A stretch of DNA of 64,000 nucleotides from Flammeovirgaceae bacterium (GTDB taxonomy: Bacteria > Bacteroidota > Bacteroidia > Cytophagales > Cyclobacteriaceae), in NCBI GenBank assembly GCA_021298355.1, contig JAJTEH010000004.1:1-64000 (forward strand), in the 5' to 3' direction. Each line of letters opens with the position of its first letter. Position 1 is the first letter of the stretch. Below, piece by piece: positions 1 to 64,000 of the stretch. A program made the translations under genes and the position numbers. The notes under the pieces were generated by a model, which was not told where the DNA came from, did not search any database, and worked only from the letters and a program-made list of their open reading frames with translations.

Positions 1-303
1 AACGTGCAAATTGAAGTTACCTATGGGTTAATTGAAGTTAACGGATTTTTGGCGAACCTCGTAGCAAACTCTCCGTACACGGGAGTAGACATTGTAGTAC
101 CAAAAGATGGTTATAAAAAATTAGAGGCACACACACAATTTGGCGAAATATTAACAAACCTAACAGAAAAGCCAGTCAATAAGCAAGGTAGTGATGATAT
201 CGGAGAGTGGTCTACCGTAGTGTATACAGGAAAAAATGTTTACACTGCAGAAATAAAATCGCAATACGGAAAAGTTTATTTGCGAAAACAGCAGAGTAAT
301 TGA
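1..303 (+). CDS. C-terminal end of an unidentified beta-rich protein (5' partial)
   Basis: The reading frame is open at the left edge of the window and ends at the TGA at 301-303, so only about the last 100 residues are visible. The visible part alternates short hydrophobic strands with Gly/Asn/Lys turns (for example VDIVVPKDGYKKLEAHTQFG and SQYGKVYLRK). This resembles the repeated beta-strand pattern of DUF4097-type or adhesin-head proteins common in Bacteroidota, where strands such as GDIxVxxxFGxI recur. That assignment is a resemblance only. A GTG at 4-6 could be a start but is more likely internal, because the frame continues upstream. A strong terminator follows at 360-390. Confidence 0.6.
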   Translation, partial: NVQIEVTYGLIEVNGFLANLVANSPYTGVDIVVPKDGYKKLEAHTQFGEILTNLTEKPVNKQGSDDIGEWSTVVYTGKNVYTAEIKSQYGKVYLRKQQSN

Positions 304-359
304 TGTTAGCAATAGTTGCTAAGCTTTTCTTAAAAATTTCTTCTATATAAATCTTTAAT

Positions 360-390
360 AAAACAGTCCATGATTATCGTGGACTGTTTT
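360..390 (+). terminator. Rho-independent terminator after the left-edge gene
   Basis: An 11-bp inverted repeat (AAAACAGTCCA at 360-370, TGGACTGTTTT at 380-390) encloses a 9-nt loop and runs into a T-rich stretch on the plus strand. It lies 57 nt after the stop of the left-edge gene and about 90 nt before the chaN-like start, so it separates the two transcripts. Confidence 0.85.
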
Positions 391-451
391 GCTTTGCTTT
401 TATATCATCAAATAGATACATTATTCTTCTTTTTTTACTCAAAAAATCCTT

Positions 452-459
452 CAACTTTG
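452..459 (+). promoter_or_regulatory. Possible Bacteroidota -7 box for the chaN-like gene
   Basis: CAACTTTG matches TAnnTTTG at seven of eight positions and ends 17 nt before the ATG at 477. No convincing -33 TTG was found at the expected distance, so this is a weak call. Confidence 0.35.
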
Positions 460-476
460 TACTGAAAGATTTTTAT

Positions 477-1337
477 ATGAAAGCAAATATTCTGTTTATA
501 CTAGTATCCATGAGTTCGCTTGCGCTGGCGCAGAACAAACCTGCTTACCTGATTTATACCAGCGATGGTAAAGCATCAGACTATACTTCTTTGATAAATG
601 AAGCCGCGAAAAATGAAATTATCTTTTTTGGTGAGTTGCACGATAATAGCATCGCACACTGGTTAGAACTGCAAGTAACCAAAGATTTATTTACTAAAGA
701 CAATACCCTAAGCTTAGGCATGGAAATGTTTGAAGCCGATAATCAGTTAATTCTGGATGAATACCTCAATGGATTAATTGATGAAAAACTAGTATTGAAT
801 GAAGCCAAAGTTTGGGATAATTATAAAAACGATTACAAACCAATTATTGATTTTGCCAAAGAAAATAAATTGAAAGTTGTAGCTACCAATGTGCCAAGGC
901 GTTATGCAAACATGGTGTATAAAAAGGGAATTGAATCGCTCGAAACCTTACAACCTGAAGCAAAAAAATTTATTGCGCCTTTGCCCATCACCATCGATTT
1001 ATCATTACCAGGTTACAAAAACATGATCAGCCAAATGGGCGGCCATGGCCCTGCAACAGCCGGAGAAAACATGGCCAAATCGCAAGCTGTAAAAGATGCA
1101 ACCATGGCTTACTTTATTTTAAAAAATAAGAAAGGCAAGCATTTGCATTTCAATGGTTCTTACCATTCACAAAACAAAGAAGGAATCGTTTGGTATTTAG
1201 TACAGGCAAACAATAAATTAAGAATTTTTACTATTCAAGTAGTGGAACAAAAAGACATCAGCAAATTAGAGGATGCCAATAAAAATGTAGCTGATTTTAT
1301 CATCTGTGTGCCCGATGATATGACTAAAACATATTAG
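477..1337 (+). CDS. ChaN-like haem-binding family protein, secreted
   Basis: The 286-residue product starts with a signal peptide (MKANILFILVSMSSLALAQ) followed by the ChaN/DUF399 core. The landmark is FFGELHDNSIAH at about residues 50-61, with the conserved Gly-Glu-x-His and a further His. A C-terminal HFNGSYHSQ segment matches the second conserved His region. In Campylobacter, ChaN binds cofacial haem pairs and is an iron-regulated lipoprotein. Here no lipobox Cys follows the signal peptide, so the mature protein is probably soluble in the periplasm. No TonB receptor lies next to it, so a role in haem uptake is inferred from the family only. The stop codon overlaps the stop of convergent crcB by 3 bp. 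Confidence 0.8.
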   Translation: MKANILFILVSMSSLALAQNKPAYLIYTSDGKASDYTSLINEAAKNEIIFFGELHDNSIAHWLELQVTKDLFTKDNTLSLGMEMFEADNQLILDEYLNGLIDEKLVLNEAKVWDNYKNDYKPIIDFAKENKLKVVATNVPRRYANMVYKKGIESLETLQPEAKKFIAPLPITIDLSLPGYKNMISQMGGHGPATAGENMAKSQAVKDATMAYFILKNKKGKHLHFNGSYHSQNKEGIVWYLVQANNKLRIFTIQVVEQKDISKLEDANKNVADFIICVPDDMTKTY

Positions 1338-1705
1338 AGCAGTTTACCCAACCATTGCCCTACCGCAATAAAAACAACACAAGTGAGAAATGACAAAAAC
1401 ATATAGCTAACCGATAAAAGCGCATTACCTTGTTGAAAAGTTTGTAAACTTTCTGCACTAAAAGTAGAAAAAGTACTAAACCCTCCGCAGAAACCGGTTA
1501 GCCAAAATGCCCGGTATACGTGTTGGTTCTGCACTTTATCTGCAATTAAACCCACTACAAAACCAAGTATCAAACAAGCTACAAGGTTGGCTACAAACGT
1601 TGCCCACGGCCATTGACTTTTATTAGCCGGAAAAACAAAAGTTAAAGCATAGCGCGATATACTGCCCAATCCTCCTCCCATAAAAACCAACAGAAAATTC
1701 TTCAT
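1334..1705 (-). CDS. crcB: Fluoride ion channel CrcB/FluC
   Basis: This 123-residue, four-helix protein has the whole FluC signature. GGGLGSISRY is at residues 10-19, the pore Asn is N40, and GFCGGFSTFSTFS at 71-83 carries the paired phenylalanines of the fluoride path. Dimers of such subunits export fluoride across the inner membrane. It is the last gene of the uvrB-plsC-crcB operon. Its start overlaps the plsC stop by 4 bp, which suggests translational coupling. No fluoride riboswitch can sit directly before it, because plsC coding sequence occupies that position. Confidence 0.95.
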   Translation of the reverse strand: MKNFLLVFMGGGLGSISRYALTFVFPANKSQWPWATFVANLVACLILGFVVGLIADKVQNQHVYRAFWLTGFCGGFSTFSTFSAESLQTFQQGNALLSVSYMFLSFLTCVVFIAVGQWLGKLL

Positions 1706-2439
1706 CTGTACTGCTGTATTAAGTTTAACATCACCTGAAAAGTTTTTTCTTTAAAGGCAGAAATGTTTTCGTTAAAAGCAGAAGGGTAAAGAGGCTCACC
1801 AAAAATTACTTTTATCTTACCCGGACTTTTAATTTTTAACTGGCCGGGTTTCATTAAATCGGCTGCACCCATTATCACCATCGGAACAATAGGTGTGTTG
1901 GTTTCGAAACTCATTCTAAACGCACCATCCTTAAAGGGTTGTAACAAATTAGTTGTTCTGTTTTGTGTGCCTTCTACAAAAATTAAAGCAGAAATTTTTT
2001 GTCTTAGAATGTCAATTGTTTGTTGCAAACTTTTTTTTCTGCTTTCAGCATTTCCTCTGTCCACTAAAATACACGCAGATGATACTACCCACCCAAAAAC
2101 AGGAATACGTGAAAGTTCTTTTTTTGCGATAGGACGAAACTCTCCGGGTATCATAAGCCTAACTCCGGGGGCATCTAAAAAAGATGTATGGTTACATGCA
2201 AAAATGTACGATGTGTTTTTGTTTACTTTTTCTCTGCCAATTAACTGATATTTTATTTGCGTTAGAACCGAAAAAATTTTCGCCCATAACCACAAAGCTT
2301 TATAGCCAATAAAACTAATCCGTGTACCAGCTAATAAAGGAATAATTACAAATGGTAACAAGGTTAGCATACAAGCAATAAAAACAAGTAAAGCCCAAGC
2401 AGTAAAAAACCAACTGCCTATTTCGCGCAGAAATTTCAT
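1702..2439 (-). CDS. plsC: 1-acyl-sn-glycerol-3-phosphate acyltransferase (PlsC family)
   Basis: The protein (245 residues) makes phosphatidic acid by acylating lysophosphatidic acid at the cytoplasmic face of the inner membrane. An N-terminal hydrophobic segment at about 11-37 anchors it. The catalytic HX4D motif is NHTSFLD at 83-89 (H84, D89). Motif III reads FVEGTQNR at 154-161, where most family members have FPEGTRS; the Glu and Gly are kept, but the Pro and Arg are replaced. It overlaps the uvrB stop by 4 bp and the crcB start by 4 bp, so the three genes are probably cotranscribed. Acyl donor preference cannot be read from the sequence. Confidence 0.9.
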
Positions 2440-4460
2440 TTTTTTTCTTCCAATAATTTTAGAATGGCCATATACTCATCGCGCAGTTTAGCAGCTTGCA
2501 TAAATTCTAATTCTTTAGCGGCTTTTTCCATGGCTTTGCGTGTGCGGTCGGCCATTTTTTGTAATTCTTCTTTACTTAAAAATGCCGCAACAGGATCTGC
2601 CGCTAAAGTGCTTTCTTCATTTTCGATATAGTAATTTTTTGCCGAACGTTTAGAGTCGGCCACTTTCGTTTGTCCTAAAATTGAGTCTTTAGATTTTAAT
2701 ACTGTTTTAGGTACAATACCGTTGGCCTCGTTATACTCTAATTGAATTTTTCTTCTTCTGTTTGTTTCATCAATTGCTGTTTGCATGCTTTCTGTAATAG
2801 AATCGGCATACATAATTACACGACCATTTACATTACGCGCAGCGCGACCTATCGTTTGTACAAGCGAGCGTTGGTTGCGCAAGAATCCTTCTTTATCGGC
2901 ATCCATAATGGCCACGAGCGATACTTCGGGTAAATCCAACCCTTCGCGTAATAAATTTACACCCACTAAAACATCGAAAACACCTAATCTTAATTCGCGT
3001 AAAATTTCAACACGATCGAGTGTGCTTACTTCCGAATGGATGTATCTACATTTTACGCCAACTCTGTCGAAGTATTTGGTAAGTTCTTCTGCCATTCTTT
3101 TGGTTAGAGTTGTTACCAAAACACGTTCTTGTTTTTTTACGCGTTCATCAATTTCTTCCAGCAAATCATCAATTTGTTTTTTACTAGGGCGCACATCAAT
3201 CAATGGGTCGAGTAATCCGGTAGGTCTGATAATCTGTTCTACCACAATTCCGTCTGATCTGCGTAATTCGTACTCAGCAGGAGTTGCGCTCACATAAATC
3301 GTTTGGCGCATTAACTCTTCAAACTCATTAAACGTGAGCGGACGATTATCTAATGCTGAAGGCAATCTAAAACCGTAGTCAACCAAATTCACTTTTCTTG
3401 ACCGATCACCTCCCCACATGGCGCGCACTTGTGGCACTGTAACATGGCTTTCATCTATCACCATTAAAAAATCATCGGGGAAATAATCAATCAAACAAAA
3501 AGGTCGTTGGCCAACTTTTCTTCTATCAAAATAGCGTGAGTAATTTTCTATGCCCGAGCAATATCCTAACTCACGCATCATTTCAATATCAAACTCTGTT
3601 CTTTCTTTTAAACGTTTGGCTTCTAAATGTCTTTTCTCTCCTTCGAACATTTGTATTTGTAAAACCAAATCGTCTTGAATTTCTCTGATGGCCTGGTGTA
3701 AAGATTCTTTTCCAGTTACAAAAAGATTGGCAGGGAAAATGGTGACGGCCTTTTCGTCTGATAATTTTTTTCCACTAATAGGATCTATTCTTTGGATAGA
3801 TTCGATTTCATCTCCCCAAAAATAAAAACGCAAAGCGTAATCTGCGTAAGCTAGAAATACATCTACAGTGTCGCCTTTCACGCGAAAGGTTCCGCGTTTA
3901 AATTCTGCTTCGGTGCGGTTGTATAAAATATCAACTAAGGCAAAGAGCAATCTGTTTCGGGCAATGGTTTCGCCTGCACGTAAGCGAATTATATTTTTAC
4001 CAAATTCATCCGGATTACCAATACCATATATACACGATACAGATGCAACAACTATTACATCTCTTCTTCCGGTTAATAAGGAAGATGTTGCGCTTAATCG
4101 TAACTTTTCTATCTCTTCATTAATCGATAAATCTTTTTCTATGTATAAGCCCGATGTTGGAATGAAAGCTTCAGGCTGGTAGTAATCGTAATATGAAATG
4201 AAATATTCTACAGCGTTATCGGGGAAGAATTGTTTAAACTCGCCATACAACTGCGCTGCTAGTGTTTTGTTATGACTTAGAATTAGTGTTGGTCTTTGTG
4301 TTTGAGCAATAACATTGGCAATGGTAAACGTTTTTCCTGAACCTGTAACACCAAGTAAGGTTTGGTGTTGTTCGCCTCTTTCTACGCCATTTACTAATTG
4401 TTCAATGGCTTTGGGTTGGTCACCGGTTGGTTGGTATTCGCTTGTTAATTTAAATTCCAA
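2436..4460 (-). CDS. uvrB: Excinuclease ABC subunit B (UvrB)
   Basis: UvrB verifies damage and loads UvrC in nucleotide excision repair. The 674-residue length is normal. Visible landmarks are Walker A GVTGSGKT (37-44), the damage-probing beta-hairpin region starting at [12 protein letters not shown] (about 90-101), the DESH helicase motif II (336-339), helicase C-domain motifs including QTIGRAARN, and a C-terminal UVR motif for UvrA/UvrC contact. The start is a TTG: the N-terminus [19 protein letters not shown] aligns with family starts and no ATG lies in frame upstream. It is the first gene of the uvrB-plsC-crcB operon. A TAAATTTC box lies upstream on the minus strand, one base off the phylum consensus. 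Confidence 0.97.
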
Positions 4461-4508
4461 AGCTGAGTATTTTAGATAGAAATTTACGCAATGGTGTGGA
4501 CTCGTCCT

Positions 4509-4538
4509 AAAAAAGAAAAACCGGAGTTTAGCTCCGGT
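4509..4538 (-). terminator. Rho-independent terminator of the aroE operon
   Basis: ACCGGAG (4520-4526) pairs with CTCCGGT (4532-4538) around a 5-nt loop. Read on the minus strand the hairpin is followed by a T-rich run (complement of 4509-4519). It sits 7 bp after the aroE stop and before the uvrB start, which separates the two minus-strand operons. Confidence 0.88.
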
Positions 4539-4544
4539 CTATTT

Positions 4545-5288
4545 TTAGCTGTTCCAAATCTCCCAGGATTTTTCTGCTTGTATGTGCAGCATTTCTAAAC
4601 CATTTTTAATTAACGCTCCGTGCATTTCTGCTTTTTGCAGAAAAACTGTGCGGGCCGGATTATAAATTAAATCATATACGAAATGGTCTTTACCGATATG
4701 TTCGAAACTAATGGGTGCCATTGTTTCGGTATTAGGATGCATACCTTGTGGGGTGGTGTTGATGATAAGATTTGATTCTTTAATAATTTTTTTATCGGCA
4801 TTGATTTGTTCGTAGGTAAAGTCTGCTTTTCCTTCTTCTCGCGATACAAGTTTATAAGGTATTTTAAGTGTGCTTAGTGCTTGCTTTACTGCTTTAGACG
4901 AACCTCCTGTTCCTAAAACCAATGCATTAAACTTTACTTCACTTGGCAACCAACGTTCTACTGTTTCTAAAAAAGCGGCAGCATCTGTATTATACCCTGT
5001 TAATTTGCCGTCTTTAATTTTAATTACATTAACGGCACCAATTTGTTTAGCCGCCTGGTCGATATCATCTAAAAATTTTATGACTTGTTCCTTATAGGGT
5101 AACGTTACATTTAAACCGCAAAGTCCTTTTGTATCGGCCAACAGATTACTCAATTCATCTATTTTATGTAACTGAAACAATTCATAGTGGTGATCGCGCA
5201 AACCGTCTCTAAAAAATTTCTCATCGAAATAATTTTTTGAGAAGGAGTGGCCAACAGCTGCGCCAATTAATCCAAATACCTTTTCCAT
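4545..5288 (-). CDS. aroE: Shikimate dehydrogenase
   Basis: AroE reduces 3-dehydroshikimate to shikimate with NADPH in aromatic amino acid synthesis. The 247-residue protein is slightly shorter than the E. coli enzyme. The shikimate-binding SxS is S15-F-S17 (GHSFSKNY), and the catalytic pair K66 (NVTLPYKEQ) and D102 (GYNTDAAAF) is intact. A Rossmann glycine motif, VLGTGGSSKAV, follows. It is the last gene of the TPR-comA-DUF368-aroE operon, starting 1 nt after the DUF368 stop, and a terminator follows its stop. Confidence 0.95.
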   Translation of the reverse strand: MEKVFGLIGAAVGHSFSKNYFDEKFFRDGLRDHHYELFQLHKIDELSNLLADTKGLCGLNVTLPYKEQVIKFLDDIDQAAKQIGAVNVIKIKDGKLTGYNTDAAAFLETVERWLPSEVKFNALVLGTGGSSKAVKQALSTLKIPYKLVSREEGKADFTYEQINADKKIIKESNLIINTTPQGMHPNTETMAPISFEHIGKDHFVYDLIYNPARTVFLQKAEMHGALIKNGLEMLHIQAEKSWEIWNS

Positions 5289-5289
5289 G

Positions 5290-6228
5290 TTACTTCATTT
5301 TAAGTCTAGTTGCTACTCGTTCAATTAAAACCACTATAAAAATTCCAAGAGCCATCATTAAAATAGACTGCAAGATGAGGGGATCGTTTCCTTTTGTTAC
5401 TTCGAAATATCTGTGTGGCAAAATACTTCTGTCGAATACTGCTATTTGTTCGCCTTTGCTGTTGGTGGCATATTCTAATACTTCGCGCCAGGGCCAAACT
5501 TTATTTAGCGAGCCTAGCATAAAACCTGCGAGTACTGCAATAGTTACTGCATGATAATGTTTAAGTACCCAGCTTAACAATCTTGAAAAGGATAAGATAC
5601 CAACTAAACATCCGCTTACAAAAACCAACACTACCGGGATATCAAAGTTAATTAATGCCGTTATCATGTATTGGTATTTTCCAATCAACAATAAAATAAA
5701 GGCTCCGGAAATGCCGGGTAAAATCATGGCGCAGATAGCTATAGCCCCGCTAAAAAAAATAAAAGGTAAATGCGTTGGACTTTCAGTGGGTGTAACTACA
5801 GTGATATAATATGCTACCGCAATTCCACTGGCAAAACCAAATAATGATTGCCATGTCCAGTGTTTAATTTCACGCAATACTAATGGCGCTGAGATTAATA
5901 TCAATCCAAAAAAGAATGACCAAATGAGAATAGGGTATGTCTTCAACAAAAAGACCATCAGCTTTGCCAAAGACAATAAACTTGTAACAAGCCCTGCAAT
6001 AAGGGTTAGTAAAAATTTACCATTGATTGCAGCCCAGAATTCTTTTATTCGAAATCGAAATAAAAGTTTTAAAGCATCGGTGTTTACTTTATTGATAGAA
6101 GCTAACAATTCATCGTAAATGCCGGTAATAAAGGCAACTGTGCCTCCCGATACTCCGGGAATTACATCGGCAGCGCCCATGGCTATGCCTTTGCTATATA
6201 AAAGAACGTAGTCTGAAAACTTCTTCAC
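5290..6228 (-). CDS. DUF368 membrane protein, PopT-type undecaprenyl phosphate translocase
   Basis: This polytopic membrane protein (312 residues) has two pseudo-repeated glycine motifs typical of DUF368: PGVSGGT at 24-30 and PGISGAF at 171-177. DUF368 proteins have been shown to act as undecaprenyl phosphate recycling translocases (PopT). They return the carrier lipid to the cytoplasmic leaflet for peptidoglycan, O-antigen and capsule synthesis. That function is transferred from the family. The start is a GTG at 6228. It lies between comA (8-nt gap) and aroE (1-nt gap), so cotranscription is likely. A nearby polysaccharide export operon would also depend on the same carrier lipid. Confidence 0.85.
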   Translation of the reverse strand: MKKFSDYVLLYSKGIAMGAADVIPGVSGGTVAFITGIYDELLASINKVNTDALKLLFRFRIKEFWAAINGKFLLTLIAGLVTSLLSLAKLMVFLLKTYPILIWSFFFGLILISAPLVLREIKHWTWQSLFGFASGIAVAYYITVVTPTESPTHLPFIFFSGAIAICAMILPGISGAFILLLIGKYQYMITALINFDIPVVLVFVSGCLVGILSFSRLLSWVLKHYHAVTIAVLAGFMLGSLNKVWPWREVLEYATNSKGEQIAVFDRSILPHRYFEVTKGNDPLILQSILMMALGIFIVVLIERVATRLKMK

Positions 6229-6236
6229 AACTTTTT

Positions 6237-7040
6237 TTATTCTACCTCGAAAGGTGGTGTTGTATTCGATTTTTTTCTTTCTATTCCTAAAAAGTGAAGG
6301 AACGTATCGCCCCGTAATCCTAAGCGAATGGTTTCTAAAGGAATTACTTCATTTGGTGCAATGTTGCCTAAGTTTACATTGGCACCTAATAACTTAATAA
6401 ACCAAACTTGTTGTGCTTTTTGAGGCGCCTCCCAAATAATTTTTTCGAAAGGAATTTTAGTTAGAATTTCCTGCACTAAGCCAGAGCGTACTTCGCCTGT
6501 TGATCGAAATAAACCCACATTTCCACCTTCGCGTGCTTCGCCTATTACTTTCCATGCGCCTGCATCTAATTCTTTTTGCATGAGTTCGATCCACTGATAA
6601 GGTGGAATGATTTTATCTGCGTCTTTAGACCCTACTTCAGACAGTACAGTTACTTGGGAAGAAAGTTTGCTGATATAGTCGCACTTTTTATCGTGATCTA
6701 AATCGATAGAGCCATCCGATACTTCGGCAAATTTCATATCGAACTTATCGAGTACTCTGCGGTAGTCGTCAAACTGATCGCGTATAATAAAGGCTTCGAA
6801 AAGTGTTCCTCCGAAATAGCAGGGTAGGCCTGCATCGCGGTATACTTTTAGTTTCTCTTTCAGATTAGGAGTTACGTAAGATGTGGCCCACCCAAGTTTT
6901 ACGATGTCCACATGATCGGCACAAACCGATACGAAATCTTCTGCTTCGCGCACGCTAAGTCCTTTGTCCATGGCCATAGTAAAGCCATATTGCCTGGGCT
7001 TTCGGGTACGCTCAGGAAGGTTTTTTAAATCGTAGTTCAT
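6237..7040 (-). CDS. comA: Phosphosulfolactate synthase (ComA family)
   Basis: ComA adds sulfite to phosphoenolpyruvate to give (2R)-3-phosphosulfolactate. In methanogens this is the first step of coenzyme M synthesis; Bacteroidota do not make coenzyme M. The 267-residue protein carries the family's TIM-barrel motifs: DIVKLGWATSYV, CYFGGTLFEAF, EVSDGSIDLDHDKK, VLSEVGSKD and VIGEAREGGNVGLF. In this phylum the product may feed sulfolactate or sulfonolipid chemistry, but no gene for the later steps lies in the window, so that is inference. It overlaps the upstream TPR gene by 4 bp and precedes DUF368 by 8 nt. Confidence 0.88.
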   Translation of the reverse strand: MNYDLKNLPERTRKPRQYGFTMAMDKGLSVREAEDFVSVCADHVDIVKLGWATSYVTPNLKEKLKVYRDAGLPCYFGGTLFEAFIIRDQFDDYRRVLDKFDMKFAEVSDGSIDLDHDKKCDYISKLSSQVTVLSEVGSKDADKIIPPYQWIELMQKELDAGAWKVIGEAREGGNVGLFRSTGEVRSGLVQEILTKIPFEKIIWEAPQKAQQVWFIKLLGANVNLGNIAPNEVIPLETIRLGLRGDTFLHFLGIERKKSNTTPPFEVE

Positions 7041-8446
7041 TTATTGTTTTCTTTTCTAAACTGTTCGATGATCTTATAGAGTGCTTTCTGGGTTTCTAAT
7101 TGCGGAAAGAACTCGAAGAGGGTAAGGTGACCATCGAAGTCCAAAATTAATGCATTTTCCAGATAATTGAAGGCTTCTTTAAATTTACCTGAGTTTATTA
7201 AGTACACCGTCATGCGGTAATAGAGTTCGGCATCGTCTGGTATATGATCGAATCCATCGGTGAGGATGTCTATAGCCTTTTCGTATTCTCCCTGATCGAA
7301 GTAAATAAAAGACCAATTGAGCCAAATTTCTTTATCAAGGGGATCGAGTTTGGATGCTTCTTCGTATGCTTCCAGGCTTCTGGGTATGTGCCCAACTTTA
7401 AAATCGGAGTGGGCAACGGCTTTCCAGTATTCTACATTTTCGGTATGAAGTTTTAGAGCCTTGGTGTAATGGTGGTTGGCTTCGCTCCATTTTTCCATTT
7501 TTTCAAGGCATACGCCACAGCCAAACCAGGCTTCATCGTATAGGGTATCTAGTTTGGTAGATTTTTGATAATATTTAAGTCCTAATTCGTATTGTTCCAT
7601 GCTTTCGTAGGCAGCACCTATGCAGCAGTATACTTCGGGACTGGGCCCTTCTAATTCTATTGTTTTTAAGAAAGATTCTAATGCTTTGGTATAGACGCCC
7701 AGATTCATAAACGTGTTGCCTGTATTAAAATAGGCAGAGGCAAAGGTTTCATCTATAGCAATGGCAAAATCATATGCTTCCAACGCTTCGTTAAATCTTT
7801 CGAGTTTGTTATACACTATACCCAGATTATACCAGGCTGCGGCCGAGTAAGGATCTTCATCAATAAACTTTTTATAGTATTCAATGCTTCCTTCTAACTG
7901 CCCCGATACATCTAAGCAGAAAGCGAGTTCGTATAAAGCGCCTTCGTGATTTAGGTTTAATTCTATGGCTTGTTTATAGGCTTCTATTGCTTCTTCGTAA
8001 CGTTCTAAACTTTGATAGGCAAGCCCCAGGTTATAGTATACTTCATCTTTATCTTCGGCTAACAACAAGGCTTTTTCGTAGCAGGCAATGGCTTCGTTGT
8101 GGCGGGCTTGTAGCGAATAAATTGAGCCTTTGGTTAAAAGTACTTCAGGATCGTTCGGTTGAATGTTTTCTATATCAGAAAGTATCTCGAGAGCTTCTTC
8201 GTGTTCGCCCAGGTTTGATAGAATTTGTGCTTTCACTATTTTCATTTCAGATGAAAACGGAAACTGCACAATTGCCAAATGGCAAGCATGCAAAGCTTTG
8301 TTATTTTTACCTCTGAATAAATAATAATCGATGATTTCGTGATAATCCTCCAGATCGAAATAAACCTGATCTTTCTTGCGCAGATTTTCTTCGTACTTTT
8401 TGATTAGTTCGTTCTCCTCTTCCCGCTTGCGAAATTCTTTTGCCAT
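7037..8446 (-). CDS. Tetratricopeptide repeat protein, cytoplasmic
   Basis: The 469-residue protein has no signal peptide or membrane segment. After a charged N-terminus (MAKEFRKREEENELIKKYEE) it is filled with about eleven TPR units of roughly 34 residues. Examples are AEDKDEVYYNLGLAYQSLER and DPYSAAAWYNLGIVYNKLER. TPR arrays are protein-binding scaffolds, and the partner is unknown. It is first in the operon with comA, DUF368 and aroE, overlapping comA by 4 bp, so its amount is tied to those enzymes. A functional link to them is inferred from this coupling only. A near-consensus AACTTTTG box precedes the gene on the minus strand. Confidence 0.85.
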   Translation of the reverse strand: MAKEFRKREEENELIKKYEENLRKKDQVYFDLEDYHEIIDYYLFRGKNNKALHACHLAIVQFPFSSEMKIVKAQILSNLGEHEEALEILSDIENIQPNDPEVLLTKGSIYSLQARHNEAIACYEKALLLAEDKDEVYYNLGLAYQSLERYEEAIEAYKQAIELNLNHEGALYELAFCLDVSGQLEGSIEYYKKFIDEDPYSAAAWYNLGIVYNKLERFNEALEAYDFAIAIDETFASAYFNTGNTFMNLGVYTKALESFLKTIELEGPSPEVYCCIGAAYESMEQYELGLKYYQKSTKLDTLYDEAWFGCGVCLEKMEKWSEANHHYTKALKLHTENVEYWKAVAHSDFKVGHIPRSLEAYEEASKLDPLDKEIWLNWSFIYFDQGEYEKAIDILTDGFDHIPDDAELYYRMTVYLINSGKFKEAFNYLENALILDFDGHLTLFEFFPQLETQKALYKIIEQFRKENNK

Positions 8447-8501
8447 GTGTTAAGCGTTTGCAAAAGTTAATAAATACAATTGCAAATGTAGGCTGATATT
8501 A

Positions 8502-9491
8502 TCACTTTTTATTTTCAAATTTTTTCCTATACTCCGCACAACACCATTGAATGGTAGCATCAATCGGTTGAAACTCGTAGTGCAGGGTTTGCTTTATTTT
8601 TGTGTTGATGTAGGTGTATTTTTTTCCGGCCAGATTTGCGGTGTGTTTTGTAATTAAAGGTTTACTACCAGTAAAAAATGCGCGAATGGCTTCTAGTTTG
8701 GCTACTACCTGAAGCCAACGTTTAGAAACTTTTATTGTGGGAGCTTTTTTATTCCATTGGTTGGCTACTTTGTTAAAAAAATCCTGATAGGAAATTACCT
8801 CATTACTCAATATGTAGCGTTCACCAAAGGCAGCATGGTTATCTACTAAAAGACGTACAGCAGTGGCAACATCGCGTACATCTATCGTGTTGATGGTTCC
8901 TTCGGTAAAAAATTTTTTCTCCTTCCACACATACCCAAAAAGTTGGGCACTGCTTTTATCAAAGTCGGTGGGGGCCAAAATTACAGATGGGTTAAGTATA
9001 ATTGTGTTGAGACCTTCTTCGCTTCCTCGCCAAACTTCTAACTCTGCTTCGTATTTACTTTGGGCGTAGTCCGATACGGTGGGGTCGTTTGTCCATTTGG
9101 CGGATTCATCTATTTTTTGACTGTCGGTACTTTTTCCTAATGCTGCAACAGAACTTATGTGTACCAATGTGGGTATATGAAGGTGTAAACAAGCGTTTAC
9201 CACATGTTGCGTTCCTGTAACGTTTACTTTGCGCATCAGGGCTTTATCTGTAGGCAAGTAAGAAACTACTGCTGCAGTATGGATTACTACTTCGCTGCCT
9301 GCCAGAGCTTCTTCGAGGCTGGTGTAATCATTTACATCGGCAAAAACGATTTCTATTTTGTTTCGAATTTCCTGTAGTTCGGCCAACGATGAAGTAGAAC
9401 GCACAAGGGCACGTACTTTTTTGCCATGTGCTACTAATTCTTTCACAATGTAGCTTCCGGCTAATCCGTTTGCGCCTGTTACCGTAATCAT
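8502..9491 (-). CDS. NAD(P)-dependent epimerase/dehydratase family protein (extended SDR)
   Basis: This Rossmann-fold protein (329 residues) has the dinucleotide motif GANGLAG at 6-12, the Ser/Tyr/Lys catalytic set of extended SDRs (SSVAALG region, then YAQSKYE) and a C-terminal substrate domain. The family includes UDP-sugar epimerases and dihydroflavonol reductase-like enzymes, and the substrate cannot be assigned. I chose the ATG at 9491 because it puts MITVTGANG at the N-terminus. A longer start at 9533 would overlap the preceding gene by 32 bp. It is the last gene of the polysaccharide export operon, 10 nt after the CpsB-like phosphatase, so a nucleotide-sugar role is plausible. Confidence 0.8.
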   Translation of the reverse strand: MITVTGANGLAGSYIVKELVAHGKKVRALVRSTSSLAELQEIRNKIEIVFADVNDYTSLEEALAGSEVVIHTAAVVSYLPTDKALMRKVNVTGTQHVVNACLHLHIPTLVHISSVAALGKSTDSQKIDESAKWTNDPTVSDYAQSKYEAELEVWRGSEEGLNTIILNPSVILAPTDFDKSSAQLFGYVWKEKKFFTEGTINTIDVRDVATAVRLLVDNHAAFGERYILSNEVISYQDFFNKVANQWNKKAPTIKVSKRWLQVVAKLEAIRAFFTGSKPLITKHTANLAGKKYTYINTKIKQTLHYEFQPIDATIQWCCAEYRKKFENKK

Positions 9492-9501
9492 ACTTTTTGG
9501 G

Positions 9502-10236
9502 TTAGATGGAATAATTAAGCAAAGGTAAAGCAAGCGCTTTTTCGTAATAGCGTGTTTTTCTTGCTTTTATTAACAGGTCGAACTGTGCTTTGTTGTGGCA
9601 ATCGCTACCTAAAATGTGTACCATGCCTCTGTCAATTAGTTCGCGTGCGGTGCGTTCTGCAGCGGGGCCGTATGCGCCAGCAAGCGAAACAGAATTAAGT
9701 TGAAATAAAATACCGCGCTGCTGTAAATCTTCTATGCGCGCCATGTTTTTTTGTAAGTATAAATACCTTTCGGGATGGGCCAATACCGGGTTGTATTTTC
9801 TTGATTTTATTTTAAAAATGATTTCGTTTAAGATGAGGGGTTCTGCAAAGAAGTTAGTTTCGATAAGCAAGTAGTTGCCGCCAAATGGCAGCAGGGTTTC
9901 GTTGGTATTAAATTGTGAAATAAACCAGTCATCGAGGTTGTACTCGGCAGTGGCAATAACTTCTAGAGTTATGCCTGCCTGTACTAATGCATCGGTAAGT
10001 TTTTGATGTTGCTGAGTTATACTTTTTGCTGTGTTTCGGTAAAGTTCGTGTACGTGCGGACTTGTTATAAGTCGAGTATATCCTAAGTCTTGAAAACATT
10101 TTATTAGTTCGATGCTTTCAGTTGTTGTGCGTACGCCATCGTCTAACCCGGGCAGCAGATGCGAATGAATATCCGTTAACAACGGAGGTATATACGTGTT
10201 TTCTGTTTTTCGTTTAAACCAATGCCACATTGCCAT
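9502..10236 (-). CDS. CpsB/CapC-family tyrosine-protein phosphatase (PHP fold)
   Basis: The protein (244 residues) begins its PHP domain with TDIHSHLLPGLDDG, where H24, H26 and D32/D33 are metal ligands, and ends it with ILGSDCHN. PHP phosphatases of this type remove phosphate from the tyrosine cluster of the capsule kinase and so set chain length and export. The kinase gene lies directly upstream; its TAA stop and this ATG share one base (TAATG), which is typical of a kinase/phosphatase pair. CpsB-type enzymes are usual in Gram-positives but are also common in Bacteroidota, where Wzb-type phosphatases are rarer. Confidence 0.88.
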   Translation of the reverse strand: MAMWHWFKRKTENTYIPPLLTDIHSHLLPGLDDGVRTTTESIELIKCFQDLGYTRLITSPHVHELYRNTAKSITQQHQKLTDALVQAGITLEVIATAEYNLDDWFISQFNTNETLLPFGGNYLLIETNFFAEPLILNEIIFKIKSRKYNPVLAHPERYLYLQKNMARIEDLQQRGILFQLNSVSLAGAYGPAAERTARELIDRGMVHILGSDCHNKAQFDLLIKARKTRYYEKALALPLLNYSI

Positions 10237-12551
10237 TAGCTTTTACTAAACTTATACCAGGGTTTGCTAATTTTTTCTTCGTGATAATACCCATATCCGT
10301 ACGATTCGGCCGTATCAGGTAATGCGTTTAATACAGCAGTAAGATTTTTGATTTGATGTAGTTTGCGTACTCTTTCCAGGTTATATAAAAATTCTTTTTT
10401 AGAATAATTTGCCCGAAACAAATAGATAGATATGTCGGATTGTTTCATAGCCATAATGCCATCGGTAACAATTCCAACCGGTGGAGTGTCCATAATCACG
10501 AAATCGTAGGCAGCCCTAAATTCTTCTACTAGTTTGTGGAAGGCACCATTAACCAATAATTCCGATGGGTTAGGCGGATGCGGGCCGGCCGGGATCACGT
10601 CAAAATTTTCTATGCTGCTTTTCTGTATGCATTCCTGCCAGGTTGCCTGATTAATTAGAACAGAACTGATTCCTTTTCCTGCATTGTTAAAAGGAAAGGG
10701 TTGGTCGTCTTTAGGTTTGCGCATATCTAAATCTAACAAAAGCACGCGTTTGTTAGATAAAGCAATTACGGCACCCAGGTTACGCGCTACAAAAGATTTT
10801 CCTTCTCCCGAAACGGTTGAGGTAACAGAGATTACTTTAGTTTTAGCATCAACAGAAAAGAAATCGAGATTGGTTCTTAACGTTCGTATGGCTTCGCTTA
10901 CCATAGATCGCGAGTGGTTTAGAACAGGGAGGCCATCTTTTTTGAAATAACGGAAAGATGGAATAATACCCAATATGGTTACTTCTGAATTTTTCTCTAG
11001 TTCGTGTATGCTGGTAATTTTATCATCTAATACATACAGCAGCCCAATCAGAAAAAATATTAAAACACAACCGGCTACAAAACCTGCTGCCTGTACCATA
11101 AGTTTATTCGGGTAGATAGGAATAAAAGGTATACTGGCGCGAGATAAAATTTTAAAATTAGGCACACTGCCGGCTTGCGCTATTTCAAATTCCGAGCGCG
11201 ACTGCATCATGGTAAAATAAAAACCTTCGTATAATTTATAGTAACGTTGGTTTTTGGCATATTCTGTTACTTTATCGGGTAATGTAGTAAAGGTTGCAGC
11301 AAGTTGTTTTTTCTTAGCATTTAACGCAGCCATTTGTTTGATGAGGTTGCTTTCTATCTCGCGTACTTGTGTTTGAACCTGCGATCGCGTATTGAGTACC
11401 TGCTGTTGTAATTCTTTGTAAGCGAAAGTTTCTTCTTTGTAAGAGAGTTTTAGTTTTTCGAGTTCGTTAATTGTTTTTTGATGAGCCGCAACTAAAGTAA
11501 TTAATTCAGCAGAAAGTAATTCCCGATCGGCTATGCCTAAATACAAAGGTTTGGTGTTGTCTTGCATGGCCTCTTTAAGCAAAGCAATTGAGCGTTGTTT
11601 TGAAGCCAGCACAAAACGTTGTGTATCTACCGAAGATAATTGCAGGAGTATTTGCTTCAGATCTTCTTCGGCATCCGGTGTTTTATTTTCGAGGGTATAG
11701 TTTTTAAAATACTCTTCGAACTCGGCCATCTTCTTTTCTACTTGTTTAAGTTCGTTACTTACCCAATCTATTTTATGTTTATTGGCAAAGTTTTTTTGTT
11801 CGTTGCTGAAGATGAGGTAAACGTCTACTATTTTGTTTACGATATCACTCGCTTTAAGGGCGTTAAATTCACTGAAAGAAATTCTGATGATGTTGGCGTT
11901 AAAATTTTTTGGTTCAACTTTTAAACGCTCTCGAAAATAGCTTTTTAATGCTGCCTCTGAATTAACGATAAATGAATACGTATTGAAATTTTCGAACTTA
12001 ATGGTGCGGCTCTTTTCAATTGTAATGTTAAACTCATCGGTTACAAGTGGCCTGCCAAAGAAATTGCGGTAGGTATTGCCATTTGCTAATTGTAGTGTGT
12101 ATTCGTCTTCATCTATTTCCTGAATTTTGTGAATTACATCTGTGAAAGATGAAGTGGCAGACTTTACAATTACCTCGAAGGGAGAGTTTCCATAGAGTTC
12201 GTAATCGTTGATTTCGCCAATGCTGTAGTAAGTAACATTTATGTGCAACGAATCAATAACGCGCTCTATAAAAAGATTTGATTGTATTAATTCTATTTCG
12301 CCTGATAAGATGTTTGAGTTTTGATTTTCCATCATTTTGGTAATACCAAAATCGTTGGCTTCACTTCTGATTTCCAGTTTTATTTCTGACCACGCCTCGA
12401 AAACATCTTTAGTATACCTTATGTAGAAATAAGCGATGAGGTTGGTCGTGCAAAATAAAAGGAGTACCCAAAAAATATTTTTAAAGAAGATAGCCTTTAG
12501 CTTAACAAAGTCGATGGCATCGGTTGCTGAAAGGGTTTGCTTTTTGTCCAT
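10236..12551 (-). CDS. Wzc-like polysaccharide co-polymerase with BY-kinase domain
   Basis: This 771-residue inner-membrane protein has a TM helix near residues 25-45, a large periplasmic coiled-coil Wzz domain, a second TM near 482-507 and a cytoplasmic bacterial tyrosine kinase domain. Walker A is SGEGKS near 577-583, Walker A' is LLLDLDMRKP, and Walker B is FVIMDTPPVG. The C-terminus holds a tyrosine cluster (ESYGYGYYHEEK) for autophosphorylation. It controls polysaccharide length and export together with the Wza-like lipoprotein upstream and the CpsB-like phosphatase downstream. Fusion of Wzz and kinase in one chain follows the proteobacterial pattern. Confidence 0.92.
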   Translation of the reverse strand: MDKKQTLSATDAIDFVKLKAIFFKNIFWVLLLFCTTNLIAYFYIRYTKDVFEAWSEIKLEIRSEANDFGITKMMENQNSNILSGEIELIQSNLFIERVIDSLHINVTYYSIGEINDYELYGNSPFEVIVKSATSSFTDVIHKIQEIDEDEYTLQLANGNTYRNFFGRPLVTDEFNITIEKSRTIKFENFNTYSFIVNSEAALKSYFRERLKVEPKNFNANIIRISFSEFNALKASDIVNKIVDVYLIFSNEQKNFANKHKIDWVSNELKQVEKKMAEFEEYFKNYTLENKTPDAEEDLKQILLQLSSVDTQRFVLASKQRSIALLKEAMQDNTKPLYLGIADRELLSAELITLVAAHQKTINELEKLKLSYKEETFAYKELQQQVLNTRSQVQTQVREIESNLIKQMAALNAKKKQLAATFTTLPDKVTEYAKNQRYYKLYEGFYFTMMQSRSEFEIAQAGSVPNFKILSRASIPFIPIYPNKLMVQAAGFVAGCVLIFFLIGLLYVLDDKITSIHELEKNSEVTILGIIPSFRYFKKDGLPVLNHSRSMVSEAIRTLRTNLDFFSVDAKTKVISVTSTVSGEGKSFVARNLGAVIALSNKRVLLLDLDMRKPKDDQPFPFNNAGKGISSVLINQATWQECIQKSSIENFDVIPAGPHPPNPSELLVNGAFHKLVEEFRAAYDFVIMDTPPVGIVTDGIMAMKQSDISIYLFRANYSKKEFLYNLERVRKLHQIKNLTAVLNALPDTAESYGYGYYHEEKISKPWYKFSKS

Positions 12552-12557
12552 CGTGCT

Positions 12558-13325
12558 TTAATTGGAGTTCTGTATAAGAATAACAATTGAAACCACGCCC
12601 AACAAGATATTTGCAATTGAGCCATAGTCTTGCATTGCTTGTAAAAAAGGTCTTTTAACCGGCTCCAAGTATACGATATCTCCCGGTTGTACAATATAGT
12701 TTGTTTGCAGGTAGCCTTCTACCGTAGAAAAATCGGCCACAAAAATTTGCTGGCCTCGTAATAGGCGAATGTTATGCGCATTGCCTTCTACTATACCACT
12801 ACCGGCCAATGCTAATACTTCGGCTAAGTTTATGTTTTCATTTGGTAGAGGCAATACTTTACCACCTGTGGCGCCTAGTACAATTACCCGATGGTTTTTA
12901 CAGGTGAGTGTAACTAAAACATCGTTATAAAATTTCTCATATTCTTTTAACAGGTAAAGTTCTGCCTCACGAATGGTTAGGCCTTGTAATTTTTGTAAAC
13001 CAACAAGGGGCAATACAACATCTCCTGCCTGGCTAAGAACAAATTCATTTAAGGGTTTACCGGTAGAAGTGCCTGAACCGGCCTGTGTATTTGTGGTTAA
13101 ACCTTGTTGCACAAGTTTACCATCGGGGTCTATTATGCGCTCTCCTTTTTTAGTAAAAACAAGTAAGGCAATTAGGTCGTTTGCCTGCAACGTATAGTTT
13201 TTTTCGGCAACTGTGGCAGCTTTTTGTAATGGTGCAGTATCGTTTACCTTAAACATGATGCTTTTTTTATACGAAGCGCAACTGCTGCAGGCAAGAATTA
13301 GAAGTATGTAGAAAAGGTTTTTCAC
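12558..13325 (-). CDS. Polysaccharide export lipoprotein, Wza-like (SLBB domain)
   Basis: The 255-residue protein begins with a lipoprotein signal (MKNLFYILLILACSSCASYK), with C13 or C16 as the lipidated residue. The Poly_export domain follows at about residues 45-135 (YTLQANDLIALLVF, then GDVVLPLVGLQKLQGLTIRE), and a SLBB-like beta-grasp domain comes after it (VIVLGATGGKVLPLPN). A C-terminal hydrophobic stretch (IANILLGVVSIVILIQ) resembles the helix that Wza uses to cross the outer membrane. It lies 6 nt before the Wzc-like gene, the usual pairing across the periplasm. Confidence 0.9.
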   Translation of the reverse strand: MKNLFYILLILACSSCASYKKSIMFKVNDTAPLQKAATVAEKNYTLQANDLIALLVFTKKGERIIDPDGKLVQQGLTTNTQAGSGTSTGKPLNEFVLSQAGDVVLPLVGLQKLQGLTIREAELYLLKEYEKFYNDVLVTLTCKNHRVIVLGATGGKVLPLPNENINLAEVLALAGSGIVEGNAHNIRLLRGQQIFVADFSTVEGYLQTNYIVQPGDIVYLEPVKRPFLQAMQDYGSIANILLGVVSIVILIQNSN

Positions 13326-13337
13326 CGTTATTTTTTT

Positions 13338-13898
13338 TCAAAGTAAAGAATTATTTACGAAGTCGCGGAAACGAGGAAGTTGTTTGTCTTTTTCCGAAAC
13401 AAGAGGATTAGCAATTGCCCAGTCTATTCCTAATTCAGGATCATTCCACAAAATACCTGCATCAGCTTGTTGATTGTAATAGGCTGTGCATTTATAAAAG
13501 AAAACAGAATCTTCTAAGGCTGCCAGGCCGTGAGCAAAACCGGGCGGGATCATTAATTGCCAATTATTCTCGGCTGATAAAATAACGCTAAAAGATTTAC
13601 CAAAGGTGGGTTCCTCTTTCCTTAAATCGACCACAACATCAAGCACCTTACCATAAGGCACCCTCACCCATTTTCCTTGTGCGTGCGGAGTGCGTTGAAA
13701 ATGCAAACCTCTCACAACACCCTGTGCAGAAAAAGACTGATTTTCTTGAACGAAAGTATAGTGCAATTCGGGTATTGCTTCTATCCAGCTTTGCTTACAT
13801 GTTTCAACAAAATAACCGCGCGAATCCGCAAATATTTTTGGCTTTAGCAAGATAAGACCTTTAAAGCCTGTTTGTTCTATTTCAGGTAGTTGGTACAA
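13338..13898 (-). CDS. rfbC: dTDP-4-dehydrorhamnose 3,5-epimerase
   Basis: RmlC/RfbC epimerises dTDP-4-keto-6-deoxyglucose on the way to dTDP-L-rhamnose. The 186-residue cupin matches the family throughout: GYFVET, VVRGLHFQ with catalytic H66, DVVVDLRK, IPPGFAHG, and the late DPELGIDW. The start is a TTG at 13898: the frame has a TGA at 13911-13913 and no ATG or GTG between. It overlaps the glycosyltransferase gene by 17 bp. The companion genes rfbA, rfbB and rfbD are not in the window, so rhamnose or another 6-deoxysugar must be completed from elsewhere. Confidence 0.92.
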   Translation of the reverse strand: MYQLPEIEQTGFKGLILLKPKIFADSRGYFVETCKQSWIEAIPELHYTFVQENQSFSAQGVVRGLHFQRTPHAQGKWVRVPYGKVLDVVVDLRKEEPTFGKSFSVILSAENNWQLMIPPGFAHGLAALEDSVFFYKCTAYYNQQADAGILWNDPELGIDWAIANPLVSEKDKQLPRFRDFVNNSLL

Positions 13899-15000
13899 GG
13901 CGAATGGTTTTCAACTCTGCAAGATACTTGCTGATGACGAGATTCTCATTGAATTGTTGTTCCATTTTAGTTCTGCCGTTTTCACCGAATTTTTTTAACG
14001 TAGAAGAATCGAGTTCGGCCATGGTTTGCATTTTAGAGGCAAGATCTTCGGCATCCTTTATATTGCATAGCAAACCGTTATAGCGGTCTTCTACTACTTG
14101 GTTACAACCAGGCACATTGGTTGCGATAATGGGTTTACCCACCGAGGCTGCCTCAAGTAAAGTGCGTGGAGTTCCTTCGCGGTAGGATGGCAGTACTACA
14201 CAATCGGCTCTTTCGAGGAAATGGCGCACGTCTTGGGTTGTTCCGAGATATTCTATCGTTCCGTCCTCAATCCAGGTCAAAATCTTTTCTGTAGCGATAC
14301 CGCGTTTATGTTCCGGATCCATGGCACCCAATACCTGAAAGCGTGCGCTAATTCCTTTTTGTTTTAAATGCTTTATGGCATCTATGTATTCAAATACACC
14401 TTTATCCGAAATTAATCTCGATACCATTAAAAAAGTAAAGCGCTTGTTTCTGGAGAAGGCAAAAGGTTGAAAGTGACTTAGATTGATACCCGAACCCGGC
14501 ACAAGATCTGTTTTATCGGCTGGTACTAATTTGTTATCGATAAAAAGTTGCTTATCGTCTGGATTTTGAAAGAATACTTTTCGGGCAAAGCGAAAACTAA
14601 ACTTATAAAGCAGCATAGCAATGGCCGAAACCAGATTTTTCTTAAGAAAAACCGTGCCCAGGCCACACACATTGTTTATGCTGGGTATGCGTAGTAAACT
14701 GGCCGCCAAAGTGCCATACACATTGGGTTTAATGGTATAGTGCAAAACCACATCGGGCTTTAGTTTTTTATAAATAGAAAAAAGCTCGACAATTAATGCT
14801 GCATCTTTTATCGGATTGGCGCCTCGGCTATCCATGCGCACATTGTGATGTATACAACCCATTTCCTGAAGGAAATGGGTATAGTCGTCTTTAGGAGCAA
14901 TAGTATGCACCTCATGCCCTTCGGCAAGCAAAGCTTTAATAAAGTTTTGCCTAAAGTTGTAGATATTCCAACTGGTGTTGAGAACGACAGCGACTTTCAT
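13882..15000 (-). CDS. Glycosyltransferase family 4
   Basis: This GT-B enzyme (372 residues) has an N-terminal acceptor domain (VVLNTSWNIYNFRQNFIKAL) and a C-terminal sugar-nucleotide domain. The latter contains FLMVSRLISDKGVFEYI and the EX7E motif in YREGTPRTLLEAASVGKPII. The layout resembles PglA/capsular GT4 enzymes that add a sugar to an undecaprenyl-linked acceptor, but the donor and acceptor cannot be assigned. It is the first gene of the polysaccharide export operon and is transcribed divergently from hflX. It is the only glycosyltransferase in the cluster. Confidence 0.88.
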   Translation of the reverse strand: MKVAVVLNTSWNIYNFRQNFIKALLAEGHEVHTIAPKDDYTHFLQEMGCIHHNVRMDSRGANPIKDAALIVELFSIYKKLKPDVVLHYTIKPNVYGTLAASLLRIPSINNVCGLGTVFLKKNLVSAIAMLLYKFSFRFARKVFFQNPDDKQLFIDNKLVPADKTDLVPGSGINLSHFQPFAFSRNKRFTFLMVSRLISDKGVFEYIDAIKHLKQKGISARFQVLGAMDPEHKRGIATEKILTWIEDGTIEYLGTTQDVRHFLERADCVVLPSYREGTPRTLLEAASVGKPIIATNVPGCNQVVEDRYNGLLCNIKDAEDLASKMQTMAELDSSTLKKFGENGRTKMEQQFNENLVISKYLAELKTIRLVPTT

Positions 15001-15143
15001 AAACAGGGCTCAGGGTAATAAGGTTTAGGCGCTATATTTTTCGATGGTCTGTCTTAAAATACTGTAAAGCGCTTTACTCATTTAATTTAGCAAAGCTAAG
15101 AAAAAGTAACCTGTGGTTAAATGCAGAAGCTGAATAATCGGCT

Positions 15144-15151
15144 TAACTTTG
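15144..15151 (+). promoter_or_regulatory. Bacteroidota -7 box for hflX
   Basis: TAACTTTG is an exact match to TAnnTTTG and ends 12 nt before the ATG at 15164. No TTG lies at the ideal -33 spacing. The box overlaps an upstream in-frame TTG (15149), which argues against that TTG as the hflX start. Confidence 0.5.
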
Positions 15152-15163
15152 AAGTCATTTAAC

Positions 15164-16378
15164 ATGAATAAAAAACAAACGATTGCGATACTAATTGCAC
15201 TTGGCGATAGCCGGCAACTAGATTTGGTAAACGAACACCTGGACGAACTCGCCTTTCTGGCAGAAACCGCAGGAATAAAAACCGCAAAACGTGTGGTGCA
15301 AAATTTACCTAAGCCAGACGGAAAATTTTTTATAGGAAAAGGTAAGGTAGAAGAAGTAAAAGAATACATAGCCGCCTTACAGGCCGACCACATAATTTTC
15401 GATGACGACCTAAGCCCTTCTCAGCTAAGAAATTTAGAAAAGGAATTTAACCCTAAGGAAAAAGAATCAAAAGTTAGGATATACGATAGAAGCTTATTGA
15501 TTCTGGATATTTTCTCTTTGCGCGCCCAAACTGCACAAGCCCGAACACAAGTAGACCTTGCCCGATTGCAATATCTTTTGCCCCGCCTAACACGCATGTG
15601 GACGCACCTCGAAAGACAACGCGGAGGCACAGGAACAAGAGGTGGAGCGGGTGAACGCGAAATAGAAACCGACCGAAGAATAATTCGCGATCAGATAAAT
15701 CTGTTAAAAGAAAAATTAAAGAAAATAGAAAGCCAACAAGCCACCCAGCGCAAAGCCCGAACGGGCATGGTACGCGTGGCCATTGCAGGGTATACCAATG
15801 CTGGAAAATCTACCTTAATGAATTTACTTTCGGGCTCTACCGTGTTAGCAGAAAACAAATTATTTGCAACAGTAGATGCTACCGTGCGCAAAGTTAGTAT
15901 GGGCACAATACCTTTTTTACTTTCTGATACGGTTGGGTTTATCCGAAAATTGCCCCATCATTTAATAGAATCTTTTAAATCTACATTAGATGAAGTGCGC
16001 GAAGCCGATGTAATTCTGCATGTAGCCGATGTTTCGCACCCCTATCACGAAAACCACATCGAGGTAGTGTCTAAAACATTGGTAGAAATTGGCGCAGGCC
16101 TTATTCCGGTGGTGTTGGTACTCAACAAGGTAGATACTGTAATAAAAGAAAATCCTGATTTTGATTTTGACAAGGCAACAGGATATTACAAGCAATTTGG
16201 TTTCGAAAAAATTATTTTTATTTCGGCCACAAAAAAAATAAACTTGCAGGCCTTTAGGCAGTTGGTGTGGCAAGAAGTGAAAAACCATTTCTTAAGAATT
16301 TACCCTAACTACACCTTGCCCGATTATGAATTACTTCCTCCGGCCGAACAACAGGCTTTGCCTAAGCAAGAGGAGTAA
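15164..16378 (+). CDS. hflX: Ribosome-associated GTPase HflX
   Basis: HflX binds the 50S subunit and splits stalled or heat-damaged ribosomes. The 404-residue product has the N-terminal HflX domain (GKFFIGKGKVEEVKEY), the basic glycine-rich linker RQRGGTGTRGGAGERE, and a GTPase domain with G1 GYTNAGKST, G3 DTVGFIRKLPHHLIESFKST and G4 NKVD. The ATG at 15164 was chosen over the TTG at 15149 because a perfect -7 box spans 15144-15151. It is divergent from the polysaccharide operon. The downstream tRNA lies 17 nt after its stop with no terminator between them, so read-through is possible. Confidence 0.95.
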   Translation: MNKKQTIAILIALGDSRQLDLVNEHLDELAFLAETAGIKTAKRVVQNLPKPDGKFFIGKGKVEEVKEYIAALQADHIIFDDDLSPSQLRNLEKEFNPKEKESKVRIYDRSLLILDIFSLRAQTAQARTQVDLARLQYLLPRLTRMWTHLERQRGGTGTRGGAGEREIETDRRIIRDQINLLKEKLKKIESQQATQRKARTGMVRVAIAGYTNAGKSTLMNLLSGSTVLAENKLFATVDATVRKVSMGTIPFLLSDTVGFIRKLPHHLIESFKSTLDEVREADVILHVADVSHPYHENHIEVVSKTLVEIGAGLIPVVLVLNKVDTVIKENPDFDFDKATGYYKQFGFEKIIFISATKKINLQAFRQLVWQEVKNHFLRIYPNYTLPDYELLPPAEQQALPKQEE

Positions 16379-16395
16379 AAGGAATAACTAAACAT

Positions 16396-16470
16396 GGTCT
16401 CATAGTTCAACGGATAGAATAGAAGTTTCCTAAACTTTTGATCTGGGTTCGATTCCCGGTGAGACCACCA
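16396..16470 (+). tRNA. tRNA-Arg (anticodon CCT)
   Basis: A full cloverleaf can be drawn. The acceptor GGTCTCA pairs exactly with TGAGACC, the D stem is GTTC/GAAT (one wobble), and the anticodon stem is GAAGT/ACTTT. The seven-base loop TTCCTAA has CCT at 34-36 and reads AGG. The T stem is CTGGG/CCCGG with loop TTCGATT. The discriminator is A and the CCA end is encoded (16468-16470). It follows hflX and is closed by a hairpin terminator. No integrase or duplicated tRNA end was seen nearby. Confidence 0.96.
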
Positions 16471-16496
16471 ACTGGCCAGCGGGCCGGTTTTCTTTT
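16470..16496 (+). terminator. Terminator after tRNA-Arg
   Basis: AACTGGCC (16470-16477) pairs with GGCCGGTT (16482-16489), with one G-T wobble and a 4-nt loop. It is followed by TTTCTTTT. The hairpin starts on the last base of the encoded CCA. Confidence 0.85.
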
Positions 16497-16523
16497 GCTT
16501 AATAATAAACGCGTATCTTTTAA

Positions 16524-18959
16524 CTAAAAACTAAAAGATAATTGAAACCGATAGGTGATATTATCATGTGCGTTGGCTTCGGCATAATTGCCATAGCGGT
16601 AAAATACAGCCCCGCCTAAACCCATGTATCCTATGTTTATATAATTAAATCGCAATAAATTATTAAGGCCGATACCCGACTCGAAAAAGCCATTTGCATA
16701 ATCGTTTACGGGCACAATAAAATGAAGCTCTTTGTTTCTAAGTTCGCCCCAACCTGCCGCCTGCATTACAAATAATTCGGGCCGCGAATATTTTAAATTC
16801 CATGCTACTCTGCCAAAATTTTGAGTTAGGAAAACAGAAGCATAACGGTCGGCTATAAATTCGTAAACATCCATCGTTTGAAAATATCCATCTACCAGAT
16901 ATGTTGATTCTCTGTTTCCTCTGCCATAATAATTATAAAAAATGGGAGCTTCGCCCTGCAGATAACCACCAAAAAAAGATACTTGCGTAGTTCCTAACCT
17001 GCGGTGCTTCCATTGCTGCGAGGCCATTACATCGTAGCGGGTAAAATTAAAATTATTTGCCTCGCCTTTGCCGGGCCATGCCTGGGTTACAAGTAAAGAA
17101 AACAACGGTTGCTGAAACCTAACCAAACCTGTGCGCCCATTTAGTTTTACCCGCTGAGATTTTGCCACGTAAGCAAACTCTGCTGAGGTAGTAGCAAACC
17201 GAAATGCGCTGTGTTGTTCGAAATTACGCTGCATGCTATACCCAAATAAAGATCGCTGCTCTATAAATTTATTGTTTACAACCACTTGCCAGTTTTGTGC
17301 AATGCGAAAACCTGTTTCTATATAGCTAAACGTTAGATTGTCGAAATTCCAGGCTTGCCAGTTTCGTACCACCCGGTTGCTAAGCGCGGGCATTCTTTCA
17401 AAGAAATTCTGTATTCCGGCCTCTTGAATGGTATTCTCGTATCCGCCTTGTATGTACCACTGTTTGTTTTCTTCGATTATAAATTTGGAGAATCCGCCAT
17501 ATTTCCATTGTTTATCGTTTAGTCCATACCCGGCAAAGGCACCTACTTGAAAACGCCTGCTAACCTTGGGGTTGGTTTGCAGCCCAACACCTAATCGCGC
17601 ACCTTCGTATCGGTTTACCTTTAATAAATGGCGGGTGTCTAAATCTAACTTACCTATAGGAATTGTGCCCGAAAGCAAACCGGTAGAGAGATTATCAAAC
17701 GTTTCAAGCACGTTTACCTTTGTTCGTATGGAATCTAAAAAATCGTACGTTTTTAACTCCTTACCTTCTAAAGGTGCCGGCCTGTACTGAACCATATTTT
17801 CTGCATGAATGCTTTCCGATAAATCTACCTGCGCCCCCCTGAATAATTTAGCGTTTATTTGATTGTTTACTTTTATGTTGCTTAAATAACTACGAACCTG
17901 AATTTGCAGCGGCCTTCCATTTAGCTTGTATTCAGGCATAGAAACATCTGTATTAAGCTGTACCGGAAACCAGTGCCCGTTTTCAAATTCGTAATTCTGC
18001 TGAATGCGAAACCAGATTTTAGCAAACGGATCGGCATTGGCTGCTATCACATTTTTAATAGCATAATTATTGGTGCTGATGGAAATTTTCCCTTTAAGGC
18101 CGGCAAAAGATGTGTTGGAATAAGGTTGAAAAGCAATCACAAACAAAGTATCGCTTGCAACATATACAGTATCCGTTAGTTCAAAGTCGTATTTTTTTTC
18201 GCTGTTAAGCGAAATAGGATTTAGATAATTGCTGCCAAAAAGGGGAACAAGCTCCTTATAAAAACCGGTGGGCTGATAATCGTTCGGTAAAGCAATAAAC
18301 AGAGGAGAACGAAAACCCGATGCTTTATGGCTTACCAATTTTTCGAAATTTTTATCGGGCTGAAGAAAGTACTTTTCGGTAACCGACTCGGCCACATAGA
18401 AATGACTTTTATCGAGAAAACTATCCATTTGCAAGCGAGAAGAATCGGCTAACGAAAGTTTTTTGCCCTCCTTTTCTCTAACCTGCAACAGCGAATCTTT
18501 GTTAATTGCTTGGCCCGCCCCCGACATAAGCAATTTATTGTAAGAGGTGAAAGAATAACTTTCTTTCCGATCCGGATCATTTAGTTTACGGTTGGCCACA
18601 GCTTTCCTTATAATAGGCCAGGCCGGATTTTCGCCAGCTTTAATTACTATCTCGCTTAGTTGTGTAATTTTTGGTTTTAACAATAAAACCGACAAACGCC
18701 TAAACTCATTGGCAGTAAGTTGCAAAGGTTGATAATTTATGTGGGTGATGTACACCACACCTGCATAGCCGCTTGGTAAAGAAAAAGAAAACCGACCATC
18801 TATATCAGAAATGGTTCCTGTTTTGCGATCGTTTAGTGTAATGTGTGCGAAAGCCACCGGAGACTTATTGGTACTATCGGCTATAATCCCGGCTACTTTT
18901 TGGCTAAATGCCTGTGTTGCTACCGTAAACAATAAGAAAAGAAACGCTGTTTTTTTCAT
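16524..18959 (-). CDS. DUF5686/carboxypeptidase-regulatory-like outer-membrane protein
   Basis: The 811-residue protein has a signal peptide (MKKTAFLFLLFTVATQAFSQ) and a CarboxypepD_reg-like Ig-type domain at about 20-105 (VAGIIADSTNKSPVAFAHIT, DIDGRFSF). A DUF5686 region follows, starting with the family pattern ENPAWPIIRKAVANR, and many amphipathic strands to a C-terminal aromatic end (FQLSFSF) suggest a beta-barrel. The function of the family is unknown. The ATG at 18959 was chosen because it starts the signal peptide; an upstream start at 18986 adds nine residues with no signal character. A 12-bp perfect palindrome lies directly before the start. A paralogue lies at 43781-46390. Confidence 0.82.
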   Translation of the reverse strand: MKKTAFLFLLFTVATQAFSQKVAGIIADSTNKSPVAFAHITLNDRKTGTISDIDGRFSFSLPSGYAGVVYITHINYQPLQLTANEFRRLSVLLLKPKITQLSEIVIKAGENPAWPIIRKAVANRKLNDPDRKESYSFTSYNKLLMSGAGQAINKDSLLQVREKEGKKLSLADSSRLQMDSFLDKSHFYVAESVTEKYFLQPDKNFEKLVSHKASGFRSPLFIALPNDYQPTGFYKELVPLFGSNYLNPISLNSEKKYDFELTDTVYVASDTLFVIAFQPYSNTSFAGLKGKISISTNNYAIKNVIAANADPFAKIWFRIQQNYEFENGHWFPVQLNTDVSMPEYKLNGRPLQIQVRSYLSNIKVNNQINAKLFRGAQVDLSESIHAENMVQYRPAPLEGKELKTYDFLDSIRTKVNVLETFDNLSTGLLSGTIPIGKLDLDTRHLLKVNRYEGARLGVGLQTNPKVSRRFQVGAFAGYGLNDKQWKYGGFSKFIIEENKQWYIQGGYENTIQEAGIQNFFERMPALSNRVVRNWQAWNFDNLTFSYIETGFRIAQNWQVVVNNKFIEQRSLFGYSMQRNFEQHSAFRFATTSAEFAYVAKSQRVKLNGRTGLVRFQQPLFSLLVTQAWPGKGEANNFNFTRYDVMASQQWKHRRLGTTQVSFFGGYLQGEAPIFYNYYGRGNRESTYLVDGYFQTMDVYEFIADRYASVFLTQNFGRVAWNLKYSRPELFVMQAAGWGELRNKELHFIVPVNDYANGFFESGIGLNNLLRFNYINIGYMGLGGAVFYRYGNYAEANAHDNITYRFQLSFSF

Positions 18960-19007
18960 GCTACATATGTAGCGCGAGGGCCTCAAAAATTTCGACTAAA
19001 CTAAATT

Positions 19008-19112
19008 TTAGGCGTTCTTTCGGAGTGTAATTACCTTATTAGCGCGGTAGGCATGAAAGAAAAACAAGGAGAAAAAGAAAACCTGCGCAAAAAGTATAGT
19101 AGAAATCACCAT
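19008..19112 (-). CDS. Possible 34-residue membrane peptide upstream of the DUF5686 gene
   Basis: An ATG at 19112 opens a frame that reads MVISTILFAQVFFFSLFFFH and then a basic tail ending RANKVITLRKNA before a TAA at 19008-19010. It would be a single TM helix with the positive end in the cytoplasm. It lies in the 265-bp gap between the divergent DUF5686 and S8 protease genes, on the DUF5686 strand. I saw no strong ribosome binding site or -7 box. An AT-rich gap can produce such a frame by chance, so the call is tentative. Confidence 0.25.
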   Translation of the reverse strand: MVISTILFAQVFFFSLFFFHAYRANKVITLRKNA

Positions 19113-19224
19113 AGTCGATTTGTTTACCCTACAAATTTCATTCATTAGCGGATACTAACTTATTCTACTTTATTTGTTGAAGTACTGAGGTAAGATTTAA
19201 AAGATTTTGTAGCTTTTTTGGATA

Positions 19225-20868
19225 ATGAGAATTTTAAAATTTAACAAAACACGCGTTCACTCGTTTGCACAAACTGCTTTGTTTACCGTTGTATTGTATT
19301 TATTTCATGCAAACCAACATGCCTATACCCAAAACAATGATCTTTTACAAGATTGGTGGCTTAGCGATACTGAAACGGATGGTGTGGCCGGAGTAGGTTT
19401 TTATAAAATTTTAAAAAACCTGAAACCGAATACCTTTTCTGGTAAAATGATAATTGCCGTATTAGATACGGGCACAGACACAAGCCACCATACCATTAAC
19501 CCTTACCTATATGTTAACACAAAAGAAATAACAGGTAATGGAAAAGATGATGATAACAATGGATATATAGACGACAGACATGGTTGGAATTTTTTAGGTG
19601 GCCCAACTGGTAATCTTATACACGATACACCGGAAGTTGTTAGGGAGTATGTACGTTTATCGAAAAAAAGTAAGAATCCGAGCAATTCGTTATCAAATAA
19701 AGAATGGGCTTACTTTCGGGAAGTTTCTGAAAAATATGAGCGCGATAAAAACGGAAATAAAAAGAAGCTAGAAGAATATAGACAAGCACACGTTCAATAC
19801 CAACAAATAACTGGCACACTGAATACATGTAAACGTATATTGGAGCGTGAATTATCAGGCAAGAATCTTTCCTATCGCGGTATAAAGGAATTAATGCCAA
19901 AAACCGATTCCGCACAATTTGCTAAAGCGGTTCTGATGCAAATTATGGAAGCTACCGACACCACCCTACTAATTCAAGAAACACAAAACGAATTAAAACA
20001 AGCCGAAGAAGATTTAGGCAATCTGGTACGAGATTATTCAATAGCTGTTTCTTTGTACGATACCACTTGGCGCCCTCGCCAAATTATTGGGGATACAGAA
20101 AATAATGAGGAAAAATTTTATGGCAATGCCGATGTGCGCGACCCAACAGGGCATGGCACTTCTGTTGCCGGTATAATGGCATTACTGTTACAGAAATTAA
20201 ATGAGCAAGGCCACCGTGTACCCATCAAAATTTTACCTGTTCGTATAGTACCATCGGCAGGCGATGAACGCGACAAAGATATTGCCAATGGTATTGTATA
20301 TGCAGTAAACCAGGGAGCAAAAATTATCAATCTTAGTTTTGGTAAATATTACAGTCCATATCCGGAAGTTGTGCAACAGGCAATTTTGTATGGAACAGAA
20401 AAAGATGTTTTGTTTGTGCATGCTGCCGGCAACGAAGGAATTAATATTGATAGCAGATCGCATTTTCCGCTACCACCAAAACAGAATTTAGAAACAGCCT
20501 GGATAGAAGTTGGCGCCAGCGGCCCAACCCTGAACGAAACACTTGCAGCTTCTTTTTCAAACTATGGTAAAAAAACGGTAGATCTATATGCTCCGGGTGT
20601 GGATTTATATTGCCCTACATTGCAAAACAAGTTTGGTTATAGCCAAGGCACAAGTTTAGCAGCACCTGTTGTAAGTATTTGTGCTGCCTTACTGTGGTCT
20701 TACAATACAAAGTTTAAAGCTCTAGATGTAAAAGATAAGCTAATATCGAATACAAAAAAGTATAAAACACAGGTATACATTCCTAAACTTAAAAAGCACG
20801 TACCTTTTAATGAGCTAAGTAAAAGTGGAGGTATTTTGTGGTTACCGGGTATCTTTAGTAAAGATTAG
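19225..20868 (+). CDS. Secreted subtilisin-like serine protease (S8) with large insertion
   Basis: The 547-residue protein has an N-terminal hydrophobic signal region (about 15-35). The S8 triad is complete: D81 in IIAVLDTGTD, H310 in DPTGHGTSVAG and S477 in QGTSLAAP; the oxyanion Asn is in HAAGNEG. The distance from Asp to His is 229 residues, compared with about 32 in subtilisin. Most of the extra sequence (about 135-295) is charged, helical and coiled-coil-like. No C-terminal type IX sorting domain follows, so it is probably periplasmic or exported by another route. Its stop overlaps the stop of the convergent S1/P1 nuclease gene by 4 bp. Confidence 0.9.
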   Translation: MRILKFNKTRVHSFAQTALFTVVLYLFHANQHAYTQNNDLLQDWWLSDTETDGVAGVGFYKILKNLKPNTFSGKMIIAVLDTGTDTSHHTINPYLYVNTKEITGNGKDDDNNGYIDDRHGWNFLGGPTGNLIHDTPEVVREYVRLSKKSKNPSNSLSNKEWAYFREVSEKYERDKNGNKKKLEEYRQAHVQYQQITGTLNTCKRILERELSGKNLSYRGIKELMPKTDSAQFAKAVLMQIMEATDTTLLIQETQNELKQAEEDLGNLVRDYSIAVSLYDTTWRPRQIIGDTENNEEKFYGNADVRDPTGHGTSVAGIMALLLQKLNEQGHRVPIKILPVRIVPSAGDERDKDIANGIVYAVNQGAKIINLSFGKYYSPYPEVVQQAILYGTEKDVLFVHAAGNEGINIDSRSHFPLPPKQNLETAWIEVGASGPTLNETLAASFSNYGKKTVDLYAPGVDLYCPTLQNKFGYSQGTSLAAPVVSICAALLWSYNTKFKALDVKDKLISNTKKYKTQVYIPKLKKHVPFNELSKSGGILWLPGIFSKD

Positions 20869-21626
20869 CTACCATAGATATCGTTTAACACACTGGCTAA
20901 CCTAACGCCACTTTGCAACAAACGTAATTTTACTATGTCGAAATATTTATACGAATACTGATATCCCATTTTACCATCGCCATAGTCGTAAACTTGTTTG
21001 CGGTAGCTTATACTTTCTTTAGCCCAATCGCGCGCATGGCTGTTCGCCCACATTTTACGATCTGCTTCGGTAGACTGATCTATCCATAAGGCAAGTTCGC
21101 TGTAGCTCAATCCTTTGTCGTCAATCATGTCGCTATCCCAAACACGGTGTAAATTACTGTCGGCTCTAAACCACATTACTTTAACACTGTTTCCACCACG
21201 ATCGGGCCCAATGCCTACGTGTAAAGGTTGATGAATATCGCCCACTAGGTGGATTAGCATTTTTAACCGAATGACCTCTTCGTTACCTGTATATTTCCCC
21301 GATTTTAACTCGGCAATAATTTTTTCGATAGATGCAATAACATCTCCTTTCGGATTTTTTTCTGATTGCTCATAGGTTTGGCCGTTTGGAATGGTTACCC
21401 AGTGCCAATCGTTGGCATAATCAAACGTGCTATCGCTTCGGATTTCGTCCATCCAGGTGGTAGTCATGGCAAGAGGCTCACCGCGCAATAAAGCGTGCAG
21501 GCGCTTCTTGGCTTTTTTGTTCAGGTATTTCTCAGCAATTTTTCCCATTGCCCGGTGCCCTGTTTGGCCCCAGCCAAACGATGGTAAAGAGCATACTACG
21601 AAAAAGAAAATAAGAACAATGCGCAT
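20865..21626 (-). CDS. Secreted S1/P1-type zinc nuclease
   Basis: S1/P1 nucleases cut single-stranded DNA and RNA using three zinc ions. The 253-residue product has a signal peptide (MRIVLIFFFVVCSLPSFG). The next residue is Trp (WGQTGHRAMG), the N-terminal Trp whose amino group binds zinc in this family. Further ligand motifs are DWHWVTIP, HLVGDIHQPLHVG and HRVWDSDMI. I chose the ATG at 21626 because it gives a normal signal peptide; the frame extends 17 codons further upstream without one. It is divergent from the RMD1-like gene, with 65 bp between them, and convergent with the S8 protease gene. Confidence 0.92.
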   Translation of the reverse strand: MRIVLIFFFVVCSLPSFGWGQTGHRAMGKIAEKYLNKKAKKRLHALLRGEPLAMTTTWMDEIRSDSTFDYANDWHWVTIPNGQTYEQSEKNPKGDVIASIEKIIAELKSGKYTGNEEVIRLKMLIHLVGDIHQPLHVGIGPDRGGNSVKVMWFRADSNLHRVWDSDMIDDKGLSYSELALWIDQSTEADRKMWANSHARDWAKESISYRKQVYDYGDGKMGYQYSYKYFDIVKLRLLQSGVRLASVLNDIYGS

Positions 21627-21691
21627 ACAGATTTGGGTTTCGGGCTGCAAACTAAAATGTTTACATTTATAAAGCATAAATTTTTTCAGGT

Positions 21692-22489
21692 ATGCCTAAA
21701 ACAATTCGATTAACGGCATTTTTAGCATGCAACCAATTTGATATAAAAAGTATTAAATCGTTTTTAGAGCTTAAACCATCGCACGATAGCTCAACAGAAT
21801 TGTTTTATAAATTCAGCGAAGATAAGTTTCAGTACTATTTTAATTACGGAGTAGTAGTGTTTGTTGGATTTACCGAAGAGGAAATGAAATATGGGCTGAA
21901 AACAATTTCGCCTTTTCAAAAAACACCCTTAGCTACAGCCTTACGCGATGAATTTACTTTGCAATTCGAACCCGGAAATGAAACAGCATTTGAATTTGAA
22001 CAACTGGTTACCGGCCGGTTAGACGATAAGGTTATGCGAATTGCCATGTTTAATCTGGCACAATCTTTAGCGATAGACCATCATCTTATTGTGTTAGAAA
22101 ACTTATTGGCAGAAGTAAAGCGTTTTGCCAATGAATTAGAGCAAACCGGAAATTTATCCATTAGCAGAAAAAACATGATGCGCTTTTTAGGCCGCGCCCT
22201 AAACACCCAAAACGATATTGCCGAAAACATCTACATTTTTGATGCGCCAGATCTAGTGTGGGATGATGAATTTTTAGATAAACTCCATGCCGGATTAAAC
22301 AAACATTTTGATTTACGCATCCGGTTTTCTGAGTTGGAGTATACATTAAGAATTATAGACGATAACCTAACTGTATTCAGAGAAATTTATAACCAGCGCG
22401 AAAGCTCACGACTGGAGTGGATCATCATCATTCTTATTTTATTCGAAGTGTTTGATTTGATCATCAGCAAACTTTTGCATTGGTTTTAA
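21692..22489 (+). CDS. RMD1/DUF155 family protein with C-terminal TM helix
   Basis: The 265-residue protein matches the DUF155 family of yeast Rmd1/Rmd8 and human RMND1. The features are an N-terminal beta-rich part (YYFNYGVVVFVGFTEEEM), a central helical part (AQSLAIDHHLIVLENLLAEV) and a C-terminal membrane anchor (LEWIIIILILFEVFDLIISK). In mitochondria RMND1 supports translation; the bacterial role is not established. A TACATTTA box at 21662-21669 precedes the ATG by 22 nt. It is followed 12 nt later by a hypothetical gene on the same strand, so the two may be cotranscribed. Confidence 0.85.
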   Translation: MPKTIRLTAFLACNQFDIKSIKSFLELKPSHDSSTELFYKFSEDKFQYYFNYGVVVFVGFTEEEMKYGLKTISPFQKTPLATALRDEFTLQFEPGNETAFEFEQLVTGRLDDKVMRIAMFNLAQSLAIDHHLIVLENLLAEVKRFANELEQTGNLSISRKNMMRFLGRALNTQNDIAENIYIFDAPDLVWDDEFLDKLHAGLNKHFDLRIRFSELEYTLRIIDDNLTVFREIYNQRESSRLEWIIIILILFEVFDLIISKLLHWF

Positions 22490-22501
22490 ACGATAAACGC
22501 T

Positions 22502-23128
22502 ATGCCTCATTTGCGTTTGTATCATGCTTTTTTAACTGTGCCTTATGCAGGCAACGCTGTTCCGTTGCGGTTTGGTTCATTTTTTAAAAACAGACCGGTT
22601 GATTACAATAAAGTGGTTGATGTGGCAAATGCAATTTCAGATTCGCTTGGCATAGCTTGTTTTGCACATACTACCGCCCGCGCGTTGGTAGATGTGCAAT
22701 CTGCTTTAGGTTGTGGCACTTTGTTTTCTACAATTAGTTTGCAATTTTCGGATGAAGACAAACAGCATATACTAGAACGGTATTATTTCCCATATCGGAT
22801 TCGAATTTCAAAATTTTTACAAAACCATATTAAACCAATAGTGTGGGTTGATGTTCTGCTTTCAGAAGAAACAACCAATGTGTGGCAATGGTATGGAATT
22901 GTGCCAAACGAAATCACGCAAAATGTTATGGCGCAACTTAACCCGATCATACAATTGACTGAGAGCAAATCCGATAAAGATTTTGAATTTCAGCATGCAC
23001 TGGCCAAATTATATACAGACCAAGAAATTGCCTATGTAACACTGTTGGTGTCGAAGAATTTTTTTTCGAATAATGAAGCAGAAAATAGAGCAGAGATTTG
23101 CAGGCAGCTTTCTTCCTTAAGCGTTTGA
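22502..23128 (+). CDS. Hypothetical protein, soluble, 208 residues
   Basis: I do not recognise a family. The product has no signal peptide or TM segment and reads as a mixed alpha/beta cytoplasmic protein. It has a Cys-containing central part (LGIACFAHTTARALVDVQSA, then LGCGTLFST) and a helical C-terminus rich in Glu and Asn. It starts 12 nt after the RMD1-like gene and probably shares its transcript. Its last 12 bases overlap the end of the convergent membrane protein gene (23117). Base use is like that of its neighbours, with no sign of transfer. Confidence 0.7.
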   Translation: MPHLRLYHAFLTVPYAGNAVPLRFGSFFKNRPVDYNKVVDVANAISDSLGIACFAHTTARALVDVQSALGCGTLFSTISLQFSDEDKQHILERYYFPYRIRISKFLQNHIKPIVWVDVLLSEETTNVWQWYGIVPNEITQNVMAQLNPIIQLTESKSDKDFEFQHALAKLYTDQEIAYVTLLVSKNFFSNNEAENRAEICRQLSSLSV

Positions 23129-23734
23129 TTCTTGTAAATCGTTAAGCAAAGATTTTAGTTTGTCGAGGTGGTTGCCGTACAGTTTTTTCATGTACCAATT
23201 AGATAAATACATAGCACCTACTACAAACACAATGGCAACTATGGTGAGTCTAAAAATTACTTCTGGCTGTGCTAATCTAAGAATAAATTGTTCCCATCCT
23301 TTTTCCATCGCTACAAACGCTAACGATAAAAAGAAGTAAGAGGGATAAAGAAAGGTGTAACTTCTTTTATAGAATTTAAGGTACGATGTTAAATCCCTAA
23401 CGAGACTTTCTAAATTTTGCTTTACGTTTTTATTTGCTGTGTTAAACCTGTTTAACAACCGTATTTTCTTGCCGTAGTATATAGAGTATAATAAGAGTAA
23501 AAATAATATCGCGCTGAACGACCAGCGCACAGCGCCATTTGGTATAGAAAATGAAAAAATAAGTAAAGCAAAACCAATGGCAATGGTTAATAAAAGTTCG
23601 AACCACGCACTTCTCTTTAGCTTAGTAATAAGCGATTGGCTGTTGCCTTTTAGCATAGCACTAATCTGATCCGGATCTTTTTGCTTGTAAGTTCCGGAAC
23701 CTTTCCATAACGTTTTAAGATCGTCTATTTCCAT
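23117..23734 (-). CDS. Four-TM membrane protein, candidate anti-sigma factor
   Basis: The 205-residue product starts with MEIDDLKTLWKGSG, the short DLxxxWK leader seen in Bacteroidota proteins encoded after ECF sigma genes. It has about four TM helices in two hairpins (about 46-65, 69-88, 127-143 and 160-180) and a C-terminal helix (HLDKLKSLLNDLQES). It lies 2 nt after the sigma factor, so it is likely its membrane-bound regulator. No zinc-type anti-sigma motif or FecR domain is present. A protein of the same length and layout follows the second sigma gene at 41864-42481. Confidence 0.7.
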   Translation of the reverse strand: MEIDDLKTLWKGSGTYKQKDPDQISAMLKGNSQSLITKLKRSAWFELLLTIAIGFALLIFSFSIPNGAVRWSFSAILFLLLLYSIYYGKKIRLLNRFNTANKNVKQNLESLVRDLTSYLKFYKRSYTFLYPSYFFLSLAFVAMEKGWEQFILRLAQPEVIFRLTIVAIVFVVGAMYLSNWYMKKLYGNHLDKLKSLLNDLQESNA

Positions 23735-23736
23735 GC

Positions 23737-24225
23737 TTACTGTGTCATCAGCTTTCTTAATTTTTCTCTTATGCGGTTCATTCTTACCCGCACATTGTTT
23801 TGGGTTATGCCTATGGTTTCGGCAATATCTTCGTAGGGCACTTCTTCAAGAGCCATCATAATCATGGCGCGTTCAATTTCACTTAATTGCTTAATGGCCC
23901 ATTGCAGTTTCTGAAAGTTTTCTTCCTGCTCACTCGTGTCGGCTTCGGCAAAATTGAAGTGTCTTTCGTTTACTTCTTCTGTTTTAATTGATCGGCCTTG
24001 TTTGCGTAAACCTGAAATAGCGGTATTTAACGCTATGCGGTACATCCAGGTAGTTATTTTTGCTTCGCCTCTAAACGAGTGGTACGACCGCCACAACTGC
24101 AATACAATCTCCTGAAATAAATCGTTACGGACTTCAGGGTCGTTCTCATAAAGCATACAAACTTTATGAATCAAACCTTGATTATCTTCAATCAGCTTAA
24201 CAAAAGATTTTTCTTGTTCGGCCAC
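23737..24225 (-). CDS. ECF-type RNA polymerase sigma factor
   Basis: The 162-residue protein has sigma region 2 (DLFQEIVLQLWRSYHSFRG, then TTWMYRIALNTAIS) and region 4 with a helix-turn-helix (YEDIAETIGITQNNVRVRMN). There is no region 1 or 3, as in ECF factors. The start is a GTG at 24225; no ATG lies in frame upstream. It is translated 2 nt before the 4-TM protein, the candidate anti-sigma factor. The target promoters and signal cannot be read from the sequence. Confidence 0.92.
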   Translation of the reverse strand: MAEQEKSFVKLIEDNQGLIHKVCMLYENDPEVRNDLFQEIVLQLWRSYHSFRGEAKITTWMYRIALNTAISGLRKQGRSIKTEEVNERHFNFAEADTSEQEENFQKLQWAIKQLSEIERAMIMMALEEVPYEDIAETIGITQNNVRVRMNRIREKLRKLMTQ

Positions 24226-24296
24226 TAGTTGGGTGAAGTAAAATAATAGTCGGTGGTTAGTGCCAGAAATTACAGCATGTGCATAAAGGCAACTTC

Positions 24297-25556
24297 TTAA
24301 TTTCTTTCTTTAACTTTTTCCAAGTTAAACAAATCGTTTAAAATTTCACTTAGCGATTCGGCATCGCCTCGTTTACAAGCGGCCTTTAACTGAAGAACCG
24401 GATATTTAAGTATTTTTTGAACTAACGAACGGCTCATTTCTTCTAGTTTCTCAGCCTCTTCGGGCTTTGCATTTTTAAGATAACGAGCTAGTTCTTCTTT
24501 TCGGATTTGTTCGAGTGTATGTTTTAACTTTTGTATAGTTGGCGATACTACCATTTCTTTAGACCAATCATCGAAATCGGTTATGGCATCGGCAATAATG
24601 CTAACTACTTGTGGAATAGCTGCTTTTCTTTTCTCTACAGTTTCGTTTGTTTTTTCACGAATATCGTCAAGGTTATAAACCAGAACACCCGGTATACTTT
24701 CAATTTCTACATCTACACTGCGCGGCATTGAAAGATCGATAAAGTATTTATGACTTAGTATAGTTTCTCTCTCAACGAGTTGTTTGGTTATCAACGTGTT
24801 TTCACCGGAAACAGAACTTATAACCAAGTCGGCTTTGTTGATTTCTTGCGCTAATTCATTTAACCCGCCAAATTCGAAACCACATTTTTCGGCAAGGCGT
24901 TGTGCTTTTTCAATTGTGCGGTTTACAACCTTTACTTGAAAACGTGTTGTTTCTTTTAGGTTTAGGCATACATCTTGCCCTATTTCGCCAACACCCACCA
25001 CTAAAATTTTTGGTTGCCGTATACCTGCCGTTAGGTCTTCTGCCAAAACTTTGGCTGCGTAAGAGATTGAGGCGGCACCATCGCGAAAGGCTGTTTCTTG
25101 TACAACTCTTTTATTTACGTAAAAAATTGTGTGCATGAGCCTGTGTAAAAAAGGCCCGGCCATGTTTTCATCCGCAGACCACTGATAAGCATTTTTTACC
25201 TGACCGGAAATCTGTAAATCGCCAACTACTTGAGCATCTAAACCAATTGAAACATTAAACAAATGTTCAATTGCCTCCTTATCTTCTAATAAAGTAAAGT
25301 ATGGGCTAAGGTCTGTGTTGGTTTGTTTTACCAACTTTAATCCGGTAAAAATTTCTGAAGCATAAGTTTGCTCGGCATTAAAATAAATCTCTGTGCGGTT
25401 GCAGGTAGATACAACCAAAACGTCTGTAGCCTGTGTGTACTTGCGCATGTATTGCAAAAATTCGCGTACACCTTGCTCAGGTAATGCAGCTTGCTCCCTT
25501 ATGGCAACAGGTGCTGTTTTGTAAGTAAGAATGTATGATCTAAAAAAATGGCTCAT
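24297..25556 (-). CDS. hemA: Glutamyl-tRNA reductase
   Basis: HemA reduces Glu-tRNA(Glu) to glutamate-1-semialdehyde, the first committed step of haem synthesis by the C5 route. The 419-residue protein has the catalytic C52 in VVSTCNRTEIYF, an NADPH-binding domain (ILVVGVGEIGQDVCLNL), the substrate loop DLSMPRSVD and a C-terminal dimerisation helix region. An exact -7 box lies only 7 nt before the start codon. No other haem gene is adjacent; the usual partner in other phyla, hemL or hemC, is absent here. Confidence 0.95.
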   Translation of the reverse strand: MSHFFRSYILTYKTAPVAIREQAALPEQGVREFLQYMRKYTQATDVLVVSTCNRTEIYFNAEQTYASEIFTGLKLVKQTNTDLSPYFTLLEDKEAIEHLFNVSIGLDAQVVGDLQISGQVKNAYQWSADENMAGPFLHRLMHTIFYVNKRVVQETAFRDGAASISYAAKVLAEDLTAGIRQPKILVVGVGEIGQDVCLNLKETTRFQVKVVNRTIEKAQRLAEKCGFEFGGLNELAQEINKADLVISSVSGENTLITKQLVERETILSHKYFIDLSMPRSVDVEIESIPGVLVYNLDDIREKTNETVEKRKAAIPQVVSIIADAITDFDDWSKEMVVSPTIQKLKHTLEQIRKEELARYLKNAKPEEAEKLEEMSRSLVQKILKYPVLQLKAACKRGDAESLSEILNDLFNLEKVKERN

Positions 25557-25563
25557 TGAACCA

Positions 25564-25571
25564 CAAAAGTA
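25564..25571 (-). promoter_or_regulatory. Bacteroidota -7 box for hemA
   Basis: On the minus strand the sequence is TACTTTTG, an exact TAnnTTTG match, ending 7 nt before the ATG. The transcript would therefore have almost no leader. No TTG lies at the usual -33 spacing. Confidence 0.5.
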
Positions 25572-25693
25572 GCATGCAATTTTTCAACGTGTATGACTAA
25601 AATCAAGCATGGTGTTATTTAGAATCTGTTTAAACAAATTGCTTTGAACGTTAAATGAAATAGAAAGTGATTTTCTTTTTATCATTTCAATGC

Positions 25694-26578
25694 ATGAAAA
25701 ATGTAAAGCGTGCTCTTGAAATTTCCTTTGGCTTTTCTGCTAAAGAGGCAAATGGTTTTATTGTATTAATGCTGATTAACCTTCTGCTATTTGGTTTAGT
25801 ATTAGGTAAGCCATGGTTATGGTTTGTTTCGAACACGTACGAAGAAGATCAAAAAAAAGCAGAAGCTTTGCTTTTGGCCTGGGAAAACCAACTTACGCGC
25901 GATTCTATTTCTTTTTGGCAGGGTTTTTCGCCATTCGAAGTGCAGAAGGCTACACAAAAGCAGTGGGAAGCAATAGGATTTGATGCCTACCTGGCTAAAA
26001 GAATAAAAGCACTGGCAAATAAGCCAAACGGAATAATAAACTTCGATAGCTTTTTGTCTATAAAAAATATGGATACTGCCTTAGCAATAAAACTAAAACC
26101 GTATTTGATTTTCAACAACACAAGAAAAGGAAACAACGATTTTACAAGTGCTAAAACGAAAACAAAGCAACTAAAACGAAAGGATATTAATATGGCCGAT
26201 ACTACAGAACTTAAAACAGTGTTTGGTATTGGCAGTAAGTTGGCCAGGAGAATAATTTTATACAGGCAGCAACTCGGAGGTTTCGTAAAAGAAGATCAAT
26301 TGTTTGAAGTATTTAAAATGGATTCGGTTGTTGCAGAAAGAGTTTTCAAATCTTTTTACATCTCCGACACTTTTATTCCCAATCAAATCATGATTAATCG
26401 GGCAAGTCTTTCGGATTTGCTGGCTCATCCATACTTAACTTATAAAACAGCAAACGCAATTTACAACTACCGAAAACAACACGGTCCCTATAAGAGCGCG
26501 GCCGATCTTGCCTTAGTAAAAGCTTTGCCGCCTGGCGTAGCAGAAAAGTTAATTCCTTACATATCATTTGCAGAATAA
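25694..26578 (+). CDS. ComEA-like helix-hairpin-helix protein with N-terminal TM helix
   Basis: The 294-residue product has one TM segment (about 21-40, VLMLINLLLFGLVLGKPW). Three HhH-type units follow: a degenerate one near IGFDAYLAKRIKALANKPNG, and two clear ones near FGIGSKLARRIILYRQQLGG and YLTYKTANAIYNYRKQHGPY. Such proteins bind DNA without sequence preference, and ComEA receives DNA in the periplasm during natural transformation. That role is inferred. The ATG at 25694 is preferred over a GTG nine codons upstream because the family starts close to the TM helix. Its 3' end overlaps the convergent AraC-Ogt gene by 22 bp. Confidence 0.82.
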   Translation: MKNVKRALEISFGFSAKEANGFIVLMLINLLLFGLVLGKPWLWFVSNTYEEDQKKAEALLLAWENQLTRDSISFWQGFSPFEVQKATQKQWEAIGFDAYLAKRIKALANKPNGIINFDSFLSIKNMDTALAIKLKPYLIFNNTRKGNNDFTSAKTKTKQLKRKDINMADTTELKTVFGIGSKLARRIILYRQQLGGFVKEDQLFEVFKMDSVVAERVFKSFYISDTFIPNQIMINRASLSDLLAHPYLTYKTANAIYNYRKQHGPYKSAADLALVKALPPGVAEKLIPYISFAE

Positions 26579-27429
26579 AGTCTGGCAAATTCGTAACCTA
26601 TCATACTTTTTTTACGCGAAGCTTTCCAGCGGTACTCGCCCAATATGCCATCTTTACGAATAACCCTGTGGCAGGGAATAAGATATGCCAGACAATTTGC
26701 ACCAACGGCAGAACCTACTGCCTGCAGGGCTTTTGGTTTACCAATACATTGAGCAATGTGTTGGTAAGTGCTTAGTTCTGCAAATGGAATTTGTAAAAGA
26801 GCAGTCCATACTTTTATCTGAAAATTAGTTCCTTTAACCAAAGCATGTAAACGAGCAGGCGAAGAACTGTTTTGACTAAAGGGTCTGTCGAAAATTTGTT
26901 TTATATAGCCGGCCGTTATCGAAGTATTTTCTTCGAGTTGGCTGTTGTACCAATGGGCCTGCATTTCGTTTACAGCTACAGTCTTACTTTTTTCATCTTC
27001 TAAAAAAGAAAGCCAACAAACGCCACGAGACGTTACCCCAAGCAAGGCAAGACCAAAAGGAGTAAAATGAAATCCGTAAGAAATAGGATAGGCAGAACCG
27101 CGCGTTTTATACTCCTGAGGAGTTACAGCTTCGAGCGTTGTAAACAAATCGTATACTCGCGCCTGGCCAGAAAGATTAGCCTCCTCACTTATCTCTTGCA
27201 GATTTTTTGAAGTAGATAGTTTGTTTTTTAGATGTTGTACGGTAAGAAACTGCATAAATCTTTTAGGACTGATTCCTGCCCATTCTGAAAAAAGTTTTTG
27301 AAAGTGATATTCACTCACATGCACCACATCTGCCGCTTCTTGTAGCGTGGGTTGCCTTAAATAATTTTCGCTAAGCCAAATAATGGCTTTTTCTATACGT
27401 TGGTAGTTTATCTCGTCTTGAACCGACAT
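26557..27429 (-). CDS. AraC-type regulator fused to O6-methylguanine-DNA methyltransferase
   Basis: The 290-residue protein has an AraC-type HTH at about 10-110 (LQEAADVVHVSEYHFQKLFS). A methyltransferase with the acceptor Cys253 in LIPCHRVIRKDG and the helix TNFQIKVWTALLQIPF follows. It repairs O6-alkylguanine by suicidal transfer. In E. coli Ada an additional N-terminal zinc domain senses methyl phosphotriesters; here it is absent, leaving only the HTH and the Ogt parts. The fusion is known in other bacteria. Whether it acts as a methylation-responsive regulator without the sensor domain is open. Its 3' end overlaps the HhH gene by 22 bp. Confidence 0.92.
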   Translation of the reverse strand: MSVQDEINYQRIEKAIIWLSENYLRQPTLQEAADVVHVSEYHFQKLFSEWAGISPKRFMQFLTVQHLKNKLSTSKNLQEISEEANLSGQARVYDLFTTLEAVTPQEYKTRGSAYPISYGFHFTPFGLALLGVTSRGVCWLSFLEDEKSKTVAVNEMQAHWYNSQLEENTSITAGYIKQIFDRPFSQNSSSPARLHALVKGTNFQIKVWTALLQIPFAELSTYQHIAQCIGKPKALQAVGSAVGANCLAYLIPCHRVIRKDGILGEYRWKASRKKSMIGYEFARLYSANDM

Positions 27430-27617
27430 AGTAAAACGCTAATTTGCTTTTCAAAATTCATTAATATAAACACCTCGGCCAACCGAAATCTTGCTATTTC
27501 TTACTAACAATAAAATTTTATTCGGAAACAATTAGGGTTACTTCAGGCAATACCCTCGCAATTTCTGCCAGTTGATGTCGCAACGAAATAGAAATAGTGA
27601 AACACAGTAAGTTTTGC

Positions 27618-27647
27618 TTGTGCAGTTGGGTGGGAGTCATAAATTTG
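27618..27647 (+). promoter_or_regulatory. Promoter of tex
   Basis: A TTG at 27618-27620 is followed after 19 nt by TAAATTTG (27640-27647), an exact TAnnTTTG match. The ATG of tex lies 16 nt further on. This is the most complete phylum-type promoter noted in the window. Confidence 0.55.
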
Positions 27648-27663
27648 CGTCCCTGATTTTGAT

Positions 27664-29940
27664 ATGAGCATAGAACAAAACCTTTCGATGTGGACCGCGC
27701 AAATTGCCCGCGAGTTCTCTTTGGTGCAAAAAAACGTAGATGCCTTAGCTGCGCTTTTAGAAGAAGGTGCAACCATTCCATTTATTTCGCGCTACCGTAA
27801 AGAAATGACCGGCAGCATGGACGAAGTGATGATCGCCAATGTACGCGATCGCCTTGAGCAACTACGCGAGTTAGACAAACGAAAGGAAGCGGTTATTTCA
27901 TCGATAGAAAAACAAGGGAAACTAACCCCCGAACTCTTATCGGCCATTGCAAAAGCCGAAACGTTGGCTGAGGTAGAAGATTTGTACCTACCCTACAAAC
28001 CAAAACGTAAAACACGCGCAAGTGCAGCCAAAGAAAAAGGATTAGAACCATTAGCCGAAAAAATATTCTTACAAAAAGAGAAATTTACTTTAGCCGATTT
28101 CGCAGCTACATTTATTGATACTGAAAAAGGTGTGCAAACCGCAGAAGAAGCGCTAGAGGGTGCGCGCGACATAATGGCCGAGTGGATAAGCGAAAACCAG
28201 GAAGCCAGAAAAAAAATACGCGAATTATTTTGGAAAGAAGGGGTTGTTTCATCGCGCGTGTTAAAGGGAAAGGAAGAAGAAGGACAGAAGTTTAAAGATT
28301 ATTTCGAATGGACGGAGCCCGTAAGTAAAACTCCTTCGCATCGCATGCTAGCCATGCGCAGAGGAGAGAAAGAAGGAATTCTGTTATTAGATATATTTCC
28401 TAACGAAGATGATTCCATAGCAACACTGGAACGGCAATTTGTTCTTGCAGCTAACGAACAAGCCGAACAAGTTAAACTGGCCATTAAAGATTGCTACAAA
28501 CGATTGCTTAAACCATCGTTAGAAACTGAAGTACGCATAGAAAGCAAAATGAAGGCAGATGATGAAGCCATAAAAGTATTTTGCACTAACCTGAAAGAAT
28601 TATTATTGGCCGCACCATTAGGACAAAAAAATGTTTTGGCCATCGATCCGGGTTTTCGCTCGGGGTGTAAAGTTGTTTGTTTAGATAAACAAGGTAAACT
28701 ATTGCACAACCTCAACATCTACCCGCACGAACCACAACGCGAAACAGCAAAAGCAAGAGGAATAATTAAAGATTTATGCGAGCAATTTAATATCGAAGCT
28801 ATCGCAATAGGAAACGGAACAGCCAGCCGCGAAACCGAATCTTTTGTGAAGTCGATAGGACTGCCACACAAAATTTTAATTGTAATGGTAAACGAAAGTG
28901 GTGCTTCGGTATACTCTGCCAGCGATGTGGCCCGCGAAGAATTTCCTGATTACGATGTAACTGTAAGAGGCGCAGTTTCTATAGGGCGAAGGTTATCAGA
29001 CCCACTGGCCGAATTAGTAAAGATAGATCCTAAATCAATTGGAGTTGGCCAATACCAGCACGATGTAGACCAACTAAAACTAAAACAAGGCCTAGACGAT
29101 GTAGTAATGAGTTGTGTAAACTCTGTAGGCGTAGAAGTTAACACAGCCAGTAAAGAATTGTTGGCGTATGTATCGGGGTTAAATACATCTATAGCCAAAA
29201 ATATTGTTGAGTACAGAAACCAAAACGGGCCATTTAAAACAAGAGAAGATTTAATGCACGTGCCACGTTTAGGTGAAAAAGTATTTGAACAAGCCGCAGG
29301 TTTTTTGCGCATACACCAGGCAGAGAACCCTCTTGATGCCAGTGCCGTACACCCCGAGAGCTACAGCATTGTAGAAAAAATGGCTAAAGATTTAGGTTGT
29401 GAAGTGAAAGATTTAATGACAAGCGCAGAGTTACGCAAGCAATTAGATTTAAACCAATACTTAACCGATAAAGTAGGCTTACCAACCCTAACCGATATTT
29501 TAACGGAATTAGAAAAACCCGGGCGCGACCCCAGGCAAACCTTCGAGGTTTTTTCGTTTACTGAAGGTGTTAATACCATTGCCGATTTAAAAATAGGAAT
29601 GAAACTGCCTGGCATTGTAACCAACGTAACCAACTTCGGTGCATTTGTTGATGTTGGCGTGCACCAGGATGGCTTAGTACACATTAGCCACCTGGCCGAT
29701 AAATTTATAAAAGACCCCAACGAGGTAGTTACTGTACAGCAAAAAGTATATGTAACCGTTACTGAAGTAGATGTACCACGTAAACGTATTGCTTTATCAA
29801 TGAAAACCGATCCGTTTGCCGAAGCACCAGCACCGGTTAAAAGCAATAAACCAAACGAAAAGAAAAAACCTGAACGTGCCAAACCCGAACAAAGCATGGA
29901 AGAAAAACTGGCTATGTTGGTAAATAAGTTTAAGAAGTAA
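27664..29940 (+). CDS. tex: Tex-family RNA-binding transcription accessory protein
   Basis: The 758-residue protein has the Tex architecture. The N-terminal HTH region (FISRYRKEMTGSMDEV) comes first, then the YqgF-like RNase H fold (NVLAIDPGFRSGCKVV) and HhH domains (LNTSIAKNIVEYRNQNGPF, VPRLGEKVFEQAAGFLRI). A C-terminal S1 domain (LPGIVTNVTNFGAFVDVGVH) is followed by a basic, Pro/Lys-rich tail. Tex binds nucleic acids and affects transcription of some loci and stress survival; its precise role is still unsettled. The promoter at 27618-27647 supports the ATG at 27664. It is divergent from the AraC-Ogt gene. Confidence 0.95.
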   Translation: MSIEQNLSMWTAQIAREFSLVQKNVDALAALLEEGATIPFISRYRKEMTGSMDEVMIANVRDRLEQLRELDKRKEAVISSIEKQGKLTPELLSAIAKAETLAEVEDLYLPYKPKRKTRASAAKEKGLEPLAEKIFLQKEKFTLADFAATFIDTEKGVQTAEEALEGARDIMAEWISENQEARKKIRELFWKEGVVSSRVLKGKEEEGQKFKDYFEWTEPVSKTPSHRMLAMRRGEKEGILLLDIFPNEDDSIATLERQFVLAANEQAEQVKLAIKDCYKRLLKPSLETEVRIESKMKADDEAIKVFCTNLKELLLAAPLGQKNVLAIDPGFRSGCKVVCLDKQGKLLHNLNIYPHEPQRETAKARGIIKDLCEQFNIEAIAIGNGTASRETESFVKSIGLPHKILIVMVNESGASVYSASDVAREEFPDYDVTVRGAVSIGRRLSDPLAELVKIDPKSIGVGQYQHDVDQLKLKQGLDDVVMSCVNSVGVEVNTASKELLAYVSGLNTSIAKNIVEYRNQNGPFKTREDLMHVPRLGEKVFEQAAGFLRIHQAENPLDASAVHPESYSIVEKMAKDLGCEVKDLMTSAELRKQLDLNQYLTDKVGLPTLTDILTELEKPGRDPRQTFEVFSFTEGVNTIADLKIGMKLPGIVTNVTNFGAFVDVGVHQDGLVHISHLADKFIKDPNEVVTVQQKVYVTVTEVDVPRKRIALSMKTDPFAEAPAPVKSNKPNEKKKPERAKPEQSMEEKLAMLVNKFKK

Positions 29941-30089
29941 AGTATATTTTAAAGGCAGACGGGAAGTGATTATTGTTTAAATAGATATATCACAATTCGA
30001 AAGATTTTTGTTCTTAAGGTTGTTACCTTTAAAAATAAGTGTTTAAAAAAACCAAGACATAAACTAATTCTTTGCAGGCTTAGGAATAG

Positions 30090-30671
30090 TTAATACCCAA
30101 TCATGTGGGTGTTAACTATATTTCCTTTACGCGATGGTTTGTTTTCCTGATCGGGTACGCGCGAACCCAACCCCTCTCGAAACCAGCCTTCTAATATCTC
30201 TAAGGCTTTGTTTCGGTTTGGGGCGCTGTCGCGCATCCATTTCGGAATCTTCTTCATTAACAAATCTCGCCTTTCTTTAGCCGCAAATTTTCTGTACTTT
30301 AAGGTATATAGATTAGTATGTAAATCTTTCATGTGGTCGGGACTGTAACTCCACACTTCCATAGCGCCAGCTTTTTTACGGTACCACAAGGGTTGATGAA
30401 AAAATGGATCGAGGGAGGTACCGATTATGATTACATCTTGTCCGATTTTATCCTGAAACCGTGGAGAGTAGAAATACAGATTATGAATCATGCGCTTTCG
30501 TTCGGTGTGCTTACAATGGTAGCACGTTAACGTTGTAGTACATGCCTGAGCAAACGTATATTCGGGCGTTAGCACATAGGCCATCTTTTTGCACTTGGGG
30601 CAAACAATAGTTACTTCATTCAAAAATTGAAGTAGATTATCGCGGTATTGATTGGATTTGTCTTTTGACAT
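30090..30671 (-). CDS. Hypothetical protein with N-terminal zinc ribbon
   Basis: No named family is recognised. The first 60 residues hold a likely zinc ribbon: CPKC at 24-27 and CYHC at 50-53, with an extra Cys at 44. The remainder is a compact basic/aromatic domain (VIIIGTSLDPFFHQPLWYRK, then KFAAKERRDLLMKKIPKWMR) with no membrane segment. The layout suggests a cytoplasmic nucleic-acid- or protein-binding protein, which is inference. It stands alone, 149 bp after tex (convergent) and 308 bp from the BNR protein gene. Confidence 0.75.
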   Translation of the reverse strand: MSKDKSNQYRDNLLQFLNEVTIVCPKCKKMAYVLTPEYTFAQACTTTLTCYHCKHTERKRMIHNLYFYSPRFQDKIGQDVIIIGTSLDPFFHQPLWYRKKAGAMEVWSYSPDHMKDLHTNLYTLKYRKFAAKERRDLLMKKIPKWMRDSAPNRNKALEILEGWFREGLGSRVPDQENKPSRKGNIVNTHMIGY

Positions 30672-30979
30672 AGTAAGACAAAAGAAAAAACAAAATACCC
30701 GAGTTAAGAATGTAGCTACTGAAAAAACATTTTCTGGCCAAACTGATAGAAAAGAACGCCAAAACCTAAATTTTTTACCGAACTGTTACAAGCTGGTTTA
30801 TGCAAGGCACTGTTGCGAAAATATTGAGTTTTTAGTTTGTATTATTTTTAGCACTACATGAAATTGTTTAAGGTTTTACACTGAAATCTTGTGTACTACG
30901 CAAACCATTTTTTTGATCCCGCAAAAAACTAATCAGCAAGACCAACGTCAAATTATAAACGCCTTAAGCGGTAGCATGT
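30672..30979. other. Intergenic region without a recognised gene (308 bp)
   Basis: AT-rich spacer upstream of the zinc-ribbon gene and downstream of the BNR gene, both on the minus strand. It should carry the promoter of the former, but no exact TAnnTTTG box was identified. A short GCATG/CATGC inverted repeat at the BNR stop codon has no T-tract. No RNA gene or convincing small ORF was seen. Confidence 0.6.
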
Positions 30980-33900
30980 TTATAGCATGCCATCTACTAT
31001 AACTTTACCCACCTCTAGTTTTACAACTTCCTCATTAAAAGGCTTTAGATACTCATTAACAATCTGGTTAAATTGAATTGTGTATCGTTCACTTTGTTTT
31101 TTTAGATCGTTAAATAAATCGTAGCAGCCTTGTGTAGGTTTTGCATCCTGGCCATTTATAACATCTACTAGCCATGCCCACTGGTCATCGAATTTAGGAG
31201 GATAATTGATTGGATCTTGCCCCGCCTGATGCTTGCTTTGAATTAGCGCATCTTCTAAAACAGTTAATTCTTTATCCAGACTTTCTTTTAAAGGCTGTAA
31301 AGTTTTTTCTTTACCAATTTGTTTTGCTCTCTCTAGTATATTTGCGCTTTGTTCGCGCATACTCCTAATCTTACGTACCCATATATGCACATTTTCTAAT
31401 TCTTTAGCGGCTTTTTGAGTTAGGGTATAGGCTTCGGCTAAATCCTGATCGGTACATTTCCAACGTGGATCTTTTTTTACAACTCCATTTTGTTTTAGTG
31501 TTGTTCCAGTATAAGTAAGGCTTACTACATATCCGCCACTAGGATATTTCGCGCCTTGTAAACTTGCCATTGAAAAATAAGACCCTGGCGTAATGGCTGG
31601 CCCTGTTGTATATAAATTCCACACAAAACGGTTAAATCCTTTTTTTACGGATAGCTTACTTTCTCGCTTTACCTCATCGGGGTGTGTGCTGTAGGTTCTG
31701 ACCAAATTGTTTTGGGTATCATAAAAGTGTAATTCTACTTTTTTTGTTTCATCATAATTTTCCGGTAATATAAAATCAATACTGGCACCATCGGGGGAAG
31801 GCGTTGGGGCAGCAGGCCCGTAAAATCCACCTAACTGTGTTCTATACGCTACAGAAGGTTGCATAAGTTGCAATTCTCTTTTTGCCGATAATTCATAAAG
31901 TGGTTGCAGGTTATCTAAAATCCAGAAGCTTCGTCCTTGTGTAGAAATAACCAGATCTTTGTTTTTTATAAGCAAATCGGTTATGGGCACATTGGGTAAG
32001 TTAAGCTGAAAACTTTGCCAAGTGGCGCCATCATTTAAAGATACGAACATGCCAAATTCAGTTCCGGCATAGAGTATACCCGGTACGTTGCTATCTTCTC
32101 TGGCTACACGCGTGGGGAAGTCGGCAGGAATTCCGGATGTAATAAGCTTCCATGTTTTACCATAATCTGTAGTTTGAAAAATATATGGTTTAAAAACGTT
32201 TAGTCTGTAGTTGTGCGCAGTAACCAGTATTTTTCCTTTTGTGTGTTTACTAAAATCAATACTGTTAATGGTGGCTAGTGCAGGCAGGCCTGGCAGAATT
32301 AATTTGTTCCAGTTTTTTCCGGCATCGGTAGAAATGTGCAGAAGCCCATCGTCTGATCCGGCCACCAATAATCCTTTTTCAATTGGCGATTCTTCGAATG
32401 CAAAAATGGTGGTGTAATTTTCTACACCGGTATAATCATGTTGTACGGGCCCACCCGGAATTTCCTGATAGGCTTTTGTGTTGGTTGTTAGATCCGGGCT
32501 TATTACCTCCCAGTTTAGGCCACCATCAGTAGAGCGATGAACAAATTGTGAGCAGTGATAAACGATGTTGGCATCGTGTGGAGAAACGCGTATAGGGGCA
32601 TTCCATTGAAACCGATATTTAACTTCGTAAAGCGGAAGTCCATCGTGCATTTGTGGATAGTGTGTAACGTATTGCATGTGTTCAGCAGCGCGATCGTAAC
32701 GCGTTAGTATTCCTGTATATTCTCCAGCATAAATGATGTTAGCATTTTCGTGATTAACGGCAACGTGCCCGGCCTCGCCACCACCCACGTGTAGCCAATC
32801 CATCTGGTAAGCTGTACCACCGCGTACTGCACTGGATACGGAAATAGAAGTATTATCTTGCTGGCAACCATATACCCGATAAGGAAACGCATTATCTACT
32901 GCAACCCGATAAATTTCTGCTGTTGGTTGGTTTTGCAGGGTACTCCACGATTTACCACCGGTATAACTTACATGTGCGCCACCATCGTTACTGTGAATCA
33001 TGATTCGGTTATCGTCTGGATTTATCCAAAGATCGTGGCAATCGCCATGTGTAACCGAAATTCTATCGAAGTGTAGCCCAGCGTTAGTTGATTTCCAGAA
33101 TGAAACATTATTTACGTATACAGTTTCTTCATCTTTTGGGTCGGCAAAAATTCTGGTGTAATACCAATGGCGGGTACGGAGCTCGCGATCGCCATTGATG
33201 CGCGTAAAGTTTTTACCGCCATCGTCTGACCGGTAAAGTCCACCTTTTTCGTTTACGGCTGCCTCGGCTAACACCCATATGCGTTGGCTATTAGCAGGCG
33301 ATATGGCTACACCAATTTTACCAAGCACACCGTTTGGTAAACCGTTGTTTAGTTTTTTCCACGTTACTCCTTCATCGGTAGAATGGTAAACACCACCTTC
33401 TTCGCTACCATCTATGGTTGTCCAGGGTTTTCGTTGAAACGTCCATGCGGCTGCAAGTAAAATGCGCGGATTATTTTTATCTAAAGAAACATCGATTACT
33501 CCGGTTTTATCGCTCAGGTATAAGATTTGATTCCATGTTTTACCACCATCGGTAGTTTTGTATACACCACGTTCTTTAGTAGGCCCGAACGGATTTCCTA
33601 ACACGGCCGCATATGCAATATGGGCATGTTGTGGGTGTACCTCTATTCTTCCGATTTGCCCTGCTTTCTCAAGGCCGCTAAAGCTCCATGTTTTGCCCTG
33701 ATCGCGCGACACATAAATTCCTTTGCCAATTGAAACATTTCCGCGCGGATCGGCCGAGCCGGTTCCAACATAAATTACATTTTCATCGCTGGGAGCAACA
33801 GCAATAGCTCCTATGCTTCCAACTGGTATTTGCCCATCGCTAATGTTGCGCCACGTTGTACCGCCATCATCGGTGCGCCATACACCACCACCGGTTGCAC

Positions 33901-34108
33901 CCATTAAAAATGTATAAGGCATAGTTGTAAACCCTGCAACGGCAGTGCTGCGGCCTCCGCGTGCCGGGCCAATGTTGCGATACGTTAAACCTTGTAACAA
34001 TTCGTTAACTCCTGTTATAGTGTTGGTTGGTATAGGTTTGGCTTTACTTTGGCTAAAAACAGGAATGAACAATACACTTAGTATAAGAGCAATAAATAAA
34101 CGCAGCAT
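30980..34108 (-). CDS. Secreted BNR/sortilin-like beta-propeller protein
   Basis: The 1042-residue product has a signal peptide (MLRLFIALILSVLFIPVFSQ) and at least ten Asp-box/BNR repeats, for example TDDGGTTWRNI, RDQGKTWSF, TDGGKTWNQI, TDEGVTWKKL, TDGGLNWEVI, TDAGKNWNKL and TDYGKTWKLI. These form one or two beta-propellers similar to VPS10/sortilin and xyloglucanase-type folds. The last 250 residues are a separate helical and beta domain. Related Bacteroidota proteins are often annotated as glycosyl hydrolases, but no catalytic acid pair can be assigned here. The ATG at 34108 was chosen because it starts the signal peptide. It is divergent from the DUF3857 pair. Confidence 0.85.
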   Translation of the reverse strand: MLRLFIALILSVLFIPVFSQSKAKPIPTNTITGVNELLQGLTYRNIGPARGGRSTAVAGFTTMPYTFLMGATGGGVWRTDDGGTTWRNISDGQIPVGSIGAIAVAPSDENVIYVGTGSADPRGNVSIGKGIYVSRDQGKTWSFSGLEKAGQIGRIEVHPQHAHIAYAAVLGNPFGPTKERGVYKTTDGGKTWNQILYLSDKTGVIDVSLDKNNPRILLAAAWTFQRKPWTTIDGSEEGGVYHSTDEGVTWKKLNNGLPNGVLGKIGVAISPANSQRIWVLAEAAVNEKGGLYRSDDGGKNFTRINGDRELRTRHWYYTRIFADPKDEETVYVNNVSFWKSTNAGLHFDRISVTHGDCHDLWINPDDNRIMIHSNDGGAHVSYTGGKSWSTLQNQPTAEIYRVAVDNAFPYRVYGCQQDNTSISVSSAVRGGTAYQMDWLHVGGGEAGHVAVNHENANIIYAGEYTGILTRYDRAAEHMQYVTHYPQMHDGLPLYEVKYRFQWNAPIRVSPHDANIVYHCSQFVHRSTDGGLNWEVISPDLTTNTKAYQEIPGGPVQHDYTGVENYTTIFAFEESPIEKGLLVAGSDDGLLHISTDAGKNWNKLILPGLPALATINSIDFSKHTKGKILVTAHNYRLNVFKPYIFQTTDYGKTWKLITSGIPADFPTRVAREDSNVPGILYAGTEFGMFVSLNDGATWQSFQLNLPNVPITDLLIKNKDLVISTQGRSFWILDNLQPLYELSAKRELQLMQPSVAYRTQLGGFYGPAAPTPSPDGASIDFILPENYDETKKVELHFYDTQNNLVRTYSTHPDEVKRESKLSVKKGFNRFVWNLYTTGPAITPGSYFSMASLQGAKYPSGGYVVSLTYTGTTLKQNGVVKKDPRWKCTDQDLAEAYTLTQKAAKELENVHIWVRKIRSMREQSANILERAKQIGKEKTLQPLKESLDKELTVLEDALIQSKHQAGQDPINYPPKFDDQWAWLVDVINGQDAKPTQGCYDLFNDLKKQSERYTIQFNQIVNEYLKPFNEEVVKLEVGKVIVDGML

Positions 34109-34266
34109 GGTGGTTTTGTTTAATGCTTGAAGGTACACAAGTAAACAACTTTATACAAAAAGGCCATTCTTAAAATTTAAATGAGAATATTATGCAGTAA
34201 ACTTTTTCTGAAAGAAATAAACTTTTTATTTTTGATAACTCGTACTTAACCTAAACATAAATACTA

Positions 34267-36216
34267 ATGAAACGGGCTCCTCTTATTCTAATTTGCTTAT
34301 TATATGTAAACCTGCAAATTGTTTTCGCGCAAAAGTCGCCTATCAAATTTGGCGAAATAAGCATGGAAGAAATGAATATGAACAGTTATCCGGCAGACTC
34401 TTCGGCTAATGCTGTTATACTATCAGAATTTGGTAAGGCTTACATTAGTGTAACCACCGTTTCAGCTAAGTTGTATTTTGAAAAACATGTGCGTATTAAA
34501 ATTTTAAAAAGCGAAGGCACAAGTTATTCTAACCAGGAAATTGCAGCATATCGTGCAGGGGCACAGTCTGAAGAAAGTATTACTAACCTTAAAGCTTCGT
34601 CATACAATTTGGTAAACGGCAAGATAGAAGAAACAAGAATGGGCAAAGATGCAGTTTACAAAAGCAAATTCAATAGAAACACAAGTCTTACCAAGTTTTC
34701 TATACCCAATGTAAAAGCAGGTTCAGTTATAGAGTATAGCTATACGTTACAATCAGATTTTCTAAGCAATTTTCCGAACTGGCAGTTTCAGCATGCCATA
34801 CCAACTATACATAGCGAATACGTGGCAGTTATACCGGAATTTTTTGTGATGGAAAAATATTCTCAAGGGTATGTTACACCTACATCGTACGAACCCAAAC
34901 AACGCACCCAATCGGATTACTACGAAACAGCCCACCATTGGATTTATAAAAATGTGCCAGCGTTTAAGCCCGAGCCATTTATGACTTCACAATCCGACTA
35001 TGTTTCGAAAATAAATTTTGCCTTGGCCTATATCAATTTCCCTCGCCAACCCCAACGCGAAATCATGGGATCATGGGAAAAACTAGTGGCAAACCTGAAG
35101 GAGTCAGAAGGCTTTGGCAAAATTGTTAAAGGCTCGGGTTATTTAAAGAAAACAGTTGAACCAATTATTGCAGGAAAAACAACCGATCTGGAAAAAGCAA
35201 TAGCCATACACGACTATGTAAAAAACACTATTGAGTGGGATGGCCAAGAAGATTATTTGGCAGAAAGCCCCAAGGATGTTTTAGAAAAAAAGAAGGGGAC
35301 CTCCGGAGACATTAATCTTTTACTGGCATCGATGTTGGAAAAAGCAGGCTTGCGCCCGGATATGATTTTGCTAAGCACACGCGACCACGGCTTTATCAGA
35401 AAGCCTTACCCAATGTCGAAGCAGTTTAATTATGTTGTTTGCCGATTGGCCATCGATAACGCTTATTGGTATTTAGATGCCACCGAACGTTTTATACCAA
35501 TAAACGTTTTGCCCGAAAGATGCTTAAATGGAGAGGGACTAATTGTTTCTGATGTTAACATGGGTTGGGTACCTTTACAAACCAGAACAAAATCCAAGAT
35601 CATCTTTAATGCAGATGTAAAAATTGAATCAGGCGAAAGCACAACCGGAACTATAACTAAGTTAAACGATGGTTATCGTGCACACGAAGCCAGAAGATTG
35701 CACAAAAGACTGGGTAAGGAAGAATACGCTAAAACAGTAAGCAATCGATTAAATTTATCAGTAGAAAATGTTTCCATTGAAGACGTTGAAAATATCGAAA
35801 AACCAGTAAAAGAAGTTTTCGAAATAAACGCAACGGATGCTATAACAGCCAACGACAATATCATTTACATTGATCCTCTATTTGGGCAACAATTAAAAGA
35901 GAATCCACTGAAGCAAGAAAAACGCGAGTATCCGGTAGACTACGGTAGCCCACAAGAAGAATTGTTTATCATAAAAATTCAAATACCCGAAGGGTACACG
36001 ATAGAAGAAATGCCACAATCTAAAATGTTTGTTTTGCCCGATAAGAGCGGGCGGTTTACATATAGTGTACAAAACACAGGCAATATAATCAACATCATGT
36101 CTAGTTTGCAGATTAACAGAACATTGTATGTAGGCGATGAATACCTGCATTTAAAGCAGTTTTATGCTCAGGTAATTGCAAAACAAAACGAGCAAATAGT
36201 TTTAAAGAAAAAGTAA
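34267..36216 (+). CDS. DUF3857/transglutaminase-like protein lacking the catalytic Cys and His
   Basis: The 649-residue secreted protein (signal MKRAPLILICLLYVNLQIVFAQ) has an N-terminal DUF3857 beta domain (about 50-270), a transglutaminase-like core (about 305-410) and a C-terminal DUF3858-like domain. Against its downstream paralogue the core shows S346 (KKGTSGDIN) where the catalytic Cys should be and Y389 (KQFNYVV) where the His should be. Only D404 (WYLDAT) remains. It is therefore probably not an active transglutaminase or protease and may bind a substrate or regulate its partner. The paralogue starts 1 nt after its stop. Confidence 0.88.
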   Translation: MKRAPLILICLLYVNLQIVFAQKSPIKFGEISMEEMNMNSYPADSSANAVILSEFGKAYISVTTVSAKLYFEKHVRIKILKSEGTSYSNQEIAAYRAGAQSEESITNLKASSYNLVNGKIEETRMGKDAVYKSKFNRNTSLTKFSIPNVKAGSVIEYSYTLQSDFLSNFPNWQFQHAIPTIHSEYVAVIPEFFVMEKYSQGYVTPTSYEPKQRTQSDYYETAHHWIYKNVPAFKPEPFMTSQSDYVSKINFALAYINFPRQPQREIMGSWEKLVANLKESEGFGKIVKGSGYLKKTVEPIIAGKTTDLEKAIAIHDYVKNTIEWDGQEDYLAESPKDVLEKKKGTSGDINLLLASMLEKAGLRPDMILLSTRDHGFIRKPYPMSKQFNYVVCRLAIDNAYWYLDATERFIPINVLPERCLNGEGLIVSDVNMGWVPLQTRTKSKIIFNADVKIESGESTTGTITKLNDGYRAHEARRLHKRLGKEEYAKTVSNRLNLSVENVSIEDVENIEKPVKEVFEINATDAITANDNIIYIDPLFGQQLKENPLKQEKREYPVDYGSPQEELFIIKIQIPEGYTIEEMPQSKMFVLPDKSGRFTYSVQNTGNIINIMSSLQINRTLYVGDEYLHLKQFYAQVIAKQNEQIVLKKK

Positions 36217-36217
36217 T

Positions 36218-38125
36218 ATGATCCGAAAACTAATTTTTCTCTTCGCTATAGTTTGCCTAAAGTATCAGGCACAAGCACAGGCAAATTATGCTGTAGATCT
36301 AATTCCTCCGGAGTTATTAAAAGATGCAAACGCAGTTTTTCGCGAAGATTATGCCACCTTCGAAATTATAGCGAAGGATGAAGCAATCTACAAAGTAAGG
36401 CAAGTGATTACCATTTTAAATTCTAATGCAAAATGGTGCGCCCAAAAAGTAGTAGGATACAGTAAAAATCTTAAAGTAGTTTCTTTTAAAGGCACTTCGT
36501 ACGATGCAAACGGAAAACAAATTAAAAGATTAAAGCAAAACGAAATTTATGATCAGAGTTCGTATGACGGTGCAGGATCCTACAGCGATAACCGATTAAA
36601 AGTTGGCGATTTATCTCACGGTAACTATCCTTATACGGTAGAGTGGGAATACGAACTCAAATTCAATTATTTGTTTATTATTCCCGGTTATAACTTCGGT
36701 GCGGAGTACATGTCGGCACAAAAAAGCAAATGCGAATTTATCTACCCGAAAGAACTAAAACCCAGATTTAAAACCTACAATCTGGATAAAGCCCCAACTG
36801 TTACTACTGTAAACGGTAAAGAAGTTACCTCCTGGGAAGTAGAAAACTTAGCCACACATAAACCAGAACCTTTTTCTCCTAATCACGAAAAAATAATTCC
36901 TATTATACGAGCCGCACCCAATACATTTAAGTTCGACTCTTACGAAGGCGAAATGCAAGATTGGAATGAGTTAGGAAATTGGATAGCAAGATTAAATGAG
37001 GGCAAGCAAACCCTGCCACAAAAAACAATAAATGAAGTAAAAGAGCTTACAAAATCTTTACCGACTACCGAACAAAAAATACAAGCGGTGTATCAATACA
37101 TGCAGGGCAAAACAAGATATGTTTCTATACAATTTGGGATCGGAGGATTTCAGCCCATTGATGCCGTTACAGTAGATCAGGCCGGCTATGGCGATTGTAA
37201 GGCTCTATCTAACTATATGGTGGCTTTGCTAAAAGAAGTGGGTATTAAAGCAAATTATGTGCTGATCGAAGCCGGTAAAAACGCTGACGAATTAGATACC
37301 ACGTTCCCTAGTTCACAGTTTAATCATGCAGTTGTATGTGTGCCTACTGCTAAAGATACCGTTTGGTTAGAATGTACCAGCCAGAGTAATCCTATGGGAT
37401 ACATGGGCTCTTTTACAGGAAACAGAAAAGCATTAGCCATTACCGACACCGGTGCAGAAATTGTAAGCACACCTGTTTATACCGAAAACGAAAACCTGCA
37501 ATCACGTCTGGCAAATGTTAAAATAGACGAAACGGGGAATGCAACAGCAGATGTAAAAACACATTACTTTGCACTACAATACGAAAGCGACAACTTGAAT
37601 TTCTTTCTCAACAACCAGTATGATGAACAAAAGAAATGGATTCAGGATAATACAGATATACCCAATTTCAGTCTTAAAAACTTTAAAGTTACCGAAGTAA
37701 AAGATGTAATACCGGCTGCCATAGTAGAGCTTTCGTTAGAGCTTAACAAACTTGCCAATGTAAGTGGCAAGCGGATGTTCATCACGCCCAACCTGATGAA
37801 TCGCTTTAGCCAGGCGCCACCACCAACCACAGAAAGAAGGTATCCTGTAATGCGCAACATGGCATACACAGATATCGATACCATTCGTTTTCAGTTTCCT
37901 GAAAATTTATACCCAGAGTTTATTCCTAAACCTACAAAAATTGAATCGGAATTTGGTGTGTACGAAAACAGCTACAGTATGGACGAGGGTAGCTTAGTAT
38001 ATGTACGAAAACTGATTATGAAAAAAGGAAATTTTCCTGCAGGGAGTTATAACAACATGGTTAGTTTTTATAAAGCAATAATAAAAGCTGATAATGCAAA
38101 ATTAGTATTGTTAAATAAAACCTGA
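36218..38125 (+). CDS. DUF3857/transglutaminase-like protein with intact Cys-His pair
   Basis: The 635-residue paralogue of the preceding gene has a signal peptide (MIRKLIFLFAIVCLKYQAQAQ) and the same domain order. The transglutaminase-like core keeps C327 (AGYGDCKALS) and H370 (SQFNHAVV); the third position is E385 in WLECTS rather than Asp, a variant seen in this family. It may act on peptide or isopeptide bonds in the periplasm, though no substrate is known. It is 1 nt from the upstream gene and 2 bp from the stop of the convergent SDR gene. Confidence 0.88.
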   Translation: MIRKLIFLFAIVCLKYQAQAQANYAVDLIPPELLKDANAVFREDYATFEIIAKDEAIYKVRQVITILNSNAKWCAQKVVGYSKNLKVVSFKGTSYDANGKQIKRLKQNEIYDQSSYDGAGSYSDNRLKVGDLSHGNYPYTVEWEYELKFNYLFIIPGYNFGAEYMSAQKSKCEFIYPKELKPRFKTYNLDKAPTVTTVNGKEVTSWEVENLATHKPEPFSPNHEKIIPIIRAAPNTFKFDSYEGEMQDWNELGNWIARLNEGKQTLPQKTINEVKELTKSLPTTEQKIQAVYQYMQGKTRYVSIQFGIGGFQPIDAVTVDQAGYGDCKALSNYMVALLKEVGIKANYVLIEAGKNADELDTTFPSSQFNHAVVCVPTAKDTVWLECTSQSNPMGYMGSFTGNRKALAITDTGAEIVSTPVYTENENLQSRLANVKIDETGNATADVKTHYFALQYESDNLNFFLNNQYDEQKKWIQDNTDIPNFSLKNFKVTEVKDVIPAAIVELSLELNKLANVSGKRMFITPNLMNRFSQAPPPTTERRYPVMRNMAYTDIDTIRFQFPENLYPEFIPKPTKIESEFGVYENSYSMDEGSLVYVRKLIMKKGNFPAGSYNNMVSFYKAIIKADNAKLVLLNKT

Positions 38126-38127
38126 TG

Positions 38128-38934
38128 TTACCGCAAGGGAGAGTCCGGCTCTTTGGCCATAAAATTGTACGTGATTTTATCCATAGTGCCGGGCATCCAT
38201 TTGCTTAACCACACAGCCAATTTTCCCTGAAACGTTAAAATTAAATCGCGTTTACGCGCAACAACGGCCCTGTATATGTGTTGGGCGGTTTCTTCGGCAC
38301 TCATCATTTTTTGCTCTTCCCGTGGCGATTCGCCCTGCACAGAACCATCGGCTGTTAGTGCAGTGTTCCGAATGTTTGATGCTGTAAAGCCCGGACAAAC
38401 CGAAAGTACATGAACACCTTTTTTCATTACTTCCATTCGCAAGGCTTCTAAAAAACCTTCCATCGCATATTTAGAAGCTGAATACGCGCTTCGCGCAGGG
38501 GTAGCCCGCCTTCCGTTAATTGACGATATACCCACTACAGAACCTTTTGCCTGTAAGATATAAGGCAACGCATACTTTGTGCAATACACAGTTCCGTAAA
38601 AATTAATATCCATTACTTTTTTAAAAACAGAAAGTTCAATATCCTGAAACAGTGCTCGCATAGAAATACCTGCGTTGTTAATCAGAATATCCAACACACC
38701 AAAATAAGATACGGTTTCGTTTACCATGCGTTTTGCATCTTCTTCACGGCTAACATCACCTGCAATAGCTACACAAGCAATACCTGCTTTTACAAGATCT
38801 TCTTTTACTTCGTTCAATTCTTTTTCTCTTCGGGCTGTTATAGCCACTCTACAACCCATACGGCCAAACTCAAAAGCTAGTGCCTTTCCTATACCGGATG
38901 TTGCACCTGTTATTAATACTACTTTATTTTTCAT
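38128..38934 (-). CDS. Short-chain dehydrogenase/reductase
   Basis: The 268-residue classical SDR has the cofactor motif TGATSGIG at 9-16, NNAG, the catalytic Ser in GISSIN and the YSASK active-site motif. The C-terminal segment (KLAVWLSKWMPGTMDKIT) is hydrophobic, as in DHRS7-like membrane-associated SDRs. The substrate is unknown; a lipid or ketone is plausible given the adjacent acyltransferase. The ATG at 38934 starts the Rossmann strand directly, whereas a start at 39024 would add 30 unlikely residues. It is divergent from the LpxL-like gene. Confidence 0.88.
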   Translation of the reverse strand: MKNKVVLITGATSGIGKALAFEFGRMGCRVAITARREKELNEVKEDLVKAGIACVAIAGDVSREEDAKRMVNETVSYFGVLDILINNAGISMRALFQDIELSVFKKVMDINFYGTVYCTKYALPYILQAKGSVVGISSINGRRATPARSAYSASKYAMEGFLEALRMEVMKKGVHVLSVCPGFTASNIRNTALTADGSVQGESPREEQKMMSAEETAQHIYRAVVARKRDLILTFQGKLAVWLSKWMPGTMDKITYNFMAKEPDSPLR

Positions 38935-39056
38935 GTGGTGTGTATAATCGAAAATTTTAATAAGCATCGGTTTGCATTGGGGTAAGGCAAAATCAATACT
39001 TTGTTTGAGCAGCCAAAAATACAAATACTTGCTTAACTTGGAGCATTTAAAGCGTT

Positions 39057-39947
39057 ATGCTCCTGATCAGGCTTTTTGCAAAATTACCTTTGCGTGTTTT
39101 ATACGTGATTGCGGATTGTTTTTTTGTTGTTGGTTATTACGCAGTAGGGTACCGAAGAAAAATGATTCGTAAGAATTTGGCGAATTCTTTCCCCGGCAAA
39201 AGTGTGGAGGAACTGGCCATAATAGAAAAGCAATTTTTTAGAAACCTGTGCGATTACGCAGTCGAAACCATTAAGTTACTTTCATTATCAGAAGTTGAAA
39301 TCAAAAACAGAATGAAGTTTACCAATGCTTCTGTTCTTCAAGAGTATGCCAGCAAAAATCAATCGGTTATTCTGTTATCATCGCATCAGTTTAATTGGGA
39401 GTGGCTTTTGGTTTCGGGTACAATAAGCCTGCCTATGAAAATCGATTTTGTTTATCAGGCAGTGCAAAATAAGTTTTTCGATAATGTAATGCTTGCTATA
39501 CGTTCGCGCTTTGGTGCATATCCGATAGAACGCTATCAAGTAGCACGCGAAATAGTAAAACGCAAAAACATAGTTAGAGCAACAGCTATTGTGGCAGATC
39601 AGTATCCGGGGCACAACGATAAATACTTCTGCACAAAATTTTTGAATCAGGAAACAGCATTCTTCTTTGGTTTGCAACAGATGGCCACCCTTATGCAATA
39701 CCCTGTATTTTATGCATCGGTAGTAAAATTAAAACGCGGATATTATTCGGTAACGCTATTGCCTTGTGGCCAACCTCCATATGCAAAAGACGATGTATCT
39801 GTTCTGAAAGCATATGTAAAAGGAATTGAAAGCTCTATTTCGCAACAACCTGCTAATTGGTTGTGGTCTCACAACAGATGGAAACAACGACACTTAGAAA
39901 AAAAACATCTCGAAGTGTTAGAAACCAACACAAACGAACAGGCATAA
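39057..39947 (+). CDS. LpxL/HtrB-family lipid A-type acyltransferase
   Basis: The 296-residue inner-membrane enzyme has an N-terminal hydrophobic anchor (LRVLYVIADCFFVVGYYAVG) and the HX4E catalytic motif H110-x4-E115 (SSHQFNWEW) of the late acyltransferases that add secondary acyl chains to lipid A. The Arg/Lys-rich YRRKMIRKNL segment after the anchor is typical. Bacteroidota commonly have one such enzyme acting on penta-acyl lipid A. The acyl donor is unknown; the stand-alone KAS III-like gene 447 bp downstream could supply unusual acyl chains, but this is only proximity. Confidence 0.88.
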   Translation: MLLIRLFAKLPLRVLYVIADCFFVVGYYAVGYRRKMIRKNLANSFPGKSVEELAIIEKQFFRNLCDYAVETIKLLSLSEVEIKNRMKFTNASVLQEYASKNQSVILLSSHQFNWEWLLVSGTISLPMKIDFVYQAVQNKFFDNVMLAIRSRFGAYPIERYQVAREIVKRKNIVRATAIVADQYPGHNDKYFCTKFLNQETAFFFGLQQMATLMQYPVFYASVVKLKRGYYSVTLLPCGQPPYAKDDVSVLKAYVKGIESSISQQPANWLWSHNRWKQRHLEKKHLEVLETNTNEQA

Positions 39948-40394
39948 ACCTGGTATAAAATAGTACGTAATTGATTAAGAGTTTTGCAAATTCCTGAATA
40001 AGGTAGTTAATCGGCTACTTCATTCACTTAATTCTATCTCTACTACAAATTTCTTTAGCGATTTCTCTCCCAAAAGCAAATTCGTTGCATGAGTAAGCCT
40101 TTACTGTATACCAAGCTTTTTTTGTAAAGAGTTAGCAGTAACAAAAAAGTTCTACCGATTTCTGTTTAACATTTTAAAAAACAGATGCTTAGAAAAACAA
40201 CAGGTAATGTTTACCAATTCAAATTTTAACCTGCATAAACGAAGATTATAAAGTACTTTATTAAGTTTTACCAATTAACAAACTAACATTTAGTAGGTAA
40301 ACAAGTTTAGCTTACAATCGTTTGTGTGTTCCGTATTTTAAAACTTTTTACTTGTTGTATGGCAATCGTGCAGTACATTTAGTTTTTCAAATTT
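39948..40394. other. Long intergenic region (447 bp) before the KAS III-like gene
   Basis: This is the longest non-coding stretch in the window. It is AT-rich, with no ORF above about a dozen codons in a plausible context and no tRNA. A 10-bp direct repeat TTTACCAATT occurs at 40210-40219 and 40267-40276, 57 bp apart. A candidate promoter lies at the right end (40355-40381). Confidence 0.6.
40355..40381 (+). promoter_or_regulatory. Candidate promoter of the KAS III-like gene
   Basis: TTG at 40355-40357, a 16-nt spacer and TACATTTA at 40374-40381 (seven of eight positions of TAnnTTTG). The ATG lies 13 nt downstream. Confidence 0.4.
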
Positions 40395-41462
40395 ATGTAC
40401 AGGTCAATCATAAAGGGAACAGGCTCTTACATACCGGAGCTTGTAATCGATAACAAAACATTTAGCTCAACGTTATTTTACGAAAGTAACAACTTGCCTG
40501 TAGAGAAATCTACAGAGGTTGTGATAACGAAGTTTAGTGAAATTACAGGTATCAAGTCCAGGAGGTATGCGAAAGTAAATCAACTTGCTTCGGATTTAGG
40601 AACGCTGGCTGCAGAAAAAGCGATTGCAGATGCAGAAATTGATAAAGAAACATTAGACTATATAATTGTTGCACATAATTTTGGAGATGTATCGCCCAAC
40701 TCTAATCGGGTAGATATATTACCCACGTTAGCTTCGCGAATTAAAATGAATTTGCAAATTCATAATCCGGCTTGTGTGGCATACGATTTACCTTTCGGGT
40801 GCCCTGGTTGGGTAGAAGCGGTTATCCAGGCTAATTATTTTATTCGCTCTGGCGATGCAAAACGATGTCTTGTAATTGGTGCAGAAACTTTATCACGTGT
40901 TGTAGATCCTCACGATCGCGATTCTATGATTTACAGCGATGGAGCGGGCGCCATAATTTTAGAGGGTTCTGCACAAACGGAACGTGGCATTTTGGCACAT
41001 GCAACAGAAACACATGCTGTGCACCATGCGATGCTCTTGCATATGGGGCCGGGAAACCATCAGGAAAATGAACGCGATGAAAACAGATACATTAAAATGC
41101 AGGGGAGAAAGGTGTATGAGTTTGCAGTAACGCATGTGCCATTGGCTATTGCCAAAGCCTTGCAAAAAGCAAATATTGCACTATCAGATGTAAAGAAAGT
41201 TTTAATCCATCAGGCCAATGAAAAAATGGACGAGGCAATTATTCAAAGGCTATATAAGAATGCAGGAGTAACTATACCAAAAGATATAATGCCTATGACA
41301 ATCGGCTGGCTTGGCAATAGTTCTGTAGCAACTGTGCCCACGATGTTAGATCTGATAAGGCGCGAGCAGTTTTCGCCTCACGAAATTAAAGATGGAGATA
41401 TCATACTTTTTGCTTCGGTGGGGGCTGGCATGAACATAAATGCCATCGTTTACAAATGGTAA
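40395..41462 (+). CDS. 3-oxoacyl-ACP synthase III-like enzyme (FabH family)
   Basis: The 355-residue thiolase-fold protein keeps the KAS III triad. The likely nucleophile is C136 in LPFGCPGW, with His in VLIHQANEK and Asn in WLGNSSVA. Canonical FabH has an AACSGF-type nucleophile elbow, so this belongs to a divergent FabH-like clade that condenses other acyl substrates. C127 (NPACVAY) lies close by and is an alternative nucleophile. It stands alone after a long intergenic region and is not in a fatty-acid gene cluster. Its stop lies 1 bp from the stop of the convergent small secreted protein gene. Confidence 0.85.
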   Translation: MYRSIIKGTGSYIPELVIDNKTFSSTLFYESNNLPVEKSTEVVITKFSEITGIKSRRYAKVNQLASDLGTLAAEKAIADAEIDKETLDYIIVAHNFGDVSPNSNRVDILPTLASRIKMNLQIHNPACVAYDLPFGCPGWVEAVIQANYFIRSGDAKRCLVIGAETLSRVVDPHDRDSMIYSDGAGAIILEGSAQTERGILAHATETHAVHHAMLLHMGPGNHQENERDENRYIKMQGRKVYEFAVTHVPLAIAKALQKANIALSDVKKVLIHQANEKMDEAIIQRLYKNAGVTIPKDIMPMTIGWLGNSSVATVPTMLDLIRREQFSPHEIKDGDIILFASVGAGMNINAIVYKW

Positions 41463-41463
41463 A

Positions 41464-41859
41464 TTAGTAGTCGGTTAAAACAGACTCTGATTTGCTTATT
41501 CGCCCAAGCTGTTTTAAATCTTTATTTTGGATGAGCACTTTCTTGTGCTCGCTTCGTATTTCCTCAAACGCAGCGGCTATGCCTTCGTAGCCTTGTTCGT
41601 TTTTATACTTAACATACACGATAAAATCCCACTCGGCATTTTCAACTTTGTTTTGCCATAAGGCATATTCTTCTATCAGCTGTTGATTTTTAGCAATACT
41701 ATCCATCGCTAACCAGTTTCTAATCAGAAATTCTTTCAGGTTATTTTTTTCTCCTTCTGCCGATTTTAGATACGTTAATGTAACCGCTTTTTGTTGGGCA
41801 ATGGCTACATTAAAAGATAAAAGTGAAATCAGAACAAACAAGTATAAATATTTTTTCAT
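41464..41859 (-). CDS. Small secreted hypothetical protein
   Basis: The 131-residue product has a signal peptide (MKKYLYLFVLISLLSFNVAIA). The mature part of about 110 residues has alternating helix and strand (AVTLTYLKSA, WDFIVYVKYK, YEGIAAAFEEIRSEH), compatible with a dimeric alpha/beta barrel of the NIPSNAP or ABM type. That is a resemblance only. It is the last gene of the second sigma operon, 4 nt after the 4-TM protein, so it may be part of that signalling unit or one of its outputs. Confidence 0.72.
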   Translation of the reverse strand: MKKYLYLFVLISLLSFNVAIAQQKAVTLTYLKSAEGEKNNLKEFLIRNWLAMDSIAKNQQLIEEYALWQNKVENAEWDFIVYVKYKNEQGYEGIAAAFEEIRSEHKKVLIQNKDLKQLGRISKSESVLTDY

Positions 41860-41863
41860 AGGG

Positions 41864-42481
41864 CTATCCTTCTTTATTTAAGTTCTCTAAAAGGTTCTTA
41901 AGTTGTTTTAAATATACTCCGAAAGAAACTTTATACATCCACTTTGATAAAAAATAACAAAGCGGAGTAAACACTATTATAGTTCCCAGCAACACCAATA
42001 GAATTTCTTTTTTTAAAAAAACAGCTTCAATATCGTTTGTGCCCGAACCTCCTTGCAAACCAATTAAATAACCGGCCGAAATTGAAATAGGATAAATGAA
42101 TATAGCCGCACGTTCTTGCAAACGACTAGAGTCTGTAACGATCTTGTAAATACTCTGCAATGCCTGGTGTACATTGCCACTAAGGGTACTTTCCCACTCG
42201 CGCTTTAATTTTTTATAAATGTTTTTGTTATGCAAATAAAACCATATGTACGCTATAACTATTATGCCTAACAAAATTTGCAACAACCAATATGAATAAA
42301 AGAATATCAGCACAAAAAATAGTATACCAAAAGCTATGCTAAACGCTAATGTAGCTTGCAAGGCTACGATTAACTTTTGCACCGGATGTTTCGATTTAAA
42401 ATTAGAAAGCAATGAAACCTGCGATGTGGTTTTGCTTAGCTTATCTTCATTCAATTTCTTCCAAACTTCTTGCAGATCCAT
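41864..42481 (-). CDS. Four-TM membrane protein, candidate anti-sigma factor (second copy)
   Basis: The 205-residue product starts MDLQEVWKKLNEDK, has two TM hairpins (about 45-85 and 127-180) and ends with KQLKNLLENLNKEG. Length, leader and topology match the protein at 23117-23734, although overall identity is low by eye. It lies 1 nt after its sigma gene. As in the first copy, no zinc anti-sigma or FecR domain is visible. A small secreted protein follows 4 nt downstream. Confidence 0.72.
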   Translation of the reverse strand: MDLQEVWKKLNEDKLSKTTSQVSLLSNFKSKHPVQKLIVALQATLAFSIAFGILFFVLIFFYSYWLLQILLGIIVIAYIWFYLHNKNIYKKLKREWESTLSGNVHQALQSIYKIVTDSSRLQERAAIFIYPISISAGYLIGLQGGSGTNDIEAVFLKKEILLVLLGTIIVFTPLCYFLSKWMYKVSFGVYLKQLKNLLENLNKEG

Positions 42482-42482
42482 A

Positions 42483-42962
42483 TTACAAGGTTTTTACTTT
42501 TTTTGTTAATGCTTCGCGGATTCTAAACAATTTTACAGCTACATTATTCTTACTTAAACCAGAGATAGAGCCTATCTCTTCGTTGTCGTATCCGTCTAGG
42601 TGAAGGGTAATTATCATTCTGTCAATTTCATTTAACGAGCGTATGGCTAAATAAAGTAATTCTGTTTCGGCTTTAGGGGTTTCATCAACAATGTTAATAC
42701 TCGTTAAATCTTCTACCGGTGTTACTAGTTTTACTCTGCGTTTAAATGTTAGTACTGTGTTTAAGGCAATTCTATATAACCAAGTAGAGAATTTCGATTT
42801 TCCTTCGAAGCTTGGATACGATTTCCATGCTTGATAGATAATTTCCTGAAACAAATCCTCCTCGTCATCAGCATCTTGTACATAAAGCCTGATTACTTTA
42901 TACAGAATTCCTTTTGCCTGGTTTAGTTGTGTTATAAATTCTTGGGAGGGTTCTTTAGCCAT
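42483..42962 (-). CDS. ECF-type RNA polymerase sigma factor (second copy)
   Basis: The 159-residue protein has region 2 (DLFQEIIYQAWKSYPSFEG, STWLYRIALNTVLT) and region 4 (YDNEEIGSISGLSKNNVAVK). The ATG at 42962 was chosen; a TTG six codons upstream lies inside the preceding small ORF. It resembles the sigma factor at 23737-24225 most in region 2. It is encoded 5 nt after a 34-residue membrane ORF and 1 nt before the 4-TM protein, giving a compact unit of four genes on the minus strand. Confidence 0.92.
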   Translation of the reverse strand: MAKEPSQEFITQLNQAKGILYKVIRLYVQDADDEEDLFQEIIYQAWKSYPSFEGKSKFSTWLYRIALNTVLTFKRRVKLVTPVEDLTSINIVDETPKAETELLYLAIRSLNEIDRMIITLHLDGYDNEEIGSISGLSKNNVAVKLFRIREALTKKVKTL

Positions 42963-42967
42963 GTTGA

Positions 42968-43072
42968 TTATTTTAACCAAAGTGCAATTAATCTACCTAT
43001 CGCATAACCGGTTGCGAAAAGTAGTATTGTTAAAACAAGCCAAACGATAAACTGTTTTTTATGAATTTTCAT
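42968..43072 (-). CDS. 34-residue membrane micro-protein leading the second sigma operon
   Basis: An ATG at 43072 opens a frame reading MKIHKKQFIVWLVLTILLFA and ending TGYAIGRLIALWLK before a TAA at 42968-42970. The basic N-terminus and single TM helix (about 8-26) are typical of small membrane proteins. It ends 5 nt before the sigma ATG, so it is in position for cotranslation and could tune the sigma/anti-sigma pair. A TAACTTTC box (one base off consensus) lies upstream. The support is position, length and hydrophobic pattern only. Confidence 0.5.
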   Translation of the reverse strand: MKIHKKQFIVWLVLTILLFATGYAIGRLIALWLK

Positions 43073-43160
43073 GGTACTAACTGGTAAGTAACATGAAGAG
43101 GAGATTTATTACAGAAAGTTAAGGCTATGGATGAAGGTTTGCGATTCTTCTTATCTAATT

Positions 43161-43198
43161 TTTATAAAAAAAGTCCACGATTTAAATCGTAGACTTTT
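43161..43198 (-). terminator. Terminator after the biotin carrier gene
   Basis: The near-perfect palindrome at 43169-43198 pairs AAAAGTC with GACTTTT and ACGATTT with AAATCGT, with one C-A mismatch. On the minus strand it is followed by a T-rich run (complement of 43161-43172). It lies 31 nt after the stop of the carrier gene. The palindrome could also work in the other direction. Confidence 0.8.
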
Positions 43199-43229
43199 AT
43201 GTACGTTCTTTTTCTGATTAATGCACGAT

Positions 43230-43721
43230 TTAAAACTCTATCAATATTTGGTTTTTCTCAACGCTATCTCCTTTTTTCACTTTTATTTTTTTTACTACAC
43301 CATCGCCCGGAGATTTTAAAATGTTTTCCATTTTCATGGCTTCTAAAATCAACAAAGGATCTCCGGTTTTCACACTGTCTCCTTCCTGAATTTTTAAGTT
43401 AATAATCAATCCCGGCATGGGTGCTTTTATGTTGTTTACTTTACTTGCCCCTACGTTGGCCATGCCCATTTTATCCAATAACAAATCGAAACGATTTTTT
43501 AATTGAACCGGTATTAACGTGTTGTTTACTTTAATCGTACAAGTTTTGGTGGCTACATCATACTTTACAACTTCGGCATGATAGCTTTTTTTATTATTGA
43601 CAATATGATAATGACCAGGTTTTAACTCGGCAACATCAGCATTAAACAGAGCATCGTTTAAAAACCACTGGCCTTCTTTTTCTTCTAAACGAATGATGGT
43701 ATTGTTGATGTGGGCTTGCAT
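43230..43721 (-). CDS. Biotin carboxyl carrier-type protein, stand-alone
   Basis: The 163-residue product ends in a biotinyl domain with the acceptor lysine K130 in LEAMKMEN, flanked by the usual APMPGLIINLKIQEGDSVK and GVVKKIKVKKGDSVEK half-repeats. The first 90 residues form a beta-rich adaptor. The layout matches carrier subunits of acyl-CoA carboxylases (propionyl-CoA or acetyl-CoA type) in Bacteroidota. The biotin carboxylase and carboxyltransferase genes are not nearby. The ATG at 43721 was preferred to a start ten codons upstream. It is 59 nt after the DUF5686 gene on the same strand. Confidence 0.88.
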   Translation of the reverse strand: MQAHINNTIIRLEEKEGQWFLNDALFNADVAELKPGHYHIVNNKKSYHAEVVKYDVATKTCTIKVNNTLIPVQLKNRFDLLLDKMGMANVGASKVNNIKAPMPGLIINLKIQEGDSVKTGDPLLILEAMKMENILKSPGDGVVKKIKVKKGDSVEKNQILIEF

Positions 43722-43780
43722 AGAAATAAAAATAACCAGAGCAAATTGCAAAAATTAGAGCAGCTAACCAACCGGGTGTT

Positions 43781-46390
43781 TTACTGATTATCTGAAAACT
43801 GAATGGAAATGTTTGTGGCAACCCCAATTCTAAACCCGTAATCTACAAAGGCTCCGTTTTCGAAAGATGCTGCTGCCTCTAATCTTAAAAACCGTAATAT
43901 TCCGTCTATGGTATAACCCACTTCGGTATAGTTTCTCGAGAAAGGTGTTGCTAAATAATTAACAAATACATCTTCACGAATACCCATCAATCGTACAAAT
44001 GGAATTGAGGTTACCAAAAATCTTCTGAATTGATAGTGCGCATTACCTACAAAATATTGGTCTGCTGTGCTAAATTTATAGTAATCTAATAATCGGAAAC
44101 TTCTTACCGGATCGGATGTAGTAAATGGAGTTCGGTTGCCTAAGAAGTGTTTGTAATCCATGAAATACAAAGCATTTGTATTTGTGAAAATACCACCTTG
44201 TAAGTTTACATCTAGGCGGCCGCGTGCGCCTAATTTAGCACTATGTTTAAAGCCTAGTTCTAGTCTGTCGTATTCCACATCGCTATCGAGGGCATTCCAG
44301 CCACGCACCCAATTGAAACTAATGGTTGGCGATGAATTTTCTATTTCTTGTTTTACCTTATTGCGAATGCTGTATTTTAACCAAGGCCTGGTGCTTAACC
44401 CAATTTGTGTTACCATAGCCTGGTGTGTTGGTGTAATGATGTTGTTGTTAAACTCTCGTACAAACGGTCGGTTAGAGGAGTACCCTTCAATACTTTTTCT
44501 ATCTACCCATTTGTAATTGCTGGTGTTGTTTAACTCTCTGCGGTGGGCATATTCGGCTTGTATATTCAGGGTTATTTTCTTATGAATTTTCGGGCGTAAA
44601 AGTATTTCTACAAAATCGCGTTCGTAAATTTTCATCAGGTTTTGCTCAAGCAATAAGGTAGTAAAAGTGTTTACTATTGGAAGTATGGGTTCTTCGCTAT
44701 TAAACTGCCGTATGTATCGGCCACCACTTACAGACAACCTGAAGTTTTTATTGCGTACTGTACTGTTTAAATAACCCGTTAGTTTTTCTCTTTCAAAGGC
44801 ATAACGCAACGTTGGCGTAAACACTAGTTGTGTTCTGTTGGTATCTTTAAATATGGTTCCTACTCTTACTTTATAAATCAAGTTCCAACCTTCAACGGTG
44901 TTAAAACCTCCCCCTGGTGTTACTATGGTAAAGGTAGTTCGCTTGCTTAGTTTGTAGCTATCGCCAACTAATAAATCCCACGGTTGAAAACCTTTATGCT
45001 TTTTTTGTTTTACTGTATCTCCTTCTTGTTTTTTTCTTTCTATTTGTGCTAGGCTATCGGCTTTTTGGTATCCTTTTATTTCGAGTTTGGTTAAGGGTAC
45101 AGGGCGTATGGTGTTCCAATAGGCAGTGTCTAACGTGCTTTTAAGACTATCTTTTTCGAATGAGTAGTTAGAGATTACATCTGGTTCTTTTTGTTGTTTC
45201 TGCTCTTCTTTTTCGTATTCTTTTAAAATGGTTTTTAATTCTTTGCGTGTAATTTCTTTACCATCGGCAAGGCGTTTTTGCAAATCCTGATTTTTCTGAT
45301 TCTTATTTTCGGTAATGGTTTTGGCTTTTTCTTTTTCAATTTTTTCATCGATTACATCGATGTTTTCTACATACAGCTCTTTGTTTAAATCGATTTTATA
45401 ATTACTTAAGGTAGACAGATAATTATACTCGAATTCGAAACCGAAAACTTTTCCATCTACTTTAAACCTATGCGATACGGGCATCCAGGCTTTGTCTTCG
45501 ATGGGGGCATATGTTTGTTTCATGTTAAACTTAATGCCGAGTTTGGTTGTGTTAAAATCTAAACTGTGGATGGTCCACCAGTCTTCTACAATAAACAACA
45601 CTCCGCTAACTACATTATCGCCTGCCGCACGCGGTTTTACTTTAATGCGACTGATTTCGTAGTTTCTGTCTTTAAACGTGCCATCGTATTCAAACTTATA
45701 ATACGAAAATGCTTTTGGCGATAAGGGCGAAACAGTTTCTGCAATTTCATCATTATAGAAACTGCCGAATATAAAAGCATTTGGCGATGTATTGTTGTCT
45801 TTGCCATCGCTATAAACGGATAGCACTTTTTCTTTAAATGTATTAGGTCTTGTGTATTCAATCTGGCTAACAGATTCGGAAATGAAAACACGATCTTTTT
45901 CAATTCCTTCTTTCTCCATTTCTTTTTTAAATATCCACGGATAATCTTTTACTTGCCCTGTACCTTTGATATACACTTGCGCGGTATATTTATCTAACTG
46001 TTGTGTGTGGTATTTTGCTTTTGCAATGGCTTTACGCATAATGGTATAGGCGGGATCTTCGTTGCCGGCCGTAACAGTTACGTTTTGCAACACAACGGTT
46101 TGGGTTTTCATGGTTACGTTTAATTCAAGGAAAGTATTTTCTATTGTTACTTTTTTGGTTACGGTTTCGTAGCCTACAAACTGAAACACTAAATCGTATT
46201 CTCCTGCGGGCAAAGCCAATTCGTATAAACCATTTTCGTTAGCGGCAGTTCCGGTGCCTAATTGTTTTACATAGATGGTAGCGAAACCAAGGTTCGAACC
46301 ATCATCGCCTTTAATTTGTCCTTTAACACCCCCTGCAAAGGCCAAAACGTTTTGCAAAAGAAACCATACAACAAGTAAAAAATTTCTCAT
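43781..46390 (-). CDS. DUF5686/carboxypeptidase-regulatory-like outer-membrane protein (second copy)
   Basis: The 869-residue protein has a signal peptide (MRNFLLVVWFLLQNVLAFAG), a CarboxypepD_reg-like domain at about 22-105 (GFATIYVKQLGTGTAANENG) and the DUF5686 start pattern EDPAYTIMRKAIAKAK. A charged Lys/Glu-rich linker of about 70 residues (near 350-420) comes before a long beta-barrel-like C-terminus. It is longer than its paralogue at 16524-18959 mainly through this linker. The role of the family is unknown. It follows nadD by 50 nt on the same strand. Confidence 0.82.
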   Translation of the reverse strand: MRNFLLVVWFLLQNVLAFAGGVKGQIKGDDGSNLGFATIYVKQLGTGTAANENGLYELALPAGEYDLVFQFVGYETVTKKVTIENTFLELNVTMKTQTVVLQNVTVTAGNEDPAYTIMRKAIAKAKYHTQQLDKYTAQVYIKGTGQVKDYPWIFKKEMEKEGIEKDRVFISESVSQIEYTRPNTFKEKVLSVYSDGKDNNTSPNAFIFGSFYNDEIAETVSPLSPKAFSYYKFEYDGTFKDRNYEISRIKVKPRAAGDNVVSGVLFIVEDWWTIHSLDFNTTKLGIKFNMKQTYAPIEDKAWMPVSHRFKVDGKVFGFEFEYNYLSTLSNYKIDLNKELYVENIDVIDEKIEKEKAKTITENKNQKNQDLQKRLADGKEITRKELKTILKEYEKEEQKQQKEPDVISNYSFEKDSLKSTLDTAYWNTIRPVPLTKLEIKGYQKADSLAQIERKKQEGDTVKQKKHKGFQPWDLLVGDSYKLSKRTTFTIVTPGGGFNTVEGWNLIYKVRVGTIFKDTNRTQLVFTPTLRYAFEREKLTGYLNSTVRNKNFRLSVSGGRYIRQFNSEEPILPIVNTFTTLLLEQNLMKIYERDFVEILLRPKIHKKITLNIQAEYAHRRELNNTSNYKWVDRKSIEGYSSNRPFVREFNNNIITPTHQAMVTQIGLSTRPWLKYSIRNKVKQEIENSSPTISFNWVRGWNALDSDVEYDRLELGFKHSAKLGARGRLDVNLQGGIFTNTNALYFMDYKHFLGNRTPFTTSDPVRSFRLLDYYKFSTADQYFVGNAHYQFRRFLVTSIPFVRLMGIREDVFVNYLATPFSRNYTEVGYTIDGILRFLRLEAAASFENGAFVDYGFRIGVATNISIQFSDNQ

Positions 46391-46440
46391 ATAAATTTTA
46401 AGTTATGTATTGGTAGCAAACTACTCCATTATATTTCATC

Positions 46441-47013
46441 TTACAGATAAAACTTTTTTGTTGCAATCATTTCGGCAACCACATCGGGTACCAGGTAACG
46501 AACAGACTGATTATTTCTGATTTTGTTACGGATGAAGGTGGCCGAAATATCGAGCAAGGGAGCTTCTACCATTTGCACGTTAGGATGCAATTTGATGTGG
46601 GAAGGTTGCGCGTTAGGTCGCGGATAAACGTATAATCCGTAGTTATCCAGTATTTGTTGATAGTTTTTCCAGTGGGCGAAACGTTCGAGGTTATCTTCAC
46701 CTACAATTACTTTAAATTGTTTATCGGGATGGCGCTCTTGTAAATGAACGAGGGTGTGAATGGTGTAGCTAGGCTTGGGTAAATGAAATTCGATATCGCT
46801 TACTTCAAATTTAAAGTTGTCGTGTATGGCAGCGCGTACCATATCGTACCGGTCGAACTCGTGTAATAAACCTTTGCTTGGTTTAAACGGATTTTGAGGC
46901 GAAACAATAAACCATACCTTTTGCAAATCGGTAGTTTCGGCCATTATGTTGGCAATAATTAAATGCCCAACATGGATGGGATTAAATGAGCCGAAGAATA
47001 ATCCGATTTTCAA
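46441..47013 (-). CDS. nadD: Nicotinate-nucleotide adenylyltransferase
   Basis: NadD joins ATP and nicotinate mononucleotide to make deamido-NAD. The 190-residue protein has the nucleotidyltransferase motif GSFNPIHVGH and the C-terminal ISATFIR motif. The start is a TTG at 47013: an in-frame TAA lies two codons upstream (47017-47019), so no longer product is possible, and the N-terminus KIGLFFGSFNPIH matches the family. It may be cotranscribed with the DUF5686 gene 50 nt downstream. Confidence 0.95.
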   Translation of the reverse strand: MKIGLFFGSFNPIHVGHLIIANIMAETTDLQKVWFIVSPQNPFKPSKGLLHEFDRYDMVRAAIHDNFKFEVSDIEFHLPKPSYTIHTLVHLQERHPDKQFKVIVGEDNLERFAHWKNYQQILDNYGLYVYPRPNAQPSHIKLHPNVQMVEAPLLDISATFIRNKIRNNQSVRYLVPDVVAEMIATKKFYL

Positions 47014-47099
47014 GTTTTAATTTTTAAGAAAGAAGATTAAAGAAATTTTTACCGATAGCAATGTTTGATACCAAAACATTTTTATGTTTTACTAATTGA

Positions 47100-47252
47100 C
47101 TAAGCGGAGGGCTTAACTTTTGTCTCACTTTTACGGCTATTAAAATAGGCAATCACTTCGGCTTTTGTCATTTTCGATAATTTATTACTTAGCTTATCGC
47201 GTTGTTCGCGCATAAATTTAACGGCATCAAAGGTTTTATCAATCGTCTTCAT
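47100..47252 (-). CDS. Candidate antitoxin partner of the PIN protein
   Basis: The 50-residue product (starting MKTIDKTFDAVKFMREQRDK) is charged and helical with no DNA-binding motif that I recognise. Its start overlaps the 3' end of the PIN-domain gene by 14 bp, so the two are translationally coupled with the toxin-like gene first. The size and coupling are typical of type II antitoxins, but the assignment rests on context only. The ATG at 47252 was chosen; a start 16 codons upstream would overlap the PIN gene by 62 bp. Confidence 0.6.
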   Translation of the reverse strand: MKTIDKTFDAVKFMREQRDKLSNKLSKMTKAEVIAYFNSRKSETKVKPSA

Positions 47253-47703
47253 ATTTTTCAAATTCTCTTGGTGTACGTATTTCAATTTGTTTATAACCAT
47301 TTTTTATGTTGATGGAATTGTAACCACTTATTCGTTGCACATTAACGATATGCTTAAAATTCCAACTAACTAAAAAGTCTGCTCGATTTATAGTAGCTAA
47401 AGCTATGTGTAAGCAATCGGCATAGCTAGTTTTACCAACAACTCCTTCGGCAATATATTCGGTAGCTAATTCAACAGCTTCATCAGTCATGTTAAGTAAC
47501 TCAGTCGACTCTGCTTTTATACTTTGCACTAATTCTCTTACCTTTTCAGGAGCATGTATTAGTTCATCCTGAGTGATTGTTGAGAAGAGTAAAATGAAAT
47601 CTCCTCTTTGTAAACGGGTAAACAGTGGAAAGGTATGCAATGCAAATTCTTCATCGAAGTAACCACCAAATACGGATGTATCAAGATATAATCTTTGCTT
47701 CAC
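47239..47703 (-). CDS. PIN-domain protein, VapC-like toxin candidate
   Basis: The 154-residue protein has the PIN acidic residues at D8 (LYLDTSVFGG), a Glu in TITQDELIHA, an Asp in TSYADCLHIALA and a late DFLVSWNFKHI. PIN toxins are Mg2+-dependent RNases that cut tRNA or rRNA. The start is a GTG at 47703, aligning VKQRLYLDTSVF with the usual MKxxxYxDTS start; the longer frame begins with a TTG and gives an unlikely N-terminus. The partner ORF follows rather than precedes it, which is opposite to most VapBC operons. Confidence 0.8.
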   Translation of the reverse strand: MKQRLYLDTSVFGGYFDEEFALHTFPLFTRLQRGDFILLFSTITQDELIHAPEKVRELVQSIKAESTELLNMTDEAVELATEYIAEGVVGKTSYADCLHIALATINRADFLVSWNFKHIVNVQRISGYNSINIKNGYKQIEIRTPREFEKYEDD

Positions 47704-47799
47704 GTTCGAATTTACAAAAAAATAGCAGTAAATCAGATGAAGCCGGAATAGCAAAGAGAGTATGAAATGAAAAAAACCTAGTCTTTCGAAAAGAAGTAA

Positions 47800-47820
47800 C
47801 TTGCCTTGCAGGCTGGCAAG
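47800..47820 (-). terminator. Possible terminator of dsbD
   Basis: CTTGCC (47800-47805) pairs with GGCAAG (47815-47820) around a 9-nt loop. On the minus strand a loosely T-rich stretch follows. It sits 12 bp after the dsbD stop. The stem is short and the T-tract is interrupted. Confidence 0.45.
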
Positions 47821-47832
47821 GTGCAGAGGTAA

Positions 47833-49935
47833 TTAATTTCTAAACTTCTTCAATCCTTCCTCTAAAAATTTTACAAATTGTGCAGGGTCGCGGTTATAAC
47901 CATAAGGAGGCACCAATACTTTTTCGTCTGTTCCTACTAACACATAAAAAGGTTGAGCATTGTTTTGCAAGCGGGTAATCTGTAAATCTGCATTTTGTTT
48001 GCCAATGGTTTTCTTCACTTTGTTATCGTAAGTAGAAGTGTACCATTCACTTGCTGGTAATTCGGTTTTATCATCAACATATAATGCAACAACAATAAAA
48101 TCGTTTTGTAATTTTTGTAACACAGTTGGGTCGCTCCACACTACTGCTTCCATTTCGCGGCAATTGGTGCAACCATGTCCGGTAAAATCGATAAACACAG
48201 GTTTGTTTTGTTCTCGTGCACATTGCATGGCTTGCTCATAATCAAAGTAACCTTTTAGTCCGTGTGGTAAGTGCAAGAAATCAGCATACTTAGGTGGTTC
48301 GCATAGTTCATTATTGGCTTGCGAACTTTTAATCAAATTAAAATCGTGTGTGTATAACGGAGGTAGATAACCAGCCAACGCTTTTAATGGTGCGCCATAC
48401 ATACCCGGAATTAAATAAATAACAAAAGTAAACGTGATGATGGCCAACACAACACGCGGTACACTTACGCGTTTATCTTCCACATCTTTACCAGTATCGC
48501 CAGGCATGCGAAAAGCCTTCATTAAGTATAAACCGATTAGGGCTGCGCATACAATCCAGATAGCAATGTTGATTTCGCGATCTAAAATTCCCCAATGAAA
48601 AGCCTGATCTGCGATGCTTAAAAATTTAAATGCCAACGCAATTTCAATAAAACCTAACACCACTTTTACAGCATTTAACCATCCGCCCGATTTAGGTAAG
48701 TTGCTTAACCAACCCGGAAAAAATGCAAACAATGTAAAAGGAATAGCGAAGGCTAATGAAAAACCCAACATGCCTACAATAGGTTTGATAAACTCGCCTC
48801 CGGCAGATGATACTAAAATACTTCCTACTATCGGCCCTGTACAAGAAAAAGAAACCAACACCAATGTAAAAGCCATAAAGAAAATACCTATCCATCCTCC
48901 TTTATCGGCTTGCCTATCTACTTTATTTACTAAACCACTCGGTAACGTAATTTCGAATAAACCTAAGAACGATAAACCGAAAACAATGAACACGGCAAAG
49001 AAAATTAAATTCGGAAGCCATTCTGTAGAAAGATGATTAGCAGTTTCGGGGCCCATTAACGGAGCCAATAACGCACCGATAATGGTGTAAATGCCAACAA
49101 TGAACGCGCCATACAACAAAGCTTTCGATTTGCTGTTCTGCTGCCCGGTAAAAAAACTTACCGTCATCGGTATCATAGGAAAAACACAAGGCGTAAGTAA
49201 AGCGGCTAAACCAGCAACGAAAGCCAACAGAAAAAACCAAACGAAAGAAGTTTCCGGGTTGGCTTGTGCAGAAAGATTAACATCGAGAGTAGGGCCTTGT
49301 ATAGCTGCACCGTTATTTTTGATGATGTTTTCTTGAGTTTGTGAGCTGGTATCGCCCGCAGGGAGTACATTTTCTTTTGAAGCGAAAGGATTTTCTTTTA
49401 TTTCCTTTTTGTTTTCCTCTTCTTTAGGTTGATTATTTTCTTTTGGTTTTTCTGACGAGGCTTTGCCACTTACCTGGATAACCGGTAATTCAATATCTCC
49501 ATCAACAGGAATACACTTCCCGTCTTTTTCTGAGCAAACCTGGCCTTCGAAAGTTCCGGATAGTTGTAGCGGTCCACTTAACACTTTTATTTTTTGTTTG
49601 AATGTTCCGGTGCTTGTCATGTAGCGCACATCACAATCGAAAGTATCATCGTGTTTGCCTTTGTCTTTTTCTGCTGTAAGATTTCCTGCTAAAACAAAAT
49701 TGTTATTCTTTGTTAAGTTGATAGAAAAAGGAATAGGACCACAATCTTCATCGAAACCATTGGAATATAAATACCAATTTTCGTCAATAGTAGCTTTAAA
49801 TGTAAGGATGATTTCATCGCCCGCTTTAACGTTTATAGAAGAAACTGAAACATCAATTTTAGCAGGTTGTAGAATTTGCGCGCTAAGTTGTGTAAATGTA
49901 AAGATCGCTATCAGAAAAAAAATTAGTTGCTTCAT
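47833..49935 (-). CDS. dsbD: Thiol:disulfide interchange protein DsbD
   Basis: DsbD carries electrons from cytoplasmic thioredoxin to periplasmic reductases. The 700-residue protein has a signal peptide, an N-terminal periplasmic domain (about 20-155, with Cys pairs in DEDCGPIPF and FDCDVRY, plus QVCSEKDGKC), a Pro/Lys/Glu linker and a polytopic CcdA-like core with Cys in LLTPCVFPMIPM and SFSCTGPIVG. It ends with a thioredoxin domain with the CTNC active site (GHGCTNCREME). All three redox modules are intact. It is 49 nt downstream of the serine hydrolase gene, and both are on the minus strand. Confidence 0.93.
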   Translation of the reverse strand: MKQLIFFLIAIFTFTQLSAQILQPAKIDVSVSSINVKAGDEIILTFKATIDENWYLYSNGFDEDCGPIPFSINLTKNNNFVLAGNLTAEKDKGKHDDTFDCDVRYMTSTGTFKQKIKVLSGPLQLSGTFEGQVCSEKDGKCIPVDGDIELPVIQVSGKASSEKPKENNQPKEEENKKEIKENPFASKENVLPAGDTSSQTQENIIKNNGAAIQGPTLDVNLSAQANPETSFVWFFLLAFVAGLAALLTPCVFPMIPMTVSFFTGQQNSKSKALLYGAFIVGIYTIIGALLAPLMGPETANHLSTEWLPNLIFFAVFIVFGLSFLGLFEITLPSGLVNKVDRQADKGGWIGIFFMAFTLVLVSFSCTGPIVGSILVSSAGGEFIKPIVGMLGFSLAFAIPFTLFAFFPGWLSNLPKSGGWLNAVKVVLGFIEIALAFKFLSIADQAFHWGILDREINIAIWIVCAALIGLYLMKAFRMPGDTGKDVEDKRVSVPRVVLAIITFTFVIYLIPGMYGAPLKALAGYLPPLYTHDFNLIKSSQANNELCEPPKYADFLHLPHGLKGYFDYEQAMQCAREQNKPVFIDFTGHGCTNCREMEAVVWSDPTVLQKLQNDFIVVALYVDDKTELPASEWYTSTYDNKVKKTIGKQNADLQITRLQNNAQPFYVLVGTDEKVLVPPYGYNRDPAQFVKFLEEGLKKFRN

Positions 49936-49984
49936 AGGGTAGATATAATACGGAATAACTTATAATTAGTTGATAAAGTTCTGT

Positions 49985-51316
49985 CTAAGGATTTTGTTTC
50001 ACAAATTCATAAATACCCAACCCCTGTTTCATAATAAACTTTTGTGCGTTCTCATCAAACTCAACTTGTAAGTTGGCAGCTTTGTATTCAAAAATAAATT
50101 TTTCTTTTTCTGCTAACTTTATTTCAGTTTGATGAGAAGGTTTAAATAAAAGAACATTATTTTGTGCTGAAATAATAATTTGAAAAGGCAATTGTTTACT
50201 GGAATAAGTGCCTTCCAGTTGTTTTAATTCAGCAGGGGTATGAAGCGAAACTTTATCTTCAAATTCAGGAATTGTATAAGATTTGTCATAGAAAATACTT
50301 AAAATTCCAATCATCACATCATTAAAAGGATAATCAACTGCGTTAGATAGATAAGTTATACTCACTTGGTCATCGGCAAAATAATAACTTGCTGAACGAA
50401 ATCCGTCTATTCCTCCATTATGTCCTAAAGCGAAGCGTTCATAAAAAGGAACGCGAAATACACCTAATCCGTAACCATCTACAAGCGTAGCCATTTCCTC
50501 AACTGATTTTTTAGACACTAATTTGTAAGTGAATAAAGCATTCAAAAAAGTATTGACATCTTCAGCAGTTGCAACTATACTTCCTGCACCAAGTGTAATA
50601 GACAAATGTGTGTTCGTATCAGGAACCCAATCAGCATATTTCTTAAAGGATATAGTTTGATCTGAAAAAAATTTTGAGTCTGGATAATCAAACGTTCTTT
50701 TTAACTTTAATGGCTTACAGATAAAATCATGCAAAAGTTGATGATACTTTTTGCCACTTTGTTTTTCTGCAATTAGCGCAAGTAAAAAATAATTTGTGTT
50801 CGAATACTCAAATTTTTCTCCTGGTTTAAAATTAGGTGTGTATTGAATGATTTTCTGAAGTAACTCTTCACGCTTGATGGATTGGGTCATCCATTGCATG
50901 AAATTTAATTCGTTTGTGAAATTAAAGAGCCCTGAACGATGCCTTAACAAATGTTCAATCGTGATTTGGTCTGCATTTTTAACATCCGGAAACCAGGCTG
51001 ATAGTTTATCTGTTAACGATAATTTACCTTTTTCTTTCAGCATAAGAATTAACGTAGCCGTATATGTTTTGCTGATAGATCCTATCCTGTAAAGTGATTC
51101 ATGGTTAGCTTTTGATTTTTGAGCAGAATCTTTATATCCAATACTTTTTACATAAACATCTTTGCCGGCTTTATAGATAGATATACTACCCATTGCCTTT
51201 TTGTTTTGTTCAAGTTTTACGATAAAACTATCGAGCTTAGCCTGGTTAAAGTCTTGTGCCTCAATTTTATTGAAACATAAAGTTAAAACAAGAACAAAAA
51301 AGAAAATTATTCTCAT
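49985..51316 (-). CDS. Serine hydrolase of the beta-lactamase/class C family, secreted
   Basis: The 443-residue product has a signal peptide (about 1-20) and the class C/PBP4*-type fold. The SxxK motif is S80-x-x-K83 (IGSISKTY), the YxN motif lies in FEYSNTNY, and the third box is represented by GHNGG. A lipocalin-like C-terminal domain (about 360-440) follows. Members act as D,D-peptidases, esterases or beta-lactamases; the class cannot be assigned. It overlaps the M20 peptidase gene by 4 bp, so the two are translationally coupled, which fits a role in peptide or cell-wall fragment breakdown. Confidence 0.88.
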   Translation of the reverse strand: MRIIFFFVLVLTLCFNKIEAQDFNQAKLDSFIVKLEQNKKAMGSISIYKAGKDVYVKSIGYKDSAQKSKANHESLYRIGSISKTYTATLILMLKEKGKLSLTDKLSAWFPDVKNADQITIEHLLRHRSGLFNFTNELNFMQWMTQSIKREELLQKIIQYTPNFKPGEKFEYSNTNYFLLALIAEKQSGKKYHQLLHDFICKPLKLKRTFDYPDSKFFSDQTISFKKYADWVPDTNTHLSITLGAGSIVATAEDVNTFLNALFTYKLVSKKSVEEMATLVDGYGLGVFRVPFYERFALGHNGGIDGFRSASYYFADDQVSITYLSNAVDYPFNDVMIGILSIFYDKSYTIPEFEDKVSLHTPAELKQLEGTYSSKQLPFQIIISAQNNVLLFKPSHQTEIKLAEKEKFIFEYKAANLQVEFDENAQKFIMKQGLGIYEFVKQNP

Positions 51317-52668
51317 TTCGCGAAGTGTTTGTAGAATGCTACAATGGTTTCGATACCGATGGTAAAGTTTTTTATACCATAATGTTCGTTAGGCGAGTGT
51401 ATGGCATCGCTATCTAAACCAAAACCCATTAACACAGTTTCTAAACCTAATTCTTTTTTAAACAAGGAAACAATAGGTATGCTTCCACCATCGCGTGTAG
51501 GAATGGGTTTCTTTCCCCATACTTCTTCAAATGCTTTTTCAGCTGCTAAATAGGCTTTAGATGTGGTAGATGTAACAGCAGGTTGCCCACCGTGGTGGGG
51601 CGTAACTTTTACTTTTACCGAAGATGGTGCAATAGCTTGAAAATGTTTCGTAAAAAGTTCGGTGATGGTTGCGCTATCTTGATTGGGTACTAAACGCATC
51701 GAAATTTTTGCAGATGCTTTAGAAGGTAAAACAGTTTTGGCACCTTCCCCTGTGTATCCTCCCCAAATTCCGTTTACATCTAAGGTTGGGCGTATACCAG
51801 TGCGTTCGATGGTTGTGTAGCCTTTCTCTCCTTTAACATCGGCTATGTCTAAATCTTTTTTGTAATGTTCTAAGTTGAAAGGTGCTTTGTTGAGTGCTTC
51901 GCGCTCTTCTTCTGTTGGGTTAACAACTGCATCATAAAATCCTGGAATGTTTACCTTACCATTTTCATCGTGTAAGCTGGCAATCAGTTGAGCTAATACA
52001 TTGATGGGGTTTGCTACGGCACCACCATATACGCCTGAGTGTAAATCGCGGTTAGGGCCGGTAACTTCTACTTCTAAATAACTCAATCCGCGCAAGCCAA
52101 CTGTAATAGAAGGATGCTCTAAAGAGATCAGCGAAGTGTCTGAAATTAAAATAATATCTGCTTTTAATTTTTCTTTATATTCTTTAACAAAAATCGGGAG
52201 GTTATCTGAGCCAACTTCTTCTTCGCCTTCAATCATGAACTTAACATTGCATGGCAAGGTGTTTTGTTTATTCATGATTTCGAAAGCTTTAATGTGCATA
52301 TAAAACTGGCCTTTATCATCGCATGCACCGCGCGCGTAAATTTTGCCATCTTTCACAACGGGCTCGAAGGCCGGAGATATCCATAAATGCAGAGGATCGG
52401 CTGGTTGCACATCGTAATGCCCATATACAAGCACCGTTGGTAATGCAGGGTCGATGATTTTTTCACCGAACACAATCGGATGGCCTTTTGTTTCTACCAA
52501 CTCAACTTTAGTGGCACCGGCTTCCAGCAATTTTACCTTTACATATTCTGCAGCTTTGCGTACGTCTGTTTTAAATTTACTGTCGGCACTTACAGAGGGT
52601 ATTCTTAATAAATCGAATAATTCTTGTAGAAATCTTTCCTGGTGTTGGGCAATGTATTCTTTTACCAT
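51313..52668 (-). CDS. M20-family dipeptidase
   Basis: The 451-residue cytoplasmic metallopeptidase matches the carnosinase-like dipeptidases. Its metal ligands are in VYGHYDVQPADP, RGACDDKGQ and IEGEEEVGS and the terminal HSPNEHYG, and the lid domain follows ITVGLRGLSYLEV. It hydrolyses dipeptides with two bridging metal ions. It starts 33 nt after the stop of the 1598-residue protein gene and overlaps the serine hydrolase by 4 bp. Confidence 0.93.
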   Translation of the reverse strand: MVKEYIAQHQERFLQELFDLLRIPSVSADSKFKTDVRKAAEYVKVKLLEAGATKVELVETKGHPIVFGEKIIDPALPTVLVYGHYDVQPADPLHLWISPAFEPVVKDGKIYARGACDDKGQFYMHIKAFEIMNKQNTLPCNVKFMIEGEEEVGSDNLPIFVKEYKEKLKADIILISDTSLISLEHPSITVGLRGLSYLEVEVTGPNRDLHSGVYGGAVANPINVLAQLIASLHDENGKVNIPGFYDAVVNPTEEEREALNKAPFNLEHYKKDLDIADVKGEKGYTTIERTGIRPTLDVNGIWGGYTGEGAKTVLPSKASAKISMRLVPNQDSATITELFTKHFQAIAPSSVKVKVTPHHGGQPAVTSTTSKAYLAAEKAFEEVWGKKPIPTRDGGSIPIVSLFKKELGLETVLMGFGLDSDAIHSPNEHYGIKNFTIGIETIVAFYKHFAK

Positions 52669-52701
52669 AACGTTGAAATATATGTAGATTGTTGTTTTTA
52701 A

Positions 52702-55700
52702 TTAAAATCCATCGTCTTCTTCTTTCTTCTCTTCTTTCTTTTTAGCGCCACTGGTTCCGGCACTTAAACTATACGGCACTTCTATGCCATAATAATCGTT
52801 TCTAAAGCGGTTGATAAACGCGAGTGTTTCTTCATCGCTTCCGGGTATAAAAACCAAATCTCCTACTTTGGCTTTGCCGGAATTGGTTTTTTTAGAAACC
52901 GTGCTGTTAAAATCCGGATTGGAAGAATGTATAAGTAAACGATTGTCTTCGAAGCTAAATGAATACCACGATTCGGGCGAAGCTTTGAAAAATACATTGA
53001 AAACAGGTAAACCATCTTCATTCTTTTTAATTTCCATAAAACCTTCGAACGAACCATTGATGTCGTTTCTGCCTATATTGGAAATTCCCAAATTGCCTTC
53101 GCTATAAAATGCTTTGTATTCTTGCGACCATTTAAAATTTACATTGGCAAAGTTGATGGGTTTAGCAGTACCTGCTAATGTTGCTAACGATGTATACGCT
53201 TTCGCACTTTTTTGTTCGTAAACGCGGGCTTCTCTTTCGCCTACAATATCGGCAACTTTATACAAGAGTTCAGTTAAATCGCCTAAGCCTTCTCCAGCGC
53301 CTTCAGTAGCAATTACTTTTTGTATATCGCGCGCCATAATGTCGAATATGGCCGGTGGTGCTTTGGTATCGAGCAATACCATTGCATTCATTTTAATGTC
53401 GTTGTTATTTAAATTGCCCTGACCAATTACAGTAGAAGTAAGATTAAAAGAGGAAGTACCGCTAAATAAATTTACTGGCCCTTCAAATTTAATTTGTTGT
53501 GTGTCATCGCTATACGAAAATACTTTACCCGAGAGTTTTGTACCTGCCGCTTTTTCTAAGTCTTCTATTTTAAATTCTTTTGTTTCTGCATCGTAAAACA
53601 ATTTGCCACTCGGCACAAAGAAATCTTCATCTTCATCTTGTCTTTTATCGCTGAGGAAAGAAATGTATAAACCATTGTCTTTGCTATCGAAATGCAAACC
53701 TGCATCTACCTTAGTTCCGCTTTCAGTCACAGCATTATCAAAGTCGATGTATACACCGGTTTCTTCTCCGCTTTGTTTGTATGCAATCCAGGTGTTATAA
53801 TTTTTTATTTTTTTGATATCGAGTTTTACTAAGCCATCTAATTCTAAGGCTGGGCGTGTGGCATACATTTTCATGTCGCCTTTGTAAAACATACCTGCAC
53901 TTAATACAAGTTTGGCATCTTCGTTTACGGTACCGTTGGCAACGGTTTGTTGTTTTAATTCTTTATTTTTTTTAGATGAACGCTTTGTTGAATCTACTAA
54001 GGTAAATTCTTCTAAACGAAAATCCGTCATCTTGATATCGAATGTATCTTTTAAAAAATTTACATACTGATAGGTTGCATAGCCAGAAAATGCATTTCTG
54101 GATTTGATGTCGATTACACCATCTTTTAATTTATGGTAACCATTTATGGTATCTAAAACGATGGTTGTGTTTTTTAATGTACCGATTTGCGCGTTTTCTA
54201 AAATTAATACTTCATTTTTATTAGGAGTAATTTTAGCATCTGCTACTACGATGTACGGAATACCCGAAACTTTTAATTCTTGCTTCTTAATATCATATTC
54301 TGCTTTAGAGGCATTGAAACGTAATGAATCTAAATCTTTGCGGGTGGTATAAAAGTAAGAATCTTCTAAGGGTACATCTTTGTCTTTCGACATGGTTATT
54401 TTTTGCGTATTTAAATCCCATACAGCGCGCGGAATAGATGTTTTAAACTGAGCGTATGGAAATTCAATGGCGGCATCTCCGGCTACTTCGGGGCCTATAT
54501 CTGCAAAGTTATCTTTTAAGTTGAAGTTTAATTTTACATCTGTTCCGGCTAAGGCTGGTTTGGTTGGGTCTGTACCCAATACTTTAAACAAGGCATGGCG
54601 GGCGGTAAAGGCATCGGACGTAAAATTCATTTCTTTGGATAACAATTCTGTTCCTCTTGTTTTTAGCGAACCATCACCTGCCACTCCGTTTTTAGAAACG
54701 ATGATGGAACCGTTTAACTGAGCGGTGCTATCGTAAAAATTAAAGGCCTTGCCGGTAGTGCGTAACGTCATTTCATCTTTTTTCGGTTTCCACACCATGC
54801 TGTAATCGGGGAACGAACCTTGCGGAAATGCTACTGCACCAACTTGTTTTCTATCCATCCACGCACGATTTCCTTTTGCAATAACAGAGTCGGGGTAAAA
54901 AATGAAATCGGAAGAATTGATGTGTGCTGCCAGGTAGTTAACTCCTCCCTGGCTTCGAATTCCTTTTTTATCGAGCGTAATTTGTCCGAAAAATTTTCCT
55001 TCACCTTTATATAAATTATATCCTGCTTTCGGAACAGCATGTTCAAACCCTAAAGATTTATCGGGCATGGTGTGCAGTTTCTCTTTAAAGTTTGGGAACA
55101 TACCATTGGTAACAAAGGTACCATCGAAGTTAATGGCGGCAGGGTCGGCATCATTTAAACTATCGAGTTTAAAAGGAGGTACCACAAAGAAAACGGAGCG
55201 ATCGTATGTGCCATTTAAAATTTCTTTTCTATCAAAATAAATTACGCCACCACTGGTTGCATCGAGCCGAGGGAAATCTGCACTTTTCAATCTTCCGGAT
55301 TTGTTGTTGGGTTTGCTAATGTACAAGGTTCCGCTTGCGCCTCTTATGTTGGTTAATCCGGCTGCGGCAGTGCTGGTAGAGTCGGCACCTTGCATGGAGT
55401 TGTCTATTCTTCTTCTTACGGTTTGGCCTCGTTTATTTTTTTCGGTAACAAAGAAACCAATAAAATCTATTTTATTAAGATTAATAAAAAAGCTGTCGTA
55501 CTTAAGCGTAAAATCTTTTCCGGTTATTTCAAAATTTCCGGCAGAAACTTTTCCGTTGAATTTTAAATCTCTATTCTGAAGAAATACGATTGTTCCGCTA
55601 TCGGGTTTAATAAAGCAATTGAGTGAATCGCTTAATTGAAAAGCTTCTACGCCACGAACAGTTAATTGGTTTTTAGCAAAGTTTAAGGTGGCGTTGGGTA

Positions 55701-57498
55701 ATGAATCGATAACAGAATGAATTTTCATGTTGTCGTAATCGCCCATCTTTTTTTGCGAACGCTGAAAGCGAATGGCTTTTTCTTTTACGCGAACAAAATC
55801 GCTTTCAGGAAAATAATCGACCATGCCTTTCTCTGCTAAAAAATCTACTGCTTGTCGAATAATCATTAAATCTTTGTTTGCGAATAAAGCCAGATCGCTT
55901 ACGTAAAACTCTTTGGTTTTCCGCTTTTTAACATATTCGGTAACTAACAAAAGCGGATGAAAATTAAATAGCTGAATTTGTAAAGCCTGGTAATCAGCCG
56001 GATCGTAATAGTCTACGCTTTCTACAATCATAGGCACGGTAGATCTCCCCCCACTAATGCTCATGTTTAAACTATCGGCCGCTAAATTCCAATCTACTTT
56101 GTTTACTGCGAAATCGAGATTAAAATAAGAAGATGAAAAAGGTGCATACCGCATGTTTCCTTTAGCAGTAAACAATTGAATATTTTGCAGACTATCGGTT
56201 ATAAACCTATAGCTAAAACGTAATGCCGGATGCGAAACCGAATCGTTGCCATGAAATAAACTTATTCTGGCATTATCAGAATGGATAGATTTTTCACCAA
56301 ACGTAAAATAGTTGGTGTACGCTTTCAGCTGTGGATTTCCGTTTTCCTCAATTTTAAGAAAGGAGCGATTAAAATAAAGTGCCTGTGTAGATACTTGATT
56401 TCCCCGTAAAGTTACACCACCTATCAACTTAGCTTTAGCTGGTAAAACATTCTGAATTTCGATATCCGATGGATAAGAAATAAAAACCGGATAACGGGCC
56501 GCTACGGAATCTTTGCGGGGTAACGAGCGGAATTCTAACCTACCCGGTATATTTTCGGCTAACTTACCTCTATAGGTTAACATGGCCATCTCGCTTTTAA
56601 ACTCAGGCTTATTGGTTTTAAAGAAGTAAGTGCCTAACTCACAAAAAACAGAGTCGGCAGAAAGTTTGGCCGAAGTAAAATTAAATTTACCTCCTTCGCC
56701 ATTAAAGGTTTGTGTAAAAAAAGAATACGAACCTTTTGTGTTTTCTATCGAGGCCGAATCGTAGCGGGTTACAAATGTTAATGTGGTTTTATCGAAAACG
56801 ATAATGGGGCCTTCAAAAAAAGGAGCGGATGCAGTGGGTACAAGGGCTTTCCAGCGTGGTTCGTTAGTAACGGGTGGTAGTTCTGCATATGCCTCATCGT
56901 TGTTTATTTCATCGGTGCTTGTATCGGCCCAATCATCATCCGGAATAGTATCGAGCGGAGGCGGTGGGGCATCAATTATTTCGATGGGTTTTGCGGGTGC
57001 AATAAAATCGAACCGATAGGGTTCTGCACTTACTTTAAGCTTGTATACTTTCTCTTTGTGTAAAGCATGATACAAAAAGAAATTCTTACTGCCTTCAAAA
57101 AAAGCAGCCGCTTGTTTGCCAGAATAATTTTCAATTACTAATCCACTAACGTTTAAAAAAGAAGTAAAAACAGCTGCATCGGTTTTTTCTGTGGTTTGCG
57201 CATGCACAATTGCACCCAGGTAATTAATAATGTTCGGCTTTAAGCCAAATGCCTTAAGGTGCATTTGTTTTACTTGTTTTTGGATAAGTTGTTGTTCGGT
57301 AAGCCCGAGGGTATTCCATACTTGCACGAATGCCGTACCCGTTGCGATGGCTTCTACACCTCGTGTGTTTTCTAATACCCAACGCAAACTATCGTGAAAG
57401 GCCGTACCGGGTGGCACTGCATTGCCTTTTTTGCTTTGCGCGTTGGTATGCGTATGACAAAAAATTAGGAGGATAAATATGATGAAAAAATGCCTCAC
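52702..57498 (-). CDS. Very large secreted beta-rich protein of unknown function (1598 residues)
   Basis: The start is a GTG at 57498, with an in-frame stop shortly upstream. A signal peptide (RHFFIIFILLIFCHTHTNAQ) is followed by a helical domain (about 30-165) and a Pro/Asp-rich linker (IDAPPPPLDTIPDDDWADTS). More than 1200 residues of short beta strands with Phe/Asp/Asn patterns come next, containing repeated phrases such as FNFTSAKLSADSVF, LNFAKNQLTVRGVEAF and KPNNKSGRLKSADFPRLDAT. The C-terminus is Lys/Glu-rich (KKKEEKKEEDDGF). The strand pattern recalls bridge-like or LptD/AsmA-type beta-structures, but no named domain is recognised. It heads a minus-strand run with the M20 and serine hydrolase genes. 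Confidence 0.8.
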   Translation of the reverse strand: MRHFFIIFILLIFCHTHTNAQSKKGNAVPPGTAFHDSLRWVLENTRGVEAIATGTAFVQVWNTLGLTEQQLIQKQVKQMHLKAFGLKPNIINYLGAIVHAQTTEKTDAAVFTSFLNVSGLVIENYSGKQAAAFFEGSKNFFLYHALHKEKVYKLKVSAEPYRFDFIAPAKPIEIIDAPPPPLDTIPDDDWADTSTDEINNDEAYAELPPVTNEPRWKALVPTASAPFFEGPIIVFDKTTLTFVTRYDSASIENTKGSYSFFTQTFNGEGGKFNFTSAKLSADSVFCELGTYFFKTNKPEFKSEMAMLTYRGKLAENIPGRLEFRSLPRKDSVAARYPVFISYPSDIEIQNVLPAKAKLIGGVTLRGNQVSTQALYFNRSFLKIEENGNPQLKAYTNYFTFGEKSIHSDNARISLFHGNDSVSHPALRFSYRFITDSLQNIQLFTAKGNMRYAPFSSSYFNLDFAVNKVDWNLAADSLNMSISGGRSTVPMIVESVDYYDPADYQALQIQLFNFHPLLLVTEYVKKRKTKEFYVSDLALFANKDLMIIRQAVDFLAEKGMVDYFPESDFVRVKEKAIRFQRSQKKMGDYDNMKIHSVIDSLPNATLNFAKNQLTVRGVEAFQLSDSLNCFIKPDSGTIVFLQNRDLKFNGKVSAGNFEITGKDFTLKYDSFFINLNKIDFIGFFVTEKNKRGQTVRRRIDNSMQGADSTSTAAAGLTNIRGASGTLYISKPNNKSGRLKSADFPRLDATSGGVIYFDRKEILNGTYDRSVFFVVPPFKLDSLNDADPAAINFDGTFVTNGMFPNFKEKLHTMPDKSLGFEHAVPKAGYNLYKGEGKFFGQITLDKKGIRSQGGVNYLAAHINSSDFIFYPDSVIAKGNRAWMDRKQVGAVAFPQGSFPDYSMVWKPKKDEMTLRTTGKAFNFYDSTAQLNGSIIVSKNGVAGDGSLKTRGTELLSKEMNFTSDAFTARHALFKVLGTDPTKPALAGTDVKLNFNLKDNFADIGPEVAGDAAIEFPYAQFKTSIPRAVWDLNTQKITMSKDKDVPLEDSYFYTTRKDLDSLRFNASKAEYDIKKQELKVSGIPYIVVADAKITPNKNEVLILENAQIGTLKNTTIVLDTINGYHKLKDGVIDIKSRNAFSGYATYQYVNFLKDTFDIKMTDFRLEEFTLVDSTKRSSKKNKELKQQTVANGTVNEDAKLVLSAGMFYKGDMKMYATRPALELDGLVKLDIKKIKNYNTWIAYKQSGEETGVYIDFDNAVTESGTKVDAGLHFDSKDNGLYISFLSDKRQDEDEDFFVPSGKLFYDAETKEFKIEDLEKAAGTKLSGKVFSYSDDTQQIKFEGPVNLFSGTSSFNLTSTVIGQGNLNNNDIKMNAMVLLDTKAPPAIFDIMARDIQKVIATEGAGEGLGDLTELLYKVADIVGEREARVYEQKSAKAYTSLATLAGTAKPINFANVNFKWSQEYKAFYSEGNLGISNIGRNDINGSFEGFMEIKKNEDGLPVFNVFFKASPESWYSFSFEDNRLLIHSSNPDFNSTVSKKTNSGKAKVGDLVFIPGSDEETLAFINRFRNDYYGIEVPYSLSAGTSGAKKKEEKKEEDDGF

Positions 57499-57564
57499 CG
57501 GTAGTTACACAATTAAGCAGACAAGTTAACGAAGATTTTGATTGAATAAACAGGCATTTACCTT

Positions 57565-58395
57565 TCACATTTTCTTACATAAAACGGCAGCCCATGTTTC
57601 TAACGTATGGATGTGTTGCAAAATAAGGTTTTCTCCTTTGGCCCGGTTTTCAATATCCGCAATGTCGTGTTCGTAAAAACCACTTAGCAACAGCAAGCCA
57701 TCTTTTTTGAGGTACGTGCTATAATAGGGCATTTCCATCAGCAAAATGTTCTTATTGATATTGGCTAAAATAATATCGAATGGTTCATTAAATTTTAAAT
57801 CGCTGATTTTTCCTTGCCTTATGCGAATGTTCGGGCAGTTATTCATTTCTGCATTTTCCTTTCCATTTTCTATACTCCAGGCATCAATATCAAAAGCGTC
57901 TACAAAGCTGGCTCCGTGTTTGGCTGCCATAACAGATAAAACGGCTGTACCACAACCCGCATCCATCACTAATTTATTTTGATGGTTAATGTCTAACTGA
58001 TGCTTAATCATTAAATGAGTGGTGGCATGATGGCCGGTACCAAACGACATTTTTGGAGTGATGATGATATCGTACGTATACTTTTTTTCGGGCTGATGAA
58101 ATGCCGCTCTAATAATGCAACGATCGTCTACAATTACGGGCTCGTAGTTTTTTTCCCACTCTTCGTTCCAGTTCTTTTTTTCGATGGTATCGAAATGCCA
58201 GCTTAGTGTACTTTGTTGTTGGTAGCGTTCTAGTATGGATAAAAGATCGGCTTTGTTAAACTTATCTTCTTCGGCATAGGCTTCTATGCCGGTTTCTGTT
58301 TCCATAAAAGTATCGAAACCAGTTTCGGCTATTTCGGCCATTAAAATTTCGGCATAATCGGTAGCACATGTAATGCTTAATCGGGTATGGTACAT
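57565..58395 (-). CDS. prmA: Ribosomal protein L11 methyltransferase
   Basis: PrmA trimethylates ribosomal protein L11. The 276-residue product has the small N-terminal substrate domain followed by an AdoMet domain. Motif I is MDAGCGTAVLSVMAAKHGA, with FGTGHHATT before it and ILANINKNIL as motif IV. The ATG at 58395 gives the normal short N-terminus (MYHTRLSITC); the start at 58419 adds eight residues. A strong terminator for the upstream lipoprotein gene lies between the two genes. Confidence 0.94.
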   Translation of the reverse strand: MYHTRLSITCATDYAEILMAEIAETGFDTFMETETGIEAYAEEDKFNKADLLSILERYQQQSTLSWHFDTIEKKNWNEEWEKNYEPVIVDDRCIIRAAFHQPEKKYTYDIIITPKMSFGTGHHATTHLMIKHQLDINHQNKLVMDAGCGTAVLSVMAAKHGASFVDAFDIDAWSIENGKENAEMNNCPNIRIRQGKISDLKFNEPFDIILANINKNILLMEMPYYSTYLKKDGLLLLSGFYEHDIADIENRAKGENLILQHIHTLETWAAVLCKKM

Positions 58396-58420
58396 ACGGC
58401 AATTTAGTGAGTTACCCAAC

Positions 58421-58459
58421 GGATAAAAAAAGTAAAGCCCCGATTGGAGCTTTACTTTT
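58421..58459 (-). terminator. Terminator after the DUF1573 gene
   Basis: An 11-bp stem (58428-58438 with 58449-58459, core GTAAAGC/GCTTTAC) has a 10-nt loop that can form further CC/GG pairs. On the minus strand it is followed by a T-tract. It lies 20 bp after the DUF1573 stop and before prmA. Confidence 0.85.
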
Positions 58460-58479
58460 ATTGGGTTTTAACGATGGTA

Positions 58480-59025
58480 TTATTTTACAGGGCCGTTTGC
58501 ACCGGCATTAGGATTTGGCAAAACCATAGCTTTAAATCTTAAAGTCGTTTGTTTAGGCCATGTATTAGCCGTTACAGTAATGGTTTTGTTTTGCGCGTTT
58601 GGTTTTCCTTTGCTATCGAATTCTGCTTTAACAAATCCTTCTTTGCCAGGTTGAATAGGTTCTTTAGACCACTCTGGCACTGTGCATCCGCAAGATGGTT
58701 GCGCGCTTTGAATGATAAGCGGTGCTTCGCCCGTATTTTTAAACTTGTAGGTGTACGAAACTTTTTGTCCTTCCTGAATTGTGCCAAAGTCGTGTTCTAT
58801 TTTTTCGAATTGAAGAACGGGTAATGGCCCATCGGGTTTGGTTTCGGGTTGTTGAACGGGTTGTTCGGTTACCGGAGCAGGCTGGGGTGTTTTTCTACCT
58901 TCTAACTCGTTTAAGCGGGCTTCTAGAGACGCAATTTTCTTTTCTGCTTCCTTGTCTTTACAAGAAAAAAATGCTGTTGATAAAACGGCCAACAACATCA
59001 GGGTTTTCATCATCTTCATACTCAT
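58480..59025 (-). CDS. DUF1573 lipoprotein
   Basis: The 181-residue product has a lipoprotein signal ending at C22 (STAFFSC). A heptad-like helix follows (KKIASLEARLNELEG), then a Pro/Gln/Glu linker and an Ig-like DUF1573 domain (about 72-170; FEKIEHDFGTIQEGQKV, then QPSCGCTVPEW). The CGCT motif is a family hallmark. DUF1573 proteins are frequent in Bacteroidota and Planctomycetes, and their function is not known. It is 5 nt after the YtxH gene and ends at a clear terminator. Confidence 0.88.
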   Translation of the reverse strand: MSMKMMKTLMLLAVLSTAFFSCKDKEAEKKIASLEARLNELEGRKTPQPAPVTEQPVQQPETKPDGPLPVLQFEKIEHDFGTIQEGQKVSYTYKFKNTGEAPLIIQSAQPSCGCTVPEWSKEPIQPGKEGFVKAEFDSKGKPNAQNKTITVTANTWPKQTTLRFKAMVLPNPNAGANGPVK

Positions 59026-59030
59026 TTCAA

Positions 59031-59345
59031 TTAACTGTTAGACTTGTTGGTACGAAGTTGTTCCAACAGGTCGTCTACATCTTCTAATAATTTTTCGGCT
59101 TTAGATTTAGTAGCATCAACTACCTTCTGGCCTTGATTTTTTGCTTCTGTAGTAAGCGGTGTTTCTTTACCTTCTATCAAATCGTTTATAAGATCCTGCA
59201 ACATTTTACGGTATTTATCCAGCCTGAAAGAAAGCTTTTCGCGTGTAACAGAGCCTTTATCGGGAGCATATAAAATGCCGATAGCCGCACCGGCAGCTGC
59301 GCCAAGCAAGAAAGCCAACAGGGTATTTCCACCTTTTTTACTCAT
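59031..59345 (-). CDS. YtxH-domain protein
   Basis: The 104-residue product begins with the YtxH motif: a Gly/Ala-rich TM helix followed by LYAPDKG (LLGAAAGAAIGILYAPDKGS). A long amphipathic helix (KLLEDVDDLLEQLRT) comes after. YtxH proteins are small stress-linked membrane proteins without a known activity. The start lies before the Gly-rich helix and fits the family. It is cotranscribed with the DUF1573 lipoprotein (5-nt gap). Confidence 0.85.
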   Translation of the reverse strand: MSKKGGNTLLAFLLGAAAGAAIGILYAPDKGSVTREKLSFRLDKYRKMLQDLINDLIEGKETPLTTEAKNQGQKVVDATKSKAEKLLEDVDDLLEQLRTNKSNS

Positions 59346-59526
59346 GCATTACAAAGTTAGGTTTTGAAAGGGCGCAAAATCAAAAATTTAACGTTTTTTA
59401 ACAAGGCAAATCCATTAACAAATTATAAAAAGAGATAATTGATGCCTCTGGCACAAAGAAGCAGATGTTCTATCAAATAATTCCTATCGTTTCGTTAAAA
59501 TTGCGGTTTATTCAACAAAAAAAATT

Positions 59527-60516
59527 ATGTCTTCAGCTACAGCTACCGAAATCCAACAAGAACATCAGGTAAAGATTAAGTCCGTAATTTCGGAAGTAAG
59601 TAAAGTTGTCGTAGGCCAGGAATATATGGTAAACCGCCTGCTTATAGGCTTGTTTACCAACGGCCATGTTTTGTTAGAAGGTGTACCCGGTTTGGCTAAA
59701 ACGTTAACTATTAGCACAGTAGCTAAAGTTTTACACCTCGATTTTTCGCGCATACAATTTACTCCAGACTTATTACCTGCCGATTTGGTTGGCACTATGA
59801 TTTACAACCAGAAAGAAGGAAAGTTCGAGGTAAAGAAAGGTCCTATTTTCGCCAACATTATTTTGGCAGACGAAATAAACCGTTCTCCGGCCAAAGTACA
59901 ATCGGCCCTTCTCGAGGCCATGCAGGAAAAACAAGTAACCATTGGCGAAACCACGTTTAATTTAGATAAGCCCTTTTTAGTGTTGGCCACGCAAAACCCG
60001 GTAGATCAGGAAGGAACATACTCTTTACCCGAAGCACAAGTAGACCGTTTTATGATGAAAGTAACGGTTGATTATCCTACCAAGGAACAAGAGCTGGAAG
60101 TCATGCGCAGAATCTCGAATATGCAATTCGATTTTACTGTTAATCCGGTTTTAACGAAGCAAGACATTTTCGCTATACGCGAGCAGGTAAATAAGGTTAA
60201 AATAAGCGAGTCGCTAGAGAAATATATTATTGAATTGGTTTTTGCTACCCGCAAACCAAAAGAATATAAGGTAGATGAACTGGCACAATACATCCAGTTT
60301 GGGGCCTCACCCCGCGCCAGCATCAACTTAAACCTGGCCGCCAAAGCGGCAGCCTATTTCGAAGGCCGCGATTATGTATTGCCGGAAGATATAAAAGAGG
60401 TAGCGATGGATGTAATGAACCATCGTATCATTTTAAATTATGAAGCCGAAGCGGATAATGTAAAAACTACCGACATTATAAAAGTTATCTTAAACAAAGT
60501 ACCGATAACCAAATAA
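59527..60516 (+). CDS. MoxR-family AAA+ ATPase
   Basis: The 329-residue protein has Walker A GVPGLAKT, Walker B ILADEINRSP, sensor 1 LATQNP and the C-terminal lid with GASPRASINL. MoxR ATPases are chaperones that mature partner proteins, usually encoded next to DUF58 and von Willebrand-factor genes. No such gene follows: the next gene is a TonB-dependent receptor 235 nt away. The ATG at 59527 is preceded by an A-rich leader. It is divergent from the YtxH gene. Confidence 0.93.
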   Translation: MSSATATEIQQEHQVKIKSVISEVSKVVVGQEYMVNRLLIGLFTNGHVLLEGVPGLAKTLTISTVAKVLHLDFSRIQFTPDLLPADLVGTMIYNQKEGKFEVKKGPIFANIILADEINRSPAKVQSALLEAMQEKQVTIGETTFNLDKPFLVLATQNPVDQEGTYSLPEAQVDRFMMKVTVDYPTKEQELEVMRRISNMQFDFTVNPVLTKQDIFAIREQVNKVKISESLEKYIIELVFATRKPKEYKVDELAQYIQFGASPRASINLNLAAKAAAYFEGRDYVLPEDIKEVAMDVMNHRIILNYEAEADNVKTTDIIKVILNKVPITK

Positions 60517-60751
60517 AGTTTTGTGGGCAAACTATTGTTAGCCCACTATTTTGGTAATGTTGCGATAAAAGCCAGTTAACGTTTGTAACAAAATTTTAAT
60601 ATCCGGCCAAAAAACAGGATAAAATTTTGAGCACTTAATTTAGATTTTGCTGAAAATCAGCAGGTTGTAAACCTTGTGTGTTAACAATTTGGTAATCTAG
60701 GCTTTCCGATGGGGTAATATTAAGAAGCGACCTTTGCGCAAACAAAAAATT

Positions 60752-63592
60752 ATGCTGCGCAAAATTTTATTCGCTCTTTGTTTTTCAACAACATCAATGG
60801 TTTTAGCCCAAACCGGAACCATTAAAGGAACAGTAACCGATGCAAAAACCGGTGAGCCCGTAATTGGGGCTAACGCTGTAATACAAGGCACTACCATTGG
60901 TGCGGCTACTGATATAGAAGGTAAGTTTACCATCAACAACGTAAAGCCCGGCACATACAACATCTCTATATCCTTTATTACCTACAAAACACATGTTATA
61001 CCCGATGTAGTAGTAGAAGCAGCAAAAATCTCATCCATAGAAATACAATTACAGGAAGATGCTACCGAATTAAAGGAAGTAGTTGTAACCGGAACACGCG
61101 AGATCAATAATGATTTTGCTTTGCTTACAGCCATAAAAGACAGCAAGCTTGTAGTGAGTGGTATTTCTGCCGAACAAATTCTTAAGTTACCAGATAATGA
61201 TGCAGCTCAAGTAATGAAAAGAGTTCCTGGTATAACCGTTGTTGATAACCGATTTGTTATGGTGCGTGGAGTACCTGAAAGATATAATCAGGTTATGATC
61301 AACAATGCTATTGCTCCCAGCACAGAAATTGACAAGCGTTCTTTTTCTTTTGATTTAATTTCAAGTAGTGCAATAGATCAGTTACTGGTATTTAAGTCTG
61401 GATCTGCTGATTTACCCGGTGATTTTGCAGGTGGTGTAATTAAGGTGGTAACCAAGCAAACACCTAATGAAAATTACTTTAATGTTGGATTAAACTTTGG
61501 ATACAGATCGGGAACAACATTCAACGACTTCAACGAATCAACGCGAAGCAATACAGATTTTCTTGGATTTGATAATTCATTCAGACCACTTCCAAATGGT
61601 TTCCCATCAACAGAACAAATGAAGAATTCTTCAACCATAAGTCAATTAAGAGTTGATGCAGCTAACCAGTTAGAAAATTCATTTGGCTTTGACAGATATA
61701 CAGCACCGGTAGATTATGGTTTTAGCATAGGGTTAGGCAGAAAATTTTCAATTGGAAGAACTCAGGTAGGTACAATTGCTAATGCCAGCTATTCAAATTC
61801 TTATCTTAACTTTTCTTCAAACATAATTCGTTATGCAAGTTTCGACAAAGACCCTTCCACTATTTCTGATAAACAATTTGAGTTTTTTGATAATACATCT
61901 AATCATGAATCAAAAATCAGTTTAGTAAATAATTGGTCAATTAAAACCGGAGACCGCAACCGAATTGAGTTTAAAAACTTGTATGTTTTGATTGGAGAAA
62001 ACAAAACAATATTTAGATCAGGTAGCGACATAGGAACACAAGGTGGAGCTATGAATAATAATGGTTCGTTTCAATATGTAAGCAGAAGCATTTATTCGGG
62101 TCAGTTGCAAGGACAAGTACTTTCTAAAAATAAATCAGTAAGTATAGATTGGGTAGCTGGTTTAAACAGAATAACACGTAACGAACCAGATTTTAGAAGA
62201 TACAGAACATTTTACAATCAATCAGAAGAAGCATATCGTGTAGAGTTACCGCCTAGTTCTAATTTATTTGATGCAAGCCGTTTTTATTCAACCTTAACAG
62301 ATTTAGGGTACTCTAATGGTGTAGATGTGCAGAAAAAATTTGGTAACACAGATGAAAAGAGAGTTCCTACTATAAAAGCCGGATATTTTGTTGACTATAA
62401 AGAAAGAAATTTTTCGGCACGTTATTTTTCATACCTATATCCGGGATCATTTGATGGCCAGTTTGGTGAAAACTTAAGGTTTCAGCCAATAGATCAGATT
62501 TTTAGTAAACAAAATTTATATACTATAAATCCTAATGGCACTGTTAACACACCGGGCCTAGCTTTGGAAGAAGGAACAGATGAAGGCGGTAAAGACTCAT
62601 ACAAAGGAACTGCATTAACAACGTCTGGATACATATCTGGAACTTTGCCTTTAGGAAAATTTGATTTAGCGGGTGGGTTAAGAGTAGAGTACTTTGATCA
62701 GGAATTAAATACATACAATGGAGATACTGTGGTGACTAACACAGTACTTACACCGCTTCCATTTTTAAATGTAGCTTATAATTTATCAGAAAGATCTTTG
62801 ATTAGAGCTGCATATAGCAAAACAGTTAATAGACCCGAGTTCAGAGAAATAGCGCCATTTTCTTTTTATCAGTTTGAGTACAATTTGTTAATTCAAGGAA
62901 ACACAGATTTGAAAACAGCTACCATTCAAAATATTGATTTACGTTGGGAGACCTATCCTACTCCTGGAGAGTTGATAAGCTTTGGTGGTTTTTATAAATC
63001 ATTTAGAAACCCTATAGAATTTGTGCAGGACAATAACAGTGGAAATCTTGGTTTTAGCTATCAAAATGCACCCGAAGCATTCATATATGGTGTAGAATTA
63101 GAAATTAGGAAATCACTTGCTAGTTTAAGTGTTTCAAAATTCTTTCGCAATACGTCAATAAACCTAAACGCCTCTGCTATTAAAAGCGAAGTTGATATGG
63201 GAACGGGTGTTACTTTTCAAGAAAGAAGAAGACCTTTGCAAGGTCAATCACCTTATGTGATCAACTCAGGAATATTTTATAACGATGCAGATAAAGGTTT
63301 TGCAGTTAATCTTGCGTATAATGTTTTCGGTAATAGAATTTTTTCTGTAGGAAGTGTTTTGTTTCCATCATGGGTTGAGCGACCAAGAAATGCTGTTGAT
63401 TTGCAAATTTCTAAACAAATCAAACAAATGGAGCTAAAGCTAAATGTTCAAAACTTGTTAAATGCTCCATACCGATTCATTCAGGATAACAATGAAAATC
63501 AAAAAGCTGATGCAGATGTGGATGACTCGATTCAGGAATATAGAACGGGTACACTTTTCAACATTTCATTTGGCTGGAAGTTTGTTAAGTAA
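60752..63592 (+). CDS. TonB-dependent outer-membrane receptor with CarboxypepD_reg-like domain
   Basis: The 946-residue product has a signal peptide (MLRKILFALCFSTTSMVLAQ), a CarboxypepD_reg-like domain at about 22-105 (GTIKGTVTDAKTGEPVIGAN), a plug domain (ILKLPDNDAAQVMKRVPGIT, then VMVRGVPERYNQVMINNAI) and a beta-barrel ending in Phe-rich strands (TLFNISFGWKFVK). It takes up an unidentified large or metal-bound ligand. The ATG at 60752 was chosen; a TTG six codons upstream overlaps a near-consensus GACCTTTG -7 box (60729-60736). It is followed by a terminator and then a lipoprotein gene with its own promoter; that lipoprotein may be its surface partner. Confidence 0.92.
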   Translation: MLRKILFALCFSTTSMVLAQTGTIKGTVTDAKTGEPVIGANAVIQGTTIGAATDIEGKFTINNVKPGTYNISISFITYKTHVIPDVVVEAAKISSIEIQLQEDATELKEVVVTGTREINNDFALLTAIKDSKLVVSGISAEQILKLPDNDAAQVMKRVPGITVVDNRFVMVRGVPERYNQVMINNAIAPSTEIDKRSFSFDLISSSAIDQLLVFKSGSADLPGDFAGGVIKVVTKQTPNENYFNVGLNFGYRSGTTFNDFNESTRSNTDFLGFDNSFRPLPNGFPSTEQMKNSSTISQLRVDAANQLENSFGFDRYTAPVDYGFSIGLGRKFSIGRTQVGTIANASYSNSYLNFSSNIIRYASFDKDPSTISDKQFEFFDNTSNHESKISLVNNWSIKTGDRNRIEFKNLYVLIGENKTIFRSGSDIGTQGGAMNNNGSFQYVSRSIYSGQLQGQVLSKNKSVSIDWVAGLNRITRNEPDFRRYRTFYNQSEEAYRVELPPSSNLFDASRFYSTLTDLGYSNGVDVQKKFGNTDEKRVPTIKAGYFVDYKERNFSARYFSYLYPGSFDGQFGENLRFQPIDQIFSKQNLYTINPNGTVNTPGLALEEGTDEGGKDSYKGTALTTSGYISGTLPLGKFDLAGGLRVEYFDQELNTYNGDTVVTNTVLTPLPFLNVAYNLSERSLIRAAYSKTVNRPEFREIAPFSFYQFEYNLLIQGNTDLKTATIQNIDLRWETYPTPGELISFGGFYKSFRNPIEFVQDNNSGNLGFSYQNAPEAFIYGVELEIRKSLASLSVSKFFRNTSINLNASAIKSEVDMGTGVTFQERRRPLQGQSPYVINSGIFYNDADKGFAVNLAYNVFGNRIFSVGSVLFPSWVERPRNAVDLQISKQIKQMELKLNVQNLLNAPYRFIQDNNENQKADADVDDSIQEYRTGTLFNISFGWKFVK

Positions 63593-63617
63593 TTGTTACC
63601 ACTATGTAAAATTTAAT

Positions 63618-63639
63618 GGGGCCAATGGGCCCCTTTTTT
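63618..63639 (+). terminator. Terminator after the TonB-dependent receptor gene
   Basis: GGGGCC (63618-63623) and GGCCCC (63628-63633) form a 6-bp GC stem with a 4-nt loop, followed by six T residues. Confidence 0.9.
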
Positions 63640-63695
63640 ATTTACTCATAACGATAAATTAAAAATCAATTAACAGCTAACCAGCATCACTAAAG

Positions 63696-63703
63696 TACCT
63701 TTG
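63696..63703 (+). promoter_or_regulatory. -7 box for the right-edge lipoprotein gene
   Basis: TACCTTTG is an exact TAnnTTTG match that ends 32 nt before the ATG at 63736. No -33 TTG was found at the ideal distance. It supports a separate transcript from the receptor gene. Confidence 0.5.
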
Positions 63704-63735
63704 TGAGGTTTTTAATTCAACCTAAATAAGATACC

Positions 63736-64000
63736 ATGAAAAAATTTTTCAGCCTTTTTATTATCATAACAACACTAGCTTTTTTTGGTTGTGATGATGA
63801 AGAAACAACTCCGGCAGCTCCTTCAATAACGCTTGAAGCATCTAGCACACAGGATTTACCAGGAGAAACTGTAATTGCAAATCTCGCTATGAAAGTTCCG
63901 GGTGGAGCAAAAACATTAATTATTAGCGGTAGTTTTTCTGAAACTATGCCTTTAAATGGCGAAACAGAATTAGACAAGCCAATTGAATTAGACATACCGG
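63736..64000 (+). CDS. Lipoprotein, N-terminal part (3' partial)
   Basis: The frame starts at the ATG at 63736 and runs to the window edge. The first 20 residues (MKKFFSLFIIITTLAFFGCD) are a lipoprotein signal with the lipidated Cys at 19. The mature part begins with acidic and Pro/Ala/Thr residues, followed by a beta-rich segment (LEASSTQDLPGETVIANLAM, then VPGGAKTLIISGSF) that resembles an Ig-like domain. The function is unknown. It follows the TonB-dependent receptor gene, and such lipoproteins often form the surface part of receptor pairs. Only 88 residues are visible. Confidence 0.8.
   Translation, partial: MKKFFSLFIIITTLAFFGCDDEETTPAAPSITLEASSTQDLPGETVIANLAMKVPGGAKTLIISGSFSETMPLNGETELDKPIELDIP

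Follow-up and report, generated by a model that had tools for sequence, protein, structure and literature searches.

A predicted transglutaminase-like enzyme and its catalytically dead paralogue are encoded side by side across Bacteroidota

The window, a stretch of 64,000 nucleotides from a Flammeovirgaceae bacterium, carries two adjacent paralogous genes, termed A and B throughout, of which B encodes a predicted active transglutaminase-like enzyme and A a relative without the catalytic Cys and His. There is good support for A being a pseudoenzyme that is kept by selection and linked to B. A-type genes adjoined B-type genes in 138 of 148 B loci from Bacteroidota, Cys and His occurred together in 0 of 185 A homologues versus 148 of 148 B homologues, and all 30 genomes with B in a phylum sample also contained A. 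The enzyme/pseudoenzyme pair proposed by the first-pass annotation was supported by these data. With moderate confidence we regard A and B as one functional unit, in which B would be an exported cysteine peptidase or transglutaminase-like enzyme and A its dedicated dead paralogue and non-catalytic subunit.

Table 1. Positions of the two genes and of their catalytic or equivalent codons in the window.
Feature	Position	Strand	Remarks
Gene A, 649 aa	34267..36216	+	DUF3857 / transglutaminase-fold / DUF3858-like, export signal; without catalytic Cys and His; pseudoenzyme
A Ser346 codon	35302..35304	+	Nucleophile Cys position; both alignments and AlphaFold model
A Tyr389 codon	35431..35433	+	Catalytic His position; both alignments and AlphaFold model
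A Asp404 codon	35476..35478	+	Third triad position, retained; Asp in 180/185 A homologues
Gene B, 635 aa	36218..38125	+	DUF3857 / transglutaminase-fold, export signal; Cys-His-Glu; predicted active enzyme
B Cys327 codon	37196..37198	+	Predicted nucleophile; Cys in 148/148 B homologues
B His370 codon	37325..37327	+	Predicted base; His in 148/148 B homologues
B Glu385 codon	37370..37372	+	Third triad residue; Glu in 147 and Asp in 1 of 148 B homologues

Both genes are read in the same direction, with a single base between the TAA of A and the ATG of B, and they are probably expressed from a shared transcript. Both proteins scored above the Pfam curated cut-offs (24.6 bits for DUF3857, PF12969; 23 for Transglut_core, PF01841), A with 27.9 and 33.5 bits, B with 78.8 and 31.9 bits. 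The earlier description as a tandem DUF3857 transglutaminase pair 1 nt apart was confirmed by these matches and by the ORF coordinates. BLASTP of A against B gave an alignment of 639 columns with 21% identity (E 1e-12). In the AlphaFold model of A an N-terminal helix (4-21), taken as the signal sequence, is followed by folded soluble domains, the C-terminal part consisting mostly of strands. A lipobox was absent from both window proteins and, judged by this and the signal sequences, both are predicted to be periplasmic.

When the two families were aligned profile against profile (E 2.4e-54, 612 columns), S346 of A matched C327 of B, Y389 matched H370 and D404 matched E385, and a joint MAFFT alignment of A and B yielded the same three column matches. 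In the AlphaFold models S346 and C327 each start a core helix (346-359 and 327-340), Y389 and H370 each open the next core strand (389-396 and 370-376), and D404 and E385 each come after the third strand. A single-pair BLASTP was off by three residues in register at the Cys, placing C327 opposite I349, with A still lacking a Cys there. The by-eye alignment of the first-pass annotation, with C327 and H370 of B opposite S346 and Y389 of A, was thus borne out by the profile-profile and MAFFT alignments and by the models. Of its statement on the third residue the retained Asp of A (D404) stood, while B was found to have Glu385 instead of Asp. According to PMC10318531, the third residue is canonically Asn, Gln, Asp or Glu. 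By its residues (C327, H370, E385) B is a putative active transglutaminase-like or papain-like enzyme; A, with S346 and Y389 and no homologue carrying the dyad, does not belong to this class.

At the nucleophile position the 185 A homologues showed Ser (57), Val (46), Ala (42), Gly (7), Cys (2) and other residues, and at the catalytic His position Tyr (139) and His (18). Both Cys-bearing proteins have Tyr at the His site, and none of the 18 His-keeping proteins has the Cys. The trait conserved throughout the A family is the near-universal absence of the Cys, not the specific Ser and Tyr. Ser as substitute nucleophile in A was ruled out because the site varies in this way and ranks only 380 of 646 positions in conservation. 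Sequencing error or pseudogene decay of A was also ruled out, because 183 of 185 homologues lack the Cys and dN/dS amounted to 0.04-0.27 in four measurable comparisons; the earlier judgement that a sequencing error is unlikely was upheld by the same values. Of 13 close comparisons these four were usable, dS being unsaturated for both genes, and gave dN/dS values for A versus B of 0.044 versus 0.053, 0.117 versus 0.070, 0.273 versus 0.173, and 0.147 versus 0.130. In these four comparisons A is under purifying selection. In two of the 13, A had diverged far more than B (identity 42 versus 65% and 37 versus 64%).

Conservation of B was highest in the catalytic core (0.541 versus 0.364 elsewhere), and that of A was even (core 0.398 versus 0.369 elsewhere). 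At the edge of the cleft, A residues Asn350 (181/185), Ser370 (177/185), Gly375 (181/185) and Asp404 (180/185) were conserved, likewise Thr371 and Arg372. One explanation would be that A acts as an enzyme through an active site that has moved or is of another kind, for example H374/C419 of the window copy or the set Asn350/Ser370/Arg372/Asp404. Cys occupies position 419 in 110 of the 145 A proteins that have a residue at this site, the secondary structure and strand order of the model would place H374 and C419 on loops at the edge of the old-site sheet, and papain-like folds can shift catalytic residues according to PMC10318531. The same paper, however, states that in papain-like peptidases the core helix invariably carries the Cys at its N terminus. 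Moreover, the combination of His374 and Cys419 is present in 49 of 112 paired A proteins, and residue 374 is Asn in many A proteins and His in just 88 of 185, so that H374/C419 constitutes no conserved relocated dyad. We consider a relocated site improbable.

The same adjacent pair, one member with and one without Cys and His, was sought in other Bacteroidota and found in the 138 loci mentioned above, using A of at least 450 aa at a distance of at most 400 nt from B as cutoff. The median gap was 3 nt and 46 pairs overlapped, with gene starts set mechanically for these measurements. The order was A-B in 118 and B-A in 20 loci. Three B genes had no neighbouring A, and in each of these genomes A was encoded elsewhere. 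The DUF3857 places taken in comprised the pairs and most singletons, and the counts were made after dropping family ORFs shorter than 450 aa and ORFs with A and B scores less than twofold apart (C- and D-types). Among the dropped short ORFs were the shorter pieces of split A (L073, L074) and split B (L052) genes and short A genes at contig starts (L126, L129, L133); of the 80 named loci, L073 and L074 were the two with a split A frame. Two or three A copies adjoin one B in many loci. Nor is the pair universal in the group, since 16 out of 60 genomes from the same family gave no match to DUF3857 at E 0.1. The tandem arrangement is old and maintained, and the retention of A and B side by side across the phylum points to a dependence of the enzyme on its dead partner.

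For the phylum sample of 118 genomes, scoring took in no more than 10 first-look candidates from each genome. A without B was found in 4 of 34 genomes, and 84 genomes had neither at the thresholds used (Fisher p 5e-24 for co-occurrence, uncorrected for ancestry). With A in 30 of 30 B genomes and the exceptions traced, the dead paralogue accompanies the enzyme in every B genome of this sample, as expected for systems of the prozyme kind. Extra unlinked A copies exist, one of them in this genome, and together with the genomes having A without B they indicate that A-type proteins can work on their own. A might then be independent of B, its old cleft serving as a periplasmic binding site for peptides or glycans, and adjoin B since both serve one pathway. 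The conserved cleft-edge residues fit a ligand site (or own chemistry), and dead transglutaminase domains in toxins were proposed as peptide-binding anchors in PMC3482391. In the 118 genomes and the traced exceptions, however, B always came with an A somewhere in the genome, contrary to what a loose pathway link would lead one to expect, and we judge independence unlikely. A restraining role, with A as inhibitory subunit or as competitor for substrate, would draw on the same genetic data as the joint functional unit, and a dead fold could bind the substrate of B. Yet an inhibitor is usually dispensable for the existence of an enzyme, while every B genome of the sample also had A; such a role appears hardly probable.

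In the favoured enzyme-pseudoenzyme unit, B would act via Cys327-His370-Glu385 as periplasmic cysteine peptidase or transglutaminase-like enzyme, A and B would assemble in the periplasm, presumably as a heterodimer, and A would be the prozyme-like non-catalytic subunit required by B for folding, activation or substrate capture. In this explanation, the direction of control and the kind of substrate are what we infer.

The A and B distances of the 138 pairs were correlated (r 0.84, uncorrected for the species tree), and two B subclades with B-A order corresponded in the tree to two A subclades from the same loci. In a tree of 50 of 116 rows, four long-branched rows being deliberately excluded, all A proteins (A1, A2, orphans) formed one group with support 100 and all B proteins one with support 99. 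Independent loss of the triad in each pair via recent duplication was ruled out because A and B each form one group. This genome also has a second pair of enzyme and dead paralogue (C-D), in the opposite order, and the same holds for 15 of the 16 loci of that type that were retrieved. A and D fell on one side of a branch with support 95, and a grouping of C with D was not rejected (p-AU 0.378). A tentative and rather doubtful generalization would be that the tandem DUF3857 transglutaminase systems of Bacteroidota are obligate enzyme-pseudoenzyme heteromers, in which the catalytic subunit (Cys-His-Glu) depends on a dead partner in which the old active site persists as a cleft for substrate or signal binding; this design would have arisen or been retained in two or more lineages of pairs (A-B and C-D).

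Among known structures, 3KD4 (Parabacteroides distasonis BDI_1141, 'putative protease') was the only chain retrieved with the family profiles and the only full-length fold match; PDB searches with the single A or B sequences gave chance-level matches only. It shares its fold over the whole length with A (VIA Z 20.3, rmsd 4.8, 482 aligned) and B (Z 27.0, rmsd 3.8, 488 aligned), yet at 13-14% identity. At the triad places weak profile alignments put Pro, Thr and Ser, hence no Cys, His or acidic residue, suggesting that 3KD4 itself is probably not an active family member. Among the closest bacterial core folds was LapG (4fgo, 4fgq), a periplasmic cysteine protease, matching B with Z 11.4 and rmsd 3.2 and A with Z 10.2 and rmsd 3.6 (133 aligned each). 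Neither A nor B had a Pfam match to the LapG/C93 peptidase family at E 0.01, the likeness being one of fold. LapG is a single domain and, to our knowledge, has neither a DUF3857 domain nor a dead partner.

AdoMetDC and its prozyme are unrelated to A and B in fold and organism, and orthocaspases belong to another superfamily. Trypanosoma AdoMetDC likewise combines an enzyme with a catalytically dead paralogue, the prozyme, on which it depends; activation and heterodimer were demonstrated there (PMC5201418, abstract), while for A-B they are proposed. In bacterial pseudo-orthocaspases, cysteine-peptidase homologues like A, Tyr and Ser replace the His-Cys dyad; unlike A, they are the sole orthocaspase of the genome in most unicellular Cyanobacteria, and the word "operon" is absent from the paper text (PMC6426788). 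The transglutaminase fold is shared by inactive bacterial proteins, namely RloB of Pseudomonas (PMC12239564), HM2192 (PMC12096838) and N-terminal domains of polymorphic toxins (PMC3482391), which according to the accessible parts of these papers have lost triad residues and face the periplasm or the outside, as predicted for A, but are fused to seven membrane helices or toxins; these parts describe no active transglutaminase paralogue next door. The AlphaFold model of A contains no seven membrane helices of the RloB kind.

Well-studied pseudoenzyme partners are mostly eukaryotic. A-B offers a widespread bacterial case with 138 natural pairs at hand, and makes the role of a dead paralogue for its live partner directly testable. 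A literature search found DUF3857 mentioned once, in passing, and neither DUF3858 nor either of the Pfam accessions. Caution is advisable in this phylum, as many matches to the transglutaminase model lack catalytic residues, probably including the sole solved structure, 3KD4.

Neighbours were mixed in 100 loci of A-B order, the commonest families being present in 21, 17, 16 and 16 loci. Judged by eye, two of them lie on the opposite strand, putatively RadA (upstream) and a short-chain dehydrogenase (downstream); the two on the same strand, both downstream, would be a ClpB-like and a lipid A acyltransferase-like protein. A third gene common to most of these 100 loci was not found, and a wider operon was rejected. 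The dehydrogenase and acyltransferase-like neighbours resemble Pfam-named genes of the window. A sigma-70 scan gave 9 sites versus 12.5 expected. No natural A-B fusion occurred among the fetched family ORFs longer than 760 aa. One family protein of 1257 aa consists of TPR repeats followed by a single DUF3857-transglutaminase unit.

Genes A and B lie in tandem on the forward strand with a single base between them, and their products share 21% identity along their length (BLASTP). A DUF3858 match in A remained below the Pfam threshold. The first-pass annotation had described a transglutaminase pair in which the first copy lacks the catalytic Cys and His, and the residues it named (S346, Y389 and D404 of A; C327 and H370 of B) were found to be correct. 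Profile-profile alignment, a joint MAFFT alignment and AlphaFold models (mean pLDDT 92.7 for A, 91.4 for B) all placed S346, Y389 and D404 opposite C327, H370 and E385; single-sequence BLASTP of A versus B was shifted by three residues around the Cys. The third triad residue of B is a Glu, a point absent from that annotation. It is directly followed by a second Cys, C386, a position occupied by Cys in 133 of 148 B-type proteins (homologues of B).

Features of the window and of retrieved loci (L-numbers; their coordinates count within the locus stretch)
Feature	Location	Strand	Description
Sortilin/Vps10 gene	window 30980-34138	-	1052-aa BNR-repeat protein, divergently transcribed, adjoining the A-B pair
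Gene A	window 34267-36216	+	649 aa; DUF3857 and Transglut_core above Pfam cut-offs
Gene B	window 36218-38125	+	635 aa; DUF3857 and Transglut_core above Pfam cut-offs
C386 of B	window 37373-37375	+	second Cys
Genes downstream of the pair	window 38128-39947	-, +	short-chain dehydrogenase (-), lipid A acyltransferase-like (+)
C	L006 4798-6771		Cys-His-Asp protein
D	L006 2852-4798		paralogue without any triad residue
C-D pair	L006 2852-6771		downstream of gene for a 1079-aa TPR/MORN-repeat protein
Lone A-type gene	L007 2952-4940		Val for Cys, Tyr for His; no adjoining B
TPR fusion	L049 1964-5737		DUF3857-transglutaminase unit C-terminal to TPR repeats
B loci outside the 138 pairs	L126, L129, L133		adjoining A of 224-356 aa at or near contig start
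	L074		adjoining A split
	L027		A of 481 aa, 538 nt from B
	L107		cut A ends just upstream of B at contig edge; contig identified via B match
	L088		A upstream, same strand, one ORF in between
	L091, L094, L145		no adjoining A; A elsewhere in all three genomes

Three samples were compared. A DUF3857 model search of 60 genomes of the same family gave matches in 44 of them, and 60 stretches were retrieved. The alignment of B yielded 80 named loci, which are biased to near relatives because they are the 80 top-scoring ones among at least 587. The third sample comprised 118 genomes across the phylum, the window's own genome counted, with 40 stretches retrieved. Residues were counted in 185 A-type proteins, each 450 aa or longer, and in 148 B-type proteins (184 and 147 distinct at 95% identity). 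At the Cys position the A-type proteins carry Ser (57), Val (46), Ala (42), Gly (7), others in smaller numbers and Cys only twice; at the His position Tyr dominates (139) over His (18) and rarer residues, while Asp is kept in 180. His retention is concentrated in a single family, f21, of the phylum sample (L151, L156, L161, L162, L165-L167, L169). Cys and His together occurred in none of the 185. The B-type proteins all carry both, with Glu in 147 and a single Asp (L153) at the third position. On these counts the absent Cys is a near-constant trait of the A-type; Tyr and Ser are common, not fixed.

The same adjacent pair of one member with and one without the Cys-His dyad, which the first-pass annotation had proposed to look for in other Bacteroidota, was recovered: an A of at least 450 aa on the same strand and within 400 nt of B was present at 138 of 148 B loci, including one with a split A (L073). 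The order was A-B in 118 and B-A in 20. With start codons assigned mechanically, the median gap was 3 nt, at most 30 nt in 115 pairs, and the genes overlapped in 46. Each of the 30 further B loci retrieved from the phylum sample had an adjoining A without the Cys. Among the 118 genomes, B was found above 400 bits in 30 (31 places) and A above 300 bits in 34, thresholds chosen after viewing the lists, with E limits differing between searches. All 30 B genomes were among the 34; four (G088, G101, G140, G167) had A and no B above threshold. Matches below the B threshold included five solo Cys-His-Asp DUF3857 proteins (L178-L181, L185), with no second family member detectable in their retrieved stretches.

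A second tandem pair of opposite order, an active C followed by a dead D sharing one base, was found on contig 33 of the same genome (L006). Cys, His and Asp were present in 16 of 16 C-type proteins, and 15 of the 16 loci had a D-type neighbour downstream; at the sixteenth (L028) a D fragment further on was all that was detected. In 17 D-type ORFs, whose alignment is uncertain at these places and three of which are too short or gapped there, the triad columns held no Cys, no Asp and one His. Together with the lone A-type gene on contig 53 (L007), the genome encodes five DUF3857 proteins: two predicted to be catalytic, each with an adjoining dead paralogue, and one further dead one. Open frames of 1250-1280 aa in the phylum sample may share the TPR-DUF3857-transglutaminase architecture of L049, a single long protein.

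A tree of 116 rows separated the active types (B in either order, C) from the dead types (A, D) with a local support of 97. A 50-row mixture-model tree supported A (100), B (99), C (100), D (99) and the dead/active split (95); for the same 50 rows an alternative grouping C with D was not rejected (p-AU 0.378). The 12 B loci with B-A order in the 116-row tree split into two six-member subclades, and the adjoining A genes into two that match them locus for locus; therefore, pairs duplicated and diverged as pairs. Distances of A and B correlated over the 138 pairs (r 0.84, permuted maximum 0.14), a value still including the species-tree signal. In the 4 of 13 comparisons that were not saturated, dN/dS was low for both genes. 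In some comparisons A had diverged further than B, with a strong difference in L096/L104 and L139/L148; in others it had diverged less. The catalytic core is the best-conserved region of B. In A conservation is even, with the top positions W270, Y626, Y159, W172 and P179 outside the core, and Asn350, Asn388, Asp404 and Gly375 of the old cleft within the top 20. This pattern fits a scaffold that was retained to bind something and no longer to carry out the old chemistry.

The only good full-length fold match for both models was 3KD4, deposited as a putative protease and the sole solved structure found with this architecture; in weak profile alignments all three catalytic residues are apparently absent from it. 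The DUF3857 domain resembles the oligosaccharyltransferase subunit ribophorin I/Ost1 and the N-domain of M1 aminopeptidases. The cores of both models resemble LapG, animal transglutaminases and erythrocyte protein 4.2; the B core also resembles PNGase and Rad4. According to PMC10318531, protein 4.2 (EPB42) is inactive, as is the Rad4 domain. A common fold by itself gives no proof of function for A or B.

Both proteins carry an N-terminal export signal with likely cleavage before Gln, as in the Bacteroidetes Q-rule (PMC10653852); a crude Q-rule pattern matched 156 of 185 A-type and only 75 of 148 B-type proteins. Given these signals and lipobox-like sites in just 2 of 185 A-type and 0 of 148 B-type proteins, a location in the periplasm or at the cell surface is likely. 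B is a predicted thiol enzyme. A, probably co-produced with it, keeps the fold, has no residues for B's chemistry and occurred in every case where B did. The simplest model is an A-B heteromer whose A subunit B would require for folding, activation or substrate supply. As B was not seen without A, while A sometimes occurred without B, the gene distribution favours A helping rather than inhibiting B. That A and B touch, and that this affects activity, is what we infer from their co-occurrence. Active/dead paralogue pairs are already a known kind, for example the prozyme, the dead paralogue on which AdoMetDC depends (PMC5201418). The A-B pair itself appears undescribed, as judged from a literature search that found no account of it and had most subscription papers outside its coverage.

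Clusters resembling the dehydrogenase and the acyltransferase-like protein of the window were found downstream in 17 and 16, respectively, of 100 loci with A-B order.
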